A DNA stretch of 64,000 bases from Hufsiella ginkgonis (GTDB lineage Bacteria; Bacteroidota; Bacteroidia; Sphingobacteriales; Sphingobacteriaceae), in assembly GCF_009834915.1 (NCBI RefSeq), contig NZ_WVHS01000002.1, forward strand, positions 744,001-808,000, read 5' to 3'. Shown here one piece after another: positions 1 through 64,000 of the stretch. Position 1 is the stretch's first letter. Each line of letters opens with the position of its first letter. The position numbers were made by a program, and so were the translations under genes. Below the pieces are notes generated by a model. It was not told where the DNA came from. It made no database searches and was given only the letters and a program-made list of their open reading frames with translations.

Positions 1-332
1 TCGCTCCCGAGCGCGGCGAAACTATATGGATAACCGGATAACAGCTCGTTCAAGATCCATTTCAGGCTTTTGTCTTTTGCACGGATGCTTATGCGAAGTG
101 TGCTTTTGGCCACATCGTCAGTATAAGTGAAGTTCACGCCGCTGGCTTTAGTGATCTTATCGAGTGCGGGTTTTAACAGTTCGTTTTGCAGCTCTACAGA
201 GAGTTTCTTGTTTAATGGATCCTGCGCATGCACCGTGAGCGTTGCCAGGCAAAGTACGAGTAAGAAGAAACGCGCAGGCCTAACGCCAACGCGGATAAAA
301 TAGAAGAACCTGATTGGTCCGTAATTTTTCAT
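1..332 (-). CDS. TonB-linked outer membrane receptor, SusC/RagA type, N-terminal fragment
   Basis: Reading the minus strand from the ATG at 332 gives a signal peptide (MKNYGPIRFF, then a hydrophobic run ending VHAQD) and a secretin/TonB short N-terminal (STN) domain with the typical pattern LSVELQNELLKPALDKITKASGVNFTY. The gene runs off the left edge of the window, so the plug and beta-barrel are not seen. It follows a sigma-70 gene and a fecR gene in the same direction. This is the usual Bacteroidota layout in which the STN domain of a SusC-like importer signals through FecR to the sigma factor. SusC-like receptors import glycans or other large nutrients across the outer membrane. The substrate cannot be told from this fragment. 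Confidence 0.85.
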   Translation of the reverse strand, partial: MKNYGPIRFFYFIRVGVRPARFFLLVLCLATLTVHAQDPLNKKLSVELQNELLKPALDKITKASGVNFTYTDDVAKSTLRISIRAKDKSLKWILNELLSGYPYSFAALGS

Positions 333-367
333 AACTTTAAATTTATCATGTTAATAATTAGCCTGCC

Positions 368-514
368 TTAAGTTTTCGAAGGCTGCGGCAAGCTTTTGTT
401 GACGTTAACGGCCTGGTTCTGCTGTGCAGGATCGGGCTTTTTTGTAGGGTTCAGGGTGATCTCAATGTGGTCATAGTTGTGTGACTTTGAATTAACTGTT
501 AAAAACGGGAGCAT
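368..514 (-). CDS. Possible small ORF or gene remnant between fecR and the susC-like gene
   Basis: A 48-codon reading frame lies between the FecR stop and the SusC-like start. Its ending (HNYDHIEITLNPTKKPDPAQQ, then KSLPQPSKT) has protein-like composition rather than random codons. It has no recognisable domain, no ribosome-binding site that I can see, and stop codons just upstream of its ATG. It could be the tail of a decayed gene or chance. I list it because it fills most of the 233-base space between fecR and the receptor gene. Confidence 0.2.
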   Translation of the reverse strand: MLPFLTVNSKSHNYDHIEITLNPTKKPDPAQQNQAVNVNKSLPQPSKT

Positions 515-565
515 CGCTGCGACTCACTACCTTGCGGTAATCAAGTCGAAGGAAGCGCCTATCCA

Positions 566-1555
566 TTACTTTATGATATATGTATTTCCGCTTTTTTGCC
601 AGCTCACGTTGGTTACCAGGCAAAGCTTGTTCAATACCTGCTCTACGGGCTCTTTAAGGTCGAGCGTTCCGTAAAATGCTTTGTTCCTGACGTCGTCGTG
701 CAGCAACACGCGGATATGATACTGCTCCACGAGTTCCGGGGTGATGTTATGTAACCGCGCGCCACGATAGGTAAAGATCCCTTCACGTTCTGCAAGGTAA
801 GCCGACGCCTCCGGGTAATCTTCCCTGGTGAGTGAGTTCGTGGCTTTATTATATACGGCCCGTTGATTGGCTGTCATGACTACCTGTTGGCGAGTGACGT
901 GCTCCTGCGAAGCAACCGCTACTTTTCCGGTAACCACGGTAATGCTCATGCTCGTGTGATCCCGGTAAGCGTCAATATTGAAACTGGTACCCAATACAGT
1001 GGTGCTGATGCCGCCACTGTTAATAATGAACGGATGGCCGGCATCGTGTGCCACATTAAAAAAGGCTTCGCCCTCCAGGCTAATGGTGCGGGTATCGCCG
1101 TGAAACCGGTCCGGGTAGCTTAACTTTGTACCAGGACTCAGCCACACCTGGGTGCCGTCTGCTAATAATACTTTTTTACGTTCGCCCCAGGTGGTAGTTA
1201 ACGTGGTAAGCCGGGCGGCTGAGAGGCGATCGGAAATAGCGCCGCGATACAGGAAACCGATACTCATCATCAGCAAGAGTGAGGCGGCAACCGCCATGCG
1301 GAAAGGAAGACGGCTGATCAATGGTCGCTTAACACCGATCTTCCGGTGAAGTTTTTCCAGGATCCGCCGCGAATCAACTGGCGATAGTGACTGCCGTACC
1401 GTACCGAGGTCGTCCCTGTACTGCGTTTCAGCAAGATACCTGAGCGCTTCCGTATCCGTATTGTCCAGGTAATCCAGCAGCCATCGGCGATCATCTTCGT
1501 TGTACTCGCCCTCCCGGGCAAGGATCCGCTTCAACCGTTCGTTTGTGTCCTCCAT
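566..1555 (-). CDS. FecR-family anti-sigma factor
   Basis: The 329-residue protein has a cytoplasmic N-terminal part (1-84), one membrane helix (about 87-103), a periplasmic FecR domain (about 118-215, with the TTWGERKKVLLADGTQVWLS signature) and a C-terminal domain of the DUF4974 kind (about 258-329, ending WQKSGNTYIIK). FecR proteins hold or activate a partner ECF sigma factor in response to contact with the STN domain of a TonB-dependent receptor. The sigma gene lies 45 bases upstream and the receptor gene lies downstream, all on the minus strand. Length and order fit a standard Bacteroidota SusC-FecR-sigma unit. The start is the first ATG and shows no conflict with neighbours. Confidence 0.93.
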   Translation of the reverse strand: MEDTNERLKRILAREGEYNEDDRRWLLDYLDNTDTEALRYLAETQYRDDLGTVRQSLSPVDSRRILEKLHRKIGVKRPLISRLPFRMAVAASLLLMMSIGFLYRGAISDRLSAARLTTLTTTWGERKKVLLADGTQVWLSPGTKLSYPDRFHGDTRTISLEGEAFFNVAHDAGHPFIINSGGISTTVLGTSFNIDAYRDHTSMSITVVTGKVAVASQEHVTRQQVVMTANQRAVYNKATNSLTREDYPEASAYLAEREGIFTYRGARLHNITPELVEQYHIRVLLHDDVRNKAFYGTLDLKEPVEQVLNKLCLVTNVSWQKSGNTYIIK

Positions 1556-1600
1556 GCGTTAATTTTCTTTGAATACGCAGGAAAGTAAAATTGCGGGGGG

Positions 1601-2194
1601 TTATATAAAAAAATAAAAAAACGCCAGCATCCCAACCTTATCTCCGGCACCGGGATGGCTTTTGATATAAGCTTTTACGGCTATGGTGGCCAGCGAGAGA
1701 TATTCTTTAACAGTGTGCTTAGAGATCTGCAGCGTTTCCGCCGCTTCTTCGTAGCTCTTGCCCTCTATCTTGCAAAGGGTAAAAACGTTTCTTTTCTGGG
1801 GAGATAATTGTTGGAGCGCCTCATTCAGCAAGGTGTACCGGCTCTCTACCAATGCTTTATCGCCGGCCTCATCTAACCGCAGTTCTGCAGCCATCGACTC
1901 CTGCAACACCTGATCGCGCAATCGTTTACGGATGTGGCTGATCGCCCGGTTGTAGCTTACTACGTAAAGCCAGTTGCTTACAGGTTGCTGCGAATCCAGC
2001 ATGTGGCGCTTCTCCCACAGGGAAATAAATACATCCTGCAGCAGATCCTGCGCCGCATCGTGATCCTTTACGAATTTGAGTATGTTACGATAGATAGCTT
2101 GATGATAGCGCCAAAAAAGGGCATCATACGCTTTGATGTCGCCTTTTTGCATCTCGGTAACCAGTAACGCCACAGATGTTTCCCCTTTTTCCAT
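1601..2194 (-). CDS. RNA polymerase sigma-70 factor, ECF subfamily
   Basis: The 197-residue protein has sigma region 2 (about 25-90; DLLQDVFISLWEKR at 50-63 and the NWLYVVSYNRAISHIRK melting segment) and region 4 (about 122-172; LSPQKRNVFTLCKIEGKSYEEAAETL then the ISKHTVKEYLS recognition helix). It is the likely partner of the FecR protein encoded just downstream and would direct transcription of the receptor locus. A short hydrophobic tail (AFFYFFI) ends the protein, which is somewhat unusual. The 215 bases upstream of the start hold no other gene. Confidence 0.93.
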   Translation of the reverse strand: MEKGETSVALLVTEMQKGDIKAYDALFWRYHQAIYRNILKFVKDHDAAQDLLQDVFISLWEKRHMLDSQQPVSNWLYVVSYNRAISHIRKRLRDQVLQESMAAELRLDEAGDKALVESRYTLLNEALQQLSPQKRNVFTLCKIEGKSYEEAAETLQISKHTVKEYLSLATIAVKAYIKSHPGAGDKVGMLAFFYFFI

Positions 2195-2409
2195 TCACGA
2201 AAATAAGTGTAAAAACCCGGGTTCCAACGGCCCGCTGCCTGATAGATCTGACGCGATACCCGGCAAGATCTGATACACATACTATATGACGCTCAAAGAA
2301 AAATGGTTCCCGTATGTAGAAAGCCGCCTAACAAATTTATTCATTTCGCCAGGCGGGGTGAAAGGAACCGTTAGCAAATGCGCTTCGTAATCAAATCTTC
2401 TTTCTTCGG

Positions 2410-2850
2410 TTAAATTGGCCCGTGATAATCGGGATCAAATTCCACGATCCACTCAATACCATATTTGTCTCTGAACATTCCGGCATATGTACCCCAGGGA
2501 CTATCGCCAATGGGGCCTTCAATATCCCCGCCTGCCGATAATCCGTTAAATATTTGGTCGGCCTCTTCCCTGCTTTCGGCACTAACCACTATTTTAGACC
2601 GGTTTTCGTTTTCGTTTACCGGTCCCATAAATTCAGGAACGTCATTGGCAATCAACACATTGTGTTTACCAAGTGGCAAGGCAATGGTCATTATTTTATT
2701 TGCTTCCCTTTCCGCTACCGGAAATTCAGCACTTGCCAGGTCCCCGAAACGAATGACCCTGGTAAATTCTCCGCCAAAAACTGACCTGTAAAAAGTGAAT
2801 GCTTCTTCGGCATTTCCGTTGAAGTTGATCCAGGGGTTAATTGTTCTCAT
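2410..2850 (-). CDS. VOC-family protein (PhnB-like glyoxalase fold)
   Basis: The 146-residue protein has the opening typical of the PhnB/3-demethylubiquinone-methyltransferase-like branch of the vicinal-oxygen-chelate fold (INPWINFNGNAEEAFTFYRSVFGG) and the matching end (DSPWGTYAGMFRDKYGIEWIVEFD). Members are small metal-dependent or metal-less proteins often found beside AHSA1/SRPBCC proteins and ArsR regulators, and their exact reactions are mostly unknown. It is the last gene of the ArsR-SRPBCC-VOC run on the minus strand, 90 bases after the SRPBCC gene. Confidence 0.88.
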   Translation of the reverse strand: MRTINPWINFNGNAEEAFTFYRSVFGGEFTRVIRFGDLASAEFPVAEREANKIMTIALPLGKHNVLIANDVPEFMGPVNENENRSKIVVSAESREEADQIFNGLSAGGDIEGPIGDSPWGTYAGMFRDKYGIEWIVEFDPDYHGPI

Positions 2851-2940
2851 AGTTTTTATTTTTGAATGGTTAATTTTTATCCTTAAGCTCCCCGGGCATC
2901 CGGGTTGTGAATGTGCCCGACAATTTTCTTCTTATAACTA

Positions 2941-3432
2941 TTAAGATAAGGAGGTTAACAGCTCTTCCAGGTTTTTCAAGGTCATGGTGAAGCCTATTTT
3001 GAAGCCTTCCAATAATTTTTCCAATCGCTCAAACGATTCATTAAAAATGGTGATGTTCACTGTGGTTATGCCGTTTTGCTCGCTGAAGTTGTAATCCCAT
3101 TCAGAACCCGGCAGTTCACGATTTTCATCTTTATCTGCAAACGCGTTGTACATCTTAAAATTGGTTTTCGGGGTAATGGATGTAAATTCCTGTACGGCCC
3201 AACGCTCCTGCCCGTCGGGGCTTATCATCGCGTAAAATCGCCGCCCGCCTACTTCAAAATTCATATACTTAGTTTTGGCGCGCATAGGTGCAGGCGCGCC
3301 CCATTGGTCAAGTAGTTCGGCTTTGGTAAAGGCATCCCATACTAAAGATTGCCCGGCATTAAACTCCCTGGTTATATAAACCGTTTTCGCGGTTTTGTCA
3401 ACATTAAAATCAAAAAGCAAATCGTTATTCAT
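2941..3432 (-). CDS. SRPBCC (AHSA1-like) domain protein
   Basis: The 163-residue protein is a single START/Bet v 1-like domain of the AHSA1 type: [28 protein letters not shown] near the N terminus, [15 protein letters not shown] in the middle and a C-terminal helix after [27 protein letters not shown]. The fold binds hydrophobic ligands, and its role here is unknown. It lies 42 bases downstream of an ArsR gene, a pairing that recurs widely, so the two are probably co-transcribed and under ArsR control. Confidence 0.9.
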
Positions 3433-3474
3433 TATGATTGATTTATTAGTTAATAATTTTTATTATCATCAATA

Positions 3475-3798
3475 CTACTTCGTAGCCTGTTCTTTAATTG
3501 TTGTTAATAAGTGGTCAAGCTGGGTAAATTGAGTTTCCCAATTTTGCCTGAATTGGGCTAACCAATGGTCAAACTCCTGCATTTTTTTCGCATTAAAGTG
3601 ATAATAGATCTCCCTGCCGCTATGCTCAGGCTTAATCAATTCGCATTCGTGCAATACTTTAATATGCTTTGATACTGCCTGGCGGGTCATATCAAATTTC
3701 TCAGCCATGGCATTTGGTGTTAATGCCTTAATAGCGATTAACGTTAAAATCGCCCTGCGTGTTGGGTCTGATATGGCCTGGAATATATCTTGTTTCAT
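3475..3798 (-). CDS. ArsR-family winged-helix repressor
   Basis: The 107-residue protein is a compact winged helix: FQAISDPTRRAILTLIAIKALTPNAMAEKFDMTRQAVSKHIKVLHECELI, followed by the wing (EHSGREIYYHFNAKKMQEF) and a C-terminal helix. There is no CxCxxC metal-binding motif in the recognition region, so it belongs to the metal-independent group usually paired with SRPBCC proteins. Its own promoter, just upstream, sits inside a 50-base palindromic repeat, which fits autorepression. It is the first gene of a three-gene operon. Confidence 0.93.
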   Translation of the reverse strand: MKQDIFQAISDPTRRAILTLIAIKALTPNAMAEKFDMTRQAVSKHIKVLHECELIKPEHSGREIYYHFNAKKMQEFDHWLAQFRQNWETQFTQLDHLLTTIKEQATK

Positions 3799-3811
3799 TA
3801 TTGACTATCAA

Positions 3812-3861
3812 TTGCGCAACTTTCAGGTTGCAAATATATATGCAACTTTTGAGTTGCGCAA
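3812..3861 (-). promoter_or_regulatory. ArsR operator: paired GCAAC/GTTGC inverted repeats
   Basis: Two inverted repeats stand next to each other: GCAACTTTCAGGTTGC at 3817-3832 and GCAACTTTTGAGTTGC at 3842-3857. Each is bordered on its outer side by TTGC/GCAA, so the whole 50-base block is itself close to a palindrome. It lies 14 bases upstream of the arsR ATG and covers both promoter boxes. Occupation would block RNA polymerase, as expected for an autoregulated ArsR gene. Confidence 0.75.
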
Positions 3862-3862
3862 A
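3831..3862 (-). promoter_or_regulatory. Bacteroidota-type promoter of the arsR operon
   Basis: On the minus strand TTTG (3862-3859) is followed by 20 bases and TATATTTG (3838-3831). This matches the Bacteroidota -33/-7 pattern TTTG / TAnnTTTG. The boxes lie inside the inverted repeats of the operator. The start codon at 3798 would have a leader of roughly 25-30 bases. Confidence 0.7.
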
Positions 3863-4067
3863 TATATTTACATTTTTTTGCTGAGTGTAATAACGGGAAG
3901 ATTTGTAGTAATTGTGGTATTCGTTACAATACTAACGGGCCGTGTCTTACTTTACGTGAAGAAGCGAGTCGAACTTACAGGCATTCATAACCATTTTATT
4001 TAAAAATATCTATGGATTATTAATGCACAGAAGATAGTCGAAAAGAAATAGCAAAGGTCGCACTCCA
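3863..4067. other. Intergenic region between the arsR promoter and the GIN-domain gene
   Basis: About 200 AT-rich bases lie between the upstream edge of the arsR promoter and the stop of the GIN-domain gene. A short frame reads through on the plus strand but looks like chance. I see no further gene or clear terminator. Confidence 0.5.
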
Positions 4068-4751
4068 TTAGTCAGGTAGTGAACTGGAAATCTTCGAAGC
4101 AGCATGCGCACCAAAAATAAGCTGGCTCTCATTTGTTAGCCGCGGATTTAAAACGGTATAGTCGATGCCTTTTAAAATGGCGGTAGCATTATCGCTAAGC
4201 CGCAAGTCTAAGTTCCGCACTCTATTTGCCGAACGAAAGTTAAAAATCGTATTATAATTGCCAATTGCGGTTAATTTCCCAATTGCGGCACCATTGATAT
4301 TAGCTGCGGCGTTGCCTGACAGCGTTAGCCTTAAACTATTCAGCCTCCAGCCAGAGAGGATGTTATTACTGCCGTGAGCAATTATTGCCGTGATTTTAGG
4401 GCTGCTAATGATAATACCATGTGGCAAATTTTCAGGATCGCGCATGGACATACTGCTTATCACCGTAAATCCGATGATCAGCGTATCGCCGTTTTGCCTT
4501 ACAGTCAAAAAGTTTTTACGCTTGGTCATCACCTTCATATCCAATGGCGCCTGCTTTATTTCAATAGCATAGCCATTACCACCCCGTATTTTAAGATATT
4601 TAAAGGGTCGTATTGCCACCGGCTGATAATTTTTAAACGGATCGTTTAAATTGATTTTTAAATAGACCTTTTTTAATAAAAAATCTGCGGAAATAGTCGT
4701 TGCAAGTAAAACCAACAACAAGCTTATTAATATTTTATTACTGGTTCTCAT
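4068..4751 (-). CDS. GIN-domain (DUF2807) membrane-anchored protein
   Basis: The 227-residue protein starts with a membrane helix (about 7-25, ILISLLLVLLATTISADFLL) followed by a repetitive beta-rich region typical of the GIN / putative auto-transporter adhesin head domain (YKLIRGGNGYAIEIKQ-type start at about 45-65 and the IIIS.PKITAIIAHGSNNILSG and LRLTLSGNAAANINGAAIGK repeats). The family's function is not settled; these beta-helical domains lie outside the cytoplasmic membrane. It begins one base after the stop of the ABC permease gene, so it is translationally linked to that transporter. Confidence 0.85.
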   Translation of the reverse strand: MRTSNKILISLLLVLLATTISADFLLKKVYLKINLNDPFKNYQPVAIRPFKYLKIRGGNGYAIEIKQAPLDMKVMTKRKNFLTVRQNGDTLIIGFTVISSMSMRDPENLPHGIIISSPKITAIIAHGSNNILSGWRLNSLRLTLSGNAAANINGAAIGKLTAIGNYNTIFNFRSANRVRNLDLRLSDNATAILKGIDYTVLNPRLTNESQLIFGAHAASKISSSLPD

Positions 4752-4752
4752 A

Positions 4753-5514
4753 TTATAATTCTTTTTCTTTTAAGCGATACCAGGTAATCAGCCATAAACA
4801 GACCGGAACAATTACCCACAACAAAATCGACGTAGCTAAACCGGCAGAATCAGGAAGATATACATACATGTTTTCGCCCTGGTAAGTAAACTGAAAACTA
4901 TCCAGTGGTATATTTGAATCGATGTGGCTTTCACCAGTGATTAGTTTCAACAGCAATGAATTACCGTTAAAAGAGACAAAAAGCCCAATAATGATAATTA
5001 GCAAAGTTTTAAGAAACCGGCTCTTATTAAAATAAACACTACCCAATAGGATGATTGACTGAAAGCCGACGAACGTGAACAAAAATTGGTAAAAGCCATT
5101 TTTAAAAAGGTCAAAGTTTCCCCAGGACGATCCGGCGGGAGCTACGACGGTTACTACTGCTTCCTTTACGCTGTAGAACAAAACGAAATAGGCGGCCAGG
5201 TAAACAACAATGCCGTAAACCAAAGCCATACCCAGTTTGACGGCTGCCGAAGCAGGCAATACCAGGAACCAGGTCCCTTTTTGCTTATTGCCCAGGTCAT
5301 TTAAAATAGCCGACATAAATACACCGCCGCCGCAAAACAATAAGATCAGGAAAATTCCACGCGTAGTATCGCCGTTAAAGCTCGTTTGCCATTGCCAGGC
5401 AAGCAGAAATAAGAAAGCCAGGATGGCCGCGATAGCCGCCGAACCTACCAGCCACGCCTTACGGTTCTCGAACCATTGGCGCTTAAATAGCAGGATGAAA
5501 TGTGTGAAGCTCAT
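4753..5514 (-). CDS. ABC transporter permease (membrane subunit)
   Basis: The 253-residue protein has about six hydrophobic helices (WLVGSAAIAAILAFLFLLAW, GIFLILLFCGGGVFMSAIL, LGMALVYGIVVYLAAYFVLF, FLFTFVGFQSIILLGSVYF, LKTLLIIIIGLFVSF and a last one near 225-245). It has no ATPase motifs. Its ATG overlaps the TAA of the ATP-binding gene by one base (TAATG), a sign of translational coupling. With the ATPase it forms a simple ABC exporter of the kind encoded beside GntR or LytTR regulators in this phylum. The substrate is unknown. Confidence 0.85.
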   Translation of the reverse strand: MSFTHFILLFKRQWFENRKAWLVGSAAIAAILAFLFLLAWQWQTSFNGDTTRGIFLILLFCGGGVFMSAILNDLGNKQKGTWFLVLPASAAVKLGMALVYGIVVYLAAYFVLFYSVKEAVVTVVAPAGSSWGNFDLFKNGFYQFLFTFVGFQSIILLGSVYFNKSRFLKTLLIIIIGLFVSFNGNSLLLKLITGESHIDSNIPLDSFQFTYQGENMYVYLPDSAGLATSILLWVIVPVCLWLITWYRLKEKEL

Positions 5515-6365
5515 TATTTGCCAGGTTTTGTTTGATTAAAAATGGAATTGATCAGTACCGGGTTGCTTAATGTGGCGTTAAACAATATTTCCAGGTCAAT
5601 ATAAGTTTCGGTATGCTGCGGGTTACGGCACATGGCCACCAGGCCGTTGGGTGTTTGTTCTTCATATAAAATATCATCCTGCGGGATATGCCGCTGCTTG
5701 TTGTAAAAGCTCAATTGTTCCATGATCCGGTCTTTTTCTTCATGTAATAAAATGCGGCTGTCGTCCATAATGATAACCGAACTGATTAGATCGTCCAGAT
5801 CACGCACCTGGTGGGTAGAAAGCAGGATAACCTTATCCGGCCTGCTGGCCCGGCTCATGATATTACGGAATTGAACTTTTGAAGGGATATCCAAACCATT
5901 TGTGGGTTCGTCCATTACCAATAGCCGGGTATTAGCGGCCAGCCCAAAAGCGATAAATGCTTTCTTTTTCTGTCCGAAGGACAATTGGTGCAAATTTCCA
6001 TCTATAGGAATATTAAACTCTTTTAAATATTCTTTATAAGCAGAATGACTAAAAGAAGGATAGAAAGGTGCATAAATAGCTAAAAACCGGTTGATGCTTA
6101 ACGAGGGCAAATAGCACTCTTCCGGGATAAAAAACAACTGTTCCAAAAATCCCTGTTCCCGTTTAAAAGGCTGTAAACCGTTTACCTTACAAGTCCCCTT
6201 AAATGGGAAAAGCAAACCGGTAACGGTTTTCATTAGCGTTGATTTACCGGCGCCGTTCTTGCCAAGCAGCCCGTATATCTTCCCGGCTTGCATTTCCAGG
6301 TTCAAGCCGTCAAACAGTACTGTATGTTTGTTATAGCGGTAGATTAAGTTCCTGATCGTGATCAT
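5514..6365 (-). CDS. ABC transporter ATP-binding protein
   Basis: I start at the ATG at 6365 because the family begins there (MITIRNLIYRYNKHTVLFDG); the 40 residues that could be added upstream have no family character. The 283-residue protein has Walker A (GKNGAGKS at 35-42), the signature LSFGQ (128-132), Walker B LLVMDEPTNGLD (148-159) and the H-loop histidine at 185 (STHQ). It drives the permease encoded next. The operon is divergent from a LytS-type kinase gene, and an inverted repeat lies between them. Confidence 0.92.
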   Translation of the reverse strand: MITIRNLIYRYNKHTVLFDGLNLEMQAGKIYGLLGKNGAGKSTLMKTVTGLLFPFKGTCKVNGLQPFKREQGFLEQLFFIPEECYLPSLSINRFLAIYAPFYPSFSHSAYKEYLKEFNIPIDGNLHQLSFGQKKKAFIAFGLAANTRLLVMDEPTNGLDIPSKVQFRNIMSRASRPDKVILLSTHQVRDLDDLISSVIIMDDSRILLHEEKDRIMEQLSFYNKQRHIPQDDILYEEQTPNGLVAMCRNPQHTETYIDLEILFNATLSNPVLINSIFNQTKPGK

Positions 6366-6459
6366 ACCTGTTGATTTTAACGACAAATGGAAGCATAATA
6401 GCCGGTTCCGAAAAAGAAGATCGACCGACGTGGAATAAGGCCGGTTGGAACCTGTATTT

Positions 6460-6505
6460 ACGCCAACTAACCTGCCAATTAACACGCATGGATTTTAGTT
6501 GGCGT
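6460..6505. promoter_or_regulatory. 11-bp perfect inverted repeat in the ABC/LytS divergent region
   Basis: ACGCCAACTAA (6460-6470) and TTAGTTGGCGT (6495-6505) are exact reverse complements separated by 24 bases. The pair lies between the starts of the ABC ATPase (6365) and the sensor kinase (6586). It could be an operator for the LytTR regulator encoded downstream or a transcript hairpin. LytTR proteins usually bind two direct half-sites, so the operator reading is only a guess. Confidence 0.55.
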
Positions 6506-6585
6506 TATATGCCTGTTCATCAGTTAAAAAGTGGCATCTGTCGTAAAATTTAGCAAATAACATTCCTTAAGCGGAAATTAGCGGG

Positions 6586-7692
6586 ATGGACCTGGAAAAA
6601 TTAAGCGAAAAGATTTATAACCGTAAAGCGTTTCGGGTTAGCGCGCATTTGATTTTCTGGCTGGCCGAACTGCTTTTAACCTGGTACACCACTATCATAT
6701 CATTCAATACGTATCGCAACCTGGGCGACCTGCCGGTCTGGGAACTATCGTTTATTAATACGCTGAACCTTGCGCTGTTTTATTATCCCTTTGTTTACCT
6801 GTTTATCCCGCAGTTACGGAAAAGAAGAAACTTCGCCGGGGTGGCGGGTATCATCGGCTTGCTGTTCGTTTATACCCTGATCAATTCGCTCACAGAAAAG
6901 CTTGTGCTTGTCCGTTGTGCCGATTGTATGGAAATGCTTAAAAGGAGTAATAATGATTATTACCAGTTTCTGCATCTCGGCTTGCTCAGCCGGCTGTTCG
7001 CTAAATTAGCCAGTATGGGGATGCTGATCGGCTTGGTATTTTCTGTAAGCGTACCCTTGGCGATCAGGATCGCAATCCAGTCTTTCCGCCAGCAGATAGC
7101 TGTCGTTAAACTGGCCAAAGAAAATGTGGAATTGGAGTTTAATTTTCTCAAATCGCAGGTGAACCCGCATTTTCTGTTTAATTCCCTCAATAATATCTAC
7201 GGTCTGATCCTGAAAAAAGAAAATAATAAAGCCGCCGCGACAGTTGCCGGGCTGGCGGAGTTTATGCGTTATACCCTGCACAGCCCAGGCAGCGATCAAA
7301 TGCCGCTGCAAAAAGAAATTAAACTATTACAGGACTATATCGACCTGGAAAAGATCAGGCTAAACCATACCGCTGTGAATTTTGAACTAGAATCTCAAAA
7401 TGAAAATCAGGTATTGCCCTCCTTATTATTGATCCCGATGATCGAAAACGCGTTTAAATACAGCGCCGACCGATCAGGTGCTATGATAAGCATCAGGTTG
7501 GTGATTAAAGCCAGCAACCTCCAACTAAGCGTAACCAATACCGTAGACGTAAACCGGCAACTCCATACCAGCGGCGGCATAGGCCTGCAGAATTTAAAGA
7601 AACGCCTGGAGCTTTATTATCCCGGTAATTATAACTACGAGGCGACTGATACGGGCCAGTTATATACCGCCAGTTTAGAGATCAGCTTATGA
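6586..7692 (+). CDS. Sensor histidine kinase, LytS/YehU family
   Basis: The 368-residue protein has four membrane helices (about 20-40, 58-76, 85-104, 142-162) and then the His_kinase domain with the phospho-acceptor motif QVNPHFLFNSLNNIY (His195). An N-box follows (LLIPMIENAFKYS), then a glycine-rich end (GGIGLQNLKKRLELYYPG). Kinases of this class phosphorylate LytTR response regulators. The stop codon overlaps the regulator's start (ATGA), so the two are translated together. The pair is divergent from the ABC-GIN operon, which is a plausible target. Confidence 0.93.
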   Translation: MDLEKLSEKIYNRKAFRVSAHLIFWLAELLLTWYTTIISFNTYRNLGDLPVWELSFINTLNLALFYYPFVYLFIPQLRKRRNFAGVAGIIGLLFVYTLINSLTEKLVLVRCADCMEMLKRSNNDYYQFLHLGLLSRLFAKLASMGMLIGLVFSVSVPLAIRIAIQSFRQQIAVVKLAKENVELEFNFLKSQVNPHFLFNSLNNIYGLILKKENNKAAATVAGLAEFMRYTLHSPGSDQMPLQKEIKLLQDYIDLEKIRLNHTAVNFELESQNENQVLPSLLLIPMIENAFKYSADRSGAMISIRLVIKASNLQLSVTNTVDVNRQLHTSGGIGLQNLKKRLELYYPGNYNYEATDTGQLYTASLEISL

Positions 7693-8411
7693 AAAGTAAT
7701 ACACACATTAACTGTATGGTAGTTGACGATGAACCCATCGCCCGGGATATACTCGCCAGCCATATTGAACAAACACCCGGCTTAGAACTGGCAAAAAGTT
7801 GTATGAGCGCTACTGAAGCGTATGAAGGTTTGCATCAATATAAAGTTGATCTGATATTTCTCGACATTCAGATGCCCGTTATTACCGGCAGCAATTTTTT
7901 AAGGTCTTTGCGCAACCCGCCGCTGGTGATCTTTACCACCGCTTACCAGCAATATGCCGTGGAAGGCTTTGAACTCAATTCGGTGGATTACCTGCTAAAG
8001 CCCATTACTTATGACCGTTTTTACCAGGCCATAGAAAAAGTAAAGGAGCGCCTTGCTTACAAATCGGCTGTACGACCATCGGTACCAAGCCAGACGCAAT
8101 CTATTGATTATATATTTATTAAACAGGACACTAAGTTAGTCCGCGTTAATTACAACCAGATCAATTATATCCAGGCTGAGAAGGACTACAGTTCAGTGTA
8201 CCTGGAGGATAAGCGTCTCTTAGCGAGCATGCACCTCAAGCTTTTTGAAGATACACTGCCCAAAGCAAGTTTTATACGCATTCATCGGTCCTACATCGTC
8301 AATCTTACTAAGATCGTGTCTATTAAAGGGAATATGGCGGAACTGGTGGATATAGAGATCCCGATAGGTGCAAACTACCGGGATGATTTACTGGCGGCGT
8401 TACGAATATAA
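7689..8411 (+). CDS. LytTR-family response regulator
   Basis: The 240-residue protein has a receiver domain (acidic pair D13-D14, phospho-acceptor Asp59 in LIFLDIQMP, Lys104 in YLLKPI) and a C-terminal LytTR DNA-binding domain (about 140-238, with FIKQDTKLVRVNYNQINYIQAEKDYSSVYL and the FIRIHRSYIVNL motif). It is co-translated with the upstream kinase. Likely targets are the divergent ABC operon or its own operon. After its stop, a short region to 8546 holds only a weak six-base-pair hairpin at 8437-8453. Confidence 0.94.
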   Translation: MKSNTHINCMVVDDEPIARDILASHIEQTPGLELAKSCMSATEAYEGLHQYKVDLIFLDIQMPVITGSNFLRSLRNPPLVIFTTAYQQYAVEGFELNSVDYLLKPITYDRFYQAIEKVKERLAYKSAVRPSVPSQTQSIDYIFIKQDTKLVRVNYNQINYIQAEKDYSSVYLEDKRLLASMHLKLFEDTLPKASFIRIHRSYIVNLTKIVSIKGNMAELVDIEIPIGANYRDDLLAALRI

Positions 8412-8546
8412 GGTGATTGGCGTCGGATCGGCCGGATGGTTTGTTGTAAACCAACCAGGACATGATTCATCTGTTGAACCGTATATTCGGGGAATTGAAA
8501 ACTCCACATGAGAACGGTTTAATATCTGTAAACAGGCATTCCTGGA

Positions 8547-9467
8547 TTAATTGAAAGATTCCCTGAACTCCTTTGGCGAAAGGTTCGTTTTCGTCTTAAA
8601 CAACCTGCTGAAGGACTGCAAATGCTCAAACCCCAGCTCATAGGAGATCTCACTGACCGACAGGCTGGTTGTAGAAAGCTTTTCCTTTGCCAGGTCTATG
8701 AGCTTTCCATGCAGGTACTGCTGGGTGCTTTGGTCAATTAGAGATTTGAGCATCCCGGTTAGGTATCCCGCCGAAATATTCAGCTTTTCTGCAATGTAGC
8801 TTACCGTTGGCAGACCTTTATCTGCAAGGTGGCCGTTCTGAAAGTACTCCCCGATCAAATCTTCCAACCGGTTTAAGATCTCGTGGCTCACCGCCTTCCT
8901 GGTGATGAACTGCCGTTGATAGAAGCGCTCGGAATAACTGAGCAGCAATTCAAGCTGCGCAATGATCACCTGCTGGGTAAAGCGATCAATATTGGCGTTT
9001 GCTTCGACTGCGAGTTGTGCAGATATAGCGTTGAGTGTATTTTCTTCTGCCTCTGATACATGAAGGGCCTCGTACAGGGAGTAGTCAAAAAAGTCGTATT
9101 GTTTGATCACTTTCGCAAGGTGCGTTCCCCACAGCAGATCGGCATGAAATAGGATCATCCATCCCGTAGGGCGATGTTCCCTGCTACCGACGACTTCTAC
9201 CGTAAATACCTGGCCGGGAGCCATAAAGAAGAGCACGCCGTCGTCAAAATCGCTGACCTGCTGGCCGTATTTGATCCTGGCATCGGGCACCCTTTTCAGC
9301 GCGATGGAATAGAAATCGTAGATCATGCTTAAGCCGCCACCTGTCAAAGGTATTTTAACGTCCTGCATATTCACCACGCTAACCAGCGGGTGTCCTGGTT
9401 TTGGCAGGCCCGCCAGTTTGTGGTATTCTGAAATGGTCTTGAAATGATATCTTTTAATACGCTCCAT
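8547..9467 (-). CDS. AraC-family transcriptional regulator
   Basis: I choose the ATG at 9467 (MERIKRYHFKTISEYHKLAGLPKPGHPLVSVV). An ATG nine codons upstream would overlap the epimerase stop. The 306-residue protein has an N-terminal cupin-like sensing region and a C-terminal double helix-turn-helix (about 205-306: YIAEKLNISAGYLTGMLKSLIDQSTQQYLHGKLIDLAKEKL and ISYELGFEHLQSFSRLFKTKTNLSPKEFRES). Such regulators in Bacteroidota commonly control a neighbouring oxidoreductase. It lies directly after the epimerase gene, in the same direction. Confidence 0.92.
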   Translation of the reverse strand: MERIKRYHFKTISEYHKLAGLPKPGHPLVSVVNMQDVKIPLTGGGLSMIYDFYSIALKRVPDARIKYGQQVSDFDDGVLFFMAPGQVFTVEVVGSREHRPTGWMILFHADLLWGTHLAKVIKQYDFFDYSLYEALHVSEAEENTLNAISAQLAVEANANIDRFTQQVIIAQLELLLSYSERFYQRQFITRKAVSHEILNRLEDLIGEYFQNGHLADKGLPTVSYIAEKLNISAGYLTGMLKSLIDQSTQQYLHGKLIDLAKEKLSTTSLSVSEISYELGFEHLQSFSRLFKTKTNLSPKEFRESFN

Positions 9468-9480
9468 TGAGTTAATGATA

Positions 9481-10374
9481 TCAAAAATATACATTACCCC
9501 GCAAATCCTGCAGCAGTGTCGGGTGGCTGGTATGCCAGTTCAATTGCTCTCTGGTTTTGAAGGCCGAGGCTGGACCGTCAACGCCTGCGAAGTGTTCAAA
9601 CCAGGTGAAATGTTCGGATGCTTCTTTCCCCGATTTGGAAACTACAGGCAATCCAAGCTTTGAGCCGATGGCTTCTGCTATAGACTTTAGCGTAACGGAT
9701 TCCTCCGCCACGCCATGAAAACGAACTCCGGGAACGGTGTTTTGCAGTGCGAGTCTATACAGAGCGGCTGCATCCAGGCGATGTACGGCTGTCCACCGGT
9801 TCTCCCCCTTGCCTATATAGGCGGATACCCTAGTCTTTTTGGCCAGATCGATCAGCATAGGAACAAATCCATGGCGATCGCCATCACCGTGTACTGAGGG
9901 AGAAAGACGAACTACCGATACATTGATCCCCCTTTCAGCCAGTTCGTCCACTGCCTGCTCGGATGCTGCACGTGGGTTACGGGAGTGCGCATAATCGGGA
10001 AGGGAATCCTCCGTCACCATCTGTCCGCCTCCCACCACAAGCGTTCCCGAAGTTACGATCAATGGGCGGTTGGTACCCGCCAGTGCATTGCCCAGGGCTT
10101 TGATGGCTTTGCGGTCTATTTCACAGACTTCCCCGAACCTTGAAAAATCGTGGATAAATCCTGTGTGGATAACTGCGTCTGCAGATCTTGTACCTTCTGC
10201 CAGGCTGTTCAAGTCCTCCAGGTCGCCTTTATGTACCTCTGCGCCTGAAGATTGAAGCGTTTTTTCCGCCTGCTCATTCCTGGCAAGGCCAATCACTTGG
10301 TGCCCGGCGCCGATCAGTTCAGCAACTACTGCTGAGCCTACAAATCCTGTCGCCCCTGTAACAAAAATTCTCAT
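9481..10374 (-). CDS. NAD(P)-dependent epimerase / extended SDR family oxidoreductase
   Basis: The start is the ATG at 10374 (MRIFVTGATGFVGSAVVAELI), which puts the Rossmann glycine motif TGATGFVG at residues 6-13 as the family expects; the longer frame upstream has no such character. The 297-residue protein has the Asp/Arg cofactor turn (GLARNEQ), GDLEDLNSLAEG and VIHTGF motifs. The usual YxxxK catalytic pair is not clear (NPRAASEQAVDELA stands in that area), so the reaction may differ from classical epimerases. The AraC regulator gene follows after 13 bases, which suggests a shared transcript. Confidence 0.88.
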   Translation of the reverse strand: MRIFVTGATGFVGSAVVAELIGAGHQVIGLARNEQAEKTLQSSGAEVHKGDLEDLNSLAEGTRSADAVIHTGFIHDFSRFGEVCEIDRKAIKALGNALAGTNRPLIVTSGTLVVGGGQMVTEDSLPDYAHSRNPRAASEQAVDELAERGINVSVVRLSPSVHGDGDRHGFVPMLIDLAKKTRVSAYIGKGENRWTAVHRLDAAALYRLALQNTVPGVRFHGVAEESVTLKSIAEAIGSKLGLPVVSKSGKEASEHFTWFEHFAGVDGPASAFKTREQLNWHTSHPTLLQDLRGNVYF

Positions 10375-10735
10375 AGTTATAATGTTAGATGTTAGTATTT
10401 CTATCCGGTTCTTAATTGATCCCGTGGGATTCACCTGTTGTGCGTAAATGAACCCTGCAAAGATCATTCGGGCCGACTGAAAATATTTAACCGGATCAGG
10501 CTTTAATTTAGCCAAAATCGCAAAGCGGGAGTCCGAAATAGGTTCAGACATTAAATGAGTAGCCTGACGGGAAGCTCCACGTAACGCTGCCAGCGTTTCA
10601 AACACCTCACCTCAGTTATTTTACGGTACTTGATCATACGATGTTATGCGATCATTTCCAGCTCCTTTTAAAATTATCTCTGTCTCATCCCTTTCGCTCT
10701 GCGGTGCATAAGGTTGGGCTTGCGACGTCGGCGCA
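10375..10735. other. Intergenic region, 361 bases
   Basis: The space lies between the epimerase start and the stop of the AraC-MacB fusion gene, both on the minus strand. A minus-strand frame reads through 10375-10605 ahead of the epimerase but has no domain and is probably not translated. A near-palindrome (GGCTTTAATTTAGCC, about 10500) could be a regulatory site. Nothing else is recognised. Confidence 0.5.
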
Positions 10736-13700
10736 TCATTCTGAGCGAAGGCTTTCCACCGGGTTGGTCAAGGCTGCCTTGATGCTGTGATAACTAACGG
10801 TGAGTAAAGTGATGAGCACGGCGCCTGCCCCGGTTAATGCAAATACCCACCAGGACAACCCGGTATGGTAAGTGTAACGCTGCAGCCATTGGTGCATGAA
10901 ATACCAGGAAACAGGGACGGCAATGAGCAGGGCGATCCCCACTAGGGTGACAAAGTCCCTGGATAAGGAACCCCAGATGCTAAACACCGATGCGCCCAGC
11001 ACCTTTCTTATACCGATTTCTTTGACGCGCTGCTCGGCGATAAACGACGCCACCCCGAATAATCCAAGGCAAGATATGAAGATAGCGAGCACAGCGAACA
11101 CGGAGGCCAGCTTTCCGGTACGTTCTTCCGCTATAAACTTTTGCGCATACTCACTATCCGCGAACTTGTAATTGAACGGCGCATCCGGTGCGAACTTTTT
11201 GAAAACCGCATCGATCCTGACGAGCGCATCAGCGACAGGCATACCAGCCCTGAGCTTCAAATTGATCACATTGAATGAGCGTTCGCGATCATCCATCAAA
11301 AATACCACCGGTGTTATAGGATCAAAAGGCGAGGTCATGACCATGTCCTTTACTACACCCAGTACTTTCCAGTCTTTTCCGTGCCATTTAATGGTTTTAC
11401 CTACAGGCTCCTTCAATCCCATCTGCCTGATTGCCGCTTCGTTAAACAAAAAGCCCGACGAATCGCTCAAAAACTGTTTGGAGAAACTCCGGCCTTCTTT
11501 CATTTGCCAGCCCACTACGCTGCCAAAATCGGGGTCTACCAGCACGGTACCGAATACCTCCTGCCGGTTAGGATCCTTTCCTTGCCAGCTCAGGTTATCT
11601 GCCGACGACCAGATGCCGGTCATCGGATTGGAGGAAGCCGATACGCCGGATACTGCGCCGGTCCTTAACAACTCCTCGCGGAAAGCGCTGTATCCCTTGA
11701 TAGCGTTATAAGAGATCGATACCAGGTTGTCCCGGTTATAACCTACCGGCCTGTCCTTGGCAAATTCGATCTGTTTAAAAACAATGATGGTTCCGATGAT
11801 CATCGTAACCGAAACTGAGAATTGCACCACCACGAGAACCTTACGGGGTAATGCAGCTCCAGGGCCCGCCTTGAAAGTGCCTTTTAATACTTTCACCGCA
11901 TTAAAGGACGATAAGTAAAGCGCCGGGTAGCTTCCCGCAAGAAGTCCGGTGAACAGGCAAAAACAAACGCAGGTCAGCCAAACCAGCGGGTTGGTCCAGA
12001 TCAGGTGAAGGTCCTTTCCCGAGACGTCATTGAAAAACGGCAAAGCCAGCCAGGCCAGCAGCATAGCGATCAGGAAGGCTACGGCAACGATCAAAAAGGA
12101 TTCACTTAGGAACTGCGCTACCAGTTGCGCGCGCAAGGAACCGATGGCCTTACGAATGCCCACTTCTTTAGCGCGCTTTTCGCTCCGTGCCGTGCTCAGG
12201 TTCATAAAGTTGATGCAGGCCAGCAACAGCACAAACAGGCCGATGATACCGAAGAGCCATACGAACTGCAGTCGCCCCGCAACGGCAACGCCGTTCCTGA
12301 ATTCATACAAGTGCCATTCGCGCATCGGGGACAGGAAGAGCGCGGGCTTAGTGGCATTCTTTGCATGCTTATACAGGATGTTCTGAATTTTATGCGAAAG
12401 CTGCCGCAAGTCGCTGCCCTGGTTTAACAAGGCATATAGTTGGAATGAACTATTGTACCAGTTATTTATGCCATCGCCGTTCTGCGTGAGGAGAGCGACA
12501 GGCGCGATAAAATTGATATCGCTGAATTGCGTATTCTTTGGCAGGTCCCTGTACACGCCTGTTACCTGCACCAGGAAAGCATCGTTGAGCCTGATCGTTT
12601 GGTTGACCGGATCGGTTTCACCAAATAGTGCCCGGGCCAGTGATTCATTGATTAATATGGCGCCGGGCGTTTTAAGGGAGTTTTTCGATCCCCTGAGCAT
12701 ATGCAGGGTGATGATTTCTGTAATGGCAGGTTCAGCATAACAGCCGTCGCTTGAAAAGGCATGGTTATTATAATTCAGGTTCTGTTCCATGGTAATAACC
12801 GAGGCCACTTGCTTAAAGTCGCCGGCATATTTATCCCGTAGTTCCGCCGATAAGGGCAAAGGCAGCGAGGATTGCGTTACCAGGCCGCCGCCGGCGTTGA
12901 CATTCGCCAAAACCTGTACGATGCGGTCATAATTCTTATTGGACCTATCGAAGGACGCTTCGTCCCATATCCATAAACCGATCAGCATAGCCACAGCCAT
13001 ACCCACTGCGAGGCCGGCAATATTGATCAGGGAAGAAACTTTGTTCCTGGCCGTATTTCTCCAGGCGATCTTTAAATAATTTTTAAACATATGATTGCGG
13101 TTTACCTGGTTCGAAATTACCGCAACGGGCCGTGAATCATATGTCAGGTTATAAGATGGGAGTTGTTTTTTATACTCCGCGGGCGTTTTTCCCGTCAGTT
13201 GTTTGAATGCGCGGTGAAAGGTGCTCGGCGAATTAAAACCTGCGTCATAAGCAATGCCCTGCAAGGTAAGGTGCCCGAAAGCTGCGTCCTGCATCTTGCG
13301 GGCCACCTCGCCTATACGATATTCATTGACAAAATCATTAAAGCTTTTCTTGAGCCCGCTATTAATGATACGGGACAATTCGTGGGTCGTCAATCCGAGC
13401 TTTTCAGCCAGTGAGGTCAAACTGAGTTCCGGGTCTTTGTAATAAGCGCCGTTCTTTACCATTTGCTTAAGCCAGCTGGCTTTATGCTTTAACTCATCCG
13501 GCGATGGTAACTTCAAAAAATAGGGTTCATCTGCGGGCGAGTTCATTTCGGGTCTTAAGATCACCATCCCGGCCGTGCCAATTGCCAGGGCGGCTAAAAG
13601 GAGATATACAGGATAAGGATAGCCGATGATCGTAAAGGGTATCCACAATAGCCATAAAATGGCGAAACCTGTCAACAACTTGTTCAGCCACCGCAATTTT

Positions 13701-14185
13701 AAGCGGTAACGATCGCCCCCGTTAAATTTCAGGTCCCGCGAGAATTCTTTGATCAGCTGATGAGCGGCATACCAATAGACGCAAACAGAAATAAATACCA
13801 GTGATCGGAACAGCGGGATCCGGCCCGGAAAGCCTGGTGTATAAAGAATACCTACGCCTACTGTTATTAACATGGGAAAGAAATGCAACAGGTCTCCGGA
13901 ACGGAATTTATAGTTTGGCCGGGTTATGCTCCCTACATAAAAATAGATGAGCGGACCTAAAGCCAGCGAAAATGGCGGTAGTTCCGGGTGAATGCCAGTG
14001 TACAAGGCCCGGATCATCCCGAGGACGGTAACCATGAGAATAAAACCAAGGACCCGGTTGGCGGCCTTGTTACCTTTTTGGATCAGTAACAATAGCAGGC
14101 TGAAAGCAAGCCCGACGAATATCGTTCCCAGCAAAGCCAGCTCATAAAGGTCGGTATGCAAGTTATCTACTTTCAAGTTATGCAC
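10736..14185 (-). CDS. Fusion: membrane-bound AraC regulator joined to MacB/FtsX-like ABC permease
   Basis: This 1149-residue protein joins two complete modules in one frame. Residues 1-225 hold about seven membrane helices. Residues 240-345 are an AraC-type double helix-turn-helix (LSLTSLAEKLGLTTHELSRIINSGLKKSFNDFVNEYRI, then GIAYDAGFNSPSTFHRAFKQLTGKTPAEYKKQ). After a 20-odd residue linker, residue 366 is a Met that starts a typical MacB-like permease of 784 residues (MFKNYLKIAWRNTARNKVSSLINIAGLAVGM). That part has a periplasmic MacB_PCD region and four membrane helices with the FtsX motifs (NLSTARSEKRAKEVGIRKAIGS and VKEIGIRKVLGASV). The start is GTG, because no ATG is near and a stop codon precedes it. 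A TAATTTTG box lies 18 bases upstream. No partner ATPase gene is adjacent. Confidence 0.85.
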   Translation of the reverse strand: MHNLKVDNLHTDLYELALLGTIFVGLAFSLLLLLIQKGNKAANRVLGFILMVTVLGMIRALYTGIHPELPPFSLALGPLIYFYVGSITRPNYKFRSGDLLHFFPMLITVGVGILYTPGFPGRIPLFRSLVFISVCVYWYAAHQLIKEFSRDLKFNGGDRYRLKLRWLNKLLTGFAILWLLWIPFTIIGYPYPVYLLLAALAIGTAGMVILRPEMNSPADEPYFLKLPSPDELKHKASWLKQMVKNGAYYKDPELSLTSLAEKLGLTTHELSRIINSGLKKSFNDFVNEYRIGEVARKMQDAAFGHLTLQGIAYDAGFNSPSTFHRAFKQLTGKTPAEYKKQLPSYNLTYDSRPVAVISNQVNRNHMFKNYLKIAWRNTARNKVSSLINIAGLAVGMAVAMLIGLWIWDEASFDRSNKNYDRIVQVLANVNAGGGLVTQSSLPLPLSAELRDKYAGDFKQVASVITMEQNLNYNNHAFSSDGCYAEPAITEIITLHMLRGSKNSLKTPGAILINESLARALFGETDPVNQTIRLNDAFLVQVTGVYRDLPKNTQFSDINFIAPVALLTQNGDGINNWYNSSFQLYALLNQGSDLRQLSHKIQNILYKHAKNATKPALFLSPMREWHLYEFRNGVAVAGRLQFVWLFGIIGLFVLLLACINFMNLSTARSEKRAKEVGIRKAIGSLRAQLVAQFLSESFLIVAVAFLIAMLLAWLALPFFNDVSGKDLHLIWTNPLVWLTCVCFCLFTGLLAGSYPALYLSSFNAVKVLKGTFKAGPGAALPRKVLVVVQFSVSVTMIIGTIIVFKQIEFAKDRPVGYNRDNLVSISYNAIKGYSAFREELLRTGAVSGVSASSNPMTGIWSSADNLSWQGKDPNRQEVFGTVLVDPDFGSVVGWQMKEGRSFSKQFLSDSSGFLFNEAAIRQMGLKEPVGKTIKWHGKDWKVLGVVKDMVMTSPFDPITPVVFLMDDRERSFNVINLKLRAGMPVADALVRIDAVFKKFAPDAPFNYKFADSEYAQKFIAEERTGKLASVFAVLAIFISCLGLFGVASFIAEQRVKEIGIRKVLGASVFSIWGSLSRDFVTLVGIALLIAVPVSWYFMHQWLQRYTYHTGLSWWVFALTGAGAVLITLLTVSYHSIKAALTNPVESLRSE

Positions 14186-14265
14186 TTAGGTCAATTCATG
14201 TTCCAAAATTACAAGCAATTAATAAGCAGGTAGTTATATAATAATGATTATGTATTGTGTAACAG

Positions 14266-14289
14266 AACCGAACATGGGCATGTCCGGTT
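14266..14289. promoter_or_regulatory. 24-base palindrome upstream of the AraC-MacB fusion gene
   Basis: AACCGAACATG and CATGTCCGGTT flank two Gs, with 10 of 11 positions paired. It lies about 80 bases upstream of the fusion gene's GTG start and about 330 upstream of the VioB-like operon. The symmetry suggests a binding site for a dimeric regulator or a small hairpin. Which gene it serves is unknown. Confidence 0.45.
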
Positions 14290-14338
14290 TTGAATATTAA
14301 ATGATCGTCCGGAATCAGCTATACTGATATTATTTGTA

Positions 14339-14398
14339 GAGACGATAATTATCCTTCCTCCCTGCGTGACTCTCTCCGGCAGGGAGACAGGATTTCAT
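14339..14398 (+). repeat. 60-base dispersed palindromic repeat, copy 1
   Basis: This stretch matches the reverse complement of 47941-48000 at 55 of 60 positions, beginning GAGACGATAATTATCCTTC and ending GGAGACAGGATTTCAT. Its middle can form a hairpin (CTCCCTG paired with CAGGGAG). Both copies are intergenic. It looks like a REP-type element. Confidence 0.85.
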
Positions 14399-14620
14399 GC
14401 TTATTTTACTTTCCCGGAGACGGAGCAAGTTAGAAGCCTGCAAGGAATTTTAAGCGTAATTAGAGAGGTCTATATTAACAATACCTGAGCCGATATTTAA
14501 TGAATCTATGTTAGTCAAATAAATAACTTATTTTTATTTGTTTTTTGTTATTGATACACTTTTATTCAAATTTTACTCTAATTTTATTCCACGCGATAGT
14601 CAATTATAAAAACGAAAACC

Positions 14621-16570
14621 ATGTCATATCTCCATTCACCGTATTTTGTTTTCACGGGCGATTTTGTTTCAGACGTATCTACGGTCAACAATGACCCGGC
14701 GCACTATAATAACGCTACGTTCGCAAGTTCATTTCAAACACCCGGATCAGGCAATCTCAATGGATGGTGGAACCCTGAGGGCGGCGCCACATTCGGATTT
14801 CAGAACTGCCGGATGAAGCAGCTATCGAGTAAAGAAGGTACCGGGGATCCGGATTTCCAGGACCCTATCTTTGGCGCTATAATAAGCAGCGCGGCGGGCA
14901 GAAACTCGGGCAAAATGGTAGACCTCGATCCGCAGTGGCAAATGAGTTCACAGCTTTGGGGAGTCAGCGTTTTCATTTCTACCAGTGACGGCGAGTTGCT
15001 TGTGTCCGGGAACATCAAGGCGACCGGGTTTCGCGACTTGCAGATGAGGCAACAAAAGGGTGCGCGCGTTAACGGGCAACCTTTGGGCGGTATGTGGACT
15101 TCCGTTCTGGAAAATGTGGTGTGGGGCGATAGGGCCGCCGATTCACCGTTTTTACAGCAACTGAAGGCAGCCTCGGCTTCAAATAAACTGAGTATTAACC
15201 TTAGCGGTTACGGGTATTACTACAACCATGCTGCTGACGGGCGATTTTCTCTCGGGCGTATTATCGGGACAATTGGGCCGTGGCTTGAAAATGAACCGGA
15301 AATACTTTCACCTTACCGCAGACTATACGGAATAATACAAGACGCCAATCAGAATACCTTTTTCAATTTTTCGAACTTTCTGTTCGAGCAGCAGCAACAA
15401 AGGTTAACCGTCGACTTTAGCGGTTCATTTCCGGTGATCGACTCCATAGGTACTATAGGTCTCAACAGTAAGCTCTACATGGCTGTCAGTAAAGTGCCTG
15501 TAACTATGCCTGCGCCGGGTTCCGCGAATGTAATACTAGCCTCCGACGAGATTATCATGATCGGCCAGATCAATTACGATGCCGCGTGGCTTAATAATAC
15601 CGGCGGGATTGCGTCATTCACTGACCTGCCCGATGACGTTACACATGCGCTTGCCAATAACCAGCTGCTCTTGTTAACCCCTGGTAGCGGCGGAAATTAC
15701 ATCGTTATCGCACGCGAAGCTATTGATGGACTGGTACTGCGAGCCGACGATTTCGTTTGCCGCATCGATTGTGGTCAAACGGTACCGGTAAATCTGTATG
15801 CGTATCAATGGGGGGAACCGCTGCAAAATGCCGTGATAACCATCAACATGGACCCCGAAGGCGGAGGAGCTGCAGCGGGATCTCAGTCGCAGAACCCACT
15901 CATCCCGGTTTGTGACATACCTAATTACAACACTCCCGTTGAAGGTATAAGTTTCTCCCAAACGATCAATACAGATGCGAATGGTTACGCCAGCCTGGAT
16001 ATTACCGGTAACAATGTGAATAACCCCAGGGGATATATCGACGGCCAAATTTACACCTTAAGTTATGCACTTTCCGGTCAGCAGCCAGATCCTGCAGCTC
16101 CGGGAAATATAGTTTCCGACGGGATCTTCATCCACGTAAGGAATTATTTCGAAGCCCCGGCCAATCCGTCGTGGAGCGACATATCAGAGATTATGGTGCA
16201 GTTTGCCAATTTATACCCTATTATGAGTAAGTACTTTTTGAATTTTGCAGATCCCCTGGCGCTGTTTTCAAAAAAGGAGATCCTCAAGTTTGCCTTCACC
16301 CGCGATATTACCGATCCTGTTTATATGCCGGTGACCCGCGATCTGTCTGAAGCAAAGAAGCAGGCCATACTCAACTGGCTGTCTGCCGATCAGCCGGTTG
16401 TTGATATAGGGCTTGCGGGAGCAATGGCTGCAGAGCCTGCAAAAATCCGGAATGTCCCGGAGGCTGGTGCACCGATCCCCGAAAAACAGGCAAAGCTAAA
16501 GCGTGCGGTGATGATGAAAAATGGCGCGCTGCTGTCTTATCCTGAAATTGATAACCTGTTTGAATACTAA
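14621..16570 (+). CDS. VioB/RebD-like protein, N-terminal half as a separate gene
   Basis: The 649-residue protein opens like the VioB/RebD family (SYLHSPYFVFTGDFVSDVSTVNNDPAHY; VioB begins with a similar FPRIHFRGW-type segment). Near its end it carries a segment resembling the middle of VioB: FANLYPIMSKYFLNFADPL (about 527-545) and YMPVTRDLSEAKKQAILNWL (about 567-586), matching VYPFMSDKVFSLADR and YYMPSTRELSAPKA in VioB as I recall them. VioB and RebD couple two oxidised tryptophan units in violacein and indolocarbazole synthesis. In those proteins the ferritin-like C-terminal half is fused on; here it is the next gene. There is no tryptophan oxidase nearby, so the substrate is unknown and the role is inferred only from architecture. 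No signal peptide is visible. Confidence 0.7.
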   Translation: MSYLHSPYFVFTGDFVSDVSTVNNDPAHYNNATFASSFQTPGSGNLNGWWNPEGGATFGFQNCRMKQLSSKEGTGDPDFQDPIFGAIISSAAGRNSGKMVDLDPQWQMSSQLWGVSVFISTSDGELLVSGNIKATGFRDLQMRQQKGARVNGQPLGGMWTSVLENVVWGDRAADSPFLQQLKAASASNKLSINLSGYGYYYNHAADGRFSLGRIIGTIGPWLENEPEILSPYRRLYGIIQDANQNTFFNFSNFLFEQQQQRLTVDFSGSFPVIDSIGTIGLNSKLYMAVSKVPVTMPAPGSANVILASDEIIMIGQINYDAAWLNNTGGIASFTDLPDDVTHALANNQLLLLTPGSGGNYIVIAREAIDGLVLRADDFVCRIDCGQTVPVNLYAYQWGEPLQNAVITINMDPEGGGAAAGSQSQNPLIPVCDIPNYNTPVEGISFSQTINTDANGYASLDITGNNVNNPRGYIDGQIYTLSYALSGQQPDPAAPGNIVSDGIFIHVRNYFEAPANPSWSDISEIMVQFANLYPIMSKYFLNFADPLALFSKKEILKFAFTRDITDPVYMPVTRDLSEAKKQAILNWLSADQPVVDIGLAGAMAAEPAKIRNVPEAGAPIPEKQAKLKRAVMMKNGALLSYPEIDNLFEY

Positions 16571-16580
16571 CATAAACATC

Positions 16581-17621
16581 ATGCTTAAAATAGAACCGAA
16601 ATATATAGTGGAGGCCGTATCTGCATCAAGCCTCGAAGAGCTATTTCCGCTTGTTCAGAATGCTATAGAACTGGAGCACTCCACTATACCTCCATACCTC
16701 ACGGCGATGTTCTCATTTAAACCGAATACCGGTAATGAAATAAGAGCAATAATTCACTCCATCGTCATCGAAGAAATGTTGCATATGTCCATTGCCGCCA
16801 ATATACTGAATGCCCTCGGCGGGAGGCCGCTTATCAACGACAAGTCTTTTATTCCCGAATATCCCACCCCGTTGCCTATGGGTATAGGCAGTAGCGAAGG
16901 GCTCATCGTAGGGCTCAACCCGTTCAGTATAAATATCGTGCAGAGCATTTTCATGGAGATCGAAGAGCCGGAGAATCCTATCCCTCCAACCCTTATGCTG
17001 GCGGCTGAGGCAAGTCCTGAATATGCTACCATAGGACAGTTTTATATGACGTTAAGCGATAAGATACAGCACCTTGCCCCGGATAACCTGCCCGGCGATC
17101 CTGCGAAGCAGGTTACCTCAAACTTTTTTAGTAGCAGTGAGCTCTTTCCCATCCTCACCAAAGAAGATGCGGTCAACGCCATCAATATCATCGTAGAGCA
17201 AGGAGAAGGTACTACCCATTCGCCCCTGGATCCCGAAAAGGAACTCGCGCATTATTACAAGTTTGCGGAAATCGTTGCAGGAAAGAAGGCTGTCGTTCGT
17301 AACGATGGCTCTTATTCGTTTTCCGGTGATCCGATACCGTTCGATCCGAATGACGTTTATCCCGTTTATTCAAATACAAAGGCAAAGATGCTTATCCCGG
17401 GAACTGAGGAACGACGGCGTGTTGACGAATTCAATAATGCCTACAGTTCGCTCCTTAACGGGTTGCACCGTACGTTCAATGGCGAACCTGGCTATCTCGA
17501 CAATACGATCGGTGTTATGTTCGACCTGAAGTTGCTGTCTGAGAAGTTGAACGCAACACCCTTCCCGGGTCAGCAGGGCTATACGATCGGTGCGCCTTAT
17601 GAGTGGTTTCCACAGCCATAA
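16581..17621 (+). CDS. Ferritin-like protein, VioB/RebD C-terminal domain type
   Basis: The start is the ATG at 16581 (MLKIEPKYIVEAVSASSLEELFP), 10 bases after the previous stop; an earlier in-frame ATG lies inside the upstream gene. The 346-residue protein has the ferritin-like helical bundle found at the C terminus of VioB (Pfam Ferritin-like, PF12902). The metal-binding pattern is visible as IELEHSTIPPYL (Glu32, His33) and HSIVIEEMLHMSIAANILNALGG (Glu64, Glu65, His68). The end (AKMLIPGTEERRRVDEFNNAYSSLLNGLHRTFNG) is a long helical region as in the family. It is almost certainly the partner of the gene before it. Confidence 0.85.
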   Translation: MLKIEPKYIVEAVSASSLEELFPLVQNAIELEHSTIPPYLTAMFSFKPNTGNEIRAIIHSIVIEEMLHMSIAANILNALGGRPLINDKSFIPEYPTPLPMGIGSSEGLIVGLNPFSINIVQSIFMEIEEPENPIPPTLMLAAEASPEYATIGQFYMTLSDKIQHLAPDNLPGDPAKQVTSNFFSSSELFPILTKEDAVNAINIIVEQGEGTTHSPLDPEKELAHYYKFAEIVAGKKAVVRNDGSYSFSGDPIPFDPNDVYPVYSNTKAKMLIPGTEERRRVDEFNNAYSSLLNGLHRTFNGEPGYLDNTIGVMFDLKLLSEKLNATPFPGQQGYTIGAPYEWFPQP

Positions 17622-17631
17622 GTAACAGCAG

Positions 17632-18264
17632 ATGAGCAAAAAAATCATTATCCCCTTTGCGATCGTAGTTGCTATTGTCATAGTCTCTTTCCTGTTATTT
17701 AACACCCTGGAATCGTACTTCACTACCTTGCTGAATGATGTTTCAAAACATCGAGGCACATACTCAGGCATAAGCATGCTGGTACTGGCGTTCGACATCG
17801 TGCTTCCGGTACCCTCCAGCATCGTCATGTATATGAACGGGTATGTGCTGGGCATGGGTTATGGCTCGCTTACCTCGTTAACGGCGCTTATGGTAAGTTC
17901 GCTTGCGGGATATTATATTGGCAAGTTCACGTCCTTTAGCATCCGCTCTGAACATGATGAGCGCGCCAATTCCATATTGACGCGGTATGGTATGGTTGCG
18001 GTTCTTTTATCGCGGGGTATTCCAGTCTTATCCGAGAGCGTGTGCGTTGTGTGCGGGTACAATGGGATGCCGCTGCAGAAATATCTTCTGCTCAATTTGG
18101 CTGGCTATGCTCCCTTATGCATGCTCTATGCATTTTGCGGCAGCCAGGGATATGATCAGGGCATATTCCTGCTTTCGCTGGGCTGTTCATTGGGCATATC
18201 CGCGGCTTTCTGGTATGGGAGGAGCATGATCTCTAAAAAACATGAAAAACCTGCAGCTGCTTAA
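17632..18264 (+). CDS. VTT-domain (DedA/SNARE-associated type) membrane protein
   Basis: The 210-residue protein starts with a membrane helix (about 5-23) and then has the VTT-domain pattern: LAFDIVLPVPSSIVMYMNGYVLGMGYGSL, the reentrant-like glycine-rich stretch SLAGYYIGKF, and the second half RYGMVAVLLSRGIPVLSESVCVVCGYNGMPLQKYLLLN. VTT proteins are polytopic membrane proteins linked to lipid scrambling or proton-dependent transport. It begins 10 bases after the ferritin-like gene, so it is the third gene of the same operon and may export or shelter the operon's product. That role is inferred from position. Confidence 0.82.
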   Translation: MSKKIIIPFAIVVAIVIVSFLLFNTLESYFTTLLNDVSKHRGTYSGISMLVLAFDIVLPVPSSIVMYMNGYVLGMGYGSLTSLTALMVSSLAGYYIGKFTSFSIRSEHDERANSILTRYGMVAVLLSRGIPVLSESVCVVCGYNGMPLQKYLLLNLAGYAPLCMLYAFCGSQGYDQGIFLLSLGCSLGISAAFWYGRSMISKKHEKPAAA

Positions 18265-18590
18265 CATAGCTTACCTAGCGTAGCAGTCTTATTCGAAGTG
18301 CGCGTTGTACAGGCAATGTAACGCCTTCTGGTTATTCATAATTAATGGGAGCAGGCTTAAAAGTTTGGGAGCTGTTAGCTTTCAGCTATCAGCAATCAGC
18401 TTTGATTACACTGTCAAACTTGGAATACTACTCAGGAAGAGCTCAACGTCAATTACTTATCTTATAAGGTATACTTACGGGCTGAATGCTGATAGCTGAC
18501 AGCCAAATCTACTCCCCGGAAATTCAGCTTGATCCAATTAATGTCACAAAATTTGAACACCTAAAATGCCCTCAAAAGCGCCAAAAATGC
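18265..18590. other. Intergenic region carrying a dispersed element
   Basis: The space between the VTT gene and the tRNA-Ser terminator holds copy 1 of a repeat of about 180 bases (18353-18535). The remaining bases show no gene. Short frames here are not protein-like. Confidence 0.7.
18353..18535 (+). repeat. MITE-like dispersed element, copy 1 (about 183 bases)
   Basis: The block matches 47668-47844 in direct orientation over its whole length with about ten substitutions, one 7-base gap and one 1-base gap. It begins AGGCTTAAAAGTTTGGGAGC and ends ATTCAGCTTGATCC. Inside it, a 23-base arm at 18378-18400 pairs with 18481-18503 at 21 positions, so the element can fold into a long hairpin. It has no coding frame of interest. 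Size, inverted arms and intergenic sites suggest a non-autonomous mobile element. Confidence 0.75.
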
Positions 18591-18618
18591 AAAAAGCCCG
18601 ATACAAAATCGAGCTTTT
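18591..18618 (-). terminator. Rho-independent terminator after tRNA-Ser
   Basis: On the minus strand AAAAGCTCGAT (18618-18608) pairs with ATCGGGCTTTT, one G-U pair, over a 5-base loop. It is followed by a T run ending near 18591. It lies 5 bases past the tRNA 3' end, so it ends the tRNA-Ser transcript. Confidence 0.8.
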
Positions 18619-18623
18619 AAGCT

Positions 18624-18713
18624 TGGCGGTGAGGGAGGGATTCGAACCCTCGGTACGGTTGCCCGTACGTCAGTTTAGCAAACTGATCCTTTCGGCCTCT
18701 CAGGCACCTCACC
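18624..18713 (-). tRNA. tRNA-Ser (anticodon GCT), CCA encoded
   Basis: Read on the minus strand, the gene starts GGTGAGGTGCCTGAGAGGC and ends CCTCACC-G-CCA. The acceptor stem GGTGAGG/CCTCACC is perfect. The anticodon loop is CAGTTTGCTAAACTG with GCT, and a long variable arm (CGTACGGGCAACCGTACCG) marks it as a class II serine tRNA. The T-arm GAGGGTTCGAATCCCTC is standard. The CCA end is encoded. The gene faces the MITE-like repeat and the VioB-like operon with its 3' end. Confidence 0.95.
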
Positions 18714-18797
18714 TTTTTAGTTTCAGTAGCCGGTTGTTAAAGCGCCGTAAAGGAACTGATAACGGCCACCGGTGGCTGACCACCCCTAAAAGGTCTG

Positions 18798-18827
18798 CAA
18801 ATATAGACGCTCAAACTTAACCTGCAA
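18798..18827 (-). promoter_or_regulatory. Promoter of tRNA-Ser
   Basis: TTG (18827-18825), exactly 19 bases, then TATATTTG (18805-18798) on the minus strand. This is an exact match to the Bacteroidota promoter pattern. About 80 bases lie between it and the mature tRNA 5' end. They contain a 12-base perfect palindrome (GCCACCGGTGGC, 18765-18776) that would be removed with the 5' leader. Confidence 0.8.
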
Positions 18828-18835
18828 AAAAAATT

Positions 18836-20917
18836 TCATTTCACCGCGGCGTAGTCGATACGCACGTGGTAGATGCCCATCAGCATGGTTTTAAAGATGA
18901 GCTTGATGGTTTCGATGTCTTTGAGGGTGATGTTGCTGTCGTTCAGCTGGTCCTGCTCCAGTTTATAGTCGATAATGCGGTCGACAAGGTCGCTGATGCT
19001 TTGTACCGACGGCTCCTTGATACTGCGGGAAGCGGCTTCTACCGAGTCTGCCAGCATCAGCACCGCGGTCTCTTTCGAGAATGGGATGGGGCCCGGGTAG
19101 CGGAAGATGTTCTCATCTACCAGCTTTTCGGGGAAATTCTTAAGGAACGACTGGTAAAAATAATCGACGCGGGTATTGCCGTGGTGGGTACGGATAAAGT
19201 CGATCACGATCTCCGGGATATGGCTCCGGCGGGCAAGCTCGATACCTTTGTGCACATGCTGAATAATGAGCTGCGCACTCTGCTCGTAAGATAAATTGTC
19301 GTGCGGATTGGTGCCCTTATTCTGGTTCTCGATAAAGAACTGTGGGTTTTCCATCTTCCCGATGTCGTGATACATGGCTCCAGCCCTTACCAGTAGGGCG
19401 TTTCCTCCTATCTTAAAGATGGCCGCCTCGGCAAGGTTGGCCACCTGGAGCGAATGCTGGAACGTACCCGGCGCCTTATACGAAAGATCGCGAAGGATCC
19501 GCGAGTTGGTATTGGTAAGCTCGATCAGCGTCAGGTCGGAAATAATGCCGAACAGTCGCTCGAACGCGTAAATAAGCGGGTACGCCAGCAGCGACAACAA
19601 TACACTGAACACAAACGGGGTAAAGTTGATCCACTCGATGTCGGCCAGCGACCCGTTGCGGATAAAAGAGATCCCTACGAACCCGACAAAGTAATTGCAC
19701 AGGATCAGGAAAGCGGAGATCAGGAACTGCTCCCGCTTCACCAGGCTCTTGATGCTGTACAAGGCCACCATCCCCGAAGTGATCTGCAGATAGGTAAACT
19801 CGAAGCTGTTTGGAACATAGAAACCTGCAATGAGGATCACCAGCGTATGAATGTTAAGCGCCAGCCGCGTATCGAACAAAATGCGGATAATGATCGGTAC
19901 CACGCAATAAGGGATATAATACACGCTCGGGATCTTCATCCGCATGGCCAGCGACAACGTTACCAGCATACCGGTAACCACGATCAGGATAAGCGACATC
20001 AACCGGTTATCGGCATAGATGTCTTTCCTGAAAAGAAACAGGAAAACGATCAGCATGGTTATGCAAAGCGATACCAGCAAAAATTGCCCGACTACAAGGA
20101 CCTGCCTGTTCCCGGCGATCCGGGCGTCTTCTTCATAGGCTTCGCGGAGCGATTCGAGCTTTTTAAAGATCTCCGGCGTGATAATAGTACCGCTCGACAC
20201 GATAAGTTCACCTTTTTGCACCATCCCGCGCGCCACCGAAATATTTGAAATGGCGTCGGCCTCGAGTCGCTCAGAAACATGCTCGTCGTACAAGTAATTG
20301 GGCTCGATATGATCGTTCATCACGTCGGCCAGCCAGGCCTTATTCTTAATAGCAGGTAACAGCTGCAGCTGCCCGCTGATGTATTTCCCGGCAGCTTCGG
20401 GCGTAAAGATCTCGACGGTATTTAAATGCCGCTCTACATTGTTGGTAAGCAACAGGAAATTATAATACGTTCCCCGGCGCTGGTATTTTCGGTTCGGTGT
20501 ACTAATGCCGCGTGCATACAATGTTCCGAGAATTCGCTGCCCGGTGCTGAGGTATACGGGCTTTAATTCAACGTCTTCCCCGGAACTCTTCCATTTAATG
20601 TCAAGATCAGACGCAAAAGCGGCCACCTGCTCTTCCGCGGTAACGGTATTGTTGCGGTATACCGGCAGTACCGATTTTAAAATATCCGCCTGGTCCTTCT
20701 CTATTTCCGCGGAAGTTTTTTTAATGGCATAACTATAGGGAGACACCAGGTCTTTATGCAGCCATACGGTACCTTTCTCAAACTCGTACCTGAACTTTGC
20801 CTGCTTGGGCAATGAAATAGTGATAATGAGTATGCAAAACCCCATCATCACAAATTTCAGCTTGGACGAGTACTTCGGGTGAATGAGCTGCTGCGGATTC
20901 TTTTTAAGCTTTGCCAA
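18836..20917 (-). CDS. 7TM-HD family phosphohydrolase (PgpH-like, probable cyclic-di-AMP phosphodiesterase)
   Basis: The 693-residue protein follows the PgpH plan: one N-terminal membrane helix (about 22-38), an extracellular 7TMR-HDED domain (about 45-270), about seven membrane helices (275-455) and a cytoplasmic HD domain. The metal ligands are visible: His488 (FQHSL), His517-Asp518 (MYHDIGK), His554 (QHVHKG), His578-His579 (THHGN) and Asp624 (LADSVEA). PgpH proteins hydrolyse c-di-AMP in Gram-positives, and the same plan is common in Bacteroidota. The start appears to be TTG (MAKLKKNPQQL); the next in-frame ATG (20848) falls at the first membrane helix and would remove the cytoplasmic tail. 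Confidence 0.92.
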   Translation of the reverse strand: MAKLKKNPQQLIHPKYSSKLKFVMMGFCILIITISLPKQAKFRYEFEKGTVWLHKDLVSPYSYAIKKTSAEIEKDQADILKSVLPVYRNNTVTAEEQVAAFASDLDIKWKSSGEDVELKPVYLSTGQRILGTLYARGISTPNRKYQRRGTYYNFLLLTNNVERHLNTVEIFTPEAAGKYISGQLQLLPAIKNKAWLADVMNDHIEPNYLYDEHVSERLEADAISNISVARGMVQKGELIVSSGTIITPEIFKKLESLREAYEEDARIAGNRQVLVVGQFLLVSLCITMLIVFLFLFRKDIYADNRLMSLILIVVTGMLVTLSLAMRMKIPSVYYIPYCVVPIIIRILFDTRLALNIHTLVILIAGFYVPNSFEFTYLQITSGMVALYSIKSLVKREQFLISAFLILCNYFVGFVGISFIRNGSLADIEWINFTPFVFSVLLSLLAYPLIYAFERLFGIISDLTLIELTNTNSRILRDLSYKAPGTFQHSLQVANLAEAAIFKIGGNALLVRAGAMYHDIGKMENPQFFIENQNKGTNPHDNLSYEQSAQLIIQHVHKGIELARRSHIPEIVIDFIRTHHGNTRVDYFYQSFLKNFPEKLVDENIFRYPGPIPFSKETAVLMLADSVEAASRSIKEPSVQSISDLVDRIIDYKLEQDQLNDSNITLKDIETIKLIFKTMLMGIYHVRIDYAAVK

Positions 20918-20997
20918 TTGTAGCTTGTATGTAGTAATACAAAACTAATGTTTTTTTTGAACGTACGGGAAGGAAGGTTGGACGTTCTGCGTTAGAC

Positions 20998-21052
20998 GTT
21001 ATACGCTCCTATCGCATGTTCAATGGCGTAGCTAAGCACCGGGGCGTATAAC
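20998..21052. repeat. Intergenic inverted repeat, GTTATACG type
   Basis: GTTATACGCTCC (20998-21009) and GGGGCGTATAAC (21041-21052) pair at 11 of 12 positions with a 31-base loop. It lies upstream of the SPFH gene. A second inverted repeat with the same outer word (GTTATGCG) and the same loop length lies at 51996-52056. They may belong to one family of intergenic palindromes. Confidence 0.55.
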
Positions 21053-21136
21053 ACCGGGCGCATAACGGAAAACATAAAAAAATTTGCAGATTCCGATTCC
21101 ATTATGATATCTTTATGATATCAAATCTTAACAACA

Positions 21137-21994
21137 ATGAACACAGAAAAAACCATTAGCCCGATCTCCGGCTATATTGCACTCTTCCTTTTCCTGGCGC
21201 TGGTGGGGGGCGCTATTTTCTCCTTTATCACCTATCACCCGGTGATCGGGGCGATCTGCTGTTTCACCGGCTTTATCCTGGTGCTGCCGGGATTACTGAT
21301 CAACAACCCGAACCAATCCAAAGTGCTTACTCTTTTTGGTAATTATGTGGGCACCATAAAAGAAGACGGTTTCTTTTGGGTGAATCCCTTCACCGTTAAA
21401 AAGATGGTGTCATTAAAGGCGCGCAATCTCAACGGTCAGCAGATCAAGGTGAACGATAAGCTCGGTAACCCGATCGAGATCGCGGCAGTGATCGTGTGGC
21501 AGGTAAAAGACACGGCGAAAGCGATTTTCGAGGTCGACGATTACATACAGTACATCAATATACAAAGTGAAGCCGCCGTACGCCACCTCGCCAATATGTT
21601 CCCCTATGACAATTTTGAAGATGAAGAAGCCAACATCACTTTAAAGGATGGAGCGGAGAAAGTGAGCGCCATGCTCGAGGCGGAACTAAACGAACGTTTG
21701 CTGCGCGCAGGCATCGATGTGATCGAGGCACGCCTGAGCCACCTCGCCTATGCTACCGAAATAGCGGGCGCGATGCTGCAGCGCCAACAGGCGACAGCGG
21801 TGGTTTCTGCGAGGAAACAGATCGTAGAAGGCGCCGTAGGCATGGTAGAGATGGCGCTGGCCCGTCTATCCGAAAAGAACATCGTAGAACTGGATGAAGA
21901 GCGGAAAGCGGCCATGGTAAGCAACCTGCTGGTGGTGTTATGCGGCGATAAAAATGTTTCGCCGGTAGTAAATACAGGAACTTTATATCATTAA
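21137..21994 (+). CDS. SPFH/Band 7 domain membrane protein
   Basis: The 285-residue protein has two N-terminal membrane helices (about 11-32 and 34-55) and a Band 7 domain ([56 protein letters not shown], then [10 protein letters not shown] and [54 protein letters not shown]). SPFH proteins form oligomeric scaffolds in membrane microdomains. It heads a run of small genes: a beta-rich membrane-tail protein, a small membrane protein and an RHH protein. A TATCTTTA box 21 bases after a TTTG lies just upstream of the start. Confidence 0.92.
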
Positions 21995-21995
21995 T

Positions 21996-22511
21996 ATGTA
22001 CCAGGAATTTTCGAAACGTACCGCGTTAGAACTGCGGGCGGTGCGGTCAGGTAACTGGCTTAGCCGGAACATGGAGATCACCGACGACCTGTACAGTTAC
22101 GGCAAGCTCTCGTACAGCGGCCTGTTCAAACACGATATCGTTGTGGAGACCAGCGGGCAAAAGTGGCGCTTTATCGCTTCCGGGGCATGGCGCAAGGACC
22201 TGGAGATCGTCGACGAAAACGATACGACGGTAGCGTTTCTCTCCACAAGCTGGTGGGGAATGAAATCGACGCTGACATTTCCCGATGGAAAAACCATGCA
22301 ATTTTCGCGTCCGTCGGCCTGGAAGAACCGCTTCGTGTGGACCGATCCCGCACGCGGTGAGGTGATGGAACTGGACGGCAAAGCTTTTACCCGGGATGTA
22401 GTGATCACCTTCAAAGACGATCTCAAAAACAATCCATGGCTGCTATTATTGGCATTTTTAGGCCTGCACCGCATCATGGTGGCGCGGAGACAGGCTGCCG
22501 CATCAACCTGA
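21996..22511 (+). CDS. Conserved hypothetical, beta-rich with C-terminal membrane tail
   Basis: The start ATG follows the SPFH stop by one base. The 171-residue protein is rich in beta strands and aromatic residues (WLSRNMEITDDLYSYGKLSY, FLSTSWWGMKSTLTFPDGK) and ends with a hydrophobic helix (NPWLLLLAFLGLHRIMVARR). The overall look is that of a tubby-like/LURP-one-like barrel, but I am not sure of that. Its tight spacing indicates co-expression with the SPFH protein, perhaps as a membrane-associated partner. Confidence 0.7.
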   Translation: MYQEFSKRTALELRAVRSGNWLSRNMEITDDLYSYGKLSYSGLFKHDIVVETSGQKWRFIASGAWRKDLEIVDENDTTVAFLSTSWWGMKSTLTFPDGKTMQFSRPSAWKNRFVWTDPARGEVMELDGKAFTRDVVITFKDDLKNNPWLLLLAFLGLHRIMVARRQAAAST

Positions 22512-22518
22512 CCCTGTT

Positions 22519-23004
22519 ATGAAATACCGCGAGGAACAACATTTTAACCCGCTGATTATCGCGCTGGTCTTTATCCCAGAAATACTGATGCTCATCCTGG
22601 TGCTTACCGGGCGGGAAAAGATCGCAATAACACCGCTGGCCATCGGGCTGGCTGTTTCGGTGGCCGTGGCTTTGGTGTTTAAGGCGCTGAAACTGGAAAC
22701 AGTGATCGACGAAACAGGGATCTCGTACCGGTTTGCACCATTCCAGCCGCTAAAAACCTACCCGTGGACCGGCATCCGCAAAGCAAAGCTGAGGGAATAC
22801 AGCCCGCTGATGGAATATGGCGGGTGGGGATACAGGTTCGCTTTCGGGGCGGGTACCGCCGTGAATATGTCGGGCCATAACGGGCTGCAGCTTGAATTTA
22901 ACAGCGGCAGGAAATTGCTCATCGGAACCCGCAAACCCATGGAGCTTGCGTCGTTCCTGTCAAACCTGCAAAGCGAGTATCACCTGGACCAGATCGTTAG
23001 CTGA
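22519..23004 (+). CDS. Hypothetical membrane protein with PH-like cytoplasmic part
   Basis: The 161-residue protein has two membrane helices near the N terminus (about 13-29 and 37-54). Then follows a soluble part with strands resembling the bacterial PH-like domains (ETVIDETGISYRFAPFQPLKTYPWTGIRKAKLREYSPLMEYGGWGYRF and GLQLEFNSGRKLLIGTRKPMELASFLSNL). It lies 7 bases after the previous gene, in the same direction. The function is unknown, and the call rests on pattern only. Confidence 0.7.
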   Translation: MKYREEQHFNPLIIALVFIPEILMLILVLTGREKIAITPLAIGLAVSVAVALVFKALKLETVIDETGISYRFAPFQPLKTYPWTGIRKAKLREYSPLMEYGGWGYRFAFGAGTAVNMSGHNGLQLEFNSGRKLLIGTRKPMELASFLSNLQSEYHLDQIVS

Positions 23005-23010
23005 GATACC

Positions 23011-23181
23011 ATGGCCGAAAAAAAAGCATTTGTGCTGCGCATCAGCGCCGATACCTTACAGGAGATCGAATTATGGGCTGCCTGCGAGTTCAGGAGTACC
23101 AACGGGCAGATCGAGTTCCTGCTGAGCGAAGCGCTGAAGGCCCGGAAAAAGCGCCCGAAAAAATCCGCTCCCGAAACTTAA
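23011..23181 (+). CDS. Arc-like ribbon-helix-helix protein, 56 residues
   Basis: The frame from the ATG at 23011 reads MAEKKAFVLRISADTLQEIE, then LWAACEFRSTNGQIEFLLSE and a basic tail (ARKKRPKKSAPET). A short strand with alternating residues (FVLRIS) followed by two helices is the RHH/Arc fold. It starts 6 bases after the previous stop, so it closes the SPFH cluster. Such small Arc-like proteins recur next to SPFH genes in Bacteroidota, to my recollection. It may act as a local regulator. Confidence 0.8.
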   Translation: MAEKKAFVLRISADTLQEIELWAACEFRSTNGQIEFLLSEALKARKKRPKKSAPET

Positions 23182-23236
23182 CCTTATACTTGTACGAAAA
23201 AACGACTGCCAGCGTTGTAACCCTAATTAACGACCC

Positions 23237-24421
23237 ATGAAACAAGTATACATCCTTTCCGCTGTTCGCACCCCTATCGGGAGCTTTGGCGGGAGCCTTT
23301 CTTCGCTTACTGCGCCTCATCTCGGGGCGATAGCGATCAGGGAGGCGGTGGCGCGCGCGGCCGTCGACCCGCAGCTGGTTCAGGAAGTACTGATGGGCAA
23401 CGTATTATCGGCCGGCCTTGGCCAGGCGCCTGCCACACAAGCCGCTAAATTTGCCGGCTTGCCCGACCTGCCCGCTACCACCGTAAATAAAGTTTGCGCC
23501 TCGGGAATGAAGGCGGTAATGTTGGCAGCCCAGGCCATTGCGCTCGAACCGGGAAGCGTGCGCATTGCTGGCGGTATGGAAAGCATGAGCAACGCGCCTT
23601 ATTACCTGGAAAAGGCCCGTACGGGCTACCGGCTCGGCCATGGGCAATTGATAGACAGCCTGTTAAAAGACGGTCTTTGGGACGTGTATAACGACTACCA
23701 CATGGGTTCGGCTGCGGAATTATGTGCCGCCGAGTGCGGTATTTCGCGCGCCGACCAGGACGAATTTGCCATCACCTCCTACCGCCGCTCACAAGACGCG
23801 CAGGCGAGGGGGCTTTTCGACAAAGAGATCATCGCGGTAGAATTAAAAGATAAAAAGGGAAATGTAACCCTGTTCGAAAAAGACGAGGAGACCAGTGCTG
23901 TAAACTTCGAAAAGATCCCTTCGCTGAAACCCGTTTTCGCCGGCGACGGTACCGTAACGGCCGCCAACGCCTCGACTTTGAACGACGGCGCTGCAGCCCT
24001 CGTACTTGCCGGGGAAGACGCCGTACGGCAACATGGCTTTAAGCCGCTTGCCCGTATCTGCGGATACGCCGATGCACAGCAGCTGCCGGAGTGGTTTACC
24101 ACCGCACCGTCGAAGGCGATCCCGAAAGCCATCTTAAATGCAGGCCTTACCCCCGCCGATATCAGCTTTTACGAAATAAACGAGGCCTTCTCCGTGGTAT
24201 CCATCGCCAATAACAGGGCACTGGAGCTCGACCCGGCCCGGGTAAATGTGAATGGCGGCGCGGTTTCTATGGGGCACCCGCTTGGCGCATCCGGCGCCAG
24301 GATCCTGGTGACGCTGCTCCATGTACTTCAGCAAAATAATGCCCGGTACGGTGTGGCCGGAATTTGCAACGGTGGCGGTGGCGCCAGCGCAATTGTGATC
24401 GAAAACCTGTCTGCCAGCTAA
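23237..24421 (+). CDS. Acetyl-CoA C-acetyltransferase (thiolase)
   Basis: The 394-residue protein has all three thiolase signatures: Cys87 in NKVCASGMKA (acyl acceptor), His347 in GGAVSMGHPLGASGARI, and Cys377 in GICNGGGGASA. Length is standard for the degradative/biosynthetic acetoacetyl-CoA thiolases. The enzyme condenses or splits acetoacetyl-CoA. The next gene (24423) starts one base after its stop, so they are co-transcribed, although that gene's product is unrelated in sequence. Confidence 0.95.
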   Translation: MKQVYILSAVRTPIGSFGGSLSSLTAPHLGAIAIREAVARAAVDPQLVQEVLMGNVLSAGLGQAPATQAAKFAGLPDLPATTVNKVCASGMKAVMLAAQAIALEPGSVRIAGGMESMSNAPYYLEKARTGYRLGHGQLIDSLLKDGLWDVYNDYHMGSAAELCAAECGISRADQDEFAITSYRRSQDAQARGLFDKEIIAVELKDKKGNVTLFEKDEETSAVNFEKIPSLKPVFAGDGTVTAANASTLNDGAAALVLAGEDAVRQHGFKPLARICGYADAQQLPEWFTTAPSKAIPKAILNAGLTPADISFYEINEAFSVVSIANNRALELDPARVNVNGGAVSMGHPLGASGARILVTLLHVLQQNNARYGVAGICNGGGGASAIVIENLSAS

Positions 24422-24422
24422 T

Positions 24423-25343
24423 ATGATGCGCGCTTATCTCTCCCTCCTACTACTGATTTTATGCGGGAACGGCGTCATGGCCCAGCACACAGATGCTGCC
24501 AAATACCGTACGCAGCTTAACCTTTACCAGGATAGCCTGGTGATTTACGGGAACAAGATCATTAACGATGCCTCAGGTCCCGAGCGGCTTAATTCCTCTT
24601 ACGCTTTTGCGAAGCTGCTGGTAAGAGCGCTTAAGACACCGAATTCCTTTAACTATAGTTTCGACTCGTTAAAAACCATTAGTATCCAATACCCGCCCGA
24701 CCGTAAGTTCCGGATCTTTAGCTGGTACGTGATGTTCGATGATGGCAGCTACCGCTACTATGGCGCCGTGCAAATGAATAACCCCGACGGTAAACTGCTC
24801 ATGCACGGCCTGGTGGATTATACCCCCGCCATAAAAAATCCAAAAGATACCGTTACCGACAACAGCAAGTGGTACGGTGCCCAATACTACTCGATCATCC
24901 CGGTCTACTCAGCACGTGTGCCGTATTACCTGCTCCTCGGCTGGAAAGGGAACACGGTAAAATCTACCCGTAAAGTAATTGAAGTGCTGTCTTTCAAAGA
25001 CAATAAACCGGTGTTCGGCATGCCGGTTTTCGACGGAGATAAAGACAATGTCAACAGTAAACGGATCATTTTCGAATACTCGCGAAAAGCCACCATGCTC
25101 CTGAAATGGCAGCCGGCTACCTCCACTGTCGTTTTCGACCATCTCGCTCCCATGGACGACCGCATGAAGGGCGCATTTGACACCTATGGTCCCGACATGT
25201 CGTACGACGCCTTCCGGCTTGCCAACGGCCGCTGGCGCCTGCAGAGCGACCTTCGGCTAACCAATCCCCCTTCGGCGAAAGACGAGCTTTTTAACGACCC
25301 GAAATTACCGGGAACCATTAAAAATATCCAGCGTAAGCTTTAA
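24423..25343 (+). CDS. Exported hypothetical protein
   Basis: The 306-residue protein has a signal peptide (MMRAYLSLLLLILCGNGVMAQ, cleavage after MAQ) and a soluble region with no domain that I recognise. Notable segments are FRIFSWYVMFDDGSYRYYGAVQM, WYGAQYYSIIPV and YYLLLGWKGNTVKSTRKVIEVLSF. The composition suggests a periplasmic beta-rich protein of a kind common in this phylum. It is coupled to the thiolase gene by a one-base gap and converges with the fructosamine kinase gene, overlapping it by 4 bases. Confidence 0.75.
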   Translation: MMRAYLSLLLLILCGNGVMAQHTDAAKYRTQLNLYQDSLVIYGNKIINDASGPERLNSSYAFAKLLVRALKTPNSFNYSFDSLKTISIQYPPDRKFRIFSWYVMFDDGSYRYYGAVQMNNPDGKLLMHGLVDYTPAIKNPKDTVTDNSKWYGAQYYSIIPVYSARVPYYLLLGWKGNTVKSTRKVIEVLSFKDNKPVFGMPVFDGDKDNVNSKRIIFEYSRKATMLLKWQPATSTVVFDHLAPMDDRMKGAFDTYGPDMSYDAFRLANGRWRLQSDLRLTNPPSAKDELFNDPKLPGTIKNIQRKL

Positions 25344-26218
25344 ACAAACCGGGCCAGCGCCGCTTTTACCTGCCCGAGATACCCCGTACCAAAGAGGTTG
25401 AGGTGGATAAGCAACGGGTAAAGATTCCATAACGGGATACGCGATTGCCAGCCGGCGGCGAGCGGAAATAACTCGATATAAGACGCATAGAAAGCCTCGG
25501 TAAATCCGCCGAACAGCCTGGTCATTGCAAGGTCCGTTTCACGGTGCGACCACGCGACCGCCGGATCGATGAGCACGGGCTTCCCGCCGTCGGCGATGAG
25601 GTAATTACCTCCCCAAAAATCGCCATGCACCAGCGCCGGCTTTTCATGCGGGTACAACCCGTGAAAGGCGGTGCAAAGCTGCCCGAACCGTTTCACCAGC
25701 GAACTATCCAGCAGCCGCTGATCTGCCGCCAGCTTTACCTGCGGGAGCAGCCGGCAGGTCACAAAAAAGTCGGTGAACGAGCTGCCCTGGTCATTTCGCT
25801 GCGCCAGCGAACCCATGTAATTGTGGTGATCGAGGCCAAATTGTATACCCGCATGCCCGTGCAGCGCGGCAAGTTCCCGGCCAAGCGCGGCCTGCGACAG
25901 GTGGTTACCGGCACCGGGAGCGATCCATTCCATCAGCAGGAACTGCCGGGTGCTGAAACTGCCGGAAGTTACCACCGCAGGTACAGGAGCGCCATACTTC
26001 CCAAGGAGCTCCAGCCCGCGTTTTTCGGCGTCGAACATCCCCGGAAACCGCTGGTGATCATTCACTTTCAGGAAGAACAACCTGCCGCCGCTCTTTAACT
26101 GGTAACAATTATTGATACTTCCGCCAGAAACTTCGCGCATCACCCGTAGCGGAATGCGCTCCTTATCGCCGGCTATGAGCGGCTCGATATGCTTTAACAA
26201 CAGGTCATCTGGGAACAT
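25340..26218 (-). CDS. Fructosamine/ketosamine-3-kinase family protein
   Basis: The 292-residue protein has the family pattern: VMREVSGGSINNCYQLKSGGRLFFLKVN (ATP-binding Lys), LLMEWI, LGRELAALHG...FGLDHHNYMGSLAQRN, the catalytic loop LVHGDFWGGNYLI and LIDPAVAWSHRETDLAMTRLFGG. These kinases phosphorylate sugar-lysine adducts and so start protein deglycation. The gene is divergent from lepA, with 41 bases between the start codons. Confidence 0.93.
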   Translation of the reverse strand: MFPDDLLLKHIEPLIAGDKERIPLRVMREVSGGSINNCYQLKSGGRLFFLKVNDHQRFPGMFDAEKRGLELLGKYGAPVPAVVTSGSFSTRQFLLMEWIAPGAGNHLSQAALGRELAALHGHAGIQFGLDHHNYMGSLAQRNDQGSSFTDFFVTCRLLPQVKLAADQRLLDSSLVKRFGQLCTAFHGLYPHEKPALVHGDFWGGNYLIADGGKPVLIDPAVAWSHRETDLAMTRLFGGFTEAFYASYIELFPLAAGWQSRIPLWNLYPLLIHLNLFGTGYLGQVKAALARFV

Positions 26219-26243
26219 CGTTCTAAAATTAGGGCTAAAAGCC

Positions 26244-26251
26244 TATCTTTG
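26244..26251 (+). promoter_or_regulatory. -7 box of lepA, very short leader
   Basis: TATCTTTG fits TAnnTTTG and ends 8 bases before the lepA ATG, so the transcript would begin at or next to the start codon. A good -33 TTG is not evident at 19-21 bases upstream. Confidence 0.5.
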
Positions 26252-26259
26252 CGCAACTG

Positions 26260-28047
26260 ATGAAGCATATTCGTAATTTCTGCATAATTGCACACATTGA
26301 CCACGGGAAGAGCACGCTCGCCGATCGCCTGCTGGAATACACGCAAACCATTTCCAAACGCGACGAAAAAGCGCAGCTGCTGGACGATATGGACCTGGAG
26401 CGCGAACGCGGTATCACCATAAAAAGTCATGCCATCCAGATGAACTATGAGCTCGACGGACAGAAATATGTCCTGAACCTCATCGATACGCCCGGGCACG
26501 TCGACTTTTCATACGAAGTATCCCGCTCGATCGCCGCATGCGAAGGCGCACTGCTTATCGTGGATGCTTCACAAGGCATACAGGCACAAACCATTTCCAA
26601 CTTATACCTGGCACTTGAACAGGACCTCGAGATCATTCCTGTACTCAATAAAATGGATCTTCCCGGGGCCATGCCCGAGGAAGTGAAAGACCAGATCGTA
26701 GAGCTGATCGGCTGTAAACGCGAAGAGATCATTCCCGCCTCCGGTAAATCGGGTATGGGCGTTTTTGATATCCTGCGCGCTATCGTAGAACGCGTTCCGG
26801 CGCCGGAAGGCGATCCCCGCGGCGAGCTCCAGGCATTGATCTTCGACTCCGTTTTTAACTCGTTCCGCGGCATCATCGCTTATTTTAAGGTGGTGAACGG
26901 CGAGATCCGCAAAAATGATAAAGTAAAGTTCATCGCCACCGGCAAAGAATACGGCGCCGATGAAGTGGGTATCCTAAAACTGAACCAGGAGCCCAGGGAT
27001 GTGATCAAAACGGGTGACGTGGGTTACATCATTTCAGGGATAAAGGAAGCGCGGGAAGTGAAGGTGGGCGATACCATTACCCATGTTGACCGCCCGAGCA
27101 CTACCGCTATACAGGGTTTTGAAGAGGTAAAACCGATGGTATTTGCCGGTATCTACCCGGTAGACACCGACGAATTCGAGGAATTGCGCGAAAGTATGCA
27201 CAAGCTGCAGCTAAACGACGCTTCTATCGTATTCGAGCCTGAATCTTCGGCAGCGCTTGGCTTCGGTTTCCGCTGCGGCTTCCTGGGGATGCTGCATATG
27301 GAAATTATCCAGGAACGCCTCGAACGCGAGTTCGACATGACGGTGATCACTACCGTGCCGAACGTATCCTATAAGGCCTATACCACCAAAGGCGATGAGA
27401 TCATCGTCAATAATCCTTCGGACCTGCCCGATCCCAATAAACTGGAGTTCGTGGAAGAACCGTTCATCAAAGCCAGCATCATTACCAAATCCGAGTTCGT
27501 GGGGCCGGTAATGTCGCTTTGTATCCAGAAACGAGGCGTTATCATAAACCAATCCTACCTCACTGCTGATCGGGTGGAGCTAACTTTCGAGCTGCCGATG
27601 GGCGAAATCGTATTCGACTTCTACGACAGGCTGAAGACGATCTCTAAAGGGTACGCTTCATTCGATTACCACCAGACAGGATATAAACAATCGGACCTGG
27701 TACGGCTCGACATCAGGCTGAACGGAGAACCCGTTGACGCCCTTTCCTCGCTGATCCACCGCAGCAACTCCTACGAATTCGGGAAAAAGATCTGCGAAAA
27801 GCTCCGGGAGCTGATCCCGCGCCAGCAGTTCGAGATCATCATCCAGGCTTCGATCGGCGCTAAGATCATCGCCCGCGAAAGCGTACGCGCGCTCCGCAAA
27901 GACGTGACGGCAAAATGTTATGGCGGCGACATCTCGCGTAAGCGGAAACTGCTGGAAAAGCAGAAAAAAGGCAAGAAACGCATGCGGTCCGTGGGCAATG
28001 TAGAAATCCCGCAATCGGCGTTTATGGCGGTGCTGAAACTGGATTAA
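26260..28047 (+). CDS. lepA: Elongation factor 4 (LepA), back-translocating GTPase
   Basis: The 595-residue protein has the standard LepA length and order: G1 AHIDHGKST (about 11-19), G2/G3 around RERGITIK and [13 protein letters not shown]4 NKMD, then EF-G-like domains and the LepA-specific C-terminal domain ([53 protein letters not shown]). It promotes correct ribosome movement and biogenesis under stress. The start ATG is fixed by the family ([18 protein letters not shown]). Confidence 0.98.
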
Positions 28048-28148
28048 ACGCCGGACGTTTTACGTGCCTAAACAGCCGTTAAACGTGGTCTATATTGTTA
28101 CGCGAATTAAACGTAGAACGTTAAACGTCTCACGTCCAACTCAAACAA
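28048..28148. repeat. ACGT-word intergenic tract between lepA and folD
   Basis: This stretch repeats short words such as ACGTTTTACG, TTAAACGT and AACGTTAAACG. Its ends (GGACGTTTTACGT and ACGTCTCACGTCC) are roughly inverted. Similar tracts occur at 20980-21070 and 51970-52080. No gene is present. Confidence 0.5.
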
Positions 28149-29033
28149 ATGTTACTCGACGGAAAATACGTATCAGAAAAGCTCAAAGAAGAAATAACCG
28201 CCGAAGCGGCGGCGGTGTTGGCAACAACCGGCCGTCAGCCTCACCTGGCGGCGATCCTGGTGGGTCACGATGGCGGAAGCGAAACCTATGTGGCCAGCAA
28301 GATGAAGAATTGCGAGAAAGTCGGCTTCAAGTCCACGCTGGTGCGCTACGATGAATCGGTGTCTGAAACCGAGCTCCTTGCCAAGATCGAAGAAATTAAC
28401 CGGGACCCTTATGTAGACGGCCTGATCGTCCAGCTGCCGCTGCCTAAGCACATCGATCCCGAAAAGGTAACCGCCACCATCGATCACCACAAGGACGTGG
28501 ACGGCTTTCACCCGGTGAACCTCGGCCGCATGATGCGCAATCTCCCCTGCTTTATCCCGGCGACACCTTACGGGATCTTGTTGCTGCTGGAAGAATATAA
28601 GATCGAAACCTCCGGTAAACATTGCGTGGTAGTCGGCAGAAGTAATATCGTGGGAAGTCCCATGAGCATCCTGATGGCCCGTAATGCCTACCCCGGTAAC
28701 TGCACCGTAACCCTCACCCATAGCCGTACCAAAAACCTGGACGACGTGGTGCGTTCAGCCGATATCATCATTGCTGCGATCGGGAAAAAGAACTTCATCA
28801 CGGCCGGCATGGTAAAAGAAGGCGCCGTAGTGATCGATGTAGGCATTAACCGCGAGACTTCGGCAGCCACCAAATCGGGCTACAAATTATATGGAGACGT
28901 GGATTTTGAGGCCGTAGCGCCAAAATGTGCATACATTACCCCGGTACCGGGCGGCGTGGGGCTCATGACCATCATCGGGCTGCTAAAAAACACCCTTGCA
29001 TCCGCAAAAAAAGAAATCTACGGGAACGACTAA
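28149..29033 (+). CDS. folD: Methylenetetrahydrofolate dehydrogenase/cyclohydrolase (FolD)
   Basis: The 294-residue protein has the FolD motifs: [16 protein letters not shown] (the Tyr-x3-Lys catalytic pattern), [46 protein letters not shown] and the end [20 protein letters not shown]. It interconverts 5,10-methylene- and 10-formyl-tetrahydrofolate with NAD(P). Its TAA overlaps the next gene's ATG by one base (TAATG). Confidence 0.97.
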
Positions 29034-29878
29034 TGATACACATCGGCACCTATAATCACCTTCGCGTTAAGAAAAGTACGGCAGAGGGCCTGGTCCTTAC
29101 CGACGGTGAGCAGGATGTATTGCTGCCGAAGCCGCAGGTACCCAACGACGTGCAGGTTGGCGACGATGTTTTCTATTATGTGTACCACCACAAAGACGGC
29201 CGGCTGGTAGCTACCAGTAAACGCCCGTATGCCTGTACCGGCGATTTCGCGTATCTGAAAGTGGTCGACACCACAGACAACGGCGCATTCCTTGACCTCG
29301 GTATCGACAAAGACCTCTTTATTTCTTCTAAACAGCGGCTGCCGCTAGAGGCAGGGAAAAGTTACGTGGTATATGTGTACCTCGACGAGCAGGATGGAAA
29401 GCTGGTTGCCACCACCTGGCTCGACGAACACCTCGATACCGACCTGCAGGACCTGGAAGAAGGCGAAGAAGTGAGCCTGCTCATCACCGATATCAGCGAC
29501 CTGGGTTACAGCGCCATCATCAACAACCGTTATCCTGGCCTGCTCTACCGCGACGAAGTGTACGAAAACCTGCAGATCGGCCAGTCATGTACCGGCTACA
29601 TCAAAAAGATACGACAGGAAGACGGTAAGATCGACCTGAGTATGCGCCAGGTGGGATTCGATTTCATACTTGAGTCTAAAGATTTCATACTCAATATGAT
29701 AAAAGCAAACGGCGGGGTGCTCGACCTTGGTGACAAAAGCGACCCGGCAGAAATCCGCTACCGGCTTAAAATGAGCAAGAAATCCTTTAAACAGGCGATC
29801 GGCATGTTGTACAAGGAGCGGCTCATTACCCTCTCCGACCATGAATTGAAATTGGTGCACGGCGATAATAAGGAGTGA
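29033..29878 (+). CDS. CvfB-like S1-domain RNA-binding protein
   Basis: The start is the ATG overlapping the folD stop ([33 protein letters not shown]); the longer frame upstream lies inside folD. The 281-residue protein matches the CvfB plan: several S1-like OB folds (DFAYLKVVDTTDNGAFLDLGIDKDLFISSKQ and YLDEQDGKLVATTWLDEHL and GQSCTGYIKKIRQEDGKIDLSMRQVG) and a C-terminal winged helix (EIRYRLKMSKKSFKQAIGMLYKERLITLSDHELKLV). Family members bind RNA and influence virulence gene expression in Gram-positives. The role here is unknown. Confidence 0.9.
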   Translation: MIHIGTYNHLRVKKSTAEGLVLTDGEQDVLLPKPQVPNDVQVGDDVFYYVYHHKDGRLVATSKRPYACTGDFAYLKVVDTTDNGAFLDLGIDKDLFISSKQRLPLEAGKSYVVYVYLDEQDGKLVATTWLDEHLDTDLQDLEEGEEVSLLITDISDLGYSAIINNRYPGLLYRDEVYENLQIGQSCTGYIKKIRQEDGKIDLSMRQVGFDFILESKDFILNMIKANGGVLDLGDKSDPAEIRYRLKMSKKSFKQAIGMLYKERLITLSDHELKLVHGDNKE

Positions 29879-29891
29879 TACGTTAAGCCGA

Positions 29892-30239
29892 TCATTTCCC
29901 GAAAAAACGTTCCCACAAACTCTTTTTCACCTCGAAACCCACGTAGATACCATCCGCACGCGCCTCCACGGGGTATACATCGATGTAATCGCCCTGCAAC
30001 GGGTTTCCGCGGCCTGTAACCAGGTCATATTCATACCGGTGATGCGGGCAGATCAGCTTACCGGACTTGCACCAGCCCCGTGACAGATCGGCGCCGGCAT
30101 GCGGACAATAAGATTGCGTAGCGAAGTACTTTCCATCGCCGAACACCAGCGCCAGCTTTTTGCCGTCGGCGAGCACAGGTTTCACAAAATCTTCGGCCCC
30201 GGTTATCGGCGGGGAAACTTTGATCCAGTTCCGTTCCAT
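29892..30239 (-). CDS. Rieske [2Fe-2S] ferredoxin-like protein
   Basis: The chosen ATG at 30239 gives MERNWIKVSPPITGAEDFVK; 31 further upstream residues are not family-like. The 115-residue protein is a single Rieske domain with both cluster motifs: Cys45-x-His47 (YCPHAGADLS) and Cys64-x2-His67 (LICPHHRYEYD). Such small Rieske proteins pass electrons to oxygenases or reductases. No oxygenase is next to it. It is divergent from queE. Confidence 0.9.
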   Translation of the reverse strand: MERNWIKVSPPITGAEDFVKPVLADGKKLALVFGDGKYFATQSYCPHAGADLSRGWCKSGKLICPHHRYEYDLVTGRGNPLQGDYIDVYPVEARADGIYVGFEVKKSLWERFFGK

Positions 30240-30308
30240 TAAAACTTCATCTGCATGTAATATAACAGGGGAAGATAGTAAATACCCGCGTTTTCGGGCA
30301 GTGTTTCG

Positions 30309-30316
30309 TACTTTTG
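30309..30316 (+). promoter_or_regulatory. -7 box of queE, very short leader
   Basis: TACTTTTG fits TAnnTTTG and ends 7 bases before the queE ATG. The transcript would have almost no leader. No clear -33 TTG is seen at the standard distance. Confidence 0.5.
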
Positions 30317-30323
30317 CGGGCTT

Positions 30324-30947
30324 ATGGCGCACCAGGTACCAGACGACGGAACATTATTGCCCCTGATGGAAGAGTTTTACACCATCCAGGGCGAAGGATA
30401 CAATACAGGCAAGGCGGCTTATTTTATACGCCTTGGCGGATGTGATGTGGGCTGCCACTGGTGCGATGTGAAGGAAAGCTGGGATGCCGGGCTGCACCCG
30501 CTTACCGCCGCCGACCAGATCGTTGAAAATGCGGCGAAATATCCCGGGAAGGCCGTAGTGATTACAGGCGGCGAACCGCTCATTTATAACCTCGATTACC
30601 TTACCGCCAAGCTGAGAGCGCGCGGGATAAAAACATTTATTGAAACATCGGGCGCTTACCCGCTTTCGGGCCATTGGGACTGGATCTGCCTGTCGCCCAA
30701 GAAATTTAAGGCGCCGGTAAAATCCATCGCGGCAGCCGCTCACGAGCTGAAAGTGATCGTGTTCAACCAAAGCGACTTTAAATGGGGCGAAGAACATGCA
30801 CGGCTGGTTTCGCCGGGGTGCAAGCGTTACTTCCAACCAGAATGGTCTAAACACCAATTGGTTACGCCCTTAATTGTGGATTACGTAATGCAGAATCCAC
30901 AATGGGAAATTTCGCTGCAAACGCATAAATATCTCAATATCCCGTAA
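30324..30947 (+). CDS. queE: 7-carboxy-7-deazaguanine synthase (QueE)
   Basis: The 207-residue radical-SAM protein has EEFYTIQGEGYNTGKAAYFIRLGGCDVGCHWCD, with the Cys40-x3-Cys44-x2-Cys47 cluster motif, and ITGGEPL. Both are the QueE hallmarks. It makes 7-carboxy-7-deazaguanine in the queuosine/7-deazapurine pathway. The other queuosine genes are not in the window. The gene begins only a few bases after its -7 box. Confidence 0.95.
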   Translation: MAHQVPDDGTLLPLMEEFYTIQGEGYNTGKAAYFIRLGGCDVGCHWCDVKESWDAGLHPLTAADQIVENAAKYPGKAVVITGGEPLIYNLDYLTAKLRARGIKTFIETSGAYPLSGHWDWICLSPKKFKAPVKSIAAAAHELKVIVFNQSDFKWGEEHARLVSPGCKRYFQPEWSKHQLVTPLIVDYVMQNPQWEISLQTHKYLNIP

Positions 30948-31000
30948 ACCATCCGGCGTTTTTATACGTTTAAACAGGTAAATCCTCAACACAAATCCAC

Positions 31001-31783
31001 ATGAAACTTTCGTCGTTAATCCTTCCATTAATTGTTCTCCTGGCTATGCCTGCCGCAGTTTTCGCCCAGGGAAAGAATGTTGTTTACAAAGACGGTACCA
31101 CCGGGCTGACCGGCTATTTTGTAAAAGCGAACATCGCTAAACCCGGCGCTCCCGGGGTGGTGATCCTGCATCAATGGCTTGGCCTCACCGATCACGAGAA
31201 AGAATCTGCCCGTAAACTGAGCCTGCTCGGCTACAACGCGTTTGCCGCCGATGCGTACGGAACGAATGCACGTCCTAAGGACATGAAAGAAGCCGGTGAG
31301 AAAGCCGGATATTACAAAACGAACTGGCAGATCTACCAGGGCCGGATCAAAGCCGCGATCACCGAACTGGTTAAGCTGGGCGCTGATCCCAACCGCATCG
31401 CCGTGATCGGTTATTGCTTTGGCGGCACCGGCGCCATTGAGGCGGCACGTGCCAACTTTCCCGTAAAGGGCGTGGTATCTTTCCATGGCGGGCTTGCTAA
31501 AGATGAAAAACGCCCGGCAGATGCCATCAAACCGAAAGTACTGGTGTTGCACGGGGCCGACGACCCTTATGAACCGGAAGCAGAGATCAAAAAATTCCAG
31601 CAGGAAATGCGCGACACCAAAGCGGTATGGCAAATGAACTATTACGCCAACGCGGTGCACTCATTTACCCAGAAAGAGGCCGGGAACGACAACTCCAAAG
31701 GCGCCGCTTACAACGAGCTGGCAGCAAAGCGTTCCTGGCAGGATATGAAACTGTTCCTGGCTGAAATATTTGCTAAGCAATAA
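31001..31783 (+). CDS. Exported dienelactone hydrolase family protein
   Basis: The 260-residue protein has a signal peptide (MKLSSLILPLIVLLAMPAAVFAQ) and the dienelactone-hydrolase alpha/beta fold: VVILHQWLGLTDHEKESARKLSLLGYNAFAADAYG, the nucleophile Cys139 (GYCFGGTGA), an acid near Asp187 (LHGADDPY) and His220 (ANAVHSFTQ). The Cys nucleophile is the family hallmark. The natural substrate of this exported group is not known. Confidence 0.92.
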   Translation: MKLSSLILPLIVLLAMPAAVFAQGKNVVYKDGTTGLTGYFVKANIAKPGAPGVVILHQWLGLTDHEKESARKLSLLGYNAFAADAYGTNARPKDMKEAGEKAGYYKTNWQIYQGRIKAAITELVKLGADPNRIAVIGYCFGGTGAIEAARANFPVKGVVSFHGGLAKDEKRPADAIKPKVLVLHGADDPYEPEAEIKKFQQEMRDTKAVWQMNYYANAVHSFTQKEAGNDNSKGAAYNELAAKRSWQDMKLFLAEIFAKQ

Positions 31784-31867
31784 TTACCCCAGGCATTTTA
31801 CGTTTAGATCTTACGCCGGCGCCTGCTGCAGGTCCTGCCGCGCAGCTGACTTGATAATATCTCGAAA

Positions 31868-33787
31868 ATGATGTCCCGTTTCAGCCTGTCCCTGGCGCTT
31901 TTCTTCCTGTTATGTGGTCACATGCAAATAGGATATGCCCAGCTTCAAGCAAATTCACCGAACAAGGAGGCACAGCAGGCGTATGAACAGGCCGGCAGGA
32001 TGATCGCTATCAAATCATATGGACAAGCCGCCGAACTCCTGGGTAAAGCGGTGAAACTCGATCCGCGTTTCGCAAAAGCCTGGCAACAAATGGGCGACCT
32101 TGCGAGGATCCGCCAGGACTATACCTCCGCGAAAGAGAACTACCGGAAAGTGCTTGCCATCGACCCGGAGTTTTACCGGGGTACTTACCTGGGCCTGGCA
32201 GAAAGCGAGCTTAACACCGCCGACTATACATCCGCCCTGCAGCATCTCCGTAAATATGAAAGCTACCCTGACATCCTGGAGGCTACCCGTAAGCTTATTG
32301 CAAAATACATCGGCGATGCGGAATTCAGCCTTAAGGCGGTGAGCGACCCGGTGCCGTTTAAACCCGTACGGCTTAACGACGGCGTAAATACTAACGACCA
32401 TGAGTATTTCCCGGTGCTAACCGCGGATGGCGAAACGCTCATTTTCACCCGTCGCATTGGCCAGAACGAAGACTTTTATAAAAGCAACCTCATCGACGGA
32501 AAATGGACTACCGCTTCCCCGCTCAGTTCTGCCATTAACACGCCACAGTTTAACGAGGGCGCTCAATGTATTTCCCCGGACGGGTTGTACCTGTTCTTTA
32601 CCGGCTGCAACCGGCCCGATGGCAAAGGACGCTGCGATATTTACCTCACCCGGAGAGAAGGAAAGGAATGGGCCAAACCATTTAACATCGGGCCGCCGGT
32701 AAATACGGACGGCTGGGAGTCGCAGCCCTCCATCAGCCCTGATGGGCGGACCCTTTATTTTGTGAGCAATCGTACCGGCGGCATTGGCGGCTACGACATC
32801 TGGAAAAGCAGCCTGGTGGAAGGCGGCGAATGGTCGCAACCGGTAAACCTCGGGCCAAAAGTGAACACGCCGTATGATGAACAGGCGCCGTTTATCCACG
32901 CAGACAACGAAACGCTCTATTTCTCTTCCAACGGGTGGCCCGGCCTTGGAAACAGGGACATATTCCTCTCCCGGAAAGATGCGCAGGGTAACTGGCAAAC
33001 TCCGCAAAATCTCGGTTATCCCATCAATACGGCCGGGGAAGAAACCGGGCTGACCATTAGCAGCGACGGGAAAACGGCATTCTTTTCTGCCACGAAGGCC
33101 GACGATTCGAAGGGAATGGACCTCTTTTCCTTCGGGCTTCCTGCCAAAATAGCGCCTAAACCTGTTACTTATGTAAAAGGCACCGTGGCCGACAAAAAAA
33201 CCGGCGAGCTCTTGTTTGCTACGCTCCGCATCACTGACGTAACCAGCGGCGAATTATTGTACGACGACACCTCAGATCCCGGAAGCGGCGAATTCCTGGC
33301 TACTTTGCCGGCAGGAAAAGTGATCGCGCTGGCGATCGAAAAAGAAGGATACTTGTTTTATTCCGCCAATTTTACGCTTACTACCCCCGCTTCTGTAGCC
33401 AGGCCGTTCCTGGTCAGGGCCCTTTTGGAAAAGATCGAAGTGGGAGGTATGGTGGTACTCAATAACGTGTTCTTTAATACCAATAAATATGAGTTGCTGC
33501 CAGAATCGCGCTCAGAACTGCAGGAACTGATTAAGCTGTTAACAGCCAACCCTTCCCTGGTGATCGAGATCAGCGGACATACCGATAACAAGGGCGACGA
33601 TAAATTAAACCAGGTACTTTCAGAAAACAGGGCTAAAGCGGTTTATGAGTTCCTGGTAGCCAATAAAATTGCAGCAAAAAGGCTTACGTTTAAAGGTTAC
33701 GGAGCCGGGAAGCCTATTGCAGACAATGCCACTGAAGAGGGGCGAAAAACGAACAGGAGGACGGAGTTCAGGGTTACCGCCAAATAG
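31868..33787 (+). CDS. OmpA-family protein with TPR, PD40 propeller and peptidoglycan-binding domain
   Basis: The 639-residue protein is exported (hydrophobic start ending CGHMQIGYAQ). It has TPR-like repeats (about 30-160), then a PD40-like propeller (about 170-400; repeated PSISPDGRTLYFVSNRTGGIGGYDIW and IHADNETLYFSSNGWPGLGNRDIFLS), a carboxypeptidase-regulatory-like linker (KGTVADKKTGELLFATLRITD) and an OmpA C-terminal domain (INNVFFNTNKYELLPESRSELQEL, ISGHTDNKGDDKLNQVLSENRAKAVYEFLV). It probably tethers the outer membrane to peptidoglycan. Proteins of this plan are common in Bacteroidota, some beside type IX secretion genes, but none are here. Confidence 0.92.
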   Translation: MMSRFSLSLALFFLLCGHMQIGYAQLQANSPNKEAQQAYEQAGRMIAIKSYGQAAELLGKAVKLDPRFAKAWQQMGDLARIRQDYTSAKENYRKVLAIDPEFYRGTYLGLAESELNTADYTSALQHLRKYESYPDILEATRKLIAKYIGDAEFSLKAVSDPVPFKPVRLNDGVNTNDHEYFPVLTADGETLIFTRRIGQNEDFYKSNLIDGKWTTASPLSSAINTPQFNEGAQCISPDGLYLFFTGCNRPDGKGRCDIYLTRREGKEWAKPFNIGPPVNTDGWESQPSISPDGRTLYFVSNRTGGIGGYDIWKSSLVEGGEWSQPVNLGPKVNTPYDEQAPFIHADNETLYFSSNGWPGLGNRDIFLSRKDAQGNWQTPQNLGYPINTAGEETGLTISSDGKTAFFSATKADDSKGMDLFSFGLPAKIAPKPVTYVKGTVADKKTGELLFATLRITDVTSGELLYDDTSDPGSGEFLATLPAGKVIALAIEKEGYLFYSANFTLTTPASVARPFLVRALLEKIEVGGMVVLNNVFFNTNKYELLPESRSELQELIKLLTANPSLVIEISGHTDNKGDDKLNQVLSENRAKAVYEFLVANKIAAKRLTFKGYGAGKPIADNATEEGRKTNRRTEFRVTAK

Positions 33788-33817
33788 GCGGATTTTTGCC
33801 TGATGCCGGGCCTATTT
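33782..33817. terminator. Possible bidirectional terminator after the OmpA gene
   Basis: AAATAGGC (33782-33789) and GCCTATTT (33810-33817) pair perfectly around a 20-base loop that itself contains short pairs. It lies where the ompA-like gene and the small membrane-protein gene converge. The T run is short, so confidence is moderate. Confidence 0.4.
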
Positions 33818-33822
33818 CGCAC

Positions 33823-34209
33823 TTATTTAGTTTTCATCTCCTCCTCCAGCACTTTGCTTTCCACATTTTCTTTTTTGATGCCTGTACGGAGAAACAGGAA
33901 TAAGCTCATATAAATATTGGCTATCCACATCAGCGCGAACTCGGCGATGAGGTATCCGCGCCAGCCGGTAAGCAGCAATTGGTAATCGGTGAGGGCGATA
34001 AAAAAAGCCGTTACGTAAAAACTAAAGCAATATTCGCAGGTAAATACGTAAAAGAATTTACGGATAAAAAGGGTCCTGCCCTTCTCGCTGCATTGTTTGC
34101 AATATTCCCGGGGCTCGTAAAAGATCTGCTCGTGCGTGACAGTCCAGGCCACACATGCAATCGGGATCGCCAATGTAAATAGCCAGGTTAGTTGCGTAGT
34201 ATAGTCCAT
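33823..34209 (-). CDS. Small membrane protein with CxxC pairs
   Basis: I start at the ATG at 34209 (MDYTTQLTWLFTLAIPIACVAWTVTHEQ), at a natural membrane helix; 17 more residues upstream are possible. The 128-residue protein has three or more membrane helices. Two Cys pairs, CKQC and CEYC, could bind zinc or form a disulfide. I do not recognise the family. It reads away from the MpaB-like gene. Confidence 0.6.
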   Translation of the reverse strand: MDYTTQLTWLFTLAIPIACVAWTVTHEQIFYEPREYCKQCSEKGRTLFIRKFFYVFTCEYCFSFYVTAFFIALTDYQLLLTGWRGYLIAEFALMWIANIYMSLFLFLRTGIKKENVESKVLEEEMKTK

Positions 34210-34293
34210 GGTCCGATAAAAAACAGCGTTGTAACGCCTGTTAAATACAATCGATACCAAGGGTTGTTTAAAATGATCTCAATTTGGCGCCGC

Positions 34294-35061
34294 CTACTGC
34301 CGGGCATAACGGTCGAGCGCGTTAATCTGCCGCTGGTAGTCCTGCGGAAGAATGGCCTCTTTCAACAGCTTGTCGAGTTTCACCTTGCGGGAGAATTTAT
34401 AGAGCAGGATAACCGGGGCGAGGAACGGGATCTCGCCCAGCGATAACAGTCGCCGCACCCGTGGCGGCGCCATCACTTGCTGGGCTTGCCGGAGCACCTG
34501 GTACCTGGCAAACCCGAGATGCTTTTTATATTGCCGGTAAAGGTCCTTTGAAAAATGACTGTACACCAGGTTCTGCTGCAAATGTCCGGCACGCATCACT
34601 ACCCAGGCTTCGTAATCGGCAGGCAGGCCCGTTAGGCCCATCCGGTGCCCCACACGGTAAAAAACCAGGAATATTTCCCGTTTTTCGGCGTCCGACAGCT
34701 TCCGCTCCAGCAGTTCGAACGAGCGGATCGAATAGTCGATGAGCATAAATAACACATCGCGATACGCCCAGTCGGGAATATTGCGCCCGCGGCTCGCTTC
34801 CACTCCACGATGAATGGCGGCGATCTTGTCGATAGACCGGATCGCCTCATCGTAGTCAGAGAAGATGATCATTCGCGCATATTCCACGGTAGAAAACAAC
34901 CGGCCCAGCGGATCCGCAGGCAGCTTCCCGGTATAGTAAAGCCAATCTACGGCCTTATTTACGGCAAATTCCGCGGATGCGCCGGCAAATATGAACAGGA
35001 TGGTATCTGCTTTGCCCCATACCTGGCGTACAATCGAGTTTTTATCAACAAATAAATTCAT
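34294..35061 (-). CDS. MpaB/rubber-oxygenase-like (DUF2236) protein
   Basis: The ATG at 35061 overlaps the stop of the upstream gene by one base (TGATG). The 255-residue protein fits the DUF2236 / latex-clearing-protein-like fold: VWGKADTILFIFAGASAEFAVNKAVDWLYYTGKLPADPLGRLFSTVEYARMIIFSD, RVGHRMGLTGLP and LVYSHFSKDLYRQYKKHLGFARYQVLRQAQ. Members of the fold bind heme and include oxygenases. The reaction here is unknown. Coupling to a DUF2809-like gene points to a shared role. Confidence 0.82.
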   Translation of the reverse strand: MNLFVDKNSIVRQVWGKADTILFIFAGASAEFAVNKAVDWLYYTGKLPADPLGRLFSTVEYARMIIFSDYDEAIRSIDKIAAIHRGVEASRGRNIPDWAYRDVLFMLIDYSIRSFELLERKLSDAEKREIFLVFYRVGHRMGLTGLPADYEAWVVMRAGHLQQNLVYSHFSKDLYRQYKKHLGFARYQVLRQAQQVMAPPRVRRLLSLGEIPFLAPVILLYKFSRKVKLDKLLKEAILPQDYQRQINALDRYARQ

Positions 35062-35441
35062 CACTTCCTCCTTCTATTTTCTACCAGCACCACGGTAAGG
35101 ATGCCTGCCGTATACGCAATTATGTCTGCCCACTGGAAAAAACTTCCCATTAGCAAATGTGCCCATTTGGAATTCTCGAGCCCCAGCACCCGGTTAAGAT
35201 GGATATACTGAAACCACTCCATCAGGTACGAGAACAACAGTGTCCCCAACGCCGTAACGTGAACCGGCATATTAAAAAAGCTTTTTATAAAACAATATAC
35301 CAGGATCACCACCAGGTAATCGCCAAAAACCGGGCGGATGAACGTGTCGTTCACAAAAGCAGCTATGTATACCTCACACAGGAACAACAGCACCGCTATG
35401 GCGAAATACCTTTTATTGAACGTAAGTTTTAAAATCGCCAT
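35061..35441 (-). CDS. DUF2809-like small membrane protein
   Basis: The 126-residue protein has four membrane helices and the DUF2809-like pattern (TFNKRYFAIAVLLFLCEVYIAAFVNDTFIRPVFGDYLVVILVYCFIKSFF and LLFSYLMEWFQYIHLNRVLGLENSKWAHLLMGSFFQWADIIAYTAGI). The family function is unknown. It precedes and is translationally coupled to the MpaB-like gene. Confidence 0.82.
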   Translation of the reverse strand: MAILKLTFNKRYFAIAVLLFLCEVYIAAFVNDTFIRPVFGDYLVVILVYCFIKSFFNMPVHVTALGTLLFSYLMEWFQYIHLNRVLGLENSKWAHLLMGSFFQWADIIAYTAGILTVVLVENRRRK

Positions 35442-35516
35442 AGAAAAGTACTTTGATATACAAAGTTATCAATATTATCTTGAATTCAAAGGGATAAAGC
35501 AGTAATATGCGGTTCG

Positions 35517-35807
35517 ATGAAAAACAGCCTGATCTTGTTCCGTTTACTGCTAACCGCGATATTCCCGGTCAAAGGAATTGCCCGACCGGCAAAACCCGGC
35601 ACCTGGGTGACAACTACCCTTGGCGCGAAGGGCGTCCGCAATTGCACATTTTCCGGCACGTTGCCGCGGCAGTCGTTTGCAAGACTGGTAAACAGCACTC
35701 ATTTCTTCTTTACCGGCAACTATGCCAGTAATACCATGAAGAGTTTCCTGGATACCGAAAACTTTGCTGAAATTGCGGAAACCGGCAACAATATCGCTCC
35801 GCGTTGA
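35517..35807 (+). CDS. Small exported hypothetical protein, coupled to the SDR gene
   Basis: The 96-residue protein has an N-terminal signal-like stretch (MKNSLILFRLLLTAIFPVKG) and an unrecognised soluble part. Its TGA overlaps the next gene's ATG (TGATG), which supports a real gene. I do not know its function, and the protein may be lineage-specific. Confidence 0.5.
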   Translation: MKNSLILFRLLLTAIFPVKGIARPAKPGTWVTTTLGAKGVRNCTFSGTLPRQSFARLVNSTHFFFTGNYASNTMKSFLDTENFAEIAETGNNIAPR

Positions 35808-36601
35808 TGTTTAAAACGATCTCCATACTTGGCTGTGGCTGGTACGGCCTTCCGCTGGCAGAATCGCTGGTAGGTGACGGTTTTACCGTAAAAGGTTCGA
35901 CTACTTCCGCAGATAAATTAGACTTGCTCGGCGGAAAGCGTATCCAGCCGTTCCTCATCGAGCTGGGCAAAAAACCTGGTCAAACCGATCCGGGTTTCTT
36001 TACCTGCGATGTTTTGATCGTTACGCTGCCTCCTAAACGCGGCCGGGACGGTGCGGAAGACTATCTTACCCGGCTCGAATACCTAAAAAAAGCGGCGATA
36101 CGATACAAGGTTCCCCGGCTGATCTTTACCAGTTCCACGGGCGTGTATGGCGATCACAATTCGATCGTTGATGAGGATACCCCGCCGCAGCCCGACAGTG
36201 ATTCCGGCAAACTCCTGCTTAACGCGGAAAACCTGCTTAGAAGCTGCCCGGAATTTAAAACAACGGTGATCCGTTTTGGGGGCCTCATCGGGCCGGGCCG
36301 TGACCCGGGACGATTTTTCGCGGGCAAGAAACAGATCGCCAATGGCAAAGCACCGGTTAATTTGGTACAGCTCTACGATTGCATCGGGATCACCAAAGCG
36401 ATATTAGTGCACGACGCATTCGGCGATATATTCAACGCCTGCTCAGCAGATCACCCGGAAAAGAAAGATTTCTATGAGCGGGCCGCTAACATTTCCGGTT
36501 TGCCTGTGCCCGAATTTATCGACGAGCTTATCCTATGGAAGCTAGTTCTTAGTAAAAAAGCGGAATCAGTATTGGGCTACAAGTTCGACGGCCTGGCCTG
36601 A
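35807..36601 (+). CDS. NAD(P)-binding SDR family oxidoreductase (YeeZ-like)
   Basis: The start is the ATG at 35807, overlapping the previous stop; a TTG one codon earlier is less likely. The 264-residue protein has a Rossmann motif (ISILGCGWYGLPLAESL, GCGWYG), then VLIVTLPPKRG, FTSSTGVYGDHNSIVDEDTPPQP and FGGLIGPGRDPGRF. These fit the atypical extended SDR group of YeeZ type. The substrate is unknown. Confidence 0.88.
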   Translation: MFKTISILGCGWYGLPLAESLVGDGFTVKGSTTSADKLDLLGGKRIQPFLIELGKKPGQTDPGFFTCDVLIVTLPPKRGRDGAEDYLTRLEYLKKAAIRYKVPRLIFTSSTGVYGDHNSIVDEDTPPQPDSDSGKLLLNAENLLRSCPEFKTTVIRFGGLIGPGRDPGRFFAGKKQIANGKAPVNLVQLYDCIGITKAILVHDAFGDIFNACSADHPEKKDFYERAANISGLPVPEFIDELILWKLVLSKKAESVLGYKFDGLA

Positions 36602-36626
36602 GTAAAGGTCGCATCGCATGGTCCGT

Positions 36627-37016
36627 TTAATAGGATAAGACCATCTCAGCATACAGCTTTTCCAGCGTCCCCCCCGCATCGGTACATAACCCCGGGTGTA
36701 CCGCCGAGCCCTGCAATACGGTACTGCGGGCCGCGGTAAGCCACCGGAACCGTTCGGCCATTTCCAGCATCGCAATCGGCCCCCCCTTTTTTGTTCCCCG
36801 GCAAATCTCTGTAAAAGCTTCGAGCTGTACTTGCAGTTCACCCAGGTCAAGCTCCCGGGAGAACACGCCGAGTCGTTGTTCGTCAAGGCTAAACAGCAGC
36901 CCGAGAAACTTCTGGCGCTTGCAATACAAGATCACCCCGACATTCAGGAACTCACCGCGCTCTGCCCTCGGCATCACACGGATCACGGCGTACTCAAAAA
37001 TGTCCGGTCCTGGCAT
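36627..37016 (-). CDS. DUF3037 protein, partner of HipA-like kinase
   Basis: The 129-residue protein shows the DUF3037 pattern (FEYAVIRVMPRAERGEFLNVGVILYCKRQKFLGLLFSLDEQRLGVFSRELDLGELQVQLEAFTEICRG). Its start overlaps the end of the HipA-like gene by 23 bases in another frame. DUF3037 proteins are repeatedly encoded next to HipA-like kinases, to my recollection. The function is unknown, and it may modulate the kinase or act on the same target. Confidence 0.85.
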   Translation of the reverse strand: MPGPDIFEYAVIRVMPRAERGEFLNVGVILYCKRQKFLGLLFSLDEQRLGVFSRELDLGELQVQLEAFTEICRGTKKGGPIAMLEMAERFRWLTAARSTVLQGSAVHPGLCTDAGGTLEKLYAEMVLSY

Positions 37017-37788
37017 CTTCTGCAGCGGTTAAAAAAACATCCGAGGAGGCGATCCTCCCGGTAAGAAATTGCGCATATACGTCCCTGATTTCCGCGGCAG
37101 ACTCCCCGGACGGCCAATTCTCCAGCCAGTCGCCGGGAACTAACGAAACGATCTGCCTGATCCTGCCGGGTGTAAGGACGGCGCGGGAAATTTCGTTTAC
37201 CCGGGCAAGTTCCGTTGCCAAAGGCAATAATACATGGTCTTTTACCTGTAAAAACGGTCGTTTGGCCTGCGTCTCCCAGTTATCCCAGCTATGGTGAAAA
37301 TACAGCGATGCACCATGATCAATGAGCCATAACTCTTTGTGCCATATCAGCATATTGGTGTTCCGGGCCGTGCGGTCTACGTTGGTAAGCAGGCAGTCCA
37401 GCCACACGATCTGCGAAGCGAGGAAGGCATCGGGCCGCGTTACAACGGGATCGAACGTGATGGAGCCCGCCAGGTAATGGACCGCCAGGTTCAGGCCAAC
37501 GCTAAACTTCAGCAGGCCCTGGATCTCCTCATCGGGCTCCGTGCGGCCGAATGATTCGTCGAGGTTAGCAAACACCAGCTCGGGGACCTTTAACCCGAGA
37601 GCACGGGCGACCTCGCAACCGATCAGCTCGGCAATGAGCGCCTTTACCCCCTGCCCTGCTCCCCGGAATTTGAGCACGTATAAAAAACCGTCGTCAGCCT
37701 CCGCGATCGCGGGAAGCGATCCGCCTTCGCGCAAGGGCGTTACATAGCGGGTGACATTCACCGTACGAAGTGTTATTTCTTTATTCAT
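36994..37788 (-). CDS. HipA-like protein kinase
   Basis: I start at the ATG at 37788 (MNKEITLRTVNVTRYVTPLREGGSLPAI); an ATG five codons upstream (37803) is also possible. The 264-residue protein is shorter than HipA itself (about 440) and lacks the N-subdomain. It keeps a Lys in YVLKF (Lys40), the catalytic Asp138 in NVDRTARNTN with Asn143 or Asn145, and the metal Asp157 in LIDHGASL. This group is named the HipA family kinase. HipA phosphorylates tRNA synthetase; the target here is unknown. The gene overlaps the DUF3037 gene and has no HipB-like antitoxin next to it. Confidence 0.86.
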   Translation of the reverse strand: MNKEITLRTVNVTRYVTPLREGGSLPAIAEADDGFLYVLKFRGAGQGVKALIAELIGCEVARALGLKVPELVFANLDESFGRTEPDEEIQGLLKFSVGLNLAVHYLAGSITFDPVVTRPDAFLASQIVWLDCLLTNVDRTARNTNMLIWHKELWLIDHGASLYFHHSWDNWETQAKRPFLQVKDHVLLPLATELARVNEISRAVLTPGRIRQIVSLVPGDWLENWPSGESAAEIRDVYAQFLTGRIASSDVFLTAAEDARTGHF

Positions 37789-37871
37789 TACTTCTCCCGC
37801 CATAAAGATATTATTCCTTCCGCATTAACCTTACTCATTAATTTGTTACCTGTTAATCCTTATCATTGTAT

Positions 37872-38819
37872 ATGAACGCAAACACATTCGCCATCATTGG
37901 CCTCGGCAAAATGGGGCTTAACCTGGCCATCCACGCAACGGAGTTAGGATATAATATTGTTGGTTACGACCCTTATGCGGTGTCGCTACCGGAAAACTCC
38001 CGGCTGGTGCTGGCAGACAGCCTCGCAGACCTGGCAGCCAGGCTGGACGGCCCCAGGAAGATCTTCATCTATATTCCTGCCGGGAAGGCCATCGACGACC
38101 TGATCGCGCAACTTATGCCGTTACTGCAACCGGGCGATATTATCGTAGACGGCGGAAACTCTTACTGGGGCGACAGCATCCGCCGTGCGCAAACACTGCG
38201 CGAGCAAGGTATTCACCTGGTAGATTGCGGAACCAGCGGCGGCGTGGATGGCGCAAGAAACGGCGCCTGTTTTATGGTGGGCGGCGAAACGGCGGCGGTG
38301 AACCAGCTTGCGGGCTTCCTGCGCGCCATGGCCGTGCCAAATGGGTATACGCATACCGGCGGATCCGGCTCGGGCCATTTCGTGAAACTGGTACACAATG
38401 GCATCGAATTCGGTATGCTGCAGGCCATCGGCGAGGGCATGGACCTGCTATCGCACTACCCGGAACAATTGAATATCAGCGAGATCCTGCTTACGTGGAA
38501 CAACGGGTCGGTGATCCGGTCGTGGCTGGTGGAACTGATGAAACGGCTTTACGACGAAAAACAGGGCTTTAACGTACCTTCTTACGTGGAAGATACCGGC
38601 GAAGTGAACTGGCTGGTGCATGATGCCATGCAAATGGAGGTTTCGGTGCCGGTTATTGCGCAGTCGATCATGCAGCTGATCGCGTCCCGCGATTCGGAAC
38701 ATACCTGGGCGCGGGCGGTGGCTATGATGCGCAACGGCTTTGGCGGGCACCCGTTCGGACCCGACGAGGCCATTAAGTACGAACGAAAACACGGGCGTGT
38801 AGGCGGATTCCCCTTCTAA
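37872..38819 (+). CDS. 6-phosphogluconate dehydrogenase (decarboxylating), short type
   Basis: The start is the ATG at 37872 (MNANTFAIIGLGKMGLNLAIHATELG); a TTG two codons earlier is unlikely. The 315-residue protein is the shorter, GndA/YqeC-like form. Motifs seen are IIGLGKMG, GGNSYWGDS, CGTSGGVDGARNGACFMVGG, GSGHFVKLVHNGIEFGM and the C-terminal AVAMMRNGFGGHP. It oxidises 6-phosphogluconate in the pentose phosphate route. The short form typically uses NAD. Confidence 0.9.
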   Translation: MNANTFAIIGLGKMGLNLAIHATELGYNIVGYDPYAVSLPENSRLVLADSLADLAARLDGPRKIFIYIPAGKAIDDLIAQLMPLLQPGDIIVDGGNSYWGDSIRRAQTLREQGIHLVDCGTSGGVDGARNGACFMVGGETAAVNQLAGFLRAMAVPNGYTHTGGSGSGHFVKLVHNGIEFGMLQAIGEGMDLLSHYPEQLNISEILLTWNNGSVIRSWLVELMKRLYDEKQGFNVPSYVEDTGEVNWLVHDAMQMEVSVPVIAQSIMQLIASRDSEHTWARAVAMMRNGFGGHPFGPDEAIKYERKHGRVGGFPF

Positions 38820-39013
38820 GCGGTCTTATTGTTCCTGCCATTGATCTCTATTTTAAACTTGTAGTTGCTTTCCGGGATCTCCGGCTGCTGCTCGAAGGAA
38901 GTGCCCCCACCCCCGCCGGCCGGCTGAAGATCTGCAAACTCGCGGATGGCGTACCAGTTCGAAATATCGTCGCTGCCCGGGAAGCCAGGTACCTGGCCAC
39001 TTATCCCGGTCAT
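38816..39013 (-). CDS. Small hypothetical ORF, 65 residues
   Basis: This frame reads MTGISGQVPGFPGSDDISNW, a Gly run, then IEINGRNNKTA. It ends overlapping the convergent 6-phosphogluconate dehydrogenase stop by four bases. Codon use resembles the neighbours, but I recognise no domain and see no ribosome-binding site. It may be real or chance. Confidence 0.35.
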   Translation of the reverse strand: MTGISGQVPGFPGSDDISNWYAIREFADLQPAGGGGGTSFEQQPEIPESNYKFKIEINGRNNKTA

Positions 39014-39195
39014 CCTACAGCCTCAGATCAGGCAAGCCCCAGCGGCACAGCGCCACCGTTCCGGCTTAAGAAGGATTTTATAAAAACCTGGCGAATCGAC
39101 GACCGGGATCTTCGCGCGAAAGCGAAAATTTTGCTGCCCGGCGCTTGTTAACGCCAGCAGGCATAGCCATGTTATTCCGCAGCAGCGGAAAAATA

Positions 39196-41532
39196 TCAGT
39201 CGATCTTTAGCGGCTCATCTTCTGCAATGATCTTTTTAACTTTCTGGTACATAAACGAAATGATCAGCAATAGAATGCCAAGGCAAAAGAAAGCAGCGAT
39301 CTTCCCCGCGGCGGGTATATGGATGATATCGTAGGTGAACAGTTTCACCAGGGTGATGGTGAAAAGCGTAAGCGAGATTATGCGCAGGTTCCGGGCTTTT
39401 GCGCGCATGCCCATCCACATCAGCGCAAAAGAAAGGAGACCCCATAAAATTGGCAGACCGGTACGGGTATACACATCCCCGATCCGGGCGAGAGAGCCGG
39501 CCCCGGAATAAAAGAGACTGTTAGCAGCCATGTTTATTTCGACACTAAGGAACGCCACCACCGCCATGGAAAGCAGCCACGTAAATGTATTCCGTGCGTT
39601 CGGGTTAAAAAGCTTCAGCATCCGGGCCATATCCCGGATCACGATACCAAGAAAAATCGCAGCCGCCCAATGTGCATTAAAATGGGCATACGGATACCCA
39701 TGGTGCTCCAGCGTCTCGTACTGCGCATCAAAAAACGAAGGAATAAACGCGAAATAAACAAGTATGCAGCCGGCCAGCACGAAAAAGATGATCATCTGAT
39801 CGACCTCCATCTTAAGCATGCGGATTACCAGCTGTAAGCCGCATACAAACAGGGGCAGGTACAACATCAGGTAAATAAGGTTCAACCCGGTGCCCGGGAA
39901 ATGGCTGGTGAACTGGTGATTTACTTCCGCGGCGCCACCGATAAAAAACACCAGGACGGTGGCAATGCGGAGCACAGGCAGGTTCATCTTAAAGAAATGC
40001 AGCCGGTCGCTTTCCCCGTTTTTTGCCAGGCGGGCAAGCACTGCCGTGCAGCTCCCTGCGAATAGCGACGTAATAAACCCTTTGTTGGCAATCACCGCAA
40101 CGGGTGCGCCGGCGGTACCGTATACGTTTAGCCAATCCATCACCAGGCTGACGACCATAGCCAGCCAAACCAGCAGCGCACTGGTGCCCAATAATTTAAT
40201 GGACAATTTCTGGAACAGCCAGTACAACAATACCGTCTCCGTTGCCCAGAACAAGGTGATATAATGACCGCTTAACTGGATTGGCGCAGTTAATGAGATA
40301 AACGACAAGGTGATACCGATGAACAGGAACAAGATATTCCGGTCCGTTTTCGGGCTGCGGAATAACAGCCATGTAAGCACCAGGTTTACCGCCCCGAGGC
40401 TCGCAGTAAACATCCCGCGGAACGCGGTCGCCTCCATCCTGTTAAGAAGGTATAAGCCTGCCGAGAAATAGAGCCCGGTATTGATCAGCAGGATGCTAAA
40501 ATCAGACGCGATAAACTTCTTGCCCTCCTTTACGGCATGGGCGATATTGATGACCGTGTACAAAAGGTAAAGCACACCCGCATAAATAAACCCGGTTTTA
40601 TAGGTGGATATCTCCAGGCTGCAGACTACGCCGGCAAACACGATCACGGTTAAAGCAAAGGCCGACGCGTTCAGGATACGCCATGACTTATAAATGGAAA
40701 TAACCAGCAAACCCGTATTGAGCAGCACCAGGTATACACACAGGGCGTTGTAATCGGCCTTCCCGGTACTCACCATAAATGGACTCGCCAATCCGCCCAG
40801 CAGTGCGATAACTGCGATCTCCTGTTTGTCGTAAAGCAAAGCAAGCGCTACCGCGAAGGCCGTGATACCGATCAGGATCACAAAGGTGGTGACTTGCGTA
40901 AATAAGTGAAATTCATGGAACGCCAGCGTAATGGTAAAATAAAATACGGCCAGGCCGCCGCCCACCAGCACCGAGCTGAACGCTTTGTAACTGTTTCGCA
41001 TCCGGTGCGCAATACCGATAAGTATTCCGCCGCAGGCGATACCGGTGGCCACCCGGCCGGCCTCGCTAACCCAGTCCTTATCGATGGCGTACTTTACGAA
41101 ATATCCGATGGCCAGCACCAGTATAGCGATCCCGATCTTATTCACGAGGTTTTCCCCGATAAATTTCTCGAGGTCTGGATGTTTTTCAAAAAAGGAAAGT
41201 TTCGGCTCCGGGGCTGATACCCTTACGGGTACCCTTTCCGGAACAGCCTTTACCGGTGCAGGCGGCTCAATCATTTCTTTGAAGGCTACCACTTCCGGTT
41301 CGCGGACGATCACCGGTGGCTTTTCTACTGCCGGTTTTTCTGCCGGGGCAGGATGCGTTACGGTTGCCGGTTTGTGACGTTCAGGTTTTGGAAGTTCCTG
41401 GAATTGTTTCAGCAGCTGGTGGAGCGCGTTGATCCGGCTCTCCAATTGCCCGATCCGGTCGCCGGTTTTAAAATTGCCATTCAGGAGGATGACAATGATC
41501 AACACCAGGAGTACGATCGTTAGAATCTCCAT
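39196..41532 (-). CDS. DUF2339 polytopic membrane protein
   Basis: The 778-residue protein begins with a membrane helix, then a coiled coil and a proline- and lysine-rich linker (about 30-115). A long run of more than twenty hydrophobic helices follows, which matches DUF2339. Motifs such as FFEKHPDLEKFIGENLVNKIGIAILVLAIGYFVKYAIDKDWVSEAGRVATG are typical of the family. Its function is not established. It is transcribed alone. The space from the small ORF to this gene (39014-39195) contains only a short GC hairpin (39175-39190). Confidence 0.9.
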   Translation of the reverse strand: MEILTIVLLVLIIVILLNGNFKTGDRIGQLESRINALHQLLKQFQELPKPERHKPATVTHPAPAEKPAVEKPPVIVREPEVVAFKEMIEPPAPVKAVPERVPVRVSAPEPKLSFFEKHPDLEKFIGENLVNKIGIAILVLAIGYFVKYAIDKDWVSEAGRVATGIACGGILIGIAHRMRNSYKAFSSVLVGGGLAVFYFTITLAFHEFHLFTQVTTFVILIGITAFAVALALLYDKQEIAVIALLGGLASPFMVSTGKADYNALCVYLVLLNTGLLVISIYKSWRILNASAFALTVIVFAGVVCSLEISTYKTGFIYAGVLYLLYTVINIAHAVKEGKKFIASDFSILLINTGLYFSAGLYLLNRMEATAFRGMFTASLGAVNLVLTWLLFRSPKTDRNILFLFIGITLSFISLTAPIQLSGHYITLFWATETVLLYWLFQKLSIKLLGTSALLVWLAMVVSLVMDWLNVYGTAGAPVAVIANKGFITSLFAGSCTAVLARLAKNGESDRLHFFKMNLPVLRIATVLVFFIGGAAEVNHQFTSHFPGTGLNLIYLMLYLPLFVCGLQLVIRMLKMEVDQMIIFFVLAGCILVYFAFIPSFFDAQYETLEHHGYPYAHFNAHWAAAIFLGIVIRDMARMLKLFNPNARNTFTWLLSMAVVAFLSVEINMAANSLFYSGAGSLARIGDVYTRTGLPILWGLLSFALMWMGMRAKARNLRIISLTLFTITLVKLFTYDIIHIPAAGKIAAFFCLGILLLIISFMYQKVKKIIAEDEPLKID

Positions 41533-41550
41533 AAGTAAAACAACTTGTTT

Positions 41551-42537
41551 TTAAGCCAAAATCTTGTCGATCTGGCCGATCTCTTCCTCCGTGAAATGTG
41601 TATTTGCCAGGCTCCTGAGCGAATCTGTGATCTGCTCCGGCTTACTGGCGCCAATGAGCACCGAGGTGATGCGCGGATCTTTCAGGATCCAGGAAAGCGC
41701 CATGTGCGCCAGCTTTTGTCCGCGCTGCTGAGCAAGGCCGTTCAGCTGACGGATCTTTTCGAGCCGCCCGGGCGTGATGTGCTCCCGGTTAAGGAACACG
41801 CCGCTGGTGGCCACACGTGAATCCGCGGGGATGCCATGCAAGTACTTATCCGTGAGCAACCCCTGCGCCAGCGGCGAGAACGGGATACAGCCCACACCTT
41901 CATCGCCCAGCACATCCAGTAACCCGTCTTCTACCCAACGTTCGAACATAGAATATTTAGGCTGGTGGATGAGACAGGGCGTGCCAAGTTTGCGGAGGAT
42001 ATCGATGGCCTTTTTTGCTCCTTCCGCATCATAATTGGAAATGCCCACGTATAAGGCTTTGCCTTGCCGCACGATGAGATCAAGCGCCGTCATGGTCTCC
42101 TCCAGGGGAGTTTCCGGGTCGGGCCGGTGGTGATAAAAGATATCTACGTAATCGAGCTTCATTCTTTTGAGGCTCTGGTCGAGGCTGGAAACAAGGTATT
42201 TTTTCGATCCCCATTCGCCGTATGGCCCTTCCCACATATGATATCCCGCCTTGCTGGAGATCACCAGCTCGTCGCGGTAGCTGCGGAAATCGTCCCAAAG
42301 GATCTTGCCAAAGTTTTCTTCGGCGGATCCCGGGGGCGGCCCGTAATTATTGGCCAGGTCGAAATGGGTGATGCCGTTATCGAACGCGGTGGTTAACAGG
42401 TTCCGGCTGTTTTCGAGCATATTAACATGCCCGAAGTTATGCCATAAGCCCAGCGACATCTCAGGTAGTTTTAACCCGCTGTTGCCGCAACGGCGATAGG
42501 TCATGGATTGGTAACGTGAATCGGAAGCTTGGTACAT
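41551..42537 (-). CDS. Aldo/keto reductase (YghZ-like, glyceraldehyde 3-phosphate reductase type)
   Basis: The 328-residue protein has the AKR barrel motifs: TAFDNGITHFDLANNYGPPPGSAEENFGKIL (Asp and Tyr), KAGYHMWEGPYGEWGSKKYLVSSLDQSLKRMKLDYVDIFYHHRPDP (Lys and His) and the C-terminal cofactor segment VLIGASKPEQITDSL. It is close to the YghZ/Kv-beta-like subgroup. It may reduce glyceraldehyde 3-phosphate or other aldehydes with NADPH. Confidence 0.92.
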   Translation of the reverse strand: MYQASDSRYQSMTYRRCGNSGLKLPEMSLGLWHNFGHVNMLENSRNLLTTAFDNGITHFDLANNYGPPPGSAEENFGKILWDDFRSYRDELVISSKAGYHMWEGPYGEWGSKKYLVSSLDQSLKRMKLDYVDIFYHHRPDPETPLEETMTALDLIVRQGKALYVGISNYDAEGAKKAIDILRKLGTPCLIHQPKYSMFERWVEDGLLDVLGDEGVGCIPFSPLAQGLLTDKYLHGIPADSRVATSGVFLNREHITPGRLEKIRQLNGLAQQRGQKLAHMALSWILKDPRITSVLIGASKPEQITDSLRSLANTHFTEEEIGQIDKILA

Positions 42538-42792
42538 ATAAATGGGGTTTGGTACGATATTACGTGTTTTATGTTAAAGGTGAAAGATGAAAGGAAAAAG
42601 GTTGACCGGGATGGTCTGTCCAGTAATAAATACAGCCTGCAACAAATACCCGTCAAATCAGCGGATATAGTCGGGTAGCGCGGCCTGTAGTTTAAAACGT
42701 ATAAATACCTATCAACCAGCCAGATTATGGTTACATAAGCGATTCTGGCAAAATCATTGTATTTAAGGCGGTGTACTAAACATACATATAAA

Positions 42793-43434
42793 ATGAAAAA
42801 GGTAATTATACTCGCGATCGCTTCCCTGATAGGTGGAGCATCATATGCACAGTCGACGGTGAAATTTGGTTTAAAAGGCGGTGTAAGCTTGCCCAAATAC
42901 CAGTTCAAACAGGTAGACGGTAAAGACCCTGATACCAAAACCACCACTAATTTCCATGTTACCGGGTACGCGGATGCGCCTTTAAGCAGCATGTTCTCTA
43001 TCCAGCCGGGTATTTCCCTGCAGGGTAAAGGCGGAAAGTACATCGACAACAATAACCTGCAGGCAGAGCAAAACACGCTCTGGATTGAAGTACCGGTGAA
43101 CTTTGTGGCTAAGCTCCCGTTGGGGACCGGCAAGGGTACCAATCTGTTCCTCGGCGCAGGCCCGTATGCAGGTTTCGGCATCTCCGGTGAAAACAAGCTG
43201 ACCACCAATAACGCGGAGACCAAAAGCGATATCAGCTTTGGCGATGATTCCGGCGACAACCTGAAAGGTACCGACTTTGGTGTTAATTTCCTCGGCGGAT
43301 TCCAGATGGGCAGCGGCTTTACCCTGGGTGCAGGATATGGCATGGGCCTTACCGACCTTCGTCCGGGAGGCTCTGGCGGTAACGGGAAACAAACCAACCG
43401 TGTTTGGTCGTTTTCTGCCGGCTTCCTGTTCTAA
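42793..43434 (+). CDS. Outer membrane beta-barrel (porin-like) protein
   Basis: The start is the ATG at 42793 (MKKVIILAIASLIGGASYAQ signal peptide). The 213-residue protein shows the OmpX-like plan: VKFGLKGGVSLPKYQF, SIQPGISLQGKGGKY, ELPVNFVAKLP-type strands, LFLGAGPYAGFGISG and a Phe-rich C terminus (VWSFSAGFLF). Such proteins are common small porins in Bacteroidota. A clear terminator follows. Confidence 0.9.
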   Translation: MKKVIILAIASLIGGASYAQSTVKFGLKGGVSLPKYQFKQVDGKDPDTKTTTNFHVTGYADAPLSSMFSIQPGISLQGKGGKYIDNNNLQAEQNTLWIEVPVNFVAKLPLGTGKGTNLFLGAGPYAGFGISGENKLTTNNAETKSDISFGDDSGDNLKGTDFGVNFLGGFQMGSGFTLGAGYGMGLTDLRPGGSGGNGKQTNRVWSFSAGFLF

Positions 43435-43472
43435 CAACTGATCTGTAACCCGGTTGGTCCGGGAAAATAAAG

Positions 43473-43498
43473 GAGGGCTTAACCAGCCCTCTTTTTTT
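43473..43498 (+). terminator. Rho-independent terminator after the porin gene
   Basis: GAGGGCT (43473-43479), a 5-base loop and AGCCCTC (43485-43491) form a seven-pair stem, followed by a run of Ts. It ends the porin transcript. Confidence 0.85.
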
Positions 43499-43512
43499 AT
43501 TACCTTAGGTCA

Positions 43513-44052
43513 ATGAAATTACCCCTCCGCATCCTCCTCACTGCCCTTGTTATGGTTCCAGCCGGCGTATTCGCCGGGGAAATCGGGCTCGAAAATTTCA
43601 TCGTTAAAGAGAACCTGCTAAAAAACAACAAGATAGCCATTATTGCAGCCACACAGAAAGATGTGCCGGTAGATACCGTGAACGGCACCTTCATATTCAG
43701 CGTGAACGGGTTCAGGCAGGAGCTTACCTTTAAAGACGGTGTAGCAGTGGTACCGCAGCAGCTGGAACGTTCTACTTTCCTGTATGTAAAGCATGTAAAC
43801 GATTCGGGCACCCACTCCAGGTTGTATTACGTGGTCAAAAAAGACGATAACCTCGATCCCTACCACATCAACTGGGCCTTTCTCATTATCGTGCCGCTGG
43901 TACTGGTAATACTCTCGATACTTTTTAAGCGGTTCATTATTATCGCCGCCATCCTGCTCATTATCCTGTTCCTCTTCAACCACAACCAGGGACTGGGCCT
44001 GGGAACATTTTTTGAGACGGTGATTGATGGGATGAAAAGGCTGGTGGCCTAA
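43513..44052 (+). CDS. Exported hypothetical protein with C-terminal membrane helices
   Basis: The 179-residue protein has a signal-like start (MKLPLRILLTALVMVPAGVFAGE), a beta-rich region (NNKIAIIAATQKDVPVDTVNGTFIFSVNGFRQELTFKDGVAVVPQQLERSTFLYVKHVND), and two membrane helices (about 117-132 and 137-153). No family is recognised. It converges with the tamL-like gene, overlapping it by four bases. Confidence 0.7.
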   Translation: MKLPLRILLTALVMVPAGVFAGEIGLENFIVKENLLKNNKIAIIAATQKDVPVDTVNGTFIFSVNGFRQELTFKDGVAVVPQQLERSTFLYVKHVNDSGTHSRLYYVVKKDDNLDPYHINWAFLIIVPLVLVILSILFKRFIIIAAILLIILFLFNHNQGLGLGTFFETVIDGMKRLVA

Positions 44053-46412
44053 AACGGCATGCCTATCCCAAAATTATATTGCACGAACCGGTAAGGGTCG
44101 GGCGAGTTAGTGGCTTTATAACGGGCTTTGAAATCTTTCTGGTCGAAGAAATGTCGGATCACCCAGGGACTGTCTTCGCCGTAAACGGGGTCGACAAATT
44201 GCGGATCACGCAATTTGGCCCCTACATCGAAACGGAACACAAAATAATCGAGGTCGAACCTTAGTCCCATACCCGCGCCAATAGCCATTTGGTTAAGGAA
44301 TTTATCGAATTTGAACGTTCCTCCGGGGTTGGCGGCGTTTTCCCGAAGGCGCCAAACGTTGCCGTAGTCCGTAAATACCGCACCTTTTAATTTGGCCCCG
44401 AACAGGTTATCGACCATTTTGAAGCGGTACTCGATGTTTCCTTCAATCTTTATTTCTCCCAGCTGGTCGAGGTTGCGCAGGTTGCGACGAGTGGTGTCAT
44501 TCTTAATCACAGCCCGGTTGTACTGGCCCGGGCCCAGCGTGCGCGCCTGCCAGGACCGGATCCCGTTGGAGCCGCCGGCATAAAAGTTCTTCTCGAAAGG
44601 CAGGCCTAACTTCGAGTTGGCATAAGGATAACCAAACCCGGGGTTGATCCTGGCCACCATTTGTTTTTCGCCGCCCAGCGACCGGTAATAGCGCAGGTCC
44701 AGTTCCGTTTTAGCGTACTGCAGGTAACTTACGCCAAATATGGTGCGATCCCCATTATTCAGTTTCCTGAGATTAAGCACCTGGCTTAACAACCCGATGG
44801 AATTGCCCGCCAGGTCGTTAGTGGTTTTCAGGTACACAAAATTTTCGTAGTTGTTGAGGCGTACTGCGTTCAGCGTAAAAGAATACTGCGAGCCAAGGCT
44901 TACATATTTGCGGTCGTTGGTAAGAATATAAAGCTGGTAACCCTGTTCTTCGAGCGACTGGCGGAATGCGGGATCGAGACTGCCCCGGCGGTACTCGAAA
45001 TTGATCGGTGTAAGGCTATGCAGCTTGTATTTCGTTTCCGTCCAGTCGTAAGTAACCGAATTGATAAAGATGCGGTTCCTGAAAGCGTTGCGCTGGTCGA
45101 AGATCTGGAGGCTGGTAGAAAACGTAGTGTGCGGAACACCGTTCCGGTTACTCTGCGGAATACCGAACGGCACCAGCAAACGCGGGATGGTGAGGTTTAC
45201 TCCCAACTGGAGGTCGCGGTTAAAAATGCTGGCAAAAGCTTTCCCGTCTATACCTGAGTCATACAGGATGCCGTAGCGAAGCTTCACATCCAGTTGTTCT
45301 GCACCGCCCAACAGGTTCCGGTTGGTATAGGTATTCCCGATGTTAAACCCGTTGCGGCCCGAGTTGAACGTGTACTCCCCTTCTATGCGGTTGCTCATCC
45401 GCTTTAGCGGCACCGCTTCGATTACGGGATTAAGGCGATGTGTGCTGTCATTTATCTTCTCGTAGGAGATCTTCAGGTTTTTAAAGATGTTAAGATCGTA
45501 CAGCCGGTTATTGGTCAGGTTATTCTTGTCTGAATTGTAGATGTCGCCCTTTTCCAGGAAAATATAGTTACTGATCGCTTTGGTGTTAAAACGCTTTGAA
45601 AAATCGGTAAATACATGCTGCGAGTCTACTACCGAGATATCAGGGTTACCACGTTTTTCTCCGTCGCTGTCCGAAATGATCACCAGCGAGCTGTCGAGGG
45701 TATATACATGATGCTTCGGCTCCTTATCAGGATTTGAAATGGTGAGCTTCACATCCACCTGGCTCGAAAAGAAATTGCTGTCTACTTCTGCATGCGCATT
45801 CTGCCGGAGGTAATCATAGTAACCGTGGCGTTTCATCAGTGCATAAATACTTTCTATTTCGTACATCACCGAGTCGCGGTCATAGCGCTTTCCCGCGTGG
45901 ATCTTTGTAAATGAGTCGCGGTACCTGGCATACAGGCTCCTTACGGTGGTATCTTCAATTACGTAGGTATAGTTCCTGAACCTGAACATCGGGCCGCGCT
46001 CCGCAGAGAAGGTGATGTTGGCACGTTTGTTCTTCACCTGCATGTCGGCCGTAACCTTCGCCTTAAAAAAACCCTTGGTTACCAGGTATTTCTCTATTTC
46101 CTTGCGGGAGATCTCTACAAGCGCGCTGTCCAGCAGGTTTGGCGCCTCCCCGATCTTTTTAACCTTATCGGTCCGGTACTTACCATTGCGTGTGTTAAAA
46201 AAATTGTAAAGGGCCAGGTTAAGACGGGAATTAGGCCTGATATCTTTCTGCACATACTGGTATACCGTTTCTACATACTGCGGATCGATGCCCTCTAGCT
46301 TCACGTTTTTTACGAGTGCCTGGTCCTGGTTTAAATAACGGGTGGCGTTGCAACCCGTTAAAATCGTTAAACTTGTAATTATATAGAAAGATCTCCTTAA
46401 ATATGCTTTCAA
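44049..46412 (-). CDS. TamL-type BamA-family outer membrane lipoprotein
   Basis: The 787-residue protein has a lipobox (TSLTILTGC at about 12-20) followed by POTRA-like repeats (about 30-440: LEGIDPQYVETVYQYVQKDIRPN, EKGDIYNSDKNNLTNNRLYDLNIFKNLKISYE) and a C-terminal barrel (about 450-787, ending YRFVQYNFGIGMPF). BamA/TamA relatives with a lipid anchor are found in Bacteroidota as TamL, which assembles outer membrane proteins together with TamB. The start seems to be TTG, with a stop just upstream and no ATG before the lipobox. The start overlaps the divergent SpoU gene by 10 bases. Confidence 0.88.
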   Translation of the reverse strand: MKAYLRRSFYIITSLTILTGCNATRYLNQDQALVKNVKLEGIDPQYVETVYQYVQKDIRPNSRLNLALYNFFNTRNGKYRTDKVKKIGEAPNLLDSALVEISRKEIEKYLVTKGFFKAKVTADMQVKNKRANITFSAERGPMFRFRNYTYVIEDTTVRSLYARYRDSFTKIHAGKRYDRDSVMYEIESIYALMKRHGYYDYLRQNAHAEVDSNFFSSQVDVKLTISNPDKEPKHHVYTLDSSLVIISDSDGEKRGNPDISVVDSQHVFTDFSKRFNTKAISNYIFLEKGDIYNSDKNNLTNNRLYDLNIFKNLKISYEKINDSTHRLNPVIEAVPLKRMSNRIEGEYTFNSGRNGFNIGNTYTNRNLLGGAEQLDVKLRYGILYDSGIDGKAFASIFNRDLQLGVNLTIPRLLVPFGIPQSNRNGVPHTTFSTSLQIFDQRNAFRNRIFINSVTYDWTETKYKLHSLTPINFEYRRGSLDPAFRQSLEEQGYQLYILTNDRKYVSLGSQYSFTLNAVRLNNYENFVYLKTTNDLAGNSIGLLSQVLNLRKLNNGDRTIFGVSYLQYAKTELDLRYYRSLGGEKQMVARINPGFGYPYANSKLGLPFEKNFYAGGSNGIRSWQARTLGPGQYNRAVIKNDTTRRNLRNLDQLGEIKIEGNIEYRFKMVDNLFGAKLKGAVFTDYGNVWRLRENAANPGGTFKFDKFLNQMAIGAGMGLRFDLDYFVFRFDVGAKLRDPQFVDPVYGEDSPWVIRHFFDQKDFKARYKATNSPDPYRFVQYNFGIGMPF

Positions 46413-47179
46413 AGCCTCAAATTAGTTTTATAAAGTCATTACATCAAAAAAAGTTTAGGAAGGAGCATGGCCTTTTTATTGCAGAGGGCAGCAAAACTGT
46501 GGCTGAATTTGTTCATTCCGGTTATGTTATCGATAGCATCTATTATACGCCACAAGCTCCAAAATTGCTCAATTTATCACAAAAAGTAAAGGTACAGGAA
46601 ATATCTCCCGCAGAGCTTGCTAAGGTAAGTACTTTATCCGCACCGCAGGACATGATTGCATTACTCTGCATCCCACCAAAAACCCAGATCTTACCGGAAA
46701 GTTTTAAGCAAACGTTCACATTAATGCTCGACGATATACAGGACCCGGGCAACCTGGGTACCATTATCCGCACGGCGGATTGGTTTGGCTTCGACCGGGT
46801 CATCTGCTCGCCTGGCACCGTGGAGGCTTATAACCCGAAAGTGGTACAGGCCACTATGGGGTCCCTGGCACGGATCGATGTGATGTACGACGAACTGGTG
46901 CCCCTGCTCCGTGATGCACAGATACCTATCTATGGCGCGCTGCTTAAAGGCACGTCCATTTATCAAACGCGCTTCGGCCGCGAAGGTATCGTGGTGCTGG
47001 GCAACGAGGGCAACGGGTTGAGCGATGAGGTTAAAAAACTGGTTACTCATCAGGTTACCATTCCACGCTTCGGCCAGGCAGAGTCATTGAACGTAGCGGT
47101 GTCGGCGGCAATATTTTGTACCAAGATAAGGGAAGAGACGGAAGAGAGCAACGTAAGGGAAATAAAGAATGGAGAATAG
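46403..47179 (+). CDS. TrmH/SpoU-family RNA 2'-O-methyltransferase
   Basis: The 258-residue protein has an N-terminal substrate-binding domain (SKPQISFIKSLHQKKFRKEHGLFIAEGSKTVAEFVHSG) and a SPOUT domain with the knot motifs: LMLDDIQDPGNLGTIIRTADWFG, VVLGNEGNGLSDEV and IPRFGQAESLNVAVSAAIFCTKIRE. It methylates rRNA or tRNA; the exact target is not readable from sequence. The first 300 bases are more AT-rich than the rest. A tRNA-Cys gene follows. Confidence 0.92.
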   Translation: MLSKPQISFIKSLHQKKFRKEHGLFIAEGSKTVAEFVHSGYVIDSIYYTPQAPKLLNLSQKVKVQEISPAELAKVSTLSAPQDMIALLCIPPKTQILPESFKQTFTLMLDDIQDPGNLGTIIRTADWFGFDRVICSPGTVEAYNPKVVQATMGSLARIDVMYDELVPLLRDAQIPIYGALLKGTSIYQTRFGREGIVVLGNEGNGLSDEVKKLVTHQVTIPRFGQAESLNVAVSAAIFCTKIREETEESNVREIKNGE

Positions 47180-47245
47180 GGAACGGAAATGGGATATTAG
47201 TTAAAAAAATCTCTTGGGTATAGTTTATAAACAAAAGCAATTTAC

Positions 47246-47253
47246 TACTTTTG
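47246..47253 (+). promoter_or_regulatory. -7 box of tRNA-Cys
   Basis: TACTTTTG fits TAnnTTTG and lies 12 bases upstream of the mature tRNA 5' end. The standard -33 TTG is not clear. Confidence 0.5.
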
Positions 47254-47265
47254 CAGCCTTTACAG

Positions 47266-47336
47266 GGTCGGATGGCCGAGTGGCTAGGCAGAGGTCTGCA
47301 AAACCTTTTACAGCGGTTCGAATCCGCTTCCGACCT
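47266..47336 (+). tRNA. tRNA-Cys (anticodon GCA)
   Basis: The acceptor stem GGTCGGA/TCCGACC is perfect with U as the discriminator base, typical of tRNA-Cys. The D arm is GGCCGAGTGGCTAGGC, the anticodon loop is GGTCTGCAAAACC with GCA, and the T arm is AGCGGTTCGAATCCGCT. The CCA end is not encoded. It is 71 bases long. A small basic protein gene follows. Confidence 0.96.
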
Positions 47337-47364
47337 CAGGATTTAAAATATATAAAGAAATATC

Positions 47365-47538
47365 ATGGGAGTTACACGATTAAAAAGAAAAGACAGGAAG
47401 AATAAAACCGTTTCACGCCTCGAAGTACAGTTCCTTAAACTGGGACGTAACATCGAAGTAGGAAGCCGTTCTGCGGAGTCAAAGAAAAGCCAGTTGAGCA
47501 AGAACAACGAAGTGCTTGCGAAGATTGAAGGAAAGTAA
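47365..47538 (+). CDS. Small basic conserved protein, 57 residues
   Basis: The frame reads MGVTRLKRKDRKNKTVSRLE, then VQFLKLGRNIEVGSRSAESK and ends NNEVLAKIEGK. The protein is strongly basic. Related short proteins are widespread in Bacteroidota and often misnamed spore protein, as I recall; their role may be linked to RNA or ribosomes, but this is not shown. It lies 28 bases past tRNA-Cys and has its own terminator just after. Confidence 0.85.
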   Translation: MGVTRLKRKDRKNKTVSRLEVQFLKLGRNIEVGSRSAESKKSQLSKNNEVLAKIEGK

Positions 47539-47555
47539 TTTCGGGCTCACACGTA

Positions 47556-47594
47556 AAATAAAGCCCCGGTCATTTGGTGATCGGGGCTTTATTA
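47556..47594 (+). terminator. Rho-independent terminator of the tRNA-Cys/small-protein unit
   Basis: The stem pairs AATAAAGCCCCGGTCA with TGATCGGGGCTTTATT around a short loop, with one mismatch or wobble. It is a strong GC core with A and T flanks, so it may work in both directions. It ends transcription after the small basic protein. Confidence 0.85.
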
Positions 47595-47661
47595 TTTGCG
47601 GCGCACTGCCGAAGACGGATCAGGGATCAGGCGAAATAATTGGGGATCTGGTATGTTTTAT

Positions 47662-47845
47662 CGGATCAGGCTTAAAAGTTTGGGAGCTATTAGCTGTCAG
47701 CAATCAGCTTTGATTACACTGTCAAACCTGGAATACTACCCAGGAATAGCTCAACGTCAATTACTTATCTTATAAAGGTATACTTACGGGCTAAATGCTG
47801 ATAGCTGACGGCCAAATCTACTCCCTATAAATTCAGCTTGATCCG
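47662..47845 (+). repeat. MITE-like dispersed element, copy 2
   Basis: The core 47668-47844 matches copy 1 at 18353-18535. This copy shows terminal inverted repeats: CGGATCAGGCTTAAA at the left and TTCAGCTTGATCCG at the right, matching at about 12 of 15 positions. T-rich flanks of similar sequence (TTTTAT on both sides) may be a target duplication, but they are imperfect. It lies downstream of the tRNA-Cys unit. Confidence 0.75.
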
Positions 47846-47846
47846 T

Positions 47847-47892
47847 TTTTATCCTCCTCCGCCTTCGGCACCTCCCCCGAAGGAGGATAAAA
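47847..47892. repeat. Intergenic hairpin with 11-base arms
   Basis: TTTTATCCTCC (47847-47857) pairs with GGAGGATAAAA (47882-47892), and inside it CCTTCGG pairs with CCGAAGG. There is no T run after either arm. It may be a REP-like element or RNA structure. It directly follows the MITE-like copy. Confidence 0.6.
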
Positions 47893-47940
47893 TCCAGGTC
47901 TTACTGAAGTAACTTAATAAAAACAAGTTACTTATTTGTA

Positions 47941-48000
47941 ATGAAATCCTGTCTCCCTCGCGGAGGGAGTCCCGCAGGGAAGAAGGATAATTATCGTCTC
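47941..48000 (-). repeat. 60-base dispersed palindromic repeat, copy 2 (inverted)
   Basis: This is the reverse complement of 14339-14398 with 5 differences in 60. Both GC-rich hairpin arms are kept. It lies 64 bases downstream of the HMA-like gene's stop. Confidence 0.85.
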
Positions 48001-48063
48001 CGCAGCTTCCGGACTGATCCGGGCTCAGGCAAAAAGCCATATCGGTATCGCTGCCTGTTGTCG

Positions 48064-48276
48064 TTAATCCTCCAGTTCCCTGCAATAGATCCCTGCCGTA
48101 GTAAGCAGTTCTTCAATGTACCTGGGCGGAATGTCGTTAGCGATCACGCGAAGCACGCGGTCGCAATCCTCGAGGTCGAAGTTCCACCGGGTTACCGAGC
48201 TTAGCGGAAACAGCAACTGCTGTACTTTTTGCACCTGGCGGCGATTTTTTACATTGGTTTTAAATACAAGGATCAT
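48064..48276 (-). CDS. Small HMA-like protein lacking the CxxC metal motif
   Basis: I start at the ATG at 48276 (MILVFKTNVKNRRQVQKVQQLLFPLSSVTRWNFDLEDCDRVLRVIANDIPPRYIEELLTTAGIYCRELED), which leaves a 10-base gap to the previous gene; longer starts overlap it. The 70-residue beta-alpha-beta pattern resembles heavy-metal-associated domains, but the metal CxxC is replaced by KNRR. It is the last gene of the sigma-factor operon. Its function is unknown. Confidence 0.7.
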   Translation of the reverse strand: MILVFKTNVKNRRQVQKVQQLLFPLSSVTRWNFDLEDCDRVLRVIANDIPPRYIEELLTTAGIYCRELED

Positions 48277-48286
48277 CGGCAGGCAA

Positions 48287-48682
48287 TTAAAGTTGATCAT
48301 TGGTAAACGACGAGGCGCTTTTTTCAGGCCCACTGCCGGGAGCACCCGAAAACCGGCGTCCCCAGCCGCACATACGGTCCTTCATCTCCGCACGGAATTT
48401 TTCGCGTTCACCGGGTTCCATGTTGCGGAAGCGCTCGGCCATGCGATCGCGCATCCAGTGGTTTCCGCCGCCAAATTTACCGCGGCCGCCAAATCCGAAC
48501 AGGATCTTGCACAGGATAAAGATCCCCATCGCCTGCCAGAACGTTATCGTGCCAGCATGCAGGATATCGGGCAACAAATGATTCCATAGCTGCATAACGA
48601 TGTAGCTCACCAGCGACAGGCATGCGGCGATGCCAAATGGAATTAAAAACAGTTTCTTTTTATTAAAATTTCTCGGTCTCAT
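48287..48682 (-). CDS. Small membrane protein of the second ECF sigma operon
   Basis: The 131-residue protein has two membrane helices (about 11-30 and 44-61) and then a basic, Met- and Arg-rich helix (HWMRDRMAERFRNMEPGEREKFRAEMKDRMCGWG). The tail recalls periplasmic metal- or stress-sensing proteins, but I do not recognise a family. It begins 11 bases after the sigma stop and could regulate that sigma factor. Confidence 0.6.
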   Translation of the reverse strand: MRPRNFNKKKLFLIPFGIAACLSLVSYIVMQLWNHLLPDILHAGTITFWQAMGIFILCKILFGFGGRGKFGGGNHWMRDRMAERFRNMEPGEREKFRAEMKDRMCGWGRRFSGAPGSGPEKSASSFTNDQL

Positions 48683-48693
48683 GTCGTTTTTAC

Positions 48694-49245
48694 TTAATAG
48701 TGGGTAATCTCCGTATACAATTGTTTCAACCGCTTTCGCAGGTGCAACACCGCATACCGCTTACGCGTGATCAATGTTGCCGTGTTCTCCCCGGTCATCT
48801 CAGCGATCTCTTTAAACGGAACATCTTCCAGCTCATGCCATACAAAAACCTGCCGCTGCTCTTCAGGGAGTTCTTCGAGGGCCAGGAATAGCTGTTCCCA
48901 GAACAGGTTGCGGAGGTATTCCGTTTCGGGGGTAGTATCGTCGGTAAATAAGATCTCGCGGAAATCCGGCTCATTTTCGTCCTGCCCGCCATCTGCCGGC
49001 TCAAAAAGCTCCTCGCGTTTCTTCTTATGTTTGTCGATGATCTTGTTCCGTGCCACCCGGTAAAGCCAGGCGCCCGTTTGCTCGATCGGTTCCGCGTTTA
49101 CCACCGAACTTAACTGGAACCATACATCCTGGAGAATATCTTCCGCATCAGCCTCTGTTTTTACCCGTTTCCGGATAAAGCTGAACAAGTTCCTTCCATA
49201 CGATTTGATGGCGTGTAGTATGAAGGACTCTTTATCTGCGGGCAT
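48694..49245 (-). CDS. RNA polymerase sigma factor, ECF subfamily
   Basis: I choose the ATG at 49245 (MPADKESFILHAIKSYGRNLFSFIRKRV); longer starts run into a non-family stretch. The 183-residue protein has region 2 (VKTEADAEDILQDVWFQLSSVVN, GAWLYRVARNKIIDKHKKK) and region 4 (LALEELPEEQRQVFVWHELEDVPFKEIAEMTGENTATLITRKRYAVLHLRKRLK). It heads an operon with a small membrane protein and an HMA-like protein, so the membrane protein may be its regulator. It is divergent from the S41 peptidase gene, 163 bases apart. Confidence 0.92.
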   Translation of the reverse strand: MPADKESFILHAIKSYGRNLFSFIRKRVKTEADAEDILQDVWFQLSSVVNAEPIEQTGAWLYRVARNKIIDKHKKKREELFEPADGGQDENEPDFREILFTDDTTPETEYLRNLFWEQLFLALEELPEEQRQVFVWHELEDVPFKEIAEMTGENTATLITRKRYAVLHLRKRLKQLYTEITHY

Positions 49246-49408
49246 TAGGGCATTCACTGTATAACGTTGTTTAAAGGTAAGACGAACCATGTATAAAAAC
49301 ATTTCAATGCCGCCGGCTTTTTTTTGCTGTTTATAATTACCCCCCTTAGGGTGATTGCCAGGATCATTATCCTGCCTACCTTCATCCATCATTTATACCG
49401 GGAGAACG

Positions 49409-50893
49409 ATGAGAGCGGCCAGGCGCATTTTATACTTGATACTACCGTTGCTTGCCGCGGCCTTCGCGGCAAAGGGGCAGTTCCGCAACCTCGATTTCTC
49501 GTCACGCTGCGCTTCCTCAAAAACAGGCCTATGTTATTGGGACTTGTCGTACGGTACCAGGGGCTCGTGCTCAATGTATGCAGAGGCGAACAACCCGGGA
49601 CTGCTGATCCGAGGGGAAGCCCTCACCTCGGTGGGTTACAGTGAACAAACAGCTGCACTGCCGAAAATACCCGGTCTCCGCATCATCGAGGTTTCAGCAA
49701 GGATCCGTACCGAAAATGCGACCGGCAAAGGAGCCGGGCTCAACATCGGCATTTACGACGCTCAAGACCGCTTGCTCAACAACAAAGATATGGGCCACAC
49801 TTCCTTTAGCTGGATACATGGTACCACTGGCTGGAAGGTGTACAGGATCAGGTCAATATGCCCGGAAGGATCGGCCAGGGTCAGGGTCGGCGCCATCCTT
49901 TACGGGAAGGGAACGGCCCGATTCGACGACTTTAAGGTAACTATCACCAACATCAAGGGAAAGAAGATCAGTCCCGTCGCGCAGGAATACCTGTCAGCCG
50001 CCTGCGATACCATCATGCGCCATTCGCTGGTAAAAGACATGATCGACATCGACGGGCTAAAAAAGAAAGCGTTGCTTATCGCCGGTCCCGCAAAAACATG
50101 CGCAGACTGTTACCTGGCAGTGGAATATCTCCTTTCCTCGCTCCGCGCCTATGGCGATGAACATTCGCTGTTTATGGGTGCGCCCGAAGTTTCCAGGTGG
50201 CAAAACGGCGAAAACACCATGGCCCGTGTAAGGATGCCGGTTGGTAAAGTGGTGGATAGCTGCGGCTACTTACTGGTACCTGCATTTTATACGGGAAATA
50301 AAAAACTTGCCGCCACGTATGCAGATACGCTGCAAAAGATGATCGCCATGCTCGACAAGGAAAGCATCCGTGGCTGGGTGATCGATCTCCGCGAAAATAC
50401 AGGCGGAAACCAGGGACCGATGATCGCCGGCCTGGGCCCGTTTTTTAGCGCCGACAAACTCGGTTACCTGGTGAATGTAAATAACACCAAACAATACTGG
50501 TACTATAAGAACGGCGTTTACGGATGGAACGGCGAAAAAGTACTGCAGGTGACGCAGCCCGTAACCCTTTCGAAAAACAGGCCGATCGCGGTACTTACCG
50601 GCGGCTTAACGGGCAGCTCCGGTGAGGTAGTGGCGCTCTCCTTTACGGGAAATGCCTGCACGAAATCGTTCGGGCTCCCTACCTGGGGACTCACCATCGG
50701 CAACAGGAGCTTCGAGCTGGCCGACGGCGCCCGCATCATGCTTGCCTCCACGGTAATGGCCGACCGCTCTGGTAAACTTTACCAGGATTCCATTAACCCC
50801 GACGTCCTCGTAGTGCAGGGCATCGAAACTACCGGGGATGACACATTAAGAAAGGCCCTTGAATGGCTTAAAACGGTTAAGGATGTGAAGTAA
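49409..50893 (+). CDS. Exported S41-family peptidase (C-terminal processing protease-like)
   Basis: The start is the ATG at 49409 (MRAARRILYLILPLLAAAFAAKGQ signal). The 494-residue protein has an N-terminal carbohydrate-binding-like beta region (about 25-185) and an S41 protease core: GWVIDLRENTGGNQGPMIAGL, LTGGLTGSSGEVVALSF with the catalytic Ser at about 403-404, and SFGLPTWGLTIGNRSFELADGARI. No PDZ domain is clear. Peptidases of this kind cleave exported proteins near their C termini. Confidence 0.88.
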   Translation: MRAARRILYLILPLLAAAFAAKGQFRNLDFSSRCASSKTGLCYWDLSYGTRGSCSMYAEANNPGLLIRGEALTSVGYSEQTAALPKIPGLRIIEVSARIRTENATGKGAGLNIGIYDAQDRLLNNKDMGHTSFSWIHGTTGWKVYRIRSICPEGSARVRVGAILYGKGTARFDDFKVTITNIKGKKISPVAQEYLSAACDTIMRHSLVKDMIDIDGLKKKALLIAGPAKTCADCYLAVEYLLSSLRAYGDEHSLFMGAPEVSRWQNGENTMARVRMPVGKVVDSCGYLLVPAFYTGNKKLAATYADTLQKMIAMLDKESIRGWVIDLRENTGGNQGPMIAGLGPFFSADKLGYLVNVNNTKQYWYYKNGVYGWNGEKVLQVTQPVTLSKNRPIAVLTGGLTGSSGEVVALSFTGNACTKSFGLPTWGLTIGNRSFELADGARIMLASTVMADRSGKLYQDSINPDVLVVQGIETTGDDTLRKALEWLKTVKDVK

Positions 50894-50922
50894 CAAGCAA
50901 TTTCACTATTGATGAGGTTATC

Positions 50923-51960
50923 TTAACGTTGGCCGCCCGCCAGGATCGCTTTGCATATCCGTTTAACAAGGCCCGGACCTTCATAAATAAAGCCGGTATA
51001 GAGCTGTACCAATGAGGCGCCGGCTTCCAGTTTATCGAGTGCATCCTGGGGCGAATGTATTCCGCCTACCCCGATGATCGGGAATGCCTTACCCGATTTT
51101 TCCGACAAATAACGGATCACTTCTGTAGATCTCGCGGCAAGCGGCCGACCGCTCAGTCCGCCCGTTTCCTGCTTTAGCGGGGCCGGTGTTTCGAGGTGCT
51201 CCCGGGAAAGGGTGGTGTTGGTAGCGATCACGCCTGCGATGCCCGATTCGTTCACAATCCCGATGATATCATCCAATTGTGGATCGGTCAGGTCCGGTGC
51301 TATCTTTAATAAAATGGGTTTCGGACGTGCGTTAGCGGTATTACGCTTCTGCAGCGTTTCGAGGATCTCCTTAAGGGGGCCTTTTTCCTGGAGCTCGCGC
51401 AGCCCCGGCGTATTGGGTGAGCTTACGTTCACCACGAAATAATCCACCACCCCGAACAGCAGGTCGAAACACTTAATGTAGTCGTTTACCGCTTCCTCAT
51501 TGGGCGTCACTTTGTTCTTGCCGATGTTCCCGCCGATCAGCACGCCGCCGCGCCGCTTTAACCTGCGTAGCCTTGCCGCCGCTACTTCGGCGCCCTGGTT
51601 ATTAAAACCCATGCGGTTGATCAAGGCGCTGTCTTTCTTTAAACGGAACATCCTCGGCCGGTCGTTCCCGGGCTGCGGCATGGGAGTAACCGTTCCGATC
51701 TCGATAAAGCCGAATCCGAGATCTCCTAATTCGGTCACCCACTCGGCGTTCTTATCGAAACCGGCCGCCAGCCCTACCGGGTTCCTGAATTTTAACCCGA
51801 ACACTTCCCGCTCCAGCCGGTCTTCGTTAACGGTATAAAGCTGCCTCATCGCGGCCGCTAAAGGCGCCACTCGGTGCGCCCGTTTTAACAACGACGTTAC
51901 AAAGTGATGGATATTCTCAGGCTCGAAACGAAAAAAAAGGGGGCGGACAAGGTGGTACAT
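50923..51960 (-). CDS. pyrD: Quinone-dependent dihydroorotate dehydrogenase (PyrD, class 2)
   Basis: The 345-residue protein has the class 2 pattern: an N-terminal membrane-association helix ([29 protein letters not shown]), [55 protein letters not shown] and the FMN-binding end [34 protein letters not shown]. It oxidises dihydroorotate in pyrimidine synthesis. It has a perfect promoter just upstream of its ATG. Confidence 0.97.
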
Positions 51961-51965
51961 GGAGA

Positions 51966-51995
51966 CAAATATACGTTAGGCATTTTACGTTTCAA
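51966..51995 (-). promoter_or_regulatory. Promoter of pyrD, nearly leaderless
   Basis: On the minus strand TTG (51995-51993), 19 bases, then TATATTTG (51973-51966). The ATG begins 5 bases past the box, so the transcript has almost no leader. The -33 box abuts an inverted repeat that separates pyrD from the ABC-F gene. Confidence 0.8.
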
Positions 51996-52056
51996 GTTAT
52001 GCGTTTTATATCCCGTGCAGATAACCCGGCCATACACGCGGTATAAAACGCATAAC
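51996..52056. repeat. Inverted repeat with 15-base arms between pyrD and the ABC-F gene
   Basis: GTTATGCGTTTTATA (51996-52010) and TATAAAACGCATAAC (52042-52056) are exact reverse complements with a 31-base loop. It lies between two divergent promoters. It shares its outer word and loop length with the repeat at 20998-21052. Confidence 0.75.
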
Positions 52057-52089
52057 GTAAAACGACGAACGTCAAACCGAAAAATTACG

Positions 52090-52097
52090 TACTTTTG
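52090..52097 (+). promoter_or_regulatory. -7 box of the ABC-F gene, nearly leaderless
   Basis: TACTTTTG fits TAnnTTTG and ends 6 bases before the ATG at 52104. A -33 TTG is not clear at 19-21 bases. Confidence 0.5.
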
Positions 52098-52103
52098 CGC
52101 CAA

Positions 52104-54020
52104 ATGATCGCAATCAACAACCTCACGTTCGAGATCGGTGCAAGGGCATTATACGACGAAGCGAACTGGCATATTAAACCCGGAGAAAAAATCGGCCTGA
52201 TCGGCGCAAATGGTACGGGGAAAACCACCTTACTTAAGATCATCGTAGGTCAGTACTCGCCCACCAGCGGAACGATCTCGATGGCCAAAGACATTAAGAT
52301 CGGGTACCTGAACCAGGACCTGCTCTCCTACCAGTCTGACAAGAGCATTTTGCATGTGGCCATGGAGGCTTTCGAGCGCCAGAACCAACTGCATACCGAG
52401 ATAGAGAATATCCTCAAAAAACTGGAAACGGATTATTCCGACGACCTGCTGCATAAGCTAAGCGATAAGCAGCACGAGTTCGAGGCTTTGGACGGGTACA
52501 GCATCGAGTATCGCGCACACGAGATCCTCGCGGGCCTCGGCTTTAGCGAGGAAGAACAAACGCGGCAGCTCTCCACCTTTTCGGGCGGATGGCGGATGCG
52601 TGTGATGCTGGCAAGGATCCTGCTCCAGGCTCCTGACATCCTCCTGCTTGACGAACCTACCAACCACCTCGACCTTCCATCCATCAAATGGCTCGAAACC
52701 TACCTGCAGGCGTTCGAAGGAGCGATCGTGATCGTTTCGCACGACCGGTATTTCCTCGACCGCGTGGTGAAGAAGATCGTGGAATCCCGTAAAGGAAAGC
52801 TGACACCGTATGCCGGTAACTACAGTTTCTACCTGGAAGAAAAAGCGTTGCGTGAAGAGATCCAAAGCGGTCAGTATAAGAACCAGCAAGCCAGGATCCG
52901 CCAGGAAGAAAGGCTTATCGAACGTTTCCGTGCAAAGGCAAGCAAGGCGAAAATGGCGCAATCGCGCATCAAGGCGCTGGATAAAATGGAACGCGTGGAT
53001 GATGTGGATGACGACAACCCAAGCGTAAATTTCAGCTTTAAATTCAGCAAGCAATCCGGGCGGCACGTGGTCCGCATCGAACATCTTAGCAAGTCGTACC
53101 CCGGTCTTTCCATCCTGAACAATGCGGAAGGCGTGATCGAGAAGGGCGACAAGATCGCGCTGATCGGTGCCAACGGTAAAGGAAAATCGACGCTGCTGCG
53201 GATCATCGCCGGCGCCGATAAAGATTTCACAGGGATGTCTGAAACCGGGCATAACGTAACGCAAACATTCTTTGCGCAACACCAGCTGGAAGCATTGCAC
53301 CTGGAAAACGAGATCATCCGCGAGCTCCAGGCATTTGCACCGAAACACACCGAAACGGAACTGCGCAGTATCCTGGGATGTTTCCTCTTTACCGGCGACG
53401 ACGTGTTCAAAAAGATCAAGGTACTTTCCGGGGGAGAAAAATCGAGGGTTGCGCTGGCGAAAGCCCTCACCTCCGATGCCAATTTCCTGGTACTTGATGA
53501 GCCTACCAATCACCTTGACATTCAATCGGTGAATATCCTTATCCAGTCGCTGCAACAGTTTGACGGGACGTTCATCGTAGTTTCCCACGACCGGTTCTTC
53601 CTGGATAACATCGCCAATAAGATCTGGTATATCGAAAACCAGGAGATCAAAGAATACCCCGGCACCTATGCGGAATACGAGGAGTGGCAGTCAAAACGTC
53701 CAGCCCAGGCCGGTAAACCCGCAACGCCGCCAAAGAAGGAGGAAAAGCCGGCGGAGAAACCGAAACCTGCACCTTCTGCCGATAAAAGCGGAGAGCTGAA
53801 GAGGCTGAACCAAACGCTGCTGAAGCTGGAAGAGCGGATCGGCACCCTTAAAACCGCGCTGGCTGACACGGAGACCCAGCTTTCTAAACAGGAAATTTAT
53901 TTGGATTCGAAGAAGCTTGCCGCGGCCAACGATCAGTACAAAAAGACCAAAGCGGAACTTGAAACGGTACAGGGCGACTGGGAAAGCCTGGCGGAACAGA
54001 TCCTGGAGCTCGAACAATAA
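52104..54020 (+). CDS. ABC-F family ATPase (ribosomal)
   Basis: The start is the ATG at 52104 (MIAINNLTFEIGARALYDEANWHIKPGEKIGLIGANGTGKTTLL). The 638-residue protein has two ATPase domains with no membrane domain: Walker A GANGTGKT and GANGKGKS, signature FSGGWRMR and LSGGEKSR, and LLLDEPTNHLDL and LVLDEPTNHLDI. The linker has the charged Arm/linker-like region (ARIRQEERLIERFRAKASKAKMAQSRIKALDKMERVDD), and the C terminus is a coiled coil. ABC-F proteins of the Uup/EttA type act on the ribosome. Confidence 0.94.
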   Translation: MIAINNLTFEIGARALYDEANWHIKPGEKIGLIGANGTGKTTLLKIIVGQYSPTSGTISMAKDIKIGYLNQDLLSYQSDKSILHVAMEAFERQNQLHTEIENILKKLETDYSDDLLHKLSDKQHEFEALDGYSIEYRAHEILAGLGFSEEEQTRQLSTFSGGWRMRVMLARILLQAPDILLLDEPTNHLDLPSIKWLETYLQAFEGAIVIVSHDRYFLDRVVKKIVESRKGKLTPYAGNYSFYLEEKALREEIQSGQYKNQQARIRQEERLIERFRAKASKAKMAQSRIKALDKMERVDDVDDDNPSVNFSFKFSKQSGRHVVRIEHLSKSYPGLSILNNAEGVIEKGDKIALIGANGKGKSTLLRIIAGADKDFTGMSETGHNVTQTFFAQHQLEALHLENEIIRELQAFAPKHTETELRSILGCFLFTGDDVFKKIKVLSGGEKSRVALAKALTSDANFLVLDEPTNHLDIQSVNILIQSLQQFDGTFIVVSHDRFFLDNIANKIWYIENQEIKEYPGTYAEYEEWQSKRPAQAGKPATPPKKEEKPAEKPKPAPSADKSGELKRLNQTLLKLEERIGTLKTALADTETQLSKQEIYLDSKKLAAANDQYKKTKAELETVQGDWESLAEQILELEQ

Positions 54021-54030
54021 TATTATGAAA

Positions 54031-54083
54031 AACTAACGGTTAGTTCATCCCATAAGAAAACTCAATCTTATGGCTGAACTAAC
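54031..54083 (+). promoter_or_regulatory. Hairpin switch over the exbD-like start codon
   Basis: 54039-54057 (GTTAGTTCATCCCATAAGA) pairs with 54066-54083 (TCTTATGGCTGAACTAAC) with one bulged base and an 8-base loop. The right arm contains the ATG at 54070. The element GTTAGTT (54039-54045) can also pair with AACTAAC at 54031-54037, so two exclusive folds are possible. This could control translation. Confidence 0.6.
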
Positions 54084-54588
54084 TACCTCTTCCGCCGGGC
54101 GGGGCTCCCACGGAAGAACCCTTTCCAAAACCTTACCCAGGGTTGACCTCACGGCGATGGTCGACCTGGCTTTTTTACTGATCACCTTTTTCATGCTTAC
54201 CACCACGCTCGCCAAACAAAACGCGATGGCGGTGACCATGCCGGCAGACGACACTGAACCCGATAGGCCGGTTCCTGAAAAAAGAACATTGAATATTTTT
54301 ATGGGAAACAATGACCGGGTTGCGTGGTACGTGGGATCGCCGGAAAATCATACCCCGCTTCAGCACACCAGGTATTCAGGCAACGGCTTACGCAAGATCA
54401 TGCTCAGCCAGGGCGCAGCCATCCGGCAGTCGACCGGGAAGGACATGATCGTACTCATTAAACCCGGCGAAAAAAGTAAGGTAAAAAACCTGGTGGATGT
54501 GCTCGACGAGATCAACATCACCAAAATATCCCGCTATGCGATCGTAGACGCCGCACCTGCAGAAAAGAAGATGCTTGCCGGTCTCTAA
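54070..54588 (+). CDS. ExbD/TolR-like protein
   Basis: The 172-residue protein has a basic N-terminal part, one membrane helix (about 31-50) with the conserved Asp (VDLTAMVDLAFLLITFFMLTT) and a periplasmic domain with NIFMGNNDRVAWYV, GLRKIMLSQ and DMIVLIKPGEKSKVKNLVDVLDEINITKISRYAIVD. ExbD/TolR proteins couple proton flow to TonB or TolA. No ExbB or TonB gene is adjacent, so it is an orphan copy. Confidence 0.9.
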   Translation: MAELTTSSAGRGSHGRTLSKTLPRVDLTAMVDLAFLLITFFMLTTTLAKQNAMAVTMPADDTEPDRPVPEKRTLNIFMGNNDRVAWYVGSPENHTPLQHTRYSGNGLRKIMLSQGAAIRQSTGKDMIVLIKPGEKSKVKNLVDVLDEINITKISRYAIVDAAPAEKKMLAGL

Positions 54589-54605
54589 AGAGACGAACAG
54601 TTTAG

Positions 54606-54613
54606 TAAGTTTG
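54606..54613 (+). promoter_or_regulatory. Possible -7 box just before the NlpC/P60 gene
   Basis: TAAGTTTG fits TAnnTTTG and ends 3 bases before the chosen ATG at 54617. That is too close for a normal leader, so either translation begins at the later ATG at 54629 or the box is chance. Confidence 0.3.
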
Positions 54614-54616
54614 CAC

Positions 54617-55180
54617 ATGCATAAAATCATGATACTGTGCGGACTGCCTGTTGTCCTCTTTGCCTGCGGAAGCGCCCCGGAACAATATCCCGTTAAAATA
54701 GAGGCGGCCAACCAGGTGAAAACTGACTCGCTTACACAGCCGGTAAGCGTAATAAACCCGGAAGGCGAAATTAATACCGGCACCACCGACCCGGGAAAAC
54801 TGGTAGCCTATGCGTTGACACTGAAAGGAACTCCTTATAAATACGCGAGCGCTGACCCGGCTTCAGGGTTTGACTGTTCCGGTTTCATCACCTACGTTTT
54901 CAACCATTTTGGCATCAGCGTTCCGCGAAGCTCGGTGGATTTTACCCAACAGGGAAAGCCTACCGAGCTTCGTTTAGCAAAACCCGGCGACCTGATCCTG
55001 TTCACAGGAACAGACAGCACCATCAGAACGGTAGGACATATGGGTATCATCACCCGTTCGGGCGACAGCACGGTATTTGTGCACTCCACTTCCGGCAAAG
55101 CGTACGGGGTTACCGAAACCACGCTTAACCCCTATTACATGGGGAGGTTTGTGAAAGTGATCCGTATATTTAAGGAGTAG
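54617..55180 (+). CDS. NlpC/P60 family lipoprotein (cell-wall endopeptidase)
   Basis: The start is the ATG at 54617 (MHKIMILCGLPVVLFACGS). The lipobox LFAC ends at Cys17. The 187-residue protein has the catalytic Cys87 (GFDCSGFITYVFNHFG), His141 (TVGHMGII) and a final HSTSG motif. NlpC/P60 enzymes cut peptide bonds in peptidoglycan. Lipidation would place it on a membrane. It follows the exbD-like gene by 28 bases. Confidence 0.9.
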   Translation: MHKIMILCGLPVVLFACGSAPEQYPVKIEAANQVKTDSLTQPVSVINPEGEINTGTTDPGKLVAYALTLKGTPYKYASADPASGFDCSGFITYVFNHFGISVPRSSVDFTQQGKPTELRLAKPGDLILFTGTDSTIRTVGHMGIITRSGDSTVFVHSTSGKAYGVTETTLNPYYMGRFVKVIRIFKE

Positions 55181-55613
55181 GCGCTGCCAGCTTAAACGCC
55201 TGCCTGGCAATAAGTTTCCATGTGCCTTTTTCCTTTTGCCATACCTGCAGCACACCGAGACTTGTAGTTCCGGCAACGCCGTTATCGTTAGTCCTGGCAT
55301 TTAGCTTGTGGCGTACCAGCGCGGTACTCCCGACCACTTTCACGGTTTGTTCGGTAAGGTCAAGCGTCACGAAGTCGGATTTTCCGCTGGCAAGGCTCTC
55401 CACAAAAGCGGCTTTATCTTCCATCTTTCCGCTGGAGTGGCCGTAAGTTAAATTATCTGAAGCGCTGGCTTCCAGCTGGGCGCGGTTACCGTCAAGCATT
55501 GCCTTCGACAACACCTGGACTGCGGCAGTCACCTCTTTTTCATTCTTCGACTGTGCCCGGGCGGCAACCTGGAACGCGAGAAAAAGCAGGACAAAATAAA
55601 ATAGTCTTTTCAT
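55170..55613 (-). CDS. DUF4440/SnoaL-like nuclear-transport-factor-2 fold protein, exported
   Basis: The 147-residue protein has a signal peptide (MKRLFYFVLLFLAFQVAARAQ) and an NTF2-like fold (AAVQVLSKAMLDGNRAQLEASASDNLTYGHSSGKMEDKAAFVESLASGKSDFVTLDLTEQTVKVVGSTALVRHKLNARTND and LGVLQVWQKEKGTWKLIARQAFKL). DUF4440 proteins carry various small-molecule roles. It converges with the NlpC/P60 gene with an 11-base overlap. Confidence 0.9.
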   Translation of the reverse strand: MKRLFYFVLLFLAFQVAARAQSKNEKEVTAAVQVLSKAMLDGNRAQLEASASDNLTYGHSSGKMEDKAAFVESLASGKSDFVTLDLTEQTVKVVGSTALVRHKLNARTNDNGVAGTTSLGVLQVWQKEKGTWKLIARQAFKLAAPTP

Positions 55614-55657
55614 TGGATTAATTGGCTTCCGGCTAAAGTAGAAAAAATCGGCCAGAT

Positions 55658-55849
55658 TCAGGAAGAATATGACCGCATCACATCCTCGTAACTTTCGGGA
55701 GTTAAATAAATGATCGGCTCTTCTTCGGTATGAGAGGCCTCGAGAACGATCCGGGTACCCTGGTATGCGGGCTCAATGGCTATGATCCGGCTCTTTTCAA
55801 AAGTAACGATCTCGTTGTCGATCATTAGGGTAAAGAAGGCTGATGGCAT
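55658..55849 (-). CDS. Small hypothetical protein, 63 residues
   Basis: The frame from the ATG at 55849 reads MPSAFFTLMIDNEIVTFEKS then RIIAIEPAYQGTRIVLEASH and ends YEDVMRSYSS. It looks like a real beta-rich protein with a regular pattern, but I do not recognise the family. It lies between two other small genes on the minus strand. Confidence 0.6.
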   Translation of the reverse strand: MPSAFFTLMIDNEIVTFEKSRIIAIEPAYQGTRIVLEASHTEEEPIIYLTPESYEDVMRSYSS

Positions 55850-55908
55850 GGGTCGTGTTGTTAATGCTGTTCACTCACTACAACTAATTTCCCTGCCACA
55901 AGTTCTTG

Positions 55909-56103
55909 TTACTTACTTTCCGATACCGATAACTTCGGTTCGCCTTTAAGCCAAACGTAACTTTTCTCATTGCACCGGTTACATTCAAACCGTTTAATAG
56001 GCAGCCAAAAGAGGAAAATCTTGACCAGCGAAGCCCTCCTCACCCGGGAACTGAGATAGCCTTGATTACACTTTCTGCACTTTATCTTAACTTTTTGTGC
56101 CAT
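55909..56103 (-). CDS. Small zinc-ribbon-like protein, 64 residues
   Basis: I start at the ATG at 56103 (MAQKVKIKCRKCNQGYLSSRVRRASLVKIFLFWLPIKRFECNRCNEKSYVWLKGEPKLSVSESK). Two CxxC pairs, CRKC and CNRC, suggest a zinc ribbon. The hydrophobic run between them may be a short membrane segment. Its family is not recognised. Confidence 0.65.
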   Translation of the reverse strand: MAQKVKIKCRKCNQGYLSSRVRRASLVKIFLFWLPIKRFECNRCNEKSYVWLKGEPKLSVSESK

Positions 56104-56205
56104 TATTACAACATTAAGGTTGAATATTTGCCTAAGATACAAATAGCAGGTGCTTGGCGCCTACTGTAAGGGGTGGACAAATAGGGGACAAAAACGTTAC
56201 AAGCC

Positions 56206-57981
56206 TTAAATAGACTCTATTGTCTTCTCCAGGCTGGGTTCTTCACTTAAACCCATTTTTTTCCTCAAACGTTGCTTTGATTTTTTTACGCCATCAATAG
56301 TGATCCCCAGCATGTTCGCCATTTCGCGGTTACCCAGCCGGAGCCTGATCAGGGTGATTATCCGGAGATCCGTTTCGGTGAGATTGGTGTATTTTTTCCT
56401 GAGTTCGGTAAAAAAACCCTGGTGTACTTTCATGAACAGGCGCTTAAACTCCGTCCATTTCTCGTCTGTGATGATGGTGGCCTGCATCAGTTTTTCCAGG
56501 TTCACCAGTTCTTCCGTTTTTTCGGGACTATCCGGAAGCACCTGCAGATGTGCACGCTCATTCCTGATGTTCTCGATCATGAGATTTTTCTGCAGCAGGT
56601 TCTCTATGTATTGCTGCAGTAAAGAACTGGTGCTGGCCAGCTCGGCGTCAAGCCTGCGCTTTTCAAGCTCCAGCAGCTGGTGGTCTTTTGCGGATTTCAG
56701 CCTTGCGCGGTTATAGATCAGGAAGAAGATCACCAGCAGCAAGGCCATTACGATGAGCATGCCGTTTCGTCTTACTTTTTCAATCTCCGCGCGGGTTTCC
56801 AGTTTATTTAACGTAGACAGGTAGTTGGTAGTCTTCCACTTCAGCCGGACCCGCTCTACCGCCTCGATATTGTTATGTGCGGCGAGAGTGTCTTTGGCTG
56901 CCTGTGTTTTTTTCAACTCGATGAGTGCTCTGCCGAAATCTTTTTGCTGCTGGTAGATCTCCGATCGCATTTCATGCAGCCTGATCCAAAGCTGCAGCTG
57001 CCCGGGGTAATTCCGAATCAGCTCCTCGGCGATACCTAGCCGTGCCGCCGCCTCACCTGAACGTCCCTCCTCAAAGCTGATCCTCGCCATTCGCAGCATC
57101 GCCGCTGCCGCGTTCACCTTATCGCCGTAGGCTGCCGACGCTTTGTAATCCAGCTCCAGGTAAGGCAGCGCCCGCGCATAATCCTTCTGGTAAAAATACA
57201 CCGAGCCTATATTTCCCTTGGCAATGGTCACCCAAACGCTGTCGTTGCTTTTCCCGGCCAGCTGCACGGCTTTATTAAACTGGACCATCGCTTTGTCGTA
57301 ATGGCCGCAATTGCGATAGATCAACCCAAGCGTGTTGGTGAAATTAACCAGGTCTCGGGGAGCTGTCACCTGGTACCGGAGCGCCTCAAGCAGCAGGGTG
57401 CGCGCATTCTCGTAATCGCCGAGCGTGTAGTAGAAGGAAGCGACATTGCCCAAAAGCAACCCACAATCGGGAACCCGTGCAAAGCCGATCGCGCTTAACT
57501 GCTCCCGCGACCTCAGGAAGTACAGGCAAGCTTCGGTGTTCTTCTTGTAAGTGGCATAATACATGCCCTTTTTATACAGGTATAGGCCGGTTTCGTAGGG
57601 AAGGCGGTAGGTTTGAGCTAACCGGATCGCTTGTTCATATAGCTCGTCGCTCCGCTGGTTAAATCCGCGGTTCACCGAGTAGTAATCTGCCCACAATTCA
57701 TACACCGCACATTCCAGCTTCTTGTCGGTGATCTCGGCGGCGATCTTTAACAGTTCATCCATTGCCCTTTCCGTTGTCGCCTCATCCGCTTTCCTGAACC
57801 GCTCTTTATAAATCGCTACCGCCCTTTTGATACGGTCGGGTTCCGGCAGGCGCCTGATCTCTCCTACCGTCGCGGCAGCTGTAAACACCTTCGCCGGCTT
57901 TGACAGCGCCGGCAACATAACGAAACACAACGTCCACATTACCCCATGGGGATACCAGGAAGTAAATTTGTAGATGACCAT
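56206..57981 (-). CDS. TPR-containing membrane regulator with C-terminal LuxR-like HTH
   Basis: The 591-residue protein has an N-terminal signal/membrane segment, TPR repeats (about 100-390), a membrane helix (about 405-425, MLIVMALLLVIFFLIYNRA), a coiled coil (about 430-500) and an HTH at the end (LTETDLRIITLIRLRLGNREMANMLGITIDGVKKSKQRLRKKMGL). This plan is shared by Bacteroidota membrane-bound transcription factors that sense periplasmic signals through TPRs. No target gene is obvious. Confidence 0.88.
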   Translation of the reverse strand: MVIYKFTSWYPHGVMWTLCFVMLPALSKPAKVFTAAATVGEIRRLPEPDRIKRAVAIYKERFRKADEATTERAMDELLKIAAEITDKKLECAVYELWADYYSVNRGFNQRSDELYEQAIRLAQTYRLPYETGLYLYKKGMYYATYKKNTEACLYFLRSREQLSAIGFARVPDCGLLLGNVASFYYTLGDYENARTLLLEALRYQVTAPRDLVNFTNTLGLIYRNCGHYDKAMVQFNKAVQLAGKSNDSVWVTIAKGNIGSVYFYQKDYARALPYLELDYKASAAYGDKVNAAAAMLRMARISFEEGRSGEAAARLGIAEELIRNYPGQLQLWIRLHEMRSEIYQQQKDFGRALIELKKTQAAKDTLAAHNNIEAVERVRLKWKTTNYLSTLNKLETRAEIEKVRRNGMLIVMALLLVIFFLIYNRARLKSAKDHQLLELEKRRLDAELASTSSLLQQYIENLLQKNLMIENIRNERAHLQVLPDSPEKTEELVNLEKLMQATIITDEKWTEFKRLFMKVHQGFFTELRKKYTNLTETDLRIITLIRLRLGNREMANMLGITIDGVKKSKQRLRKKMGLSEEPSLEKTIESI

Positions 57982-58145
57982 TGCCTGGCGGTAATTTTGT
58001 GTGAGCTCAAATTTAAGCCAACGGGAAAATAAACTGCACTTAAGTTTTCAACAACACCTGCCCCCGCCTATTTGTTAACATGCGCTTAATCTTCACTTGA
58101 AGTGCAACCCCGACATTTGCCTATCGTGTAACTTAACACAGAACT

Positions 58146-58997
58146 ATGGCCAAAAGAGCAGTGGATCTCGTAATCCTTTCCGACGTGCACCTGGGCACTT
58201 ACGGCTGCCACGCAAAAGAGCTGCTGCAGTATTTAAAAAGTATTTCTCCGGGCAAGCTGGTGCTTAACGGCGACATTATCGATATCTGGCAATTCAGCAA
58301 ATCCTATTGGCCCGAAACCCACATGAAGGTGCTGCGCAGGATCATGAAGCTGGTAACCGAAGGCACCCCTGTTTATTACCTCACGGGAAACCACGACGAG
58401 ATGCTGCGAAAATTCTCCGACATGAGCATCGGAAGTTTTCACCTGCTCGACAAAATGGTGACGGAAGTGAACGGCCGCAAAGCGTGGATATTTCACGGCG
58501 ATGTGTTCGACGTGACCATGCAGCATTCAAAATGGCTGGCCAAGCTTGGCGCCGTGGGCTATGACACGCTGATCCTGCTGAACAGTTTGGTAAACTGGTG
58601 CTTAAAGCTGGCGGGACGAGAAAAAATGAGCTTTTCCAAGCGGGTGAAAGCGAAATTTAAAGACGCCGTAAAATTCATCAACGAGTTTGAGCTCACCGCT
58701 GCAGACCTCGCCATCGACAAAGGATACGACTACGTGATCTGCGGCCACATCCACCAGGCCGAAATGCGCGGGATCACTACCGAAAAAGGCAGTGTGCTAT
58801 ACCTCAATTCCGGGGATTGGGTAGAAAGCCTCACCGCATTGGAATTCCACGAAGGTGCGTGGAATATTTTCAAGTACGATCCGCGCGATTTTGCGAAGAA
58901 CAATGCCGATGACAATGATGCGCTCGACAAAGAAGACCTCAATTCGATGCTGGATGTAAATATCCTGCTCAGCAAGTTTAAAACGGAGATCGGTTAA
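58146..58997 (+). CDS. Metallophosphoesterase (UDP-2,3-diacylglucosamine diphosphatase-like)
   Basis: The 283-residue protein has the metallophosphoesterase motifs in order: LSDVHLGTYG (Asp13, His15), LNGDIIDIW, LTGNHDE, HGDVFD and GHIHQAE. It resembles LpxH-like proteins, which cleave UDP-diacylglucosamine in lipid A synthesis, but may act on other lipid diphosphates. It ends 4 bases inside the convergent GH1 gene. Confidence 0.88.
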   Translation: MAKRAVDLVILSDVHLGTYGCHAKELLQYLKSISPGKLVLNGDIIDIWQFSKSYWPETHMKVLRRIMKLVTEGTPVYYLTGNHDEMLRKFSDMSIGSFHLLDKMVTEVNGRKAWIFHGDVFDVTMQHSKWLAKLGAVGYDTLILLNSLVNWCLKLAGREKMSFSKRVKAKFKDAVKFINEFELTAADLAIDKGYDYVICGHIHQAEMRGITTEKGSVLYLNSGDWVESLTALEFHEGAWNIFKYDPRDFAKNNADDNDALDKEDLNSMLDVNILLSKFKTEIG

Positions 58998-60346
58998 CGG
59001 CCCGAAAGGAAGTCGCCATACCAGCGCCCGGAATCTTTGACGGTTCGCCGCTGCGTTTCCGGGTCGACTTTTACGATTCCGAACTTCGGGCGGTAGCCCT
59101 CCGCCCATTCGAAATTATCCGTTAGGGTCCACACAAAATATCCCTCAACTTTGCACCCTTCCTGTTTGGCTTTAAATACCTGGGCAATGTAATCTTTAAG
59201 GTAATTAATGCGCCTTTCGTCGTGTACCCTGCCGGCAGTCTCCACGTCTTTAAAGGCGGCGCCATTTTCGGTAACGTAAAGTTTGGGAATGCCGGGGTAG
59301 GCATCAAACTTCTTCAGCATGTGGTAAATCGACGGCGGGTACACTTCCCAGTTCATCTCAGTAATGTCTTTTGTGCGCCTTTTTGCGTCCACCAGCCGCG
59401 CGTGTACGTAAGGCGTAAACAAGCTGAAGCTCACAATTTCGCGGGTATAGTTCTGCACACCCGCAAAGTCGAGATTGGCAATCATCTTTTGATCGTCGCC
59501 GGGAAGCATGTATTTTTCGAGCTTCCGCAACACCGGCACGTCTTTAACAGGATATCCCATTCCAAGGGCAGGCTCGATAAATAGCCGGTTCAACAGGGCA
59601 TCTACGCGGTTGGCGGCGGCCGTGTCCCATCTACTGGTCGTTTGAGGCTCGATCATCGAGCAGGAAAAGGTGCTTCCTACTTCCGCATCCGGGCAGGCCG
59701 ACTTAAGTATGCGTGCGCCTTCGGCCATAGCCAGTACCGAGTGATGTACCGCCGGAAAAAAGTTACGCACCCCCCGCCGGCCGGGGGCGTGCACACCCAG
59801 GAAATACCCGGCACCGGTAAATACCATCGGCTCGTTCATCACCATCCAATGACCAACCCGGTCGCCGAAACGTTTGGCACAAACCGATACATAGTCGCTA
59901 AACCACGAAACAACGTCCCGGTTGGTCCATCCGCCCTTCAGCTCGAGCGCTTGCGGCAGGTCCCAGTGATAAAGGGTTACCCACGGATCGATCCCTTTTT
60001 CCAGGCAGTTGTCGATCAACCGGTCGTAATAGTCGAGCCCCATGGGATTAACCGCACCGGTACCCCCGGGAATGATGCGCGACCAGGCCAGTGAGAACCG
60101 GAAGTTGGGAATATTCAGCTGCCGGATGATCGAAAGATCTTCCGGGTACAAATGATAAAAATTACAGGCTACCCGGGCGTGATCGTTGTTGCAGATCTTC
60201 CCTTTCCGGTCGGTAAAGGTGTCCCAGATAGAGGGGCCTTTACCATCGTCAAGGTAAGCGCCCTCGGTCTGGCAGGCCGCCGATGAAACACCCCATGAAA
60301 ACTTTTCCCCGAATGATGATGCCTGCAATTGTTCCTCTCCCCCCAC
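58994..60346 (-). CDS. GH1-family beta-glucosidase
   Basis: The 450-residue protein has both catalytic glutamates: Glu172 (WMVMNEP, acid/base) and Glu360 (LYVTENGA, nucleophile). Further GH1 motifs are GVSSAACQTEGAYLDDGKGPSIWDTF and DNFEWAEGY. The start is GTG, six bases after the stop of the glycosyltransferase gene. No signal peptide is evident, so it probably acts inside the cell on glucosides or related sugars. Confidence 0.94.
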   Translation of the reverse strand: MGGEEQLQASSFGEKFSWGVSSAACQTEGAYLDDGKGPSIWDTFTDRKGKICNNDHARVACNFYHLYPEDLSIIRQLNIPNFRFSLAWSRIIPGGTGAVNPMGLDYYDRLIDNCLEKGIDPWVTLYHWDLPQALELKGGWTNRDVVSWFSDYVSVCAKRFGDRVGHWMVMNEPMVFTGAGYFLGVHAPGRRGVRNFFPAVHHSVLAMAEGARILKSACPDAEVGSTFSCSMIEPQTTSRWDTAAANRVDALLNRLFIEPALGMGYPVKDVPVLRKLEKYMLPGDDQKMIANLDFAGVQNYTREIVSFSLFTPYVHARLVDAKRRTKDITEMNWEVYPPSIYHMLKKFDAYPGIPKLYVTENGAAFKDVETAGRVHDERRINYLKDYIAQVFKAKQEGCKVEGYFVWTLTDNFEWAEGYRPKFGIVKVDPETQRRTVKDSGRWYGDFLSGR

Positions 60347-60352
60347 AGCCCG

Positions 60353-61387
60353 CTACGATTGCTTTAAATAATTGTAAGAATCCCATTCGGCGAACGGATC
60401 GGCCGTGTGCCTGGCTACGATCTTTTCAACGATGCCGCTGGTCATGTCCGGGTAATTAACCGGGATAATGGTGTCGTTGCCGAGCCATGCAGAGATCACC
60501 TCTTCGTGCCTGGGCTTCAGGTTATTGATTACAGGCACGCCCATTGTTTTGAGTGCGGCGGCGTTCAGGTGCTGCTCATACTGGCCTTTCATAGGCACTA
60601 CCATCAGTTTTTTGCCCATAAAAAGCGCTTCTGCGGGTGTTTCGAACCCCGCCCCGCACAGTACGCCCGCGGAGGCGGCCATGCTTTCGATAAACTTCGC
60701 GTTGTTTACCGGCTGCAGGCTTACGTTCCTGATACGCGAAGTTTTCCTGTTATGCTTGGAAAAAACGTCCCACTCTACGTCCGGGAACTCCGAAAGCCGT
60801 TTCACCAGTTGATCGTCATCGTATGCCGGCAGGTACACAGAAATATGTCCCTTATTCTTCAGTTCCTGCGTTCTTACCTGGCTCCGGATCACGGGCGTAA
60901 AGATCGACTCGTTATAAGCCGCAAAGTGAAAACCATACTGGCTGCTGGAAGGCGCGTAGTTGTTCAGGATCATCTTCCCGATCATGTCGGTATGTTCCGC
61001 GCGCGGGGATTCCGGCGCCAGCACCGCGGCCTGGTGGCTCAAGGCGATACAAGGCTTATTCTTAGCATAACACGCCCATGCCGAAACGGGTTCGAAGTCG
61101 TTGATCACCAGGTCGTAATCCGCTACCGGCAAAGTGTTTACACCCTTAATGAATTTTCTGAAACTGGCTTTGGCAATAGTTTTCCACAGGTCGACGCCAC
61201 CCTTTTTTCCGAAAATGAAGCTCAGTCCTCTTAGTTTATATTTAACGGGGAATGGCAGCACGAGGTCGCCCTGGATCCCGCTTACCAATACGTCCACCTG
61301 GCCATGTTGCCGCAGGCAGGGTACTACGTCCATGGAACGACCGAGATGACCGTTCCCGGTACCCTGGATAGCATAAAGGATCCTCAT
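60353..61387 (-). CDS. GT1/GT28-like glycosyltransferase
   Basis: The 344-residue protein begins MRILYAIQGTGNGHLGRSMD, a nucleotide-binding start typical of the GT-B family with GHLGR. In the C-terminal half it shows GVLCGAGFETPAEALFMGKKLMVVPMKGQYEQHLNAAALKTMG, a sugar-nucleotide binding site. It is similar to MGT- or MurG-type transferases. The GH1 gene follows by 6 bases, and the phosphoesterase gene converges on GH1. Confidence 0.88.
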   Translation of the reverse strand: MRILYAIQGTGNGHLGRSMDVVPCLRQHGQVDVLVSGIQGDLVLPFPVKYKLRGLSFIFGKKGGVDLWKTIAKASFRKFIKGVNTLPVADYDLVINDFEPVSAWACYAKNKPCIALSHQAAVLAPESPRAEHTDMIGKMILNNYAPSSSQYGFHFAAYNESIFTPVIRSQVRTQELKNKGHISVYLPAYDDDQLVKRLSEFPDVEWDVFSKHNRKTSRIRNVSLQPVNNAKFIESMAASAGVLCGAGFETPAEALFMGKKLMVVPMKGQYEQHLNAAALKTMGVPVINNLKPRHEEVISAWLGNDTIIPVNYPDMTSGIVEKIVARHTADPFAEWDSYNYLKQS

Positions 61388-61603
61388 AAGCGCCGACGAA
61401 GTTTACTCATTGCAAACAGTATGGTAAAGGTAAGGTTTTGATATTAAGATATTGTTAACAGGTCATAAGCTGATGAGGTGCTGTGTTTTAGCCGCAAAAC
61501 AGCCGGACAGGGCGCGGGCTATTACCCAAAAAATGTTATCTTCGCGTTTTAAACTACCGGCCGTAAGTAAACATAATTTAATGCCGGCCGATTACTCATT
61601 TTT

Positions 61604-62332
61604 ATGATCATTCTAGCTTTCTTTCTCGCCCATTGGTTCCTCTCCTTATTCTTTCAAACATTTTTCCTGCATCGCTATGCATCTCATAAAATGTTTAAGA
61701 TGAACCAGTTTTGGGAAAAGGTCTTTTACTTTATGACCTTCTTTTCGCAAGGTTCATCTTTCCTGAACCCCCGGGCTTATGCCATTATGCACCGCATGCA
61801 TCACGCGTACAGCGATACAGAGAAAGACCCGCATTCCCCCCACTTCATTAAAGACGTATGGGGATTGATGATCAAAACCAAGAACATTTACCTGGATTAC
61901 CTTCGTTATAAGATCGAGCCCGAGGAGCAGTTCATAGACAGGTACCCTACCTGGTCATTCGTGGACCGTTTTGGCGACCTCTGGATCACCCGTGCCTGCT
62001 TTATCGCTTTTTACATTACTTTTTATGTGTATTTCGCCGAGTACTGGTGGATGTACCTGCTGCTTCCTGTCCACTTCCTGATGGGGCCTATCCATGGCGC
62101 CATCGTTAACTGGTGCGGTCATAAGTACGGGTATTCCAACTACGACAACCACGACCATAGCAAGAACACCCTTCCCCTCGATTTCCTGATGCTGGGTGAG
62201 CTTTTCCAGAATAACCACCACAAAAAACCGAACGACGTAAACTTTGCGAAACGATGGTTTGAGCTCGACCCTTCTTACCCGATCATCAAGGCGATGCATG
62301 CGCTGAGGATCATCAGGCTGAGAAAAGTATAG
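61604..62332 (+). CDS. Acyl-CoA desaturase (membrane fatty acid desaturase)
   Basis: The 242-residue protein has several membrane helices and histidine boxes: HRYASH (His23, His28), HRMHH (His64, His67, His68) and QNNHH (His205, His206) near the end, where the usual box has an initial His. Another His-rich stretch, GHKYGYSNYDNHDHSKN, lies between. It introduces a double bond into fatty acyl chains. It is divergent from the glycosyltransferase gene. Confidence 0.9.
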   Translation: MIILAFFLAHWFLSLFFQTFFLHRYASHKMFKMNQFWEKVFYFMTFFSQGSSFLNPRAYAIMHRMHHAYSDTEKDPHSPHFIKDVWGLMIKTKNIYLDYLRYKIEPEEQFIDRYPTWSFVDRFGDLWITRACFIAFYITFYVYFAEYWWMYLLLPVHFLMGPIHGAIVNWCGHKYGYSNYDNHDHSKNTLPLDFLMLGELFQNNHHKKPNDVNFAKRWFELDPSYPIIKAMHALRIIRLRKV

Positions 62333-62336
62333 TAGC

Positions 62337-63179
62337 CTACAGGTAACTTACCCCTTTCATCTCTGATGGTATATAATTGTGCGGCACGAACCCGTCTATC
62401 GCGTTACACGAAACCTGGATATAACCACCTGTGATATTGCCGAATATGTTGGCAATCGCAGTATCGGCGGCGTCACGTCCGGTAGCGATCTTAACCATCC
62501 CGTTAAGGGGAGCAAGCTTCGTGGCGTCAAATAATACCCAGTCTCCACCCAGGTAAGCTTCGAAACAGGCATGAAAGTCCTGCGGTACCAGCTTATAAGA
62601 ATACCCCGTAAAATACCTCGCCGGGATAGAAAGCGCCCGGCAAAGCGCAATACCCAGGTGTGCAAAATCACGGCATACACCGGCTTGCTCCGTTACCGTA
62701 TCGTAAGCGGAGGTTTGTGAATTGGTAGAGCCGCTCAGGTATTCTACGTTACGGTGGATCCACTCGGTAAGCTTAACCACCTGCACATAGGGGTTGCGGA
62801 TATGCCCGAACTTATTGTTAGCCAGCCTGTACAGTTTATCCGACTGGCAATACCGGCTAGGATACAGGTATGGAAAAACCGAGGGCTCCAACCGCGCCAC
62901 CGGAACCGGTTTTTGTTTCCGGTGATCGGTGATCTTGTGCGACGTATCTACGGTGGCCTTATACGAGATCCTCAGATCCGCTTTCTTAGGAATATCGAGG
63001 CGGATAAACCGGTTTTCGCCGTGAGCAGAAGTGAGCTCTTCCGTTCTTACGTAGGGCTCAACGGAAAAAGTCTCGAACAGCACCGCCTGGTTGGGCGATC
63101 GCAGCGCGTGGATGTTTAAAATGATCGTGCCCTTGCCCGTTACGCCGTATTCCATGTCTGCAGCGATCTCGAATTTCAT
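62337..63179 (-). CDS. Transglutaminase-like protein (Anbu-associated)
   Basis: The 280-residue protein has an N-terminal beta-rich region (about 1-90) and a transglutaminase-like core with Cys169 (GVCRDFAHLGIALCRALSIPARYFTGY), His203 (FHACFEAYL) and Asp218 (LFDATK). Such proteins are regular partners of the Anbu protease. It lies 20 bases downstream of the Anbu gene on the same strand. Confidence 0.88.
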   Translation of the reverse strand: MKFEIAADMEYGVTGKGTIILNIHALRSPNQAVLFETFSVEPYVRTEELTSAHGENRFIRLDIPKKADLRISYKATVDTSHKITDHRKQKPVPVARLEPSVFPYLYPSRYCQSDKLYRLANNKFGHIRNPYVQVVKLTEWIHRNVEYLSGSTNSQTSAYDTVTEQAGVCRDFAHLGIALCRALSIPARYFTGYSYKLVPQDFHACFEAYLGGDWVLFDATKLAPLNGMVKIATGRDAADTAIANIFGNITGGYIQVSCNAIDGFVPHNYIPSEMKGVSYL

Positions 63180-63199
63180 AGTACAGGATATTTATTGTG

Positions 63200-63919
63200 T
63201 TACGTAAGTTTCTTAAATGCCGGGTCCATCCATTTATCCGGGATATTCTGCAAGGCGGTAAGCAGCTCTTTTGCCCATTGATCCGATACGCTTTCGAGGT
63301 CCTTTTTCTCGTACCGGTGTTCGGCGATGCAAAAACTACCCTTCCGGTATAATACCACATCGATGGGAAAATCTACGTTATTGGAGCTCACCCGGGTGGA
63401 GTCGAAAGAAAGAAAACCCGCCTTAAGCGCCAGCTTCAGGTCTGAACCTTCGTCGATCACCCGGTTCAGGATCGCTTTTCCATGTCCTGAGTTGCCAATG
63501 ATCACGAAGGGTGCGCCCTGCCCCAGCTCCACCCAGTTTCCTTCTGGGTACAACAGGAAAAGCTTATGCTCCTCATCGTCCTTCAGTTGTCCGCCAATGA
63601 TCGTGTTGAGATCGAACTTAAATCCAGATTTTTCCAGGGAGGTTTTATCCTCCTCGGCCACCCTGCGTACCTGTTCGCCAAAGGCGTTTACCGCTTTGTA
63701 CAGTTTATTGTACTCCTCGCGTTCCACCAGTTCCTTAAAGTACACGATCGCCTTATCACGGACGGACCTCAGGCCGCTGGTCATGATAAAAAGAGAATAA
63801 CCCTCTTTTTGTTCAGTAAAGATCTTCTTTTTAACGGTGGTATCGGTGCCGGAAGTGATCCGGGTATCGGCTATAGCCACGAGTCCCTCTTTCACTTTAA
63901 TTCCGAGGCAATAAGTCAT
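63200..63919 (-). CDS. Anbu-type proteasome-like protease
   Basis: The start is the ATG at 63919 (MTYCLGIKVKEGLVAIADTRITSGTDTTVKKKIF); 12 upstream residues lack family character. The 239-residue protein begins with the Anbu hallmark: Met removal leaves Thr2 as the N-terminal nucleophile, with Asp18 and a Lys near 30-32 completing the site. Anbu is the ancestral beta-subunit-like protease. The usual operon mates with DUF403 and ATP-grasp (DUF404) are not adjacent; only the transglutaminase-like gene is. Confidence 0.92.
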   Translation of the reverse strand: MTYCLGIKVKEGLVAIADTRITSGTDTTVKKKIFTEQKEGYSLFIMTSGLRSVRDKAIVYFKELVEREEYNKLYKAVNAFGEQVRRVAEEDKTSLEKSGFKFDLNTIIGGQLKDDEEHKLFLLYPEGNWVELGQGAPFVIIGNSGHGKAILNRVIDEGSDLKLALKAGFLSFDSTRVSSNNVDFPIDVVLYRKGSFCIAEHRYEKKDLESVSDQWAKELLTALQNIPDKWMDPAFKKLT

Positions 63920-64000
63920 GTTGATCGATGCGTGTTTGAATGGGCAAAATACCAAAAAAAGTGGTTGCTGTTAAACCTCTTGTCACTTTAATAGTCACAC

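Follow-up and report, generated by a model that had tools for sequence, protein, structure and literature searches.

An in-frame fusion of a membrane AraC-type regulator with a MacB/FtsX-type permease in Hufsiella ginkgonis and its relatives

A precedent for joining a transporter to a signalling domain is CbrA, in which an SLC5 transporter and a histidine kinase share one chain (PMC7096432, PMC13022988). For communication between a permease and a kinase the precedent is the Bce module, where cycling of BceAB has been proposed to drive the kinase BceS (PMC10314905). A literature search, mostly of open-access journals, returned no description of a one-component regulator fused to an ABC-type permease. 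The ATPase of the E. coli permease YbbP is a separate protein, YbbA.

The protein described here, encoded by Hufsiella ginkgonis, resembles several known proteins in one or other of its parts. Like YbbP (of YbbAP; PDB 9ge6), it contains a single-chain, two-lobed FtsX-type permease, but YbbP has no regulator head. The duplicated orphan permeases (ADOP, TIGR03434) and the "permease prefix" permeases share with it duplicated FtsX and MacB_PCD domains, an ATPase-free chain and membership in large paralogous families. As for ADOP, no ATPase gene is adjacent; unlike them it bears a 7TM-AraC head, and its TIGR03434 score (280.7 bits) is below the cut-off of 622.3 bits. Bacteroidota also have standalone membrane AraC regulators (L135 and L136, for example) with the same layout of seven helices and HTH; these are 33-37% identical to its head, but they end after the HTH with no permease.

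Architecture and conservation of the fused gene

The window analyzed is a stretch of 64,000 nucleotides, to which the coordinates of this gene refer. The gene lies at 10736-14185 on the minus strand, as do all its features given below, and is an open frame of 1149 codons running from a GTG at 14185 to a stop at 10736-10738; the plus strand across the same stretch has many stops. The open frame, Pfam and intact relatives all mark it as a membrane AraC-type regulator followed by a double-FtsX/MacB-type permease (1149 aa). A sequence-only reading had proposed this single-frame joining, with seven helices and an AraC HTH before Met366 and a whole permease from there onward, and Pfam and AlphaFold2 bear out both parts of the proposal. 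The sensor part of the head has seven predicted TM helices (residues 13-210; 13556-14149; pLDDT of the head model 84.8). An HTH_18 domain follows at residues 259-341 (13163-13411; 62 bits against a cut-off of 33.6), the AraC-type two-HTH domain that places the head in the AraC/XylS family, and in a structure search the best matches of the head model were AraC-type DNA-binding domains. A rhodopsin- or GPCR-like head was rejected, the fold matches being weak and non-significant (best about E 0.02). A linker of 24 aa (residues 342-365; 13091-13162) leads to Met366, encoded by the ATG at 13090-13088, and to the permease module (residues 366-1149; 10739-13090), which has two halves, each of four TM helices and a periplasmic domain. 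Pfam places a MacB-like periplasmic core domain (MacB_PCD) at residues 385-602 (12380-13033; 106 bits) and FtsX at residues 647-762 (87.5 bits), and a second copy of each is present.

The AlphaFold2 model, built from a 51-sequence alignment, has seven membrane-length helices (13-210), the HTH (229-338), a disordered linker (about 341-358; pLDDT about 36) and two permease halves, each with four TM helices and one periplasmic domain. Its mean pLDDT is 78 and its pTM 0.57, with the placement of head relative to permease uncertain. Read from the sequence, positive residues occur in those loops of the head that an external N terminus would leave on the cytoplasmic side, an orientation that would put the HTH inside, directly ahead of the first permease helix. 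Seven TM helices, then HTH, then permease is thus predicted to be a workable topology. Automatic annotation can misname such fusions as plain permeases or plain regulators. The divergent neighbours at 14621-17621 of the window are, by their appearance, presumably a VioB/ferritin-like pair.

To see how widely the architecture occurs we surveyed related genomes, as the sequence-only reading had advised. Intact fused frames were found in 57 of 400 genomes of the same family, across five genera, counting genomes with at least one frame of more than 1100 aa that covers head and permease. Named Mucilaginibacter genomes contain full-length relatives at 66-77% identity. The 395 genomes sampled over the phylum outside the family had broken or standalone forms but no intact fusion; a full-length copy on a Spirosoma plasmid is broken by one stop. 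As many as 13 fused genes are encoded in one genome, and in other genomes they stand in tandem rows. H. ginkgonis has one, together with many standalone permeases.

Over 135 nt round the junction the fused frame is stop-free in all 60 non-redundant fused genes, while the two other forward frames have about three stops per sequence, which excludes an open frame by chance. Insertions and deletions in the linker preserve the frame. Broken copies do exist (L103 and L173-L178). One of them, L173 of genome G408, has a linker frameshift at about 3755-3782 that parts head from permease, either a natural split or an assembly error, and is the only linker split among the copies examined. That split, and the existence of both standalone 7TM-AraC regulators and standalone permeases, are what could be said for an accident in which a lost stop codon or a sequencing error fused two adjacent genes. 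The sequence-only reading had allowed for recent stop loss between neighbours, and it held that an error near 13090, or relatives with a stop and a separate ATG, would undo the fusion. The relatives have the same open fusion, kept in 57 genomes and in 60 non-redundant genes with a conserved linker, and we regard the accident as refuted, with next to no chance of being right. That the fusion is conserved and modular is strongly supported.

Exchange of heads and permeases

In a tree of 165 permeases, the 60 fused ones form 19 clades interspersed with standalone ones, and their grouping as a single clade was rejected (43 sequences; AU p = 6.7e-45). The regulator heads form one clade, except for two rows that are broken fusions. 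Pairwise comparison gave the same picture gene by gene. The permeases of L034 and L036 are 91% identical and their 7TM parts 24%; for L032 and L107 the values are 92% and 32%. In the L123 tandem pair head and linker are 97-100% identical in DNA, and past residue 370 or so the identity falls to about 50%. Where like heads precede different permeases, similarity spans, in the largest group of head-sharing pairs, from about -1350, just upstream of the palindrome described below, to +20 to +39 beyond the ATG of the permease. Exactly from start codon to stop, L154 (fused) and L152 (standalone) have permeases that are 83% identical, and in L152 a head module is located after the standalone permease. 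Four further fused and standalone pairs were compared; in three of them homology sets in at the ATG, in the fourth 63 nt past it.

The aligned genes thus place the homology breakpoint at the permease start codon or just after it. One head family, 19 permease clades and a break at this point show, at the level of sequence, that many different, unrelated permeases have come to stand in frame behind a promoter-plus-head module. Shuffling of heads among permeases is strongly supported. With the same switch, its own promoter and its control site attached in frame to so many different permeases, the fusions look like a modular sensor family, not an accident. Homologous recombination probably exchanges heads and permeases, both at the start sequence common to these permeases (about MFKNYLKIAWR), where it would keep the frame, and within the conserved HTH and linker DNA; recombination at the shared start would be the simplest mechanism. 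Repeated joining at the start codon is an unusually clear example of gene-fusion evolution. The natural swaps, with one head on many permeases and one permease under several heads, are ready chimeras showing which half sets the signal.

Free swapping of permeases under one head is also expected if no specific interface is needed, as it would be if recombination merely kept joining head and permease and each acted alone. Two observations speak against this reading: the linker has retained its frame and most of its length over deep divergence, and a private palindrome goes with the fused form. We consider such a fusion without functional coupling unlikely.

Several features around these genes were noted. 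No gene family recurred beyond eight fused loci, so that shared neighbours did not define a regulon. At L032 (4215-10015) and L101 (5977-11876) the fused gene lies between ECF-sigma-like and FecR-like genes in a SusC-type operon, the names being given by sequence look. Between tandem standalone permeases of relatives (L141-L147, L155 and L156) the intergenic DNA holds repeats such as CCAATGAACTAATGAACAATTGAACTAATGAAC, perhaps a recombination aid. A conserved element of about 110 nt, AAGAGCTTGGAT..GATCTGAGATTTAGTTGA..GTGCGTTCCGGGGTGAGATACGGAACGCATTTTTT, terminator- or small-RNA-like in appearance and with no Rfam match, lies downstream of the fused genes L032, L035, L037, L104, L113, L114, L133, L153 and L154 and also occurs in L161-L171. 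It was rejected as part of a mobile unit, as it also lies beside unrelated genes and is absent from the H. ginkgonis genome.

The upstream palindrome and the linker DNA

The palindrome CAAAACCGGACATGCCCATGTTCGGTTCTGTTACA lies at 14258-14292, 73 bp upstream of the GTG. Most fused genes are preceded by a family form, CAAAACCGnAC-n8-GTnCGGTTTTGTTACA. In the H. ginkgonis genome a strict pattern matches exactly once, at 14259-14289 ahead of the fused gene, and all five matches in genome G301 are within its fused-gene row. A reversed control pattern had none. By weight matrix 43 of 60 fused genes outscored the best of 105 standalone permease upstreams (0/105), a count that is partly in-sample, 22 of the 60 having been used to build the matrix; the other 17, including L036, L123 and L128, were below threshold. 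Stronger evidence for an operator comes from where the palindrome stands with respect to the head and from the fact that standalone permeases lack it upstream. The palindrome is a candidate and likely autoregulatory operator, an assignment that these comparisons support well, though it could serve another regulator instead. The Bacteroidota -7 box has the consensus TAnnTTTG. TAATTTTG, at 14204-14211 within a conserved upstream block (14191-14214), fits it perfectly, and the promoter block TTnnTAATTTGGAACA is conserved after the palindrome upstream of fused genes.

The sequence-only reading had suggested checking conservation of the linker past residue 345, and it is indeed conserved, in frame, in most of its length and at the nucleotide level, where its constraint is the strongest within the gene. 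Codon identity at matched amino acids is the highest of the whole gene. Where the amino acids differ, the third base is identical at a frequency of 0.486 in the linker, compared with 0.282 +/- 0.033 and a maximum of 0.398 in 1046 other windows, and at several third positions 45-47 of 47 sequences share the base despite two to six different amino acids. Three elements stand out. E1, CCATCTTATAACCTG at 13145-13159, has the family form CCAnnTTATAAYnTG. E2, GTAATTTCG at 13112-13120, occurs in the family as GTAATTTCG or GTAATATTG, resembles a -7 box with one mismatch, and keeps a fixed spacing to E1. E3, with the family form TTAAACCGCAAT..ATG at 13088-13102, includes the ATG of Met366, invariant in the family and a candidate internal start.

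That the linker DNA is constrained beyond its protein meaning is well supported by these alignments. This constraint and the invariant Met366 favour the reading that the permease probably has an internal promoter or start within the linker. Recombination bias could be an added cause but leaves the alternation of variable and fixed positions unexplained. Other candidates were rejected. For an overlapping gene, the two other forward frames are closed in 60/60 and the reverse frames mostly closed. For an RNA hairpin, ACCAC/GTGGT arms covaried by eye, but no stem placement clearly beat shuffled partners; an Rfam search gave no match. The linker is not an old 5' leader of standalone permeases, as its motif is absent from their upstream DNA.

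An internal promoter and a Met366 start could also mean that the gene makes two products, mostly a separate permease, with the fusion serving co-regulation and no allosteric coupling. The nucleotide constraint, the invariant Met366, the promoter-like E2 box and a permease whose start is the same as in standalone relatives fit this account. Yet the fused frame alone among the forward frames is open in every gene of the 60, linker indels keep it, and standalone permeases have no linker motif upstream. We find this account rather improbable. It is also conceivable, though less likely than not, that a regulatory module of palindrome, promoter, 7TM sensor, HTH and linker repeatedly captures ABC permeases in frame exactly at their start codon, the linker DNA being a built-in functional element (an internal promoter or start, or a site favouring recombination). 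Such a recombining system would generate one-chain sensor-permease-regulators, each with its own operator.

The permease half, its coupling to the regulator, and known systems

MacB_PCD and FtsX domains with a matching fold place the permease in the MacB/FtsX (type VII) superfamily. In Foldseek the permease half was closest to E. coli YbbP (PDB 9ge6, E 9.7e-20), then MacB, LolCDE and BceB. Pfam found no ABC ATPase domain (PF00005) in the fused protein. The macrolide exporter MacB has its ATPase in the same chain, so the name applies here as a family resemblance only. Two coupling-type motifs, KE(V/I)G(V/I)RK, are both conserved and align with the TREIGIRMAVG stretch of MacB. The first, R..KEVGVRK..G at residues 671-682 (12140-12175), was aligned with the MacB sequence TERTREIGIRMAVG; the second is R..KEIGIRKVLG at residues 1053-1064 (10994-11029). 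With both conserved, the permease may still be functional, with its ATPase provided in trans.

No LolD/MacB-type ATPase gene was found near the fused gene, and the permease may therefore be inactive. The nearest ABC_tran, at 5514-6485, belongs to a different transporter type, and across the fused loci there is one close LolD-like gene, 4.7 kb off in L130. In the H. ginkgonis genome, a LolD-like ATPase precedes one standalone permease array and could serve the fused permease in trans. Standalone MacB/FtsX-type permeases form long tandem rows in this same genome (G000) at C1:384090-401151 and C1:1414195-1429564 (L150 and L151), and the rows of relatives are longer; at C1:391411-393771 a permease lies within a 1638-codon open frame, longer than needed.

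The ATPase-free chain and the lack of an adjoining LolD/MacB-type gene are what would be expected of a receptor that never transports, its orphan permease half being a passive periplasmic scaffold for binding a ligand. The retained coupling-type motifs argue against such a receptor, as does the LolD-like ATPase by the standalone array, and we think it fairly unlikely. We lean, by a little, towards an autoregulated one-chain sensor-permease-regulator with a complete type VII (MacB/FtsX/YbbP-like) permease and no ATPase of its own. In such a protein the HTH would be cytoplasmic, flanked by the seventh TM helix and the first helix of the permease, and dimers bound to the palindrome would regulate the promoter of their own gene. 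Binding of a ligand by the 7TM bundle or by the periplasmic permease domains would alter DNA binding; alternatively, the input would come from the permease as it cycles between conformations, powered by an ATPase acting in trans, as proposed for BceAB and BceS. The linker DNA would also yield some free permease through an internal promoter or the Met366 start. Coupling of permease and HTH, which the sequence-only reading had put forward too, is something we infer. If the parts are coupled, the state of a transporter would pass directly to a promoter, and flux sensing, a long-argued question, could be studied in one protein and one candidate operator.

Like CbrA-type transceptors, the fused protein carries a transporter-type membrane domain and an output domain in one polypeptide. 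It differs from CbrA in that its output is a DNA-binding AraC HTH, as in one-component regulators, its transporter is an ABC type VII permease and the regulator comes first. With Bce modules it would share autoregulation and an FtsX-superfamily permease whose state a membrane-bound regulator is expected to read. Bce systems are complexes of separate permease, ATPase and kinase proteins with a phosphorelay, whereas this is one chain with no kinase domain in Pfam and no adjacent ATPase. By analogy, the fused protein may work like a transceptor, or like a Bce-type sensing pair fused into one chain, but with predicted direct binding to DNA.
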